From IMG/VR virus record IMGVR_UViG_3300044952_000617, positions 1 through 29,511 of that record: a stretch of DNA of 29,511 bases. One strand, given 5' to 3'. The translations under genes and the position numbers were made by a program. This DNA comes from a virus. This document shows, one piece after another, positions 1-29,511 of this stretch. Each line of letters begins with the position of its first letter. Position 1 is the stretch's first letter. Under the pieces are notes generated by a model, which had not been told where the DNA came from, ran no database searches, and saw only the letters and a list, made by a program, of their open reading frames with translations.

Positions 1-74
1 TATTTGTGATGCTGAGCCAAAGCAAAGATCATACTATAGTAGTTTTGAAGCGAGTTGTGACTCAGCGCCACATA
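1..74 (-). CDS. C-terminal frameshift extension of gp26 (partial, runs off window)
   Basis: In the -1 frame relative to the gp26 reading frame, the minus strand stays open from the T-run at 74-80 to the window edge. It reads YVALSHNSLQNYY followed by SMIFALAQHHK. This is compact, protein-like sequence with no stop, and it resembles the helical C-terminal stretch I associate with gp26/gp51-type proteins of marine T4-like phages (from memory, unverified). No convincing Shine-Dalgarno lies before the only ATG in this frame (positions 32-30), and open sequence continues upstream of it into the T-run, so entry by -1 frameshifting fits better than independent initiation. The product would be a longer gp26 fusion, as in the lambda gpG/gpGT tail assembly chaperones. 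The alternatives are an independent downstream gene starting at 32, or a homopolymer sequencing error. Confidence 0.6.
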
Positions 75-772
75 AAAAAATCTTTGAGATTCGTTAACTC
101 GATACTCCTATCATTACCAAGTTCATTCGTGTATACGATCTTATGATACAGTTTCGGCATCTTCTCAAAGAATTCGCGAATCTTTTCAAAAGAATTGACT
201 GGCAACTGATCCAGAAACTCTTCGAGTTCTTCATCGCTATATTCAGAAGCAGGATAAATTTCTTCTTCTGTCATGATCGTATCGATACAGTTAATAATGA
301 AGAACGTCATCAGATCGACTTCGTTGTCAAACTGTGTAATCTTATCAGTGATGCTCGCACTCGGATACTTCATGATCATTGAAATACTATCAGACAACTT
401 AATCGTCGAATCGACACCTTCTGGCATTTCGACTTCGATCGAATCGAGATTCAGTTCAAAGTTATAAACATTATCGTCTTCGTTATCACGATAAGATAGC
501 TTAACGATGTTATTGACTGATTTCGCACGAAGCTTTAAGAACAAATATTCAAGATCGAAAGTTGTGAGCTTATCGACATTAAAGTCATCGTCTTGCACGC
601 ATAGTCTTAAGATCTGCTTAATGGCTCTGATCACGTCGGTGTCTTCTCCACCTTGTTGTGAAATCAGTAAAATCTTTTCTTCTTTCACCAAGAATGGTCG
701 AAAGAGAATCTTTTTCTTCGAAGAGGGGATCGTCACGTCAAAGAGTGGTTGATCAATTTTTGGTAAAGGCAT
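62..772 (-). CDS. 26: gp26-like baseplate/tail assembly protein
   Basis: This 236-aa acidic protein resembles the T4 gp26 family (Pfam T4 baseplate protein type); T4 gp26 is about 208 aa. The N-terminus MPLPKIDQPLFDVTIPSSKK and the following FRPFLVKEEKILL segment match the family opening, where a short beta element precedes an all-helical body. The rest is Glu/Asp-rich helix, notably EEELEEFLDQLP-like sequence near residue 180. In T4, gp26 is needed for hub assembly but is hard to find in the finished baseplate, which suits a chaperone role. The start at 772 has a strong Shine-Dalgarno (AGGAGA, plus-strand positions 780-785). It is the last gene seen in the minus-strand operon, 23 bases after gp54. 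The ORF ends four codons after a T7 slippery run, so two products are likely. Confidence 0.75.
   Translation of the reverse strand: MPLPKIDQPLFDVTIPSSKKKILFRPFLVKEEKILLISQQGGEDTDVIRAIKQILRLCVQDDDFNVDKLTTFDLEYLFLKLRAKSVNNIVKLSYRDNEDDNVYNFELNLDSIEVEMPEGVDSTIKLSDSISMIMKYPSASITDKITQFDNEVDLMTFFIINCIDTIMTEEEIYPASEYSDEELEEFLDQLPVNSFEKIREFFEKMPKLYHKIVYTNELGNDRSIELTNLKDFFMWR
74..80 (-). other. Candidate programmed -1 ribosomal frameshift site (T_TTT_TTT)
   Basis: The minus strand reads GAT TTT TTT ATG TGG CGC TGA in the gp26 frame, so the seven Ts form a canonical X_XXY_YYZ slippery heptamer four codons before the gp26 stop. Slipping back one base gives TAT GTG GCG CTG AGT and an open frame to the window edge. 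A short stem GAGT-CACA-ACTC (63-52) begins ten bases downstream. It is only 4 bp, so I give it little weight. Position at the very end of the upstream gene and the -1 direction match tail assembly chaperone frameshifts in other tailed phages. Confidence 0.65.
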
Positions 773-779
773 TATATAT

Positions 780-785
780 TCTCCT
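780..785 (-). promoter_or_regulatory. Ribosome binding site of gp26
   Basis: AGGAGA on the minus strand, eight bases before the ATG at 772. It is the clearest Shine-Dalgarno in the minus-strand operon and fixes the gp26 start. Confidence 0.7.
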
Positions 786-795
786 AGGTTTAAAA

Positions 796-2514
796 TTATG
801 CAATTGTGAGCGTACGCAATGTAGGAATAGGAACATCTGTTACGATGGCTTTTTGAAATGTCTCTGGTGGAAGAGGAGAAACAGAGCCGCGAATTCGGCC
901 AGGGAAATCTCCTATAATCGTAGTTTCATTTGTTAGATCTGTCAGTTCTAGACTTGAATTTAAAGTAGCCAATGTACTTCCAGCGCTGCCGGCAGTAAAA
1001 ATTCCGTCTGAATTTCTTCCGGTATCTGTTACAATAATTTGATCTTTAAACGACTTATCATCTTTATTGTTTTTTGGCGGAATTCTATTGATTCGAAGGT
1101 CTGTAAAAGAGAACGTGATGTTCAGCTTCATGAGAGTGTTTTCTTCGCTCCATGACATATTCATGCTTTGTATTCCAGTGGGAAACACGTCATATATATT
1201 GTATGTCATGACTTGATTCTGAGATCTGTCATATACGAATACGTTTACATTCGGACACGAGTACGTATCTTTATATGCGATCTCGTAAGGTTTTCTTCCG
1301 TTGGTATCATTATTCATATTCGCGCCACCAAAAGAGTCGCGATTGACGATTAGATTTAACCACTCTTCGAAGTATTCTACAACTAAAGCCTCTTTATCGA
1401 CGATAAATTGTAAAGTAAAGTCGCCGACGTTTACACCATATGCAACGTTCTCGACTGGACCAAATCCATATCTTCGAATGTTTTGCTCTTGTAAAAGATT
1501 TACAGAAGGAAGAACCACGTTATCGCATCTCATCGTAAGAAGAGAATCGAGATTCTGAGCACTAAATTTTGATCTTGTCCATAACATCGGAGCAAAGACT
1601 ACTAAGAAGCTATGAGTAGGAAGTACGCTATCAGCGCCAGAAACTTCGGCTCGGAATCTACCGATATTAAATGTGCCTTTAGTACGTTCACCTGTACTGA
1701 AGGCTGAATCAACAGTTATAGTATCTTGTTGTAAATTGTTATTAATACTCTTGTCAATTTCAACCTTCGCGCTTTTTGTTGTTTTGATAGTATTTGTATT
1801 TTTATTCGTTTTACCATTTTTACCAGAACTTCCAATTCTGCCTTGTTCTTCAAGTCGTTGTAATCTTTCACTGCGATTCTTTATAGTTTCTTGAGTGTGT
1901 GGTGTAACACTATTGTATCTTCTAACATCCAGCGTATCATTAGCACGGCCCTGGGCCACAGCGGCACTTTTCTTCTGAGCTTCGTTTATTTTCTTTTGTT
2001 TTTCTAGTGCTGTACCGCTGCCGGCCCTGATCTGACTGATCTCTGTCTTGAGAGCTGCTTGACGTTTTGCGGTAATTGCTGCTTCTTTAACGCGATCTGC
2101 CTCATTTAATCTAACAGCGCGCTGTCCTACTGTCTCTTGCTTAGCCGGCGCGGCTTGTTGTTGTTTAGTTGGAGCAGCAGGTTTTGCTGCGGCCGGTTTT
2201 GCGGTTGAGGGTGGTCGATTATTTTGTTCTTGTTTAGGAGAGACAGCTCGTTGTTGTCTAGTTGGAGCAGCAGGTTTTGCAGTTGGTGCTGCTGAAGTTG
2301 ACAAAGAAGGTACAACCGAGCTGACTTCTTGACTAGGAGATATTGCGTTAGTTGTGCTACTAGGTGGGACAACAATAGTTCTCGATCCGCCGCTGCGGAC
2401 AGTGGTACTATCTGATGTTGTTTCAGTTATTGACCTTGCATCTTGCGTTACGCTTCGATCAGATCTTTGAATTTCTTGAGTATAATTTGTACCTGTTACT
2501 ATTGGAGATGCCAT
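796..2514 (-). CDS. 54: gp54-like baseplate tail-tube initiator with disordered N-terminal extension
   Basis: This 572-aa protein has two unlike halves. From about residue 280 (FNIGRFRAEVSGADSVLP onward) to about 490 it has the tail-tube fold pattern of the T4 gp19/gp54 group: a first strand after RF, LLTMRCDNVVLPSVNL, a YGFGPVENVAYG loop, FTLQFIVD, FEEWLNLIVN, and a final strand containing NITFSFTDLRI. T4 gp54 (320 aa) sits on gp48 and starts tube polymerisation. Context with gp26, gp48 and gp53 favours gp54 over the main tube protein gp19. Residues 1-280 are Ser/Thr-rich, then Pro/Ala/Lys/Gln-rich with a duplicated AKPAAPT-QQ unit, and look disordered. The start overlaps the stop of the upstream gene (TAATG), implying coupled translation. 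Identity of the tube domain is fairly secure; the gp54 label is inferred partly from neighbours. Confidence 0.65.
   Translation of the reverse strand: MASPIVTGTNYTQEIQRSDRSVTQDARSITETTSDSTTVRSGGSRTIVVPPSSTTNAISPSQEVSSVVPSLSTSAAPTAKPAAPTRQQRAVSPKQEQNNRPPSTAKPAAAKPAAPTKQQQAAPAKQETVGQRAVRLNEADRVKEAAITAKRQAALKTEISQIRAGSGTALEKQKKINEAQKKSAAVAQGRANDTLDVRRYNSVTPHTQETIKNRSERLQRLEEQGRIGSSGKNGKTNKNTNTIKTTKSAKVEIDKSINNNLQQDTITVDSAFSTGERTKGTFNIGRFRAEVSGADSVLPTHSFLVVFAPMLWTRSKFSAQNLDSLLTMRCDNVVLPSVNLLQEQNIRRYGFGPVENVAYGVNVGDFTLQFIVDKEALVVEYFEEWLNLIVNRDSFGGANMNNDTNGRKPYEIAYKDTYSCPNVNVFVYDRSQNQVMTYNIYDVFPTGIQSMNMSWSEENTLMKLNITFSFTDLRINRIPPKNNKDDKSFKDQIIVTDTGRNSDGIFTAGSAGSTLATLNSSLELTDLTNETTIIGDFPGRIRGSVSPLPPETFQKAIVTDVPIPTLRTLTIA
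2158..2280 (-). repeat. Direct repeat in gp54 N-terminal region
   Basis: A 30-bp unit at 2158-2187 recurs at 2251-2280 with one mismatch, offset 93 bases (31 codons). It encodes the AKPAAPT-QQ segments of the Pro/Ala-rich region. In-frame duplication of a disordered linker is the simplest reading. Confidence 0.75.
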
Positions 2515-3113
2515 TACTTAGTAACTCCTAACATTTTTTTCGTATCCATCCAAACTTGATTCTTTCTTGCTTTGACGAAACGTTCTGTTGGTAAGAAGAG
2601 CGCGATATCCCATTCCGATGGATAGACGTACATAAACTTTGATTGCACATGAGAAGTCAAATAATGCTTAATGCACGGAGCATACCATCTTAGCTTTGCT
2701 GCCTGAGTCATGAGTTGATAGCTGAGTTTCAGGCGAGTCGACTCGTCATAACGAGTGTTATTTGCAAAGTCATATAAGCCGTCCATCAACTTCGCTCTGA
2801 GTTGCAAAGGCAAATAGTGTAGATTCAATCCCATAAATCCGCCTTTAACTTTCTTATATGGAAAGATCAAAGGAAATCTATCGTAATATGGAAGCTCTTC
2901 TTTATGTTTTGGATCATAGTAGAACATGTACATCGAGCCAAGCAAAGGCTGAGTAGTCATACGACTGACGTCACCTTTCATCATCTCACGCTCATTAATA
3001 CGATTGATTTTACCAGCAGTATCTCGAAACCAGTCACGCGCAGAGTTCGTCCGCGCAGGAATTTGTCCTGAACGAACACCTTGTGTGATGATGGTATCAA
3101 ATACGATTGCCAT
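2514..3113 (-). CDS. Conserved T4-like protein, tentative gp2 (DNA end protector)
   Basis: This 199-aa protein has a basic, Tyr- and Trp-rich sequence. Its core is a conserved-looking stretch: LLGSMYMFYYDPKHKEELPYYD, then FPLIFPYKKVKGGFMGLNLHYLP and a helical LRAKLMDGLYDFANN segment. Similar proteins in marine T4-like phages are, to my recollection, annotated as DNA end protector (gp2). The position supports this: in T4, genes 2, 4 and 53 are neighbours, and here the gene directly follows gp4. gp2 in T4 caps the packaged DNA ends and is longer (274 aa), so the match is not simple. Its start overlaps the gp4 stop (TAATG) and its stop overlaps the gp54 start, so the three genes form one coupled unit. 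No nuclease motif is seen. If not gp2, it is a conserved virion or head-tail joining protein. Confidence 0.45.
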   Translation of the reverse strand: MAIVFDTIITQGVRSGQIPARTNSARDWFRDTAGKINRINEREMMKGDVSRMTTQPLLGSMYMFYYDPKHKEELPYYDRFPLIFPYKKVKGGFMGLNLHYLPLQLRAKLMDGLYDFANNTRYDESTRLKLSYQLMTQAAKLRWYAPCIKHYLTSHVQSKFMYVYPSEWDIALFLPTERFVKARKNQVWMDTKKMLGVTK

Positions 3114-3553
3114 TAAAACTTAATTCCTAGTTCTTTTTCTGTAAGTATGTCGAACTTCCAACCACGGTCATTGCAGTATACTGCTGCAGCTCTCCACTTG
3201 GCTTCGTTGACACCCCATGTCATGACTTCATTAATATAACGCTTACTAGGCTTATTTATCACCACTGGAGGCCGCGTCTGCGCAAGAGGTTTTATTTCAA
3301 CCACTACGGTATCGATCTTGCCTTCTGGCGTTTTCTTCTTGACAATGAAGTCTGGAAAGTATCGATGTACTCGATTATCAATCGGCGAGCGATAAGGAAT
3401 CACTAACTCTTCGCTCCCCCACTGCACGACATTAGGATGCGAATCTAAGTACATCATGAACTTTAATTCCCATCGACTACGATATACGATATTGTTCGAG
3501 TCTCCGATATACTTTTTAGTATTCTTTGGTCGAAACTTTCCCTTATAAGCCAT
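3113..3553 (-). CDS. 4: gp4 head completion protein, PD-(D/E)XK nuclease-like
   Basis: At 146 aa this is close to T4 gp4 (150 aa) and aligns from the first residue: MAYKGKFRPKNTKKY against T4 MAYSGKW, then the YRSRWE segment, WGSE followed by VIPY, and NEVMTWGVNEAKWRAA near the C-terminus. A nuclease-type active site is visible: Glu29 in RSRWELKF, Asp68 in RYFPDF, and Glu86-x-Lys88 in VVEIKP. gp4 completes filled heads so that tails can attach, and nuclease activity has been reported for T4-like gp4. It heads the minus-strand operon. The homology fixes the start, yet no Shine-Dalgarno precedes it. A late promoter box (3559-3566) lies only five bases upstream, so the main transcript could be leaderless. 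Confidence 0.92.
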   Translation of the reverse strand: MAYKGKFRPKNTKKYIGDSNNIVYRSRWELKFMMYLDSHPNVVQWGSEELVIPYRSPIDNRVHRYFPDFIVKKKTPEGKIDTVVVEIKPLAQTRPPVVINKPSKRYINEVMTWGVNEAKWRAAAVYCNDRGWKFDILTEKELGIKF

Positions 3554-3558
3554 AAATC

Positions 3559-3566
3559 TATTTATA
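3559..3566 (-). promoter_or_regulatory. T4-type late promoter box for the gp4 operon
   Basis: The minus strand reads TATAAATA, a perfect match to the T4 late -10 consensus. Only five bases (GATTT) separate it from the gp4 ATG, which puts transcription start at or next to the start codon. It shares four bases with the plus-strand box. Confidence 0.75.
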
Positions 3567-3570
3567 AATA
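3563..3570 (+). promoter_or_regulatory. T4-type late promoter box for the gp48 operon
   Basis: TATAAATA on the plus strand, 30 bases before the gp48 ATG at 3601. It leaves room for a short leader with the GAGAG Shine-Dalgarno-like sequence at 3591-3595. Confidence 0.85.
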
Positions 3571-3600
3571 AGATGATAGCCTTTTAATTTGAGAGATAAC

Positions 3601-4896
3601 ATGGCACTTATTAGAGTAAATATCGACAGTTTCAAAAGAGATGCTGGTGGGCTTGTAAATAGAACGCTTCGAAATATTACTAATAAGCTCGAAGATAAAC
3701 TTGAAAATGCTGTTGAAGATCTTTTTTCCAAAGCGTTAAAGAAGGTAGGTTTTTCTGATAGAATTGCTGCAGAGCTTTCCGCAAGATTCGGAGATTCTTT
3801 GACTGTTGGTCTCGAAGACAAGTATTTTCAGACGTTTACAAGTGAAATGAAGCGGGCTTCTTGTGCCGACATTCGTAATAATTTCAATCCTCAAGGTGGT
3901 GATCTTACCGGTGCTTCTCCTAACGCCGAAACATATGTTGATGCTATTCAACGCGCTTCGAATAAGATTGGTTTTGGCGATTTGCCTTCAATGCAGTTTC
4001 CTGATCATATCAGTGAAAAATATTATATGGCATTTAAATTTAAGCGCTATGCCCGGCCTTCTCCTCAAACCGTAGCAAAGCTTGATTTTGTACAAGCATT
4101 TGCTCTTCCTCTTCCAAAAGGCATAAGAGAAACTTTCAGTATTAGTGTTAGCGAAGGATCACAAGGACTGCTAGGTGGAGTCGCAGATGTCGCGCAATTA
4201 GGACTCTCCGGAGGACTGACCGCTCAAAGAGCAACCGACGCTACAATGGCACTTGCTTATGGTGCGATGGTTCAGGCAGCAGGAGATATCGGTAGTGCTA
4301 TATCACAAGGAATTGGAGCTGTTCCAAATCCTCATATTCAAGCATTGTTTAGCGGAGTTCCTCTTCGTGAGCACCGATTTGAATGGACTTTTGCTCCTCG
4401 AAATCCGAATGAAAGCCAACAGTTGATGAATCTGTTGAAAGCAATGAAAGCTTATGCTTTACCATCATACAGCAGTCTAGGTACTGCGGCACTCGCTTAT
4501 CCATTCTTATGTCAACCAGAACTCAAGATTGCTGGTACTGCACAGCTAATCAAATTTCAACCGTGTTTAATTCAATCAATCGAACTGAACTACTCTCCGC
4601 AAGGAATTCCTGCATTCTTCGAAGGCACAAGTCATCCTGCGTTTATCGAATGCTCGATGACAATGCTTGAAACACAAATTCAAACATCTCGCGACTATGG
4701 TAGAGAAGGTGGAGATCGCTTAGCTGAGACACGTGAAACTGTATTAGATGGATTACAAAAAGGTATTGATAATATCACCGGCAAACCAGGCAATGAATTT
4801 CGAACTCTTTTAAATGACACCGGAAAAAACATCGACAAATTTATATCCAAACCAACGCCGACTACAGCTTCGCCTAAACAACAAACAGGAAGTTAA
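3601..4896 (+). CDS. 48: gp48-like baseplate tail-tube cap protein
   Basis: This 431-aa protein resembles the T4 gp48 family (364 aa in T4), which caps the central baseplate and receives gp54 before tube growth. Features in order: a short helical N-terminus; a tube-type strand with FALPLPKGIRETFSISVSEG near residue 150; a Gly/Ala-rich helical loop at about 185-240; REHRFEWTFAPRNPNESQQL near 258 followed by a helix; and the closing strands FQPCLIQSIELNYSPQGIPA and SHPAFIECSMTMLE. The last 60 residues are polar and probably flexible. I chose the ATG at 3601 over an in-frame TTG at 3589 because the former has GAGAG five bases upstream and gives the typical MALIRV opening. It leads the plus operon from the divergent late promoter, and gp53 follows after two bases. 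Confidence 0.8.
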   Translation: MALIRVNIDSFKRDAGGLVNRTLRNITNKLEDKLENAVEDLFSKALKKVGFSDRIAAELSARFGDSLTVGLEDKYFQTFTSEMKRASCADIRNNFNPQGGDLTGASPNAETYVDAIQRASNKIGFGDLPSMQFPDHISEKYYMAFKFKRYARPSPQTVAKLDFVQAFALPLPKGIRETFSISVSEGSQGLLGGVADVAQLGLSGGLTAQRATDATMALAYGAMVQAAGDIGSAISQGIGAVPNPHIQALFSGVPLREHRFEWTFAPRNPNESQQLMNLLKAMKAYALPSYSSLGTAALAYPFLCQPELKIAGTAQLIKFQPCLIQSIELNYSPQGIPAFFEGTSHPAFIECSMTMLETQIQTSRDYGREGGDRLAETRETVLDGLQKGIDNITGKPGNEFRTLLNDTGKNIDKFISKPTPTTASPKQQTGS

Positions 4897-4898
4897 AG

Positions 4899-5741
4899 AT
4901 GGCAAGATATTTTGATCGATTTCCAATTGTAGACTATGATGGAAACATTGCCAAGAATATCTTGGCGCGCGTCGATTTTACTGACAAAACGAAAAGAGAC
5001 ATCTATTCTACCTTTCAGTTTACTCTTGAAGAAGGGTTCGAGAGGCCGGATCTCTTGTCTTATAACTATTATGGATCTTCGAAGTTTGATTGGATGATCT
5101 ATCTTACGAATAACATCGTCGATCCTTATTACGACTACTATAAATCTTCAGAAGATTTTAACAGTTACATTGCAACAAAATACGGATCGAATTCAAATGC
5201 TCGATCGATTACTCTCTTCTATCGATTAAACTGGCATGAAGACGAAAGAACTATTACGACTCAACAGTATGATTCTCTTGTTGCAAATGAAACATCGAAC
5301 GCGCAAAAATATTGGAAGCCAAAACTTACAAATACTGGTGCAGTAATTGGTTACGAAAGACTCAAAGAAGAGTGGATAGTATCTACGAATAAAGTATTAT
5401 CATTGTCTCTGACTGTTGCGCCATCAGAATTCGAAGTTGGAGATCGAGTATCTCAAACGAGCACCAGCGCATATGCTACCATCGACTATATTGATCTTGA
5501 AAACAATCGCTTGACTGTAAAACATGTAAGCGGAACGTTTGCAGTGAATGCAGCAGAAGGAATAAGTGAAATAAAGGTATTAAGCCAAAATATACCTGAG
5601 GCCGAAGTTGAATACTGGTATGCAGTGAATGCATATGACGATGAGAAAGAAACAAACGAACTCAAGAGAAACGTAGTTGTTCTCAAGTCTTCTTACTTGG
5701 CAGAAGTAGAAAAACAATTCATACAACAAATAAGCACATAA
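4899..5741 (+). CDS. 53: gp53 baseplate wedge protein
   Basis: This 280-aa protein matches T4 gp53 (196 aa), the wedge subunit that contacts the hub and clamps neighbouring wedges. Residues 63-88 (KFDWMIYLTNNIVDPYYDYY) align with T4 WVLLMCNDNYDPYYGW, the family's most recognisable stretch. The N-terminal MARYFDRFP and DIYSTFQF segments also fit. Relative to T4 there is an extra beta-rich portion at about residues 165-230 (FEVGDRVSQTSTSAYATIDY and following), similar in style to short domains added in gp7 and gp8. A helical C-terminus follows. AGGAAG lies six bases before the ATG. The gene sits between gp48 and the gp27-like hub gene, with one base to the next start. Confidence 0.88.
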   Translation: MARYFDRFPIVDYDGNIAKNILARVDFTDKTKRDIYSTFQFTLEEGFERPDLLSYNYYGSSKFDWMIYLTNNIVDPYYDYYKSSEDFNSYIATKYGSNSNARSITLFYRLNWHEDERTITTQQYDSLVANETSNAQKYWKPKLTNTGAVIGYERLKEEWIVSTNKVLSLSLTVAPSEFEVGDRVSQTSTSAYATIDYIDLENNRLTVKHVSGTFAVNAAEGISEIKVLSQNIPEAEVEYWYAVNAYDDEKETNELKRNVVVLKSSYLAEVEKQFIQQIST

Positions 5742-5742
5742 C

Positions 5743-7032
5743 ATGACTTCGATTAGAGACGGACAGTTTAAACTTAATGAATTCTTATTAATTGATGCCA
5801 CAGCCAAAACTGTTGAATGTGGTAAAGCACTTGATTTGACTCCTGTCTGCGTACAAGCAAACATCTATGAATCTGTACTCAATCCAACTGTGCTCGCAGA
5901 GTTTGAATTCTATGACGCAAAAGGTATGTTTAATCATTTTGTTTTCACAGACAAAAGAATTATAATTGATTTTACGACAGACGAAGAGAATCAAAAATCT
6001 TCTATTCGATATGAATTTTATATCGTATCAGTTGACCCTGTTATTCCTACTAACGACGACAAAGCTGTTGTCTATAAACTTTCATGTGTGACATACGAAG
6101 TATGGAAGTCGGCTACTGTTCGTAACTTACCACTCGTCAGAAAAAAGATAGAATGTGAAAAGATGGTAAAAGCTTATCTTGAAGCAATCGATTCTCAGAA
6201 ACCTTTGTTCGCAGAAAAAACCCGCGGACTACATGCTTTCAACTTTACCGAAAAAACACCAATCGAATGCATCGATCAGATTCGATTGGAATACGCGATG
6301 TCTCAAGAATTTAAAGGTCATGCATTTTACTTCTTTGAAAACAAGTACGGGTTCGTTTTTAAGAGCATGGAAATGCTAATCAAAGAAGGCAAAGAGAATA
6401 TTGGCGATAAGTGTTTCATGCAATCCGGATTAACAAATTTAAATATATCTGGCGCAAAGTGGAGAAACATTCTAGCTACGAAGCTTATTCAAAACGGTAA
6501 TCAAGGGCTTGCAAGAAGAATTGGAGCAGGGAGTAATTTAGTTAAACTCAAGAATAGTGTGACTGGCGAAATCGTTAATTTCCAAACTAACCCCAAAAAC
6601 CTAGAATTTCAAACATTGAATGAAAAATCTGTTTCTTCAAGCTTAAGAACCCAAGATGAAATAGGTAAAGACGAAGGAAATATTCAAATTGTTCCCTTTG
6701 ATCCAAGAATTGAAAACGCAGAACGAGCCGAAAAGAAAAACCAACTACCATATTATATGGCTCACTTCTTAACTACAGTTGCTCACGTTACGATTTACGG
6801 TGATAGCGCTATTTCTGCCGGTGATGTCATTAAGTGTCAATTTCCTGAACCGAGCGGTATTACAAGAGGAGAAACATCTCCAGTAAATGAAGACAGTACG
6901 ATGACGACTGGTAATTACATCATCGCAAAGTGTCGTCATATTCTGACTTTTAACGAAAAAGCAGAGTATATGCAAGCTTTCGAGCTTGTGAAAGATGGTA
7001 TTGGTGGATTGCCACAAACACACGCAAATTAA
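5743..7032 (+). CDS. 27: gp27-like baseplate hub protein
   Basis: This 429-aa protein is probably the counterpart of T4 gp27 (391 aa), the trimeric hub ring that holds the gp5 spike and continues the tube channel. The N-terminal segment contains VQANIYESVLNPTVLAEFEF and then FYIVSVDPV and VVYKLSCVTYEVWKSA, the first tube-like domain of gp27 proteins. A helical piece (EKMVKAYLEAI) leads into a second domain with KTPIECIDQIRLEYAM and FYFFENKYGFVFKSMEML. The C-terminal region (YMAHFLTTVAHVTIYGDSAISAGDV) fits the closing tube domain. Immediate linkage to a gp5-type spike gene supports the assignment. The start follows gp53 by one base. Confidence 0.75.
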   Translation: MTSIRDGQFKLNEFLLIDATAKTVECGKALDLTPVCVQANIYESVLNPTVLAEFEFYDAKGMFNHFVFTDKRIIIDFTTDEENQKSSIRYEFYIVSVDPVIPTNDDKAVVYKLSCVTYEVWKSATVRNLPLVRKKIECEKMVKAYLEAIDSQKPLFAEKTRGLHAFNFTEKTPIECIDQIRLEYAMSQEFKGHAFYFFENKYGFVFKSMEMLIKEGKENIGDKCFMQSGLTNLNISGAKWRNILATKLIQNGNQGLARRIGAGSNLVKLKNSVTGEIVNFQTNPKNLEFQTLNEKSVSSSLRTQDEIGKDEGNIQIVPFDPRIENAERAEKKNQLPYYMAHFLTTVAHVTIYGDSAISAGDVIKCQFPEPSGITRGETSPVNEDSTMTTGNYIIAKCRHILTFNEKAEYMQAFELVKDGIGGLPQTHAN

Positions 7033-7042
7033 AGGATGATAG

Positions 7043-7852
7043 ATGCAAACCCCAAGATTCTTTGAAGGTATCGTAGCAGAAGATCCGACTTCAGATCTCG
7101 GATTAGAAGCAGATGCGCCGCAGACAGGTAGAGTATTGGTCAGAGAAATTTTAGGACATTCCGATAGAGTGAACTCCGAAGATCTTTTGCCTGCTTATAT
7201 TATGATGCCAACTACAAGTGCCGGTGTTTCAGGCATCGGACTTAGCCCGACAGGTCTCTTAAAGGGATCTCGAGTGATGTGTATGTCTCTTCCAGAACAA
7301 GCTGCAGCATATATTCTCGGCGTATTAAACTATGCTCCTGAAAATAATCATAGCGTATCTTCATATGCTCGAGGACAAGGCGAACCAGAATTGAAGACAC
7401 AAAATCGTATTAAAGGAGAAGGCGCAACAGTTATTGAACCTGCTTCGAAGTATAAAGCGAGATATCCTTTCAATAATACAATGACTACTCGTAGTGGCCA
7501 TATCTTAGAATTTGATGATACTCCAGGATCAGAACGTGTACAAATCTTTCACAAGTCAGGATCTTATATCGAGATCTTACCAGATGGCACGATCGTCACA
7601 AAGTCTGTAAAAGATCATATTCAGTTGGCATTCGGTAACATTTCTATCTTCAATCAAGGCGATGAAAAAGGCGGTAAGGATATTGAAATCACCTCGAACC
7701 AAGGCGGAATAGCCATTACAGCACAACAAGATGTCACTGTTTATGCCAATGAAGGCAACGTAGGAATTTTTGCAAACAACGGTACAGTTTCAATTACATC
7801 AAAATCTGGAGCGGTGGATATTCAGGCTGCAATTGTTGGAATCAATGCATGA
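7043..7852 (+). CDS. 5: gp5-like central spike protein without lysozyme domain
   Basis: At 269 aa this is less than half of T4 gp5 (575 aa). Residues 1 to about 110 form an OB-type domain (FFEGIVAEDPTSDL, GRVLVREILGHS, GSRVMCMSLPEQAAAYILGV). A linker (GEGATVIEPASKYKARYPFN) leads to a VgrG-like needle from about residue 152: HILEFDDTPGSERVQIFH, SGSYIEILPDGTIV, then short repeating beta strands (DIEITSNQGGIAITAQQ, VTVYANEGNVGIF, VSITSKSGAVDIQ) that fit a triple-stranded beta-helix. The T4 lysozyme domain between OB and needle is absent. The spike punctures the outer membrane at infection. AAAGGA (7031-7036) precedes the ATG; the stop overlaps the next start (ATGA). Confidence 0.85.
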   Translation: MQTPRFFEGIVAEDPTSDLGLEADAPQTGRVLVREILGHSDRVNSEDLLPAYIMMPTTSAGVSGIGLSPTGLLKGSRVMCMSLPEQAAAYILGVLNYAPENNHSVSSYARGQGEPELKTQNRIKGEGATVIEPASKYKARYPFNNTMTTRSGHILEFDDTPGSERVQIFHKSGSYIEILPDGTIVTKSVKDHIQLAFGNISIFNQGDEKGGKDIEITSNQGGIAITAQQDVTVYANEGNVGIFANNGTVSITSKSGAVDIQAAIVGINA

Positions 7853-9177
7853 AACCAATCGTCTACGTTCCTGAAGTTCCTAATTTAGAATGTGGTCCTA
7901 ACGGGCAAATATCTTTCCGTCAAATGGAAGACTATTTCGTAGGCATTGCAAAGATCATTAGTCAACTCAAGTTACAGGCGAAGTTTATTCAAGACGAGTG
8001 CGGAAAAGAACTCATCGAAGCTATTCGAGAAATAGAAAAGCTAGTCGATGATATTACTGGCATTCTGATGACTGACGTCTTTAAGAAGATCAAGTCAAAA
8101 GAACAAGAGATGAAATATAAGGTTCGCGAGTTTCTCAAAGAGATCGACGTCTTCTTTCAGAAGAAGATCGTTGAAGCTCTACTCAAAATTGTTGATATTC
8201 TTGGAATTCCAAATCCACTCGAGATTCCAATTCCATTCATTACTGCTGTGACCTTATTAGATGAAGCCGGTAATCCGGTTCGTTATCAACCTGTGATCAA
8301 AGACTTCTTTACGAAAGAAGGTAAAGTCAAGATCAAAGCCGCCATGGCCGAAGACATCGAATCGATTCGAGCATTTTTTGGAGATGGCAAATATGACGGA
8401 ACATTTGGAATTAAAAGCCCTGAGCATGAAGCCGAAGAATTTTGGCAGAAAGCTTTGGCATGGATGAAAGAACTTCTAAGCGATTTTATTGCCGCGTGCA
8501 TCAATGCGATGATTAAGTTGCTGACTAAGATTCCTATTATCGGTCCTATCATTGAACAACTTGGAACATTCATCGATCCGACGAAACCCATTAAAGCACA
8601 ATTAAAACTTGTGTATGAGAATTTTAAGAAGCGAATTAAAAAGGCCAAAGAAGACGTCTTATCGGGCAAAGCCGCGGAAGATTTTGGAGAGAAATTACTC
8701 CAAGAATTAATTGATTTTGTTTTAAATCTACCAATCCCACTCTTTGGAACTCTCGGTAATTTAATTGGATTTGATAAAGAATTGCGTAAAAGAAAAGAAA
8801 CGATTCATTCAAAAGAAGAATTGTGGCATCGAATTGAAGATGCCTTTGAAGAAGCCATGGAGAAGATTAAGAAGTTCTTTCAGACAGATTTTATTGCAAA
8901 GATACATGATATCATACTCAAAGCTCCAGCTTGGATTCTACAGCAGTTTCCGATCGTTGATAAGATCATCAAAGCAATTAAACTGATTATCGATATCTGT
9001 CGCGGTAAAGTATCAATTTGTATGGTTTTAAATATTATTTTAAAACCGATATTTGGTATTCCAGATGCAATCTTAAAACTCATTCCGAATTGTATTGAGG
9101 TACGTCGAACAAAGTATGGGCTCGAGCCGAATCCAGACAATCTGCCAAAGTGGGCTCAACCCGCTTCTGCCGCGTGA
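7849..9177 (+). CDS. Helical hub-associated protein, tape-measure candidate
   Basis: I do not recognise a family. The 442-aa product is almost entirely helical and lysine/glutamate-rich. Four hydrophobic, proline-broken segments are spread along it: DILGIPNPLEIPIPFI (117-131), KIPIIGPIIEQLGTFID (227-243), VLNLPIPLFGTLGNLIGFD (291-309) and ILKPIFGIPDAILKLIP (397-413). Charged helices such as FKKIKSKEQEMKYKVREFLK (78-97) lie between them. No other tape-measure gene is seen in the window, and T4 places the tape measure (gp29, 590 aa) among the hub genes. By the usual 0.15 nm per residue this protein would span about 66 nm. Translation is probably coupled to gp5 by a 4-base overlap. It could instead be a hub plug or chaperone. 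Cysteines at 15, 51, 217, 384, 391 and 415 are scattered with no clear motif. Confidence 0.45.
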   Translation: MKPIVYVPEVPNLECGPNGQISFRQMEDYFVGIAKIISQLKLQAKFIQDECGKELIEAIREIEKLVDDITGILMTDVFKKIKSKEQEMKYKVREFLKEIDVFFQKKIVEALLKIVDILGIPNPLEIPIPFITAVTLLDEAGNPVRYQPVIKDFFTKEGKVKIKAAMAEDIESIRAFFGDGKYDGTFGIKSPEHEAEEFWQKALAWMKELLSDFIAACINAMIKLLTKIPIIGPIIEQLGTFIDPTKPIKAQLKLVYENFKKRIKKAKEDVLSGKAAEDFGEKLLQELIDFVLNLPIPLFGTLGNLIGFDKELRKRKETIHSKEELWHRIEDAFEEAMEKIKKFFQTDFIAKIHDIILKAPAWILQQFPIVDKIIKAIKLIIDICRGKVSICMVLNIILKPIFGIPDAILKLIPNCIEVRRTKYGLEPNPDNLPKWAQPASAA

Positions 9178-9193
9178 AGTGGATTAGGCTGTT

Positions 9194-9781
9194 ATGTTAG
9201 ATCAATATTCAGTATCAGAAAATGGATATTTCTTTACGGATGTTAGCGCTCCGACAGTTGCTGATACTTCTTACGGGGATTTAAGTCCTCCAGTCGCAAT
9301 ACGCTTTACTGTGCAAGAACCGGGTGTGACTACGTTTGAAACCAGTGAAACTGTAATCGATGGTTGGTATATGCCAATATTCGTAAACGAAGAGAATTGT
9401 ATTGATGATTTTTTTCTGTGTGCAGTTTTTGTTTTCGTAGAAGCCCATGATATTGAAGTCGATAATTGGTATCCTTTTCGAGTTGAGAATATTAATAATT
9501 TTGAAGGTGGAAGAGTTATTGCATATGAAGATGCTGAAGTCATTTTCAATAATTTTGTGTATGATGCAAACGATAAGCTTGTTTCGTATATTGAAACAAA
9601 CAAAGCTACATCAGCTATGATACAGTATAGCTTTACTCGGTCGGCTGGTCCAGGATTAGATGCAATCGGTAGCAACGAAGATTATCAAACCTTTGCTTTT
9701 ACAGGGCAAGTCGAGCTTCTCTCTGACGATGTTCCAAATGCTTCTATTGAAAACTACGAAGTAATACAAACAGTCGTATAA
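9194..9781 (+). CDS. Hypothetical protein between hub and wedge genes
   Basis: The 195-aa product is acidic and aromatic, with alternating polar/hydrophobic residues that suggest a beta-sheet protein (for example VAIRFTVQEPGVTTFETSE and FAFTGQVELLSDDVP). There is no signal peptide, membrane segment or motif I can name. A weak TTAGG sequence lies upstream of the ATG, 16 bases after the preceding stop. It is the last gene before the gp25 late promoter, so it belongs to the hub transcript. Its position suggests a baseplate or tail component; its function is unknown. Confidence 0.6.
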   Translation: MLDQYSVSENGYFFTDVSAPTVADTSYGDLSPPVAIRFTVQEPGVTTFETSETVIDGWYMPIFVNEENCIDDFFLCAVFVFVEAHDIEVDNWYPFRVENINNFEGGRVIAYEDAEVIFNNFVYDANDKLVSYIETNKATSAMIQYSFTRSAGPGLDAIGSNEDYQTFAFTGQVELLSDDVPNASIENYEVIQTVV

Positions 9782-9785
9782 TCAT

Positions 9786-9793
9786 TATAAATA
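9786..9793 (+). promoter_or_regulatory. T4-type late promoter box before gp25
   Basis: A perfect TATAAATA sits in the 29-base gap after the 195-aa gene and 17 bases before the gp25 ATG. A Shine-Dalgarno-like AGTAGGG lies between box and ATG. It would start a separate late transcript for the wedge genes. Confidence 0.85.
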
Positions 9794-9810
9794 AGATAAA
9801 GTAGGGTAAT

Positions 9811-10239
9811 ATGGTAGACAGAATCGACGCACTCACGACAAGGAAAACAACACAGCGTGATCCTGTGTTCACTGACTTCTATAACAATTTCAATATTCAT
9901 CCTCAGAATAAAAGACTCGCTCTTCATACTGACGAACAAGCCGTGAGAAGATCGATGCGTAACATCTTACAGACTAATACTAAAGAACGTCTGTTTAATC
10001 CGGAATTTGGTGGAGGATTAAGAAAATTCTTATTTGAAGATATATCTGTCATGACATCGGATTTGATTAAAGATGCTGTGACGGATTCTATTACCAAACA
10101 TGAACCTCGCGCAAGAATCATCGATGTCTTAGTAATATCAAATGAGTTTGCGCATTCTTATGAAGTATCAGTCTATTATGAGATAATAAATAATGCTAAT
10201 CCGCAGACACTTCAGCTAACCCTTTATAGAGTAAGATAA
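9811..10239 (+). CDS. 25: gp25 baseplate wedge protein
   Basis: At 142 aa this matches T4 gp25 (132 aa) and the GPW/gp25 family, which also includes the type VI secretion sheath-baseplate protein TssE. The family core is present: AVRRSMRNILQTNTKERLFNP, then FGGGLRKFLFE, and the diagnostic Glu-Pro-Arg motif in TKHEPRARI. In T4, gp25 binds gp6 in the wedge core and positions the first sheath ring. The start has its own late promoter and a Shine-Dalgarno. The stop overlaps the gp6 start (TAATG), so gp25 and gp6 are probably translated together. Confidence 0.95.
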   Translation: MVDRIDALTTRKTTQRDPVFTDFYNNFNIHPQNKRLALHTDEQAVRRSMRNILQTNTKERLFNPEFGGGLRKFLFEDISVMTSDLIKDAVTDSITKHEPRARIIDVLVISNEFAHSYEVSVYYEIINNANPQTLQLTLYRVR

Positions 10240-12119
10240 TGGCAGCAAATTCCAGTATAGTCCTTACACAGCTAGATTTCGATTCCTATAAGGATTCGTT
10301 GAAGACATTTCTAAGATCTCAAGATAGATTTAAAGATTATGACTTCGACGGAAGCAACCTTTCTGTTCTTCTTGACGTGCTTTCGTATAACACATATCAG
10401 AACGCTTTTTATCTGAACATGATCAGCAATGAAATGTTCCTCGATTCTGCGAAGTTGCGCGACAGTGTCATCTCTCACGCCAAAGAATTAAACTATCTTC
10501 CGAGATCTTTTCGATCTTCATCGGCTGTCATTCAATTGGTAATTACTTCGACAAACACAGCGAAAAGATCGATCGTCATTCCAAAAGGCACATCTTTTAC
10601 ATCGCGTGTTGATGATTTCACTTACAATTTTAGTACTACTGAAAACTATGTGATTACGAACAGAACACCGTCAGGATCAAGTCTCGTATATGAAAGCGAA
10701 CCCATTCGAGTATACGAAGGCAGCTATTTAAGTGATACCTATACAGTAAACTATGATAGACCGCTTGTCTATAAGATTAGTAATAAAAGGGTCGATCTTG
10801 AAAGCGTATTAGTCACTGTCTTTGAAGATAATGGTACGACTGTTCAGACTTATAAAAGAGCGACGTCACTCTTCGGCCACGATGGAAATGCAAAAGTCTT
10901 TTTCTTACAACCAGGAATTGGTGATGTATATGAAGTCGTTTTTGGTGATGGAGTTGTTGGAAGAAAACCAAAGAACAACTCTGCATGCATTATCGAGTAT
11001 CGAACATGTAGCGGCGAACTTCCGAACGGAGCATTTAAGTTTATCAACACCGCAAGCATCGATGGAGAAACAAACATCGTAATTCAAACTATTATTGCAG
11101 CTGCCGACGGTGCAGTTGCAGAAGATTTGAATTCTATTAAATATAATGCTCCTCGTGCATTCACTACACAAGAACGTGCTGTGACTTCTGAAGATTATGA
11201 GAACCTACTAAAAGCAAACTTTCCTGAAATCAATGCGGTGGTTGCATATGGTGGAGAAGATGCAACTCCTCCGCAATACGGCAGAATCTTCTTATCAATC
11301 GATCTCGATGAAGTTGATGGTCTTCCAAAGATTAAAGAAGCAGAATATAAAAAGTTCTTAAGATCGAGATCTTCTGTTGCTATCGAACCGCTCTTCGTTT
11401 CTCCTGATTATACGTATCTATATGTCAAAACGAATATCAAATACAATATTAACTTGACTGGTTTAAATCCAGAAGATATTCGTACTTTGGTGATTGACTC
11501 GATTCTGAATCACGCCTCTACCAATCTCAATAATTTTGGTCGTACTCTTCGTTACTCAAGATTTATTCGAGACGTTGATGCTGCAGAAAATAGTATTATT
11601 AGTAACGAAACAAAGATAGAGCTTGTGAAGTATTTGACACCTATATTGAGTACGACTGTCACTGGAAGTGCCACAACCACTTCAGGTTCTCTTGTATCAT
11701 TGGCAACTTCAGGCGTAGTATCATCTGGCCAAAACGTAACGATCGACTTTAAAAACCCATTGCAAAATGATATTCCGGGCAAAGGTTCAGAGTATCTTAC
11801 CGGTGATATTCATGTCGTAAGCTCTTCGACATTCACGTATAATGGTTTGTCAAATTGCCGTCTTGAAGATGATGGCGACGGCGCAATGCGTATCGTCAAT
11901 ACTTCTGGAACGAATAATAGAACCATTTTGAAAATTGGAACTGTCGACTATGATACTGGTGTTATTCGAATCAATAACTTTAATATCACGAATTATACCG
12001 GCACTTCTCTTAAAATCTATGCCAAACCACGCACGCTTGATATCACTTCTTCTCAGAACGTGATACTCAATATTCTTGAAAATGACGTCGACGTCTCAAT
12101 TGAACAGATTAGAGAATAA
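10239..12119 (+). CDS. 6: gp6 baseplate wedge protein
   Basis: This 626-aa protein corresponds to T4 gp6 (660 aa), the wedge subunit whose dimers form the inner ring around the hub. The N-terminal LTQLDFDSYKDSLKTFLRSQ, the DGSNLSVLLDVLSYNTYQNA segment and FLDSAKLRDSVISHAKELNY are strongly typical. A baseplate-J-like region follows around residue 305 (TQERAVTSEDYENLLKANFP). The middle beta-rich part includes GDVYEVVFGDGVVGRKP. The C-terminal 150 residues hold Ser/Thr-rich beta sequence. Translation is coupled on both sides through TAATG overlaps with gp25 and gp7, matching the gp25-gp6-gp7 core complex of the wedge. Confidence 0.94.
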   Translation: MAANSSIVLTQLDFDSYKDSLKTFLRSQDRFKDYDFDGSNLSVLLDVLSYNTYQNAFYLNMISNEMFLDSAKLRDSVISHAKELNYLPRSFRSSSAVIQLVITSTNTAKRSIVIPKGTSFTSRVDDFTYNFSTTENYVITNRTPSGSSLVYESEPIRVYEGSYLSDTYTVNYDRPLVYKISNKRVDLESVLVTVFEDNGTTVQTYKRATSLFGHDGNAKVFFLQPGIGDVYEVVFGDGVVGRKPKNNSACIIEYRTCSGELPNGAFKFINTASIDGETNIVIQTIIAAADGAVAEDLNSIKYNAPRAFTTQERAVTSEDYENLLKANFPEINAVVAYGGEDATPPQYGRIFLSIDLDEVDGLPKIKEAEYKKFLRSRSSVAIEPLFVSPDYTYLYVKTNIKYNINLTGLNPEDIRTLVIDSILNHASTNLNNFGRTLRYSRFIRDVDAAENSIISNETKIELVKYLTPILSTTVTGSATTTSGSLVSLATSGVVSSGQNVTIDFKNPLQNDIPGKGSEYLTGDIHVVSSSTFTYNGLSNCRLEDDGDGAMRIVNTSGTNNRTILKIGTVDYDTGVIRINNFNITNYTGTSLKIYAKPRTLDITSSQNVILNILENDVDVSIEQIRE

Positions 12120-15100
12120 TGAAGAATATCGAAAAAAGAATATCTCCGTTAATTCAGAGCCAATTTCCTTCTTTTTACCAAGAAGAGGGAGAAAACTTTA
12201 TTGCGTTTACAAAAGCATACTATGAGTGGCTAGAATCGACGAACAATCCTTTATATCATGCCCGTCGACTGCCAGATTATCGCGATATTGATAGTACGAC
12301 AGACGACTTTATTGTTCACTTCAAAGAGAAGTATCTGAAAAACATTCAGTTTGATACTGCTACGAATAAGAAGCTTCTTGTCAAAAACTCGCTTGATCTG
12401 TATCGTGCCAAAGGTACAGAGCGCGCGGTTGATCTCTTCTTTAAACTTGTATATGGTACGGCAGCAGAAGTTCGATATCCTGCAGAGAAAATCTTTCGCT
12501 TATCAGACGGAGTATACGAAAAACCAGAGTATCTCGAGATTGGATACTCGATCTATAACGTTGATTACGTCGGTAAGCAAGTCGTTGGCCAACTTTCAGG
12601 CGCGAAAGCTTTCGTTGAGAAGTATATTCGGCGGCGCGCCGGTAGAGGTTTTGTTAATCTTCTTTATATTTCTGGAAGACAAGGTAATTTCCGTAATGGA
12701 GAAGTTATCGGTCTCAACATTAATAATCAACCTATATTTGATATTACTAAAAGATCGAAGTTAATCGGTTCTGTCAAAAGAGTCACAGTTCAAACTCGAG
12801 GCAGAGATTTTGCTGTTGGGGATGTTGTAAGATTTACAAACAGTGATCGCGGTCTTGGTGGTTTGGCAAGAGTAGAATCTGTTGGCTCACAAACTGGACT
12901 GGTAGATTTTATCTTCGAAGATGGAGGATATGGATACACACTCAACGCCGAATCGATCGTCTCTGAAAAAGTATTAAACTTGAATGAAGTGATAGTAGAT
13001 TTTACTTCGGAAAATTACTATCGTCTCTTCGAACGCGGCGTTCAACCGGTAGTCAATATCGGATATAGTTCGGCATCTTCAAATGTCGCTGTTGGAAACA
13101 CCATATATCGCTACGCCGCAAATGGCATACTTGCTGCTGAAGGTCGAATTCTCGAAGTCGCGACTACTTCGAATACTGCTGGTTTTATCTCGGTATCTCA
13201 TACATCAGGAGTTTTTGTTCCATCTGCTAACTATAGCACAGGAAGTAATAGTACTACTGGAACGACGTTTACGGCAAATACACTGACAGACAAGTCAATG
13301 TCTGGTAAGTTCATGAATACACCGACAGACTATGCTATTGTGATTACTGCGCCTTCTGCCACATTTAATGTAGGCGATGTGGTAAAACAACAGAATGCAG
13401 GATATATTACTGCTTCTGGTACAGTGGCAAATGTCATTACGCTTGAAAGTGCAACACAACTTACTCTTACCAACGCTCGTGGTGCTTTTAAAAATAGTAA
13501 GCGCATGGCGGATTGGGATTACAAAGTTGGCACCGGAACAATCACTGCAGTGACTACTAGCACTGTGGTCACTGGAACCTCTACAGCTTTTAATAACAAC
13601 TATATTAATTCGACTCTTTATATCACCAGTAACGTGGCAATTGGTAATGTGGCGAGCGTAACCAATTCAACTTCTTTGATACTGACTGCAAATGCAACAG
13701 AGGCCGCAACAGGAAACGCTCACAACTACGGTTTAACATATAAGCTTATCAATCAAACTAACAATCAAGTCTTCGCGAATGTCAGTTACGTAAATCTAAA
13801 CGCTGGTTTGTATGATATTAAAAAACAAGTTCATGTCATACAATTTGATGAATGCTCTTCGAATAACATTACCTTCGCAAATAATATCTACATCTACAAC
13901 AGTGCAAATGTAATCGTTGCCGAAGGTTCTGTGATTACTGCTAACTATGCTGCTGCATCAAATACAGGCACCTTGACTTTTATCTCGCGTAAGGGATATT
14001 GGAACGAAACAGATACAGTGTATACCGCTGCGAATGCAGACAACTTCAAGATCACATCTTATTCACTCGACATTACCGGCGGTGACTATGTTCGTTCGTT
14101 CCCTTCAAAAATCATCGCGCCGCTTTCAAATACCACAGCAGACATCTCATCGATCAGTTTTGGCACAGGCGCCGGGTTTGGTGTAGGTACGATCGGCGAA
14201 ACAGAAGTGATCTTTATTGGTACGGATCTCATTGCTGCGAATAGCCAAGATACACTCGACTATAGTCGTCTTCAACTTTCTGTGACTGCAAATACTGGAT
14301 TCGATGAAGGCCAAAGAGTCTTTCAACAAATTCGTAAAGTTTCATTCAATCCTTCGACAGCTGTAAACGCATCAAACGGCTTTATTACTGTCACAGATGC
14401 GAATACTTACTATATTGCAGGCGAGCGTATTATCTATGAGGTGGCCGCAGGTAATACAGTAATCACTGCACTCGAAAGTGGCAAACCTTATTATGTGGCA
14501 TTTTCGAATACTACTGGATTAATTCTTTCGAGCCCTGCAAACAAGTACATTCATATTAATAGTACGAGTTTTCCTGGAGAAAGCTTTGTAAACACTTCGT
14601 TTAATATTCCAGCATTCGGCGCAACTTTAACGAATGAGTCTGGTCACTTCTTATATAAAACTGCACATGGTACACTCTATGATGTAATAGGAACGAATCT
14701 TCTTATCAAAGATCCTATTCGCGACTTTGGTTTTACAAATACAACATCTGTTCCAGCGAACGGTAATATTATAGTATATAGCAATTCGGCTGTCAATACT
14801 GCAATTACTGCAGTAGCAGAATTACCAACTCTTGCTCAAGCAAATCAAGTATTCGCTTCACAGTTTATCTCTTCAGACGCATATGGATTTCCTAAAAATC
14901 CTGAAGGTAATCACTTAGATATACTATATTCGTGTTTGACATTCGGCAGATTTGAGATTGGTATCATTGGATCACTCAATCAAATCAATCCAGGAGAAGA
15001 CTATAATGTCGATCCTTTCGTGCTCGCGCACCAACCATATGTTGCAGGATTCGATCGTAAAGACTTTGTGATTACGTTTGAAAATGCAACAAGAAACTTT

Positions 15101-18100
15101 GTTGTCGGAGAAATAGTCAATCAATCGCAAGCAAATTTGAAGTTTTTTGATCTGCAAGTTTCTTCTGGTGCATATAGTAATACGTATGATGCCAAGACAT
15201 TTACTGTACAATCTTCGCATGAAGTAGAAACCGCTGCAAATGCCATTTTCTATCGTAACATCACATCATCGTTTAATCCTACAGATGAAGTCAACTCAAA
15301 CACAGATTTTATTACGATCACTGGTAATGAGTTCGTAGCGAATGATCTTGTTCGTTACTTTACTGATAATGCGAATACGGCTGTGACAGGTCTATCGAAT
15401 AACAGTTTCTACTATGTTCTTACTTCTAATACTACGGGCGTTACTCTTACAACTGAAGCAGCAAATACACTTGCAAAAGTGAATATTACGCAAAGCTCGA
15501 ATGTAGCAGAGTTTAACTCAAATACTCAAGTAGAAAATAGTAATGATTTTATTCAGATTGCGACTGCGAATACCTTATTTGCAAATGGTGGTCAAGTCAG
15601 ATATGTTGTGACAGCCGGTGTTGCAGCTGTTGATGGTCTTGAAGCAAACTCTCTTTATTATGTTCGCTACGCGAATAGTACTGGCTTAGCACTTTCAGTG
15701 ACAGCCGGCGGAGCCAATGTAGATTTAACAGCAGCAAATCCTGGTGGAACGGGTCACTTCCTCAGAAATTATAATCCTGACTTAATTGGTCATCAGTTAC
15801 GTAGCTACCAAAATGAGTTCGCCAATGGACAAATTGTCCAATATAGAATTCCAAACAGTAACACCGCCATCAGCGGTTTGACAGCAAATGCTGTTTACTA
15901 TGTTGTTGCTGCCAACACTGTTGCATTCAAATTATCTTCTACATTAGGCGGAGCTGTAATCGATATTAATGCCAACTCGACAGGTGGAGAGTCACATACA
16001 ATTGCAACTCTTCCAGGATATCTGCCAAAAGATAAATTGTTCCAAAATGTAGTTTCAACTTTTAACTCAAATACACAAGTTCAAAATAGCAACGATTTTA
16101 TTCTAATTGCATCAGCAAATAGCAAATTTGCAAATGGTCAACAGATTACATATTCGACTGCAGCTGGAAATACCGCTGTTACTGGACTTTCAAATAATTC
16201 TTTATATTTTATAAGATATGCAAATAGTACTGGACTTGCTCTTTCAGCCACATCGACCGGTGCTAATATTGATATTACAGCTACGAGTGTATCAGAAACT
16301 GGGCACTTCCTTACTGCAAATATAGTTAATGTTTTCGTCTCTTCGGTATTTTCCAATACTATTGGAGATTATATCAGAGTGTCTGGAAATACTGCTCCGA
16401 TTGTAAATAATCAAATTATCTTTTCATACACTGTACCTACGGCGAATGGCCTCGTTTCAAACGTCAGTCTCTTTGAAATTGTATCGACTGCCAAAGCCAT
16501 CGTCAAGTCAAGTAATAATAGTCATATGCTTGCAAAAAGAATTACATTTGAAAACACTTGGTTGCCAAGCGATACAATGATTGGAGAAGTTTCAGGCTCC
16601 GAAGCAAATGTAATAGGAGTAACTGAAGATTTGTCAGTATTATATCCGATCGGATTAAATGCAGATATTACAGCAAACGTTGTGACAGCCAGCGGAGAAG
16701 TCACCGCGCTACAAGTAATCGATTCAGGGTTTGCATATTCAAATGCAGAAATTGTCGACTTTGTTTCAGAAGATAATCTGAGAGCTGGTACTGCAAAGAT
16801 GGTTCTCGATGGCCATGGTATCGGTATCGGATACTATCGAAGCTCGAAAGGCTTCTTGTCTGATGATATCTACGTTCATGATAACGACTATTACCAAGAG
16901 TATTCTTATGAGATCCTTTCGAAGATCTCAGTAGACAGATACTCTGATATGTTTAAGAAAGTGATGCACGTCGCTGGAACAAAGTTCTTTGGATCTGCAT
17001 TAATCGTAGAAGAAGCAAATGCTGCACTCGCTTTGACGAGTATTTCGACTGCTCAAGAAGTACAGTTCAATTCGAATGACGATGTTTCTACATTGAATGA
17101 TACAATTGAAACAGATATTGAAGATGTCAGTTTCAAATTTAAGGTAATGGATATCAATAATGATAGTGATATAATATCGTTAGGGACTAATCCTTATTAT
17201 ACCACACTTCCATTAAATGTACATGATTATTTACAATATACGACTTTAGAAGCAAATGTTATTGGTGTAGGAACTTCTTCGAACTTATCGAATAACGCAT
17301 ACTATTACGTAGTGCTTGCGAATACAACAGGTATCAAGATCTCTGAAACACAGGGCGGAGATGCTCTGAATCTCAACACCGTGTCTATGGGTAATACTCT
17401 TGCATTGCATACGCTGACGAAGGTTATTAATCCGTTCGCAAACGGCGACTTAGTGCTTTATACTACTTCGAACGTTGCGGTTGAAGCGAGTATTACAGGT
17501 ACGTTTACTACAAATACTGGCAGAGTAATCGATTCGTTCATCACAGTTGCAAACAATAAGTTTAGAAACAGCGACTATGTCAATGCCACGTTTGATTCTA
17601 CGACATGTAATACACAAAGCTTTAATGCAAATACTGCTGTGGATGTTGATTCTGCAAATGCTGCTAACGTCTTTATTACCATTAGTTCTCACCCATTCGC
17701 CAATGATCAATCAGTATTGTATTATACAGATGCTGGAAATACTGCGATTAGTGGTCTTATTAATAATCAGATCTATTATGTAATAGGAACTACTACGAAT
17801 ACTCTCAAGCTTGCTACACAATCAGGAAATACACAATCGATCGCAAATATTATGGCATCTTCTATCAGCGAATCTGGTCATAATATCATGAGAGGATTTA
17901 ATGGTATTACCAACGCAACATCATACTATGTGATGGATGCGAATACAACTGGCTTTAAGCTTTCAACGACTGGAGCAAGGACTAATATCATAAACTTTAA
18001 GAGCTCAAATACCGGCCTGACGTTAAATCTTTCACAGAATAAGTTGACGAATGCGCAGTCTTATTATGTTGTAAATACTACTCCAAATACAGTGAAACTA

Positions 18101-18202
18101 TCGTTAACTGCGAATGGAAGTCCTATAAATATAACAGCAAATGGTAGCACCAGTGGAAGCATTAATGCTGGTCACTTCTTGACAAAGACGATAGAGGAAT
18201 AA
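12119..18202 (+). CDS. 7: gp7-like baseplate wedge protein, greatly expanded
   Basis: At 2027 aa this is about twice T4 gp7 (1032 aa). Residues 1-140 are family-typical: ISPLIQSQFPSFYQEEGENF, FTKAYYEWLE, then a helical LYRAKGTERAVDLFFKLVYG. Short beta domains follow from about 140 (GKQVVGQLSGAKAFVEKYIR). A second conserved part lies at about 1560-1645, including DIYVHDNDYYQEYSYEILSK and MHVAGTKFFGSALIVEEANA. In related phages I remember this block lying near the C-terminus, but here about 385 residues follow it. Between and after these parts the protein is filled with repeated 80-100-aa modules. In T4, gp7 links gp10 to gp6 and gp8. The start is coupled to gp6 (TAATG). The reading frame is intact throughout. 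Confidence 0.88.
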   Translation: MKNIEKRISPLIQSQFPSFYQEEGENFIAFTKAYYEWLESTNNPLYHARRLPDYRDIDSTTDDFIVHFKEKYLKNIQFDTATNKKLLVKNSLDLYRAKGTERAVDLFFKLVYGTAAEVRYPAEKIFRLSDGVYEKPEYLEIGYSIYNVDYVGKQVVGQLSGAKAFVEKYIRRRAGRGFVNLLYISGRQGNFRNGEVIGLNINNQPIFDITKRSKLIGSVKRVTVQTRGRDFAVGDVVRFTNSDRGLGGLARVESVGSQTGLVDFIFEDGGYGYTLNAESIVSEKVLNLNEVIVDFTSENYYRLFERGVQPVVNIGYSSASSNVAVGNTIYRYAANGILAAEGRILEVATTSNTAGFISVSHTSGVFVPSANYSTGSNSTTGTTFTANTLTDKSMSGKFMNTPTDYAIVITAPSATFNVGDVVKQQNAGYITASGTVANVITLESATQLTLTNARGAFKNSKRMADWDYKVGTGTITAVTTSTVVTGTSTAFNNNYINSTLYITSNVAIGNVASVTNSTSLILTANATEAATGNAHNYGLTYKLINQTNNQVFANVSYVNLNAGLYDIKKQVHVIQFDECSSNNITFANNIYIYNSANVIVAEGSVITANYAAASNTGTLTFISRKGYWNETDTVYTAANADNFKITSYSLDITGGDYVRSFPSKIIAPLSNTTADISSISFGTGAGFGVGTIGETEVIFIGTDLIAANSQDTLDYSRLQLSVTANTGFDEGQRVFQQIRKVSFNPSTAVNASNGFITVTDANTYYIAGERIIYEVAAGNTVITALESGKPYYVAFSNTTGLILSSPANKYIHINSTSFPGESFVNTSFNIPAFGATLTNESGHFLYKTAHGTLYDVIGTNLLIKDPIRDFGFTNTTSVPANGNIIVYSNSAVNTAITAVAELPTLAQANQVFASQFISSDAYGFPKNPEGNHLDILYSCLTFGRFEIGIIGSLNQINPGEDYNVDPFVLAHQPYVAGFDRKDFVITFENATRNFVVGEIVNQSQANLKFFDLQVSSGAYSNTYDAKTFTVQSSHEVETAANAIFYRNITSSFNPTDEVNSNTDFITITGNEFVANDLVRYFTDNANTAVTGLSNNSFYYVLTSNTTGVTLTTEAANTLAKVNITQSSNVAEFNSNTQVENSNDFIQIATANTLFANGGQVRYVVTAGVAAVDGLEANSLYYVRYANSTGLALSVTAGGANVDLTAANPGGTGHFLRNYNPDLIGHQLRSYQNEFANGQIVQYRIPNSNTAISGLTANAVYYVVAANTVAFKLSSTLGGAVIDINANSTGGESHTIATLPGYLPKDKLFQNVVSTFNSNTQVQNSNDFILIASANSKFANGQQITYSTAAGNTAVTGLSNNSLYFIRYANSTGLALSATSTGANIDITATSVSETGHFLTANIVNVFVSSVFSNTIGDYIRVSGNTAPIVNNQIIFSYTVPTANGLVSNVSLFEIVSTAKAIVKSSNNSHMLAKRITFENTWLPSDTMIGEVSGSEANVIGVTEDLSVLYPIGLNADITANVVTASGEVTALQVIDSGFAYSNAEIVDFVSEDNLRAGTAKMVLDGHGIGIGYYRSSKGFLSDDIYVHDNDYYQEYSYEILSKISVDRYSDMFKKVMHVAGTKFFGSALIVEEANAALALTSISTAQEVQFNSNDDVSTLNDTIETDIEDVSFKFKVMDINNDSDIISLGTNPYYTTLPLNVHDYLQYTTLEANVIGVGTSSNLSNNAYYYVVLANTTGIKISETQGGDALNLNTVSMGNTLALHTLTKVINPFANGDLVLYTTSNVAVEASITGTFTTNTGRVIDSFITVANNKFRNSDYVNATFDSTTCNTQSFNANTAVDVDSANAANVFITISSHPFANDQSVLYYTDAGNTAISGLINNQIYYVIGTTTNTLKLATQSGNTQSIANIMASSISESGHNIMRGFNGITNATSYYVMDANTTGFKLSTTGARTNIINFKSSNTGLTLNLSQNKLTNAQSYYVVNTTPNTVKLSLTANGSPINITANGSTSGSINAGHFLTKTIEE
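14345..16320 (+). repeat. Central array of ~80-100-aa modules in gp7
   Basis: Units begin at about 14345, 15272, 15512, 15790 and 16061 (residues about 743, 1052, 1132, 1225 and 1315). Most contain, in order, an opening FN-x-x-T-x-V and NSNDFI-type strand, FANG-x-x-V-x-Y, a GNTA-V-GL turn, a YYV-x-x-ANSTG strand, L-x-LS, and a closing GHFL. The fourth unit lacks the opening. Units at 15512 and 16061 are nearly identical at protein level (FNSNTQV-NSNDFI; YANSTGLALS), while their DNA differs mostly at third positions. The fold is probably a small beta domain. Confidence 0.8.
17183..18190 (+). repeat. C-terminal array of the same modules in gp7
   Basis: A diverged unit lies at 17183-17425 (NNAYYYVVLANTTGIKIS). 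A full unit begins at 17621 (FNANTAVDVDSANAANVFIT, then FANDQSVLYY, GNTAISGL, GHNIM). Two half units follow, near 17905 (SYYVMDANTTGFKLSTTG) and 18045 (SYYVVNTTPNTVKLSLTANG), ending in GHFLTK at the end of the gene. The half units keep only the YYV and GHFL parts, as expected from unequal duplication. Confidence 0.75.
18124..18131 (+). promoter_or_regulatory. Possible internal late promoter box before gp8
   Basis: A perfect TATAAATA lies inside the end of gp7, 71 bases before the gp8 ATG. It encodes Pro-Ile-Asn-Ile in frame, so chance is possible in this A+T-rich sequence. If active it would start an extra gp8 transcript. Confidence 0.35.
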
Positions 18203-20635
18203 ATGGCAGTAACACAAAAACTCATTACGAGTAGTTTTAATGTAGCGGCAGCTGCAAACTTCATTAATAGCTTTGCTAACAATGATTACTTTGTTTATGC
18301 TGCTCGTCATATTCCTTATGCCGGCAGCGACACAATTATTCCTGCTCCGAATAACAGTATACGCTCAATCGATACAGATGTCTATGATAATATGATTTTC
18401 GCGAAGAAAGTTTCTTCTGCAGATGTCGTACATATGGCAAAAAAGAATTTGTGGGAATCGAACACGCACTATTCAATGTATGATCATCTTGACGGAGATC
18501 TTGAAACTAAGAATTTTTTTATTACTGTCGATGATGATACAGAATATAACGTTTGGAAGTGCTTGTTTAACAAGAGCACTGATACTATCAATGTCAACTC
18601 GACTGTTGCTCCTTCTCGTGTAGGAAGCGCGGCCGATCTGAATCCTGTCGAAACAGGTGATGGTTATGTATGGAAATACATGTACACCATCACAAAGACA
18701 CAATATGAAAAGTTTGCTACGTCGCAGTATATTCCTATTATCGCCAATACTGCCGTCATAGCAGGTGCGACTCGCGGAACGATTGAAGTAATTCAGGTAG
18801 AAGATGCCGGCGCTGGATACGATAACTACATCGCCGAAGGCACACTTTTAACTTCAGATATTACTGTTCAAGGTATTCCGACTTTCTATGGTGCACCCGC
18901 AACTGCAGTATCTATCGATGACTACTATCAAGGTTGCGCCATGAAAATCACTTCTGGAGCAGCCATTGGAGAGTATAAAAGAATTGTAAATTACGAAGGC
19001 ACTTCTTCTCAGAAGAAATTCATTCTTGATTCTTCATTTATTAATACGCCTTCGGCAGGAGATACTTACGAAGTATATCCATATGCATTTGTTTGGGGAG
19101 ATGGAGAAGAATCAACTCCAGCCGAAGGAATTGTGTATATCGATGCTGCTTCGACAAATTCTATTAATAGAGTTGAACTCCTCGCGGTTGGTGAAAACTA
19201 TCGAAAGGCTGAATCATATGTTTCTGAACAGCCTATTACTATTCCTCCATCCATTTTCGATGAAACATACATTCAACTTCCTGCGGTGATTTCAACCGCA
19301 TCATACTTTTCTCCGGCATCTTTGAGACCAATTATTTCTCCGAAGAACGGCCACGGTTCAGATCCTTATAACGAACTCTTTGCAAAGAGAGTATGTCTCA
19401 GCGCCAAGTTTAATAACAGCGAGAGTGGAATTATTCCCACAGAAAATGACTTTCGACAAGTTGGCTTAATTAAGAACGCGTTATTCACTGAAGTTGACAT
19501 GAACATCAACAACGTAGTTGGCCCAGGTTTTTCGACTGGTGAAAAAGTCTATCAGTATCGAAAATTGAAATTACACGGTAATGTAAGCATTAATTCGAGC
19601 AGTACGACTATTGAGAAGACAAACTTCGGGCTTCTTTCGACTACTGCTACGATCGTAAGTGCAGGAATAGGATATAATAGCGCTGCCAATAACCAATTAG
19701 TGTTTACTGATGGTGGCACGGGCGGCACGGGTGCGGCAGGAACATTTGCAAATAATGGTTCAGGCACAATTACATCTGTTACAATTACTAACACTGGTTC
19801 TGGATATGTGACTGCTCCTACTGTAGCTATTAACGGAGACGCGAGCGTATCAGGATCAAACGGTGTTATTACAGTAGCTCTTGCAAATCCAGATGCACCG
19901 ACTTACAAAGATGCTTTCTCAGTAGGTGATTATGTTCTTGTCACAGAAGGTTCGAATAATTATATCTCGACCGTAGCTAACGTTCCAGAAGACTATCGTA
20001 TCACGACTGCAAATACAACCAGTTCGTTTACTGCAAATAATTGTGAAATCTCGGCTATTGTAGTTCAAGCAAGTGGCATCGTATCATTCTCTGGGACAAG
20101 CCAGATTGAATTGTCAAATGTCGCGGGTGTATTTACTTCTGGAAATCGTATCATCGGAGTCGGTGGTATGTCAGGAGACACCGTCATTCCCGTATCAGGT
20201 ACGACAGCCGCTATTACTGGAACGATTGAAATCAACGATAGAGTAGCAAGTTCATTCAACTACTCTCGTCAGTTGACACGACTTATTGGCACTTTTGGTG
20301 TAGGCAGCGTGCCGTTTCTTGAAGACGAACAAATTAAACAAGAAAGTCTGATTGCATACGCCCAACCGCGAGGAAGAGTCCATCATCTCGATGAGATCGA
20401 CGGAGCTTCTGACATATTGTGGATTACTAATAAATCAGGTATTTTTAATCTTGATCCTCGTGGAATAAGAGATATTGCCGGAGATGTATCTTCTGCAGAG
20501 CTTTCCCCATTATTGAATAAATACAACGGAGACTTTGTAGTCGGTAGCGGCGAGGTTCTTTACTTAGAGAATCTTGATCCTATCGCTCGTAACGATAACA
20601 AATCAGAAATTATAAAGATAGTATTGGAGTTTTAA
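18203..20635 (+). CDS. 8: gp8-like baseplate wedge protein with central insertion
   Basis: T4 gp8 has 334 aa; this one has 810. The N-terminal part is typical (FINSFANNDYFVYAARHIPY, DVVHMAKKNLWESNTHYSMY, VWKCLFNKS, GDGYVWKYMYTI) and so is the C-terminus (EVLYLENLDPIARNDNKSE, then IKIVLEF). Residues about 457-690 break this with a Ser/Thr/Gly-rich region absent from T4 gp8, including TGGTGAAGTFANNGSGTIT and a NTGSGYVTAPTVAING strand pair. gp8 dimers join the peripheral wedge to gp7 and gp10 in T4. GAGGAA sits three bases before the ATG, and the start abuts the gp7 stop. No frameshift is seen. Confidence 0.88.
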   Translation: MAVTQKLITSSFNVAAAANFINSFANNDYFVYAARHIPYAGSDTIIPAPNNSIRSIDTDVYDNMIFAKKVSSADVVHMAKKNLWESNTHYSMYDHLDGDLETKNFFITVDDDTEYNVWKCLFNKSTDTINVNSTVAPSRVGSAADLNPVETGDGYVWKYMYTITKTQYEKFATSQYIPIIANTAVIAGATRGTIEVIQVEDAGAGYDNYIAEGTLLTSDITVQGIPTFYGAPATAVSIDDYYQGCAMKITSGAAIGEYKRIVNYEGTSSQKKFILDSSFINTPSAGDTYEVYPYAFVWGDGEESTPAEGIVYIDAASTNSINRVELLAVGENYRKAESYVSEQPITIPPSIFDETYIQLPAVISTASYFSPASLRPIISPKNGHGSDPYNELFAKRVCLSAKFNNSESGIIPTENDFRQVGLIKNALFTEVDMNINNVVGPGFSTGEKVYQYRKLKLHGNVSINSSSTTIEKTNFGLLSTTATIVSAGIGYNSAANNQLVFTDGGTGGTGAAGTFANNGSGTITSVTITNTGSGYVTAPTVAINGDASVSGSNGVITVALANPDAPTYKDAFSVGDYVLVTEGSNNYISTVANVPEDYRITTANTTSSFTANNCEISAIVVQASGIVSFSGTSQIELSNVAGVFTSGNRIIGVGGMSGDTVIPVSGTTAAITGTIEINDRVASSFNYSRQLTRLIGTFGVGSVPFLEDEQIKQESLIAYAQPRGRVHHLDEIDGASDILWITNKSGIFNLDPRGIRDIAGDVSSAELSPLLNKYNGDFVVGSGEVLYLENLDPIARNDNKSEIIKIVLEF

Positions 20636-20639
20636 TTAA

Positions 20640-23600
20640 ATGGCTCTGGAAACCAACCTAAACGTATCTCCTTATTTTGATGACTTCGATTCCAAGAAGG
20701 ACTTTTATAAAGTTCTGTTCCAGCCTGGTGTCGCAGTTCAAGCACGTGAGCTCAATCAGCTCCAGTCTATTTTGCAAAATCAAATTGAGAAGTTTGGTGA
20801 CAACGTATTCAAGCGTGGCACAATCATCGATGGTTGCACGATCACTAAACATGATAAAGTTCCTTATATCAAGATCAACGATCTAACGACCGACGGTTTA
20901 CAAGTCGATGTTACTCTTTATAATAATCGATATATTAGAAACTCTGCAAACGTAGAAGCTCACATTAAGAAGACGACTTCTGGTCTGCAATCTCGCTCGC
21001 CAGATTTAAACACGCTATTTGTGAACTACATTAGTTCGGGAACAAATTTCGAAACCGACTCTTTTGCTGCAGGCGAAACTCTTACAGTTTTCGATAAGTC
21101 TTATCCTATTTTCAATATTAAGGTCAACGACGGCGCTTCGAAGTTTGCGAACAACGACAGCGTAGTTGTGATGTCTGCTCTTGCCGTACAGAATAGTACT
21201 GGAGGTGCTGCAGCTGCTGCAAGCTTTGTGGCTGGATCTGTAATTCAAAACGGTGTCGCGAATGCCGTGATTATCGAAGCAAACATCACCGCAAACAGTA
21301 CCGCACTTATTTTAAAAGTAAGACCAGAGTATTCTGATCTTATTTCCGCAAATACGATTAAGTTTCGATTTGCCGCTGGCGAGCAGATTCGCAACTTCAC
21401 GTCTGGAGTATCTGCGAATGTAGTATCAATTATTGGTTCGGGTGCAGTCGGCTCGATTACAACAGACAGTTTAGGTAAAGTCACTGCAGTTCAAGTCATC
21501 GGCCAAGGTTCAGGATATTATGTAGAACCACATGTGACTATCGCTAACAATTCAACTACATCAACAGCCACCGCCACAGAATTAGGCGAGCTTGAACTTG
21601 CAGCAGAAACATTTCTTGCTACGATTCAAATAGCAAATGCCACTTCAGTTCCGATTGGTACTGGCTATGGTGTCACGATTGGCGAAGGTACGATTTATCA
21701 AAAAGGATTCTTCTCAAGAGTTGCTTCTCAGTTTGAAATTGTAAACAAATATTCGAATACTGGCTTTGATAAGTCTGTCGGTTTCTATACGAACGAAAGC
21801 ATCATTAACTCAAATCAAGATCAGACGCTTCTTGATAATGCAACTGGTACTTATAACTATGCTGCTCCCGGTGCCGATCGTTTAAAATTAACTCCAGTTA
21901 TCAGCGTACTAACAAAAGCAGAAGCTGATGCAAATTCTGAATTCCTTCCGATTATTGAGTTTGCAGATGGTCGGCCATATCGTATTAATCAAGACACTGT
22001 TTATAACATTATTGGCAGGCAGTTAGCAGCAAGAACTTACGAAGAATCTGGCAACTATGTCATCGATCAGTTTCTTACACTGACAAAAGATTCTGGTACG
22101 TTCTCAGATACTGCTAGCCTTGTAAAAATGAACATCGATCCAGGTAAAGCTTATATCAACGGTATTCGTATCGAAACTATCGATAACTATAAGCAAAATA
22201 TGAATAAGGGTACAACGAAGCTGAATGATTCTGCTTCACAAACTCGTCTCGGATATGGTAACTACTACGAAGTCGATGAACTGGTCGGCTCGTTTAACTT
22301 TGATATCGGCGACCAAGTCGATCTCTATGATACTGCTACTAATTATATTAGTACTGGTTCTAACACAATTACCCCGTCCGGTACAAAGATTGGTACTGCA
22401 AGACTTCGCACTTTTGCTTATGATCGCGGAGATGTAGGCAATGCGAATGCCGTATACAGAATGTATCTCTTTGATATTAAGATGAACGCAGGTCAGAATA
22501 CGAAAAATGCAAGAAGCATTTATTATAGCGTCGGCAATAAAGCGATCGCTGACATCGTATTAAGTGCTGATCAAGCAATACTTTATGATACATTCGACTC
22601 TTCGCTTCTTTTTAAGTTAAAGAATGCCACGTCAAATGTATCGAACATCACATATCAATACAGAACCATTAATACGTCTGAAACTTCTAATACTGCCGGT
22701 TACGTTGTTCTTAATCTTACATCTGGAGAATATTTTCCGTATACTGAAGAATTAAATACTTCTGAGAAACGCGATTTGATTGTAATTCCGAATGGTAACT
22801 TTAAGTCTCAAACCGTTGCGACAGGTACTATTGCCACTGATAATAATACAACTTCTAATGTTGTAGGAACTGGTTCATTATTTACCACACAATTTTCTCC
22901 TGGAGATTATGTTTTTCTTGCTAATTCTACGGCTGGAAATACATCTTCTGCACAAATCTCATCGATTGCAAACAACACTTTAATGACTCTCGTTACTGCT
23001 CCAGGCAAAACATACTCTGGCGGTAGTATTACTCTTTATTATCCACAGAATATTCCGATCTCTTTAACAAACAAAGCTACAAAGTTTGCGAATGTCGACA
23101 GTTCGAATAGTCAAGTCATGACGATCTATGTCGGTAATAATGTCGCGAATGCTACTTCAAATGTTGCTGCTTCAATGCCTGTTTCTGTTGTTTATAATGC
23201 ACAGAGAAACAATGTAAGCTCTGCAGCGAAAACATCAAATCGCGGCAACTATGCAAGAATTCGCATCGCAAATAATGATAGCGCAGGAGTTCGAGGTCCA
23301 TGGCCTCTCGGTGTATCTGATGCTTATCGCCTTCGCGGAGTATACAAGAAAGACGCGACCGTTCAAGACATCACATTCAATGTGTCGACTAATATTGCAA
23401 ATTCTGCAACCGCAAACGCGTTTATTACTGTAACAAATAATCCATTCGCAAATGGCGATTCTCTTGTATATTCGAATACTGCAGGTGTCGGAGTACTCGG
23501 CGGTTTAACTAACGGTACAACATACTTTGCCGTATTTGCAAATACATCCGGATTTGCACTCTCTGCTACTCGCGGAGGAGCCAACCTCACACTCACTTCA

Positions 23601-26126
23601 AACAGTACTTCTGTGCATAAGTTTACTGGTAATACCGCTTATTTTACAGAAAATACTTACGGAGTCACTGACGTTACGAATCAATTTTACATTGATTCTG
23701 GTCAAAACGAAGATTTTCTCGACATCTCTAAACTCGTAAGAAAACCAAGATATGATACACTTGGAGCGAACGATATTCTTCTTGTTAAGTTCGATGCTTT
23801 TCAATCCTCGTCAGGCGCCAAGACAATTTCTTCATATACCATTAATGACAGCGCAAATCTAACTTCTCTTGTAAGCGATACAAGTATTAATACGATGGAG
23901 CTTCCTGAGTTTGAAGGACGCACAGGAATTTATTATGATGTACGAGATTGCGTAGATCTTCGTCCATCCGCCGCAAATACAATCAACTATGTGACTGATA
24001 TTTCTTCTGTCGCCTCCGGTGCAAACTCTACTTCGATTATCAATCCTACATTTCCTTCAAATTCGAATTACTTCTCGTCAGCCAGCGCATTTTTCCCCGT
24101 GCCTAATTCTACACTGTCTGCAAACGTAAGTTCTTATCTCGGAAGAATTGATCGAGTTATTATTAATTCGAATGGAGGGTTTGAAATAAGAAACGGAGAG
24201 CCGAGCATTTCTCCTGTTTTACCACCATCACAAGACAATTCTCTTACTCTTCAAATATACAATATTCCGCCGTATCCTTCTCTTCCAGAAGTTCTTTCGG
24301 CTGAGATGATTACTATCACAGATACAAAAGTGATGAGTGCTATTTCTGGGAAAAGAAAGAACGTTTATACTGTCAGGCCTTCTATTGATGCTTCTCAAAG
24401 AAATCGCATTCAACAGCGTCGCTATACAATGTCAGACATTGGTAGCCTCGATAGAAGAATTAAAGTTCTTGAGTATTACGTATCGTTTACTCTTGCAGAA
24501 GCACTGGCGAAAACAAGATTTATTCCGAGCAGTTTAAATGCAGCTCTCGAAAGATTTAAGTTTGGATTTTTCGTAGATCCATTTACTGACTATGCTTATA
24601 CAGACGTTGGAAATGCAGAATTTTATGCAAACATTAGAAACGATCAGCTTGGACCATTTGTAAAAGAGTTAAATCTTCAGTTTAAACCAGACGGCGATGG
24701 ACAAGAAGATGGTATTTTGACACTTCCATATAACGAGTTTGTGATTGGAGAACAAAGCGCAGCGACTGCTGGGCCTATTCCTATAGTTTTACCAACTCCT
24801 ACACCAACTCCTACACCAACTTCTACGACGACTTCTACGACGACTCCTACACCAACTCCTACGCCGACTCCTACACCAACTCCTACACCAACTCCTACGC
24901 CGACTCCTACAACAACAGGAGATGTGACTCTTACTGCTGTTACTCAAAGAGTAGAATCAACAGTAGAAAAAGAAAGAAGCACAAGTGTTTCGGATTCTGG
25001 TACAGTGTTCGAAGAATTCGTTTATCGATTCAGCAGTCTTCCTGGACCAGCAGAACTTTATGTAGTTGCCCGAGACAATACTGTTTCAGCAACTATTTAT
25101 CAAGCAGATTCAGAAAATGGACCTTGGGCAGCCACTCGAACTTCTACGACTGCAACTTCTATTAGCAGCGCTGATATCGCCAGACTCTATCAAATAAATC
25201 AACTCAATGATGGTCGAGGTGTCGAACACGTTGGAAACATAGAGCGCAAGTCATATCCGACAGGTATTGATTCTGGTACTTTCCTTGAAGATCAATTTAA
25301 GATCACATGGACACATGATCCTTCTGCAGGACAATATGTAAAGGTGAGAATATACAAGGGCAAGAAGCGCGGCGGATTGTTCGGTGGACAAGGCAAAACA
25401 GGAACTTACGGATATCTTCTGCAATATCCGACAGATTCTGTAACAACTTCGGTAATAACAGTATCGAATCCAAATACATTCGAGTTTACTGGTGCCGTAC
25501 ATGACGTAAATCCAAGTTTATTCACGATTAGCAATTCGATCAATTTTGATTATCTTTTCGATTATGGCGGATTTTCAGGATTTAATTATATTGCCGATTC
25601 TCAGAAGTTTATAATTTCTGTATCTGGTTTGAAACCTAATACAAATCATACGTTTACGTTTGATGAAGAAGATAAGACTTCGAAGTGTTCACAAGTAAGA
25701 ACTTCTACAACGAATACGACTGGACTTCGAAGCGATCAAGACGGCATCATGGTATTCGATTTTTATTATGATGCCGGCCTCGATGAAGCAGGAACTGACG
25801 CTGAAGCGCTAAATCGTATCATCTCTAATATTGCTGGGCAAAAACGTTTTGTAATTGAAAATAATGATGGAACTTCAAGAGCGGCGGGCGTAATTACTCT
25901 GACTTACTACTCGAATCTTCCTATTACAAATAACGATAATCTTAATATTGCTCCTTCAGCAACAGCTACTTCGGTTGCACAAGCTGATGCTACAACAAAT
26001 ACTCCGAATGGTGGCAATGCAATCCAATCGAGAGTTGATACATTTATTGATCCAAGCGGTACTTACAACGTGATCAGACTCGATTTTAATAACTTTGAAT
26101 CGCAACATAATTTTAATATACCATAA
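20640..26126 (+). CDS. DUF4815-type giant baseplate/fibre structural protein
   Basis: This 1828-aa protein opens with LETNLNVSPYFDDFDSKKDF and VLFQPGVAVQARELNQLQSI, then LQNQIEKFGDNVFKRGTIID, which I recognise as the DUF4815 family of phage structural proteins. Family sequence continues through GEGTIYQKGFFSRVASQFEI and INQDTVYNIIGRQLAARTYE. A gp7-type module is inserted near residues 923-997. A helical segment with RRIKVLEYYVSFTLAEALAK (about 1275) precedes a Pro-Thr linker at 1385-1426. After the linker come beta domains, among them FIISVSGLKPNTNHTFTFDE, and a final DFNNFESQHNFNIP. In this slot, after gp8, T4 has gp9 to gp12; no homolog of those is visible, so this protein may replace part of the gp9/gp10 fibre-connecting layer. 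That role is inference. TTGGAG lies nine bases before the ATG. Confidence 0.75.
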   Translation: MALETNLNVSPYFDDFDSKKDFYKVLFQPGVAVQARELNQLQSILQNQIEKFGDNVFKRGTIIDGCTITKHDKVPYIKINDLTTDGLQVDVTLYNNRYIRNSANVEAHIKKTTSGLQSRSPDLNTLFVNYISSGTNFETDSFAAGETLTVFDKSYPIFNIKVNDGASKFANNDSVVVMSALAVQNSTGGAAAAASFVAGSVIQNGVANAVIIEANITANSTALILKVRPEYSDLISANTIKFRFAAGEQIRNFTSGVSANVVSIIGSGAVGSITTDSLGKVTAVQVIGQGSGYYVEPHVTIANNSTTSTATATELGELELAAETFLATIQIANATSVPIGTGYGVTIGEGTIYQKGFFSRVASQFEIVNKYSNTGFDKSVGFYTNESIINSNQDQTLLDNATGTYNYAAPGADRLKLTPVISVLTKAEADANSEFLPIIEFADGRPYRINQDTVYNIIGRQLAARTYEESGNYVIDQFLTLTKDSGTFSDTASLVKMNIDPGKAYINGIRIETIDNYKQNMNKGTTKLNDSASQTRLGYGNYYEVDELVGSFNFDIGDQVDLYDTATNYISTGSNTITPSGTKIGTARLRTFAYDRGDVGNANAVYRMYLFDIKMNAGQNTKNARSIYYSVGNKAIADIVLSADQAILYDTFDSSLLFKLKNATSNVSNITYQYRTINTSETSNTAGYVVLNLTSGEYFPYTEELNTSEKRDLIVIPNGNFKSQTVATGTIATDNNTTSNVVGTGSLFTTQFSPGDYVFLANSTAGNTSSAQISSIANNTLMTLVTAPGKTYSGGSITLYYPQNIPISLTNKATKFANVDSSNSQVMTIYVGNNVANATSNVAASMPVSVVYNAQRNNVSSAAKTSNRGNYARIRIANNDSAGVRGPWPLGVSDAYRLRGVYKKDATVQDITFNVSTNIANSATANAFITVTNNPFANGDSLVYSNTAGVGVLGGLTNGTTYFAVFANTSGFALSATRGGANLTLTSNSTSVHKFTGNTAYFTENTYGVTDVTNQFYIDSGQNEDFLDISKLVRKPRYDTLGANDILLVKFDAFQSSSGAKTISSYTINDSANLTSLVSDTSINTMELPEFEGRTGIYYDVRDCVDLRPSAANTINYVTDISSVASGANSTSIINPTFPSNSNYFSSASAFFPVPNSTLSANVSSYLGRIDRVIINSNGGFEIRNGEPSISPVLPPSQDNSLTLQIYNIPPYPSLPEVLSAEMITITDTKVMSAISGKRKNVYTVRPSIDASQRNRIQQRRYTMSDIGSLDRRIKVLEYYVSFTLAEALAKTRFIPSSLNAALERFKFGFFVDPFTDYAYTDVGNAEFYANIRNDQLGPFVKELNLQFKPDGDGQEDGILTLPYNEFVIGEQSAATAGPIPIVLPTPTPTPTPTSTTTSTTTPTPTPTPTPTPTPTPTPTPTPTTTGDVTLTAVTQRVESTVEKERSTSVSDSGTVFEEFVYRFSSLPGPAELYVVARDNTVSATIYQADSENGPWAATRTSTTATSISSADIARLYQINQLNDGRGVEHVGNIERKSYPTGIDSGTFLEDQFKITWTHDPSAGQYVKVRIYKGKKRGGLFGGQGKTGTYGYLLQYPTDSVTTSVITVSNPNTFEFTGAVHDVNPSLFTISNSINFDYLFDYGGFSGFNYIADSQKFIISVSGLKPNTNHTFTFDEEDKTSKCSQVRTSTTNTTGLRSDQDGIMVFDFYYDAGLDEAGTDAEALNRIISNIAGQKRFVIENNDGTSRAAGVITLTYYSNLPITNNDNLNIAPSATATSVAQADATTNTPNGGNAIQSRVDTFIDPSGTYNVIRLDFNNFESQHNFNIP
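23410..23630 (+). repeat. gp7-type module inside the DUF4815 protein
   Basis: Residues about 923-997 read NAFITVTNNPFANGDSLVYS, then GGLTNGTTYFAVFANTSGFA and LSATRGGANLTLTSNSTS. Order and spacing match the gp7 modules at 15512 and 16061 (FANG-x-x-V-x-Y, GL-x-N, YANSTG, LS-T-GGAN). It is a single copy. Confidence 0.75.
24792..24917 (+). repeat. Pro-Thr linker repeat
   Basis: About ten Pro-Thr dipeptides on each side of a short Ser/Thr-rich stretch, built from a 12-base unit (CCAACTCCTACA and close variants such as CCGACTCCTACG). It encodes residues 1385-1426 of the DUF4815 protein and probably acts as an extended, flexible hinge. Such tracts are prone to slippage, so copy number may vary between isolates. 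Confidence 0.9.
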
Positions 26127-26145
26127 GATCAATGTAGCAGCAATA

Positions 26146-26153
26146 GATAAATA
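26146..26153 (+). promoter_or_regulatory. Late-promoter-like box before the 706-aa gene
   Basis: GATAAATA, one mismatch from TATAAATA, sits in the only sizeable gap of the distal region (26127-26175), 22 bases before the ATG at 26176. A Shine-Dalgarno (AGAGGA, 26165-26170) follows. Location in a true intergenic gap makes it more credible than other single-mismatch boxes. Confidence 0.55.
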
Positions 26154-26175
26154 ATAGAAATAAAAGAGGAAATGC

Positions 26176-28296
26176 ATGTCTGGCTTTAACTATATTCAAA
26201 CCTTTTACGTGAATCCGCAAACAGTAGCCAACGCTCCTGAAGTCATGCTTACATCTGTCGACGTATTCTTTAAAGCTAAGCCTGTGCGTGGAGCCACTGT
26301 TTCAGGTGCAGTCGCTCCGCCAGTTATCGCATGGATTTGCGAGGTAGAAAACGATTCTCCTTTTGAGACGCGCCAACTCCGAAATTCTATGACTCTTATT
26401 GAGTATGATTTGATTTCTACTTCTCAAGATGCTTCAGCAGCAACCGTAATCGGATTTAAAGATCCTGTTCGTTTGGCCACTGGAAAGTATTATGGTTTAG
26501 TTCTTCAATTTACTGATCCTGGTTTTGACGTATGGCAAAATGTCCTCGGTGATAGACTCGTAACCGACGGTCAAATTACGAATACTTTATCTGTAGGTTC
26601 AAGAGGAACACACGGCGGCAAGCTATATGTTCCTACGAATACTTCTGCTCATCGTTCGTTAAGCGACAGAGATCTCAAGTTTAAAGTGAAGGTAGCCAGA
26701 TATACTGCTAGCAGCATTACTATTAGTCTTGTAAATAAAGATTATGAATTCTTTACGATCGATAATACGAATACCGGTGCTTTCATCGGCGGAGAATATA
26801 TCTATCAAGACATCGCAAATGCGACTGGTACTGTCACAGTTTCAACAACGAGTTTAAATATAGTTGGCATCGGAACAACATTTACTAGTCTTTTGCCTGG
26901 TTCAAAAATTTTAGTTCAAAGCGGAGGCTCGAAACAAGTATTATCTGTTAATGCTATCACTGATGCTACGAATATGACAGTTGCAAGCTTGCCATCTTTT
27001 TCTGCTTCTGGAATAGGTTATAAAATTCCTCCGATCGCCGCAGCCTATAATATCGATTATCCAAAAAATAAGTTGGTTTTGGTCGACTCAACTGCAAATG
27101 CTACAAATAAATTTGCGGTGAGCGGTGGAAGAATTATAGGAGAGATATCAGGAGCAACTGCAAATATTGCTTCGATCGATAGCTATCCGGTTGATAACTT
27201 TAAACCTTCGTTCCTCATTGGTAATCCTTCTGGTTCTACGTTTACTCTCGACTATAAAATCGCCAACTCTGCAAATCAATTGTCTTCTACATCATCGAAT
27301 ATTAATCTTCTTCAAATCAATGATTCGACGGCCACAGGATTTATCTTATCGCGATCGGTCGAAGTTGATACTTCAAAGAGCTCGAATCTTTTCGGAGACA
27401 GAAGAAAATCGGTCGTCGCGAATTTAAATATTGCTGTGAGTAGTGCTGAGATCGATCGTTTTGCTGTTCCTTATGCAACGACTCGTGAACTTGACTTCTA
27501 CTTCTATCAAAATGATATTAACAACGTATACACCGAGACAAGAACAGTCGGACTGAGCAGTATTACTAATTATGACACAGAAACTGATGCAAACGGCCTA
27601 GCGAAATCGAAGTATATTTCAAAAGTTATTAAATTTGCTCAAGACAAGAGAGCAGAAGATATCGTAGTATATCTAACAGGATATCGTCCAGCTGGAACAG
27701 AAATCAAAGTTTATGCAAAAATTCATAACGCAGAAGACAGAGAATCATTTCAAAGCAAAGCTTGGAGTCCTCTTGTGCTAAAAGACAATATTGATTACTT
27801 TAGTTCAACAGATCCAAATGACCTTCGTGAATTTACATATGGATTTGATACAGCTCCTGAATTTCAAGTTGCTCTTGCAGGAACCGGTAAAATTACTCAC
27901 GGTTCGAATAGTATCACTACAACAAGTGATCATTCAGCGGCGTTAACTGCCGGAGATTTGATTCGAATCAAAGATCAAGACTTTGATAATCATGAAGTAT
28001 TTACAGTTTCGGCAGCAAATACTACTGCTATTAATACGTATCGCAATATTACGACTGCAAGTTTAGTATCCGCTGTTTCTCGTCCAACAAGATCAGATAT
28101 TGTTATCGATAAACTCAAATACAGAAACGTTGCCTGGAACAATGTTGAAAATGACAATACTGTAAGATATGTTAACTCTGAATATGTAACGTTTGACGAA
28201 TATACATCGATGCAAATCAAGATTGTTCTTCTTGCAACGCAATCTCATATCGTTCCGAAGGTAGAAGTGATTCAAGTCATCGGTGTTTCTGCGTGA
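26176..28296 (+). CDS. Virion structural protein (baseplate/fibre-associated)
   Basis: This 706-aa protein resembles conserved structural proteins found beside the baseplate genes in marine T4-like phages; I cannot give it a T4 name. The N-terminal MSGFNYIQTFYVNPQTVANA and MLTSVDVFFKAKPV begin a beta domain with SDRDLKFKVKVARY ending near residue 176. A short module at about 215-272 (GTVTVSTTSLNIVGIGTTFT) resembles ones in gp7 and the DUF4815 protein. A central conserved part follows: RELDFYFYQNDINNVYTETR, then GYRPAGTEIKVYAKIHNAED and SDPNDLREF-like sequence. The C-terminus (EYTSMQIKIVLLATQSHIVP) closes a beta sheet. I chose ATG 26176 over the out-of-frame ATG at 26172; AGAGGA is five bases upstream. 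The stop overlaps the next start (TGATG). Confidence 0.7.
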   Translation: MSGFNYIQTFYVNPQTVANAPEVMLTSVDVFFKAKPVRGATVSGAVAPPVIAWICEVENDSPFETRQLRNSMTLIEYDLISTSQDASAATVIGFKDPVRLATGKYYGLVLQFTDPGFDVWQNVLGDRLVTDGQITNTLSVGSRGTHGGKLYVPTNTSAHRSLSDRDLKFKVKVARYTASSITISLVNKDYEFFTIDNTNTGAFIGGEYIYQDIANATGTVTVSTTSLNIVGIGTTFTSLLPGSKILVQSGGSKQVLSVNAITDATNMTVASLPSFSASGIGYKIPPIAAAYNIDYPKNKLVLVDSTANATNKFAVSGGRIIGEISGATANIASIDSYPVDNFKPSFLIGNPSGSTFTLDYKIANSANQLSSTSSNINLLQINDSTATGFILSRSVEVDTSKSSNLFGDRRKSVVANLNIAVSSAEIDRFAVPYATTRELDFYFYQNDINNVYTETRTVGLSSITNYDTETDANGLAKSKYISKVIKFAQDKRAEDIVVYLTGYRPAGTEIKVYAKIHNAEDRESFQSKAWSPLVLKDNIDYFSSTDPNDLREFTYGFDTAPEFQVALAGTGKITHGSNSITTTSDHSAALTAGDLIRIKDQDFDNHEVFTVSAANTTAINTYRNITTASLVSAVSRPTRSDIVIDKLKYRNVAWNNVENDNTVRYVNSEYVTFDEYTSMQIKIVLLATQSHIVPKVEVIQVIGVSA

Positions 28297-28505
28297 TGTT
28301 AGTCAAGACTGAAACCGCAGGATTCATGAAAGATACTTCGACCGGGGCTTTCATAAATACAGATGATACGTCTTATGCAAAGTTTATGGCAGAAAGATCG
28401 AATGCCAAAAATAGTAAAGATCTATCAAATAGAATAAATGCCGTCGAAGACGATCTGAAAGAAATTAAAAATCTACTCTTACAAGTAGTGAATGGAAGAA
28501 ATTAA
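28296..28505 (+). CDS. Small coupled coiled-coil protein
   Basis: This 69-aa protein starts at the ATG overlapping the previous stop (TGATG). An in-frame GTG one codon earlier (28293) is less likely. The first half has a beta-like TETAGFMKDTSTGAFINTDD pattern. The second half (NRINAVEDDLKEIKNLLLQV) is a clear short heptad helix. Such a layout suits a small trimeric adaptor or fibre chaperone. The stop overlaps the fibre gene start (TAATG), so it is translationally tied to both neighbours. I recall similar small proteins at this position in other marine T4-like phages, but no function. Confidence 0.65.
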   Translation: MLVKTETAGFMKDTSTGAFINTDDTSYAKFMAERSNAKNSKDLSNRINAVEDDLKEIKNLLLQVVNGRN

Positions 28506-29511
28506 TGTCAAGACCAGTAGCTAACGTTGATGTTATTACCGACTCGTTTGAGATTTGGCTCCTTGAGACCAATGAACTTCTTCACGCGCTCTCGACAGAA
28601 ATCATCACAGCAAATACTACATATGCAAACACAGGTAACACCGCGTTTCCAAGAACAGCTCAGCTATACGGCACATTTGGTGCAAACAATTTAGTTGTAA
28701 AAGACTGGATGAAGGGCGGAAACGTAAACGGTGAGTTCGCGAATCTGATGATTAGCACGAACACAGTTTTAAGCAATACTACCGCGACTGAAATTCGACT
28801 TGAAGTCGCCAACGGTTCTTCAAACTCTTTCATGTGGCAGTATGGTTTACATGCCGGTTTGACTGGCGCAAATCTTGTCGCTAATACGACGAAGCTGACG
28901 ATTCAGTCGAACTCGACTACAAATACAACGGCAACTGCATTCGCAGTTGTTGCCGCGAATAGCACGAACACTGCTACAATGAATCCAATTAGCTTTAGCA
29001 CTGGATTGTTTGTAGCAAACACGATTCAGATTACATTGGGTGCGAATGTCACTGCCAATGCCACCAACGGTGGAACGATTCAGGTGACTGGATCGGGAGC
29101 AGTCGGTAATAGTGTATCAAATAGTAGTGGTCTATATGTAGGCAACACTGTTACAAATAGCCAAATCACGAGTGTTCGATTCTTTGCTGCAGAAGGTAGT
29201 AATACTGTACTCGCAAACAATCAGATTATCAGCATGGTGAATAGCACTTCGTCTGCGAATATTGATCCTATTAGTTTTAAAACAGGTATCTTTACTGCGA
29301 ATACCATTCAGATCTCGCTTGGAGCCAATGTCACCGCCAATGCTACCAACGGCGGAACGATTCAAGTAACAGGAACAAGTACGGTTGGTAACACCGTTGC
29401 AAATAGCACTGGTTTACATGTAGGTAATACTTTAAACTCTTCTCAAGTCACTTCGATTCGTTTCCTCGCATCAGAAGGTTCGAACACTACTCTTGCAAAT
29501 ACACGAATCAT
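28505..29511 (+). CDS. Repeat-rich tail fibre-like protein (3' end missing)
   Basis: The open frame begins at ATG 28505 inside the TAATG overlap and continues for 335 codons to the window edge without a stop. Residues 1-85 form a distinct head: MSRPVANVDVITDSFEIWLL, a helical ETNELLHALSTEI, then FPRTAQLYGTFGANNLVVKD. The remainder is rich in Asn, Thr, Ser and Ala, with regular beta-type sequence and a tandem repeat of 94 residues starting at about residue 160. The composition and repeats suit a trimeric fibre or other surface adhesin. It follows the baseplate genes, where T4-like phages carry fibre genes. The N-terminal head probably attaches to the baseplate. The receptor-binding end is beyond this window. 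Confidence 0.7.
   Translation, partial: MSRPVANVDVITDSFEIWLLETNELLHALSTEIITANTTYANTGNTAFPRTAQLYGTFGANNLVVKDWMKGGNVNGEFANLMISTNTVLSNTTATEIRLEVANGSSNSFMWQYGLHAGLTGANLVANTTKLTIQSNSTTNTTATAFAVVAANSTNTATMNPISFSTGLFVANTIQITLGANVTANATNGGTIQVTGSGAVGNSVSNSSGLYVGNTVTNSQITSVRFFAAEGSNTVLANNQIISMVNSTSSANIDPISFKTGIFTANTIQISLGANVTANATNGGTIQVTGTSTVGNTVANSTGLHVGNTLNSSQVTSIRFLASEGSNTTLANTRI
28982..29511 (+). repeat. 94-residue tandem repeat in the fibre-like gene
   Basis: The unit starting at 28982 (NPISFSTGLFVANTIQITLG) recurs at 29264 (DPISFKTGIFTANTIQISLG), offset 282 bases. Both contain ANVTANATNGGTIQVTG, then VGN, GL-VGNT and a S-x-VTS-x-RF strand. The second copy runs off the window. Protein identity is high; DNA changes are mainly at third codon positions. 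Confidence 0.85.

Follow-up and report, generated by a model that had tools for sequence, protein, structure and literature searches.

The gp26 homologue encoded on the minus strand at the edge of the virus record analyzed here (the window, which is the entire 29,511-base record) very probably gives rise, by -1 frameshifting near its 3' end, to both a short and a long tail assembly chaperone. The support comes from the sequence, namely the slippery site, its conservation, coding selection in the -1 frame, a covarying hairpin, and the homology of the conceptual fusion to T4 gp51; the occurrence of the shift, its rate, both products, and a role in binding the tape measure protein are what we infer. 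Tail assembly chaperones of T4-like phages, T4 gp26/gp51, were identified by Vladimirov, Gautam, and Davidson (Virology 2022, 566:9-15; cited in PMC10885494 and PMC12846349), and thus, as far as the citing papers convey that study, the core chaperone idea is already known. What is documented in detail here is the RNA signal and its conservation, and the stimulators involved, a hairpin and a Shine-Dalgarno (SD)-like element, may be previously undescribed.

The gp26 gene and its slippery heptamer

The gp26 homologue (62..772, minus strand), a protein of 236 aa and the putative short tail assembly chaperone (TAC-N), matches PF12322 T4_baseplate (E 4.5e-55) and phrog_150 (E 4.6e-60). On the minus strand its 3' end reads GAT TTT TTT ATG TGG CGC TGA, and direct reading confirms the heptamer T_TTT_TTT in phase with the gp26 codons (74..80, minus strand), as proposed in the initial annotation, and the heptamer is conserved in relatives. 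That annotation placed it four codons before the stop; it is indeed near the stop, with three sense codons (ATG TGG CGC) between it and the zero-frame TGA (62..64, minus strand), which, according to fold prediction, lies within the 5' arm of the core of a downstream hairpin. Long T runs are under-represented in the window, TTTTTTT occurring four times in 29.5 kb versus the 18.8 expected from dinucleotide shuffles. The concern that the run may contain eight Ts, due to an assembly error, was not borne out, exactly seven Ts being retained in independent contigs of the window's clade. Two further contigs, L002 and L010, are identical to the window over 4,000/4,000 aligned bases, and both reach past its edge. 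Chance or assembly error is, for practical purposes, excluded as the origin of the heptamer arrangement. Matches were found neither for gp26 against plasmids nor, by megablast, for window positions 1-25000 against phage records.

Conservation of the site among relatives

Four viral-contig searches, combined with annotated phages, provided 256 complete gp26 loci; the gp26 of Caulobacter phage Cr30 used as the sole query returned two contigs only. An in-phase slippery heptamer is found near the gp26 end in 251 of the 256 loci, a result in favor of the initial annotation, which had proposed aligning the T run across related genomes. The heptamer is TTTTTTC in 143 of these loci, TTTTTTT in 106, TTTTTTA in one, and in one more, Rhizobium phage RHph_I1_18, it was scored as TTTAAAC, an overlapping T_TTT_TTA also being present there. 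In the 94 divergent representatives, the codon preceding the two Phe codons always ends in T (94/94 vs 61.5 expected from the codon usage of the same genes), and the first Phe codon is always TTT (94/94 vs 66.5 expected on the same basis). Where loci could be read to the extension stop, the extension is 55-66 residues long in all but one. Among the named phages, the cyanophages S-ShM2, P-SSM2, and S-SM1, Caulobacter phage Cr30, and Sinorhizobium phage phiM19 possess an in-phase T_TTT_TTC or T_TTT_TTT followed by a homologous -1 extension, and six more (Stenotrophomonas phages Marzo and DLP_6, Xanthomonas phage X1, Acidovorax phage ACP17, Ochrobactrum phage OC, and Aeromonas phage PX29) all possess TTTTTTC or TTTTTTT along with a -1 extension.

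The five loci without an in-phase heptamer are L031, Stenotrophomonas phage IME-SM1, two Ackermannviridae, and Vibrio phage D533. The latter three (L091, L092, and L093) are distant loci from which the canonical heptamer is absent; their gp26 ends in CTT TTC or ATT TTC, and an open -1 frame of similar size follows. In IME-SM1 (L089, 3468-4310), gp26 reads as 280 aa, with the extension in another frame. A +1 shift was considered for this phage and rejected, as its close relative Marzo has one extra T and the usual arrangement with T_TTT_TTC, making it likelier that the IME-SM1 record carries a single-base indel. L031 (from 4001), with an earlier stop near the gp26 end, and a further irregular locus, L070 (3061-3762), with a stop within the extension, may be defective copies or sequence errors.

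The extension in the -1 frame

From the heptamer to the window edge, no stop interrupts the -1 frame on the minus strand, in agreement with the initial annotation, and the window holds the first 24 of 61 codons of the predicted extension (3..74, minus strand). Reading leftward, as that annotation had recommended, places the remainder in L002, with no stop just past the edge: 61 codons are open after the slip, encoding YVALSHNSLQNYYSMIFALAQHHKYSITEIENLIPYERDLYVDLLMAHLEEQKQEIESRRK, followed by a stop. A comparison of the extension with T4-like proteins had also been called for, and it succeeded, the extension alone matching phrog_634, 'baseplate hub assembly catalyst' (E 6.7e-24), as well as the C-terminus of T4 gp51.

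The strongest competing explanation treats the extension as a small gene in its own right, read by ribosomes that terminate at the end of gp26 and then reinitiate, with the T run being incidental. An ATG is indeed present within the first 20 extension codons of 84/94 representatives, and in P-SSM2 and S-ShM2 it is found a few bases past the gp26 stop, with a separate gene annotated in GenBank, 'gp51' being the name given to this small gene in cyanophages. However, a separate gene would need neither the heptamer nor its phase to be conserved, and both are; the region has no ATG at all in 10/94 representatives; T4 has both parts joined in a single ORF; and the codons ahead of the ATG are under protein selection in the -1 frame. 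As to this last point, between the heptamer and the first ATG, pairwise single-base codon differences within the window's clade amount to 1927 synonymous versus 112 nonsynonymous in the -1 frame, and to 471 synonymous versus 1712 nonsynonymous in the zero frame, where stops are found in 38/38 sequences; since the sequences are related and were counted pair by pair, the tallies indicate direction rather than numbers of independent events. Both frames other than -1 are mostly nonsynonymous and broken by stops. These patterns argue that the segment upstream of the ATG is likely translated within the fusion, and not solely through an internal start, and they point to protein selection on the C-terminal domain in the shifted frame. 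We thus consider the separate gene very improbable as the full explanation, noting that reinitiation and frameshifting could coexist.

Signals around the heptamer

The initial annotation was correct as to the heptamer and missed a hairpin located downstream, inside the window. This predicted stimulatory hairpin (5..72, minus strand), supported by fold energy, covariation, and a synonymous-recoding control, consists of a 9-bp core that begins 7 nt past the heptamer (66-58 paired with 19-11) and of outer arms (72-68 paired with 9-5), with a minimum free energy of -22.5 kcal/mol (z -4.0) for the window sequence. Among 24 window-type representatives, two-sided changes are seen in 6 of the 14 pairs, a figure equaled in 0 of 500 shuffles, slid pairing registers pair far less than the hairpin register does, and RNAalifold predicts the same core. 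Synonymous recodings were chosen as the control because both arms encode conserved residues, and the natural sequences of these 24 representatives are more stable than their recodings (mean z -4.2). The hairpin seen in P-SSM2-type phages is not the same one; it is more local, and the covariation support for it is weaker.

An SD-like element, GAGGG or GAAGG, ending approximately 6-10 nt before the heptamer, is present in most representatives outside the window's clade, including S-ShM2, P-SSM2, S-SM1, and Cr30. In the Glu-Gly pair, the Glu codon is GAG in 54/68, compared with 21 expected. In contrast, a well-placed element upstream of the heptamer is absent from all seven representatives (7/7) of the window's clade. 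At first, TTTTTTT and the SD-like element seemed strongly to replace one another (Fisher 6e-10), but this trade-off was dropped after a tree-based check; on the tree, the last base of the heptamer changes only about four times, and independent pairs provide no support for a trade-off. The E. coli dnaX cassette consists of an SD, an A-rich heptamer, and a hairpin (PMC3711429). Relatives outside the window's clade resemble it in possessing the SD-like element and the heptamer in most cases and a local hairpin in many, whereas the window's clade shares with it the heptamer and the hairpin and lacks the SD-like element at that spacing. A T-run -1 frameshift, at a GTTTTT motif, is also known for the tail assembly chaperone of Vandenendeviridae, a different phage family, the likeness being one of motif (PMC12846349).

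These signals also bear on a second alternative, that the frame is changed by RNA polymerase slipping on the T run and not by the ribosome. A seven-T run is what such slippage would act upon, but runs of six or seven T are short for polymerase slippage, and 143 of the 251 loci have only six Ts followed by a C. In addition, both the SD-like element of the relatives and the covarying hairpin of the window type, whose distance from the heptamer is as expected for a ribosomal shift, speak against it, making polymerase slippage more improbable still than a separate gene. Least credible of all is an assembly error or a decaying gene, as, despite the stops noted above in L070 (inside the extension) and L031 (near the gp26 end), the same arrangement recurs in many independent contigs and in cultured phages, and the -1 frame is under strong purifying selection.

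Relation to T4 gp26 and gp51

T4 gp26 shares PF12322 with the window protein, and T4 gp51 comprises PF12322 and the same C-terminal domain, the family covering T4 gp26 and residues 1-201 of T4 gp51. When the conceptual fusion was made into a profile, its match to T4 gp51 ran past the junction and scored 42.4 bits (E 8.8e-13 for 300 proteins), compared to 14.9 bits for the gp26 portion and 24.4 bits for the extension alone. As the fused profile matches across the junction, T4 gp51 can be described as a gp26-like domain and an extension in a single ORF. The suggestion of the initial annotation that T4 may encode only the extra domain separately thus fails, gp51 being the equivalent of the whole long form. 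The two forms come from two genes in T4, and from one gene and a predicted frameshift in the window virus; the T4 gp26 end reads GAG TTC TTT GAG and lacks the heptamer that the window gp26 has. According to PMC10885494, some T4-like phages do without frameshifting and instead carry two genes, a short one and a long, fused one.

We lean toward the view, with appreciably less confidence than in the frameshift itself, that gp26 commonly comes with a full cassette of heptamer and stimulators in the T4 superfamily outside the T4 group, that the stimulators are lineage-specific, and that the two genes of T4 are derived, through duplication and fusion. In this view, the P-SSM2-type group would combine its local hairpin with an SD-like GAGGG, and the window's lineage would have no SD and would use a covarying hairpin of longer range, within which the gp26 stop codon lies.

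At the structural level, the AlphaFold model of gp26 is confident (pLDDT 86). A search of the predicted fold against the PDB gave nothing significant; 2ob9, the tail assembly chaperone of HK97, came up as a weak, suggestive match (E 1.9, probability 0.30, TM 0.46 by target). No match to the gp26 sequence was found in the PDB.

Gene neighborhood

A tail tube gene is the usual neighbor of a tail assembly chaperone gene, and the gene directly upstream of gp26 (796..2514, minus strand, 572 aa) is a tail tube homologue (phrog_45 tail tube, E 1.1e-27). The match spans residues 236-500, and the N-terminal part of the protein contains repeats rich in Ala, Pro, Lys, and Gln. On the other side, in at least 77 of 91 representatives, the distance from the extension stop to the start of the following ORF lies between -11 and +6 nt. 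In L002, the following ORF is a long one of 766 aa (4884-7184), its start and the extension stop overlapping. Its position suggests a tape measure protein; tape measure homology was not detected for it, and no family or phage-record match was found. For this reason, the position relative to the tape measure gene rests on how Cr30 and Rhizobium phage records are annotated, the annotated tape measure gene of Cr30 coming after one small gene downstream.

Proposed mechanism and implications

The heptamer of the lambda G/GT system differs from that of the window. The two are alike in arrangement, as in lambda G/GT a -1 shift placed shortly before the short form ends likewise adds a C-terminal domain (PMC5009743), and the lambda gene likewise adjoins the tail tube gene. 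In the mechanism that we propose, most ribosomes would terminate at the TGA, producing the 236-aa short form (gp26, TAC-N), and a minority, held up by the hairpin located 7 nt beyond the heptamer, would slip on T_TTT_TTT, producing a 294-aa long form (TAC-NC) of 233 gp26 residues and 61 more. If the parallel with lambda gpG/gpGT holds, the tape measure protein would be coated by many short molecules and a few long ones, and the added domain of the long form would recruit tail tube subunits. Of the initial reading of gp26 as a frameshifted tail assembly chaperone, the site and the extension stand, the function is a probable one, and the chaperone idea itself had already been published.

In a 2016 review, T4 was listed as an exception to the conserved frameshifting in tail genes (PMC5009743). 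In the data presented here, most of the sampled wider T4 superfamily carries the frameshift site together with its signals. The small 'gp51 hub assembly catalyst' genes would be explained as C-terminal parts of a fusion protein, and many annotations would be corrected by such a reading. The junction, in turn, lends itself to short, well-delimited constructs in which stimulators of two kinds can be measured.
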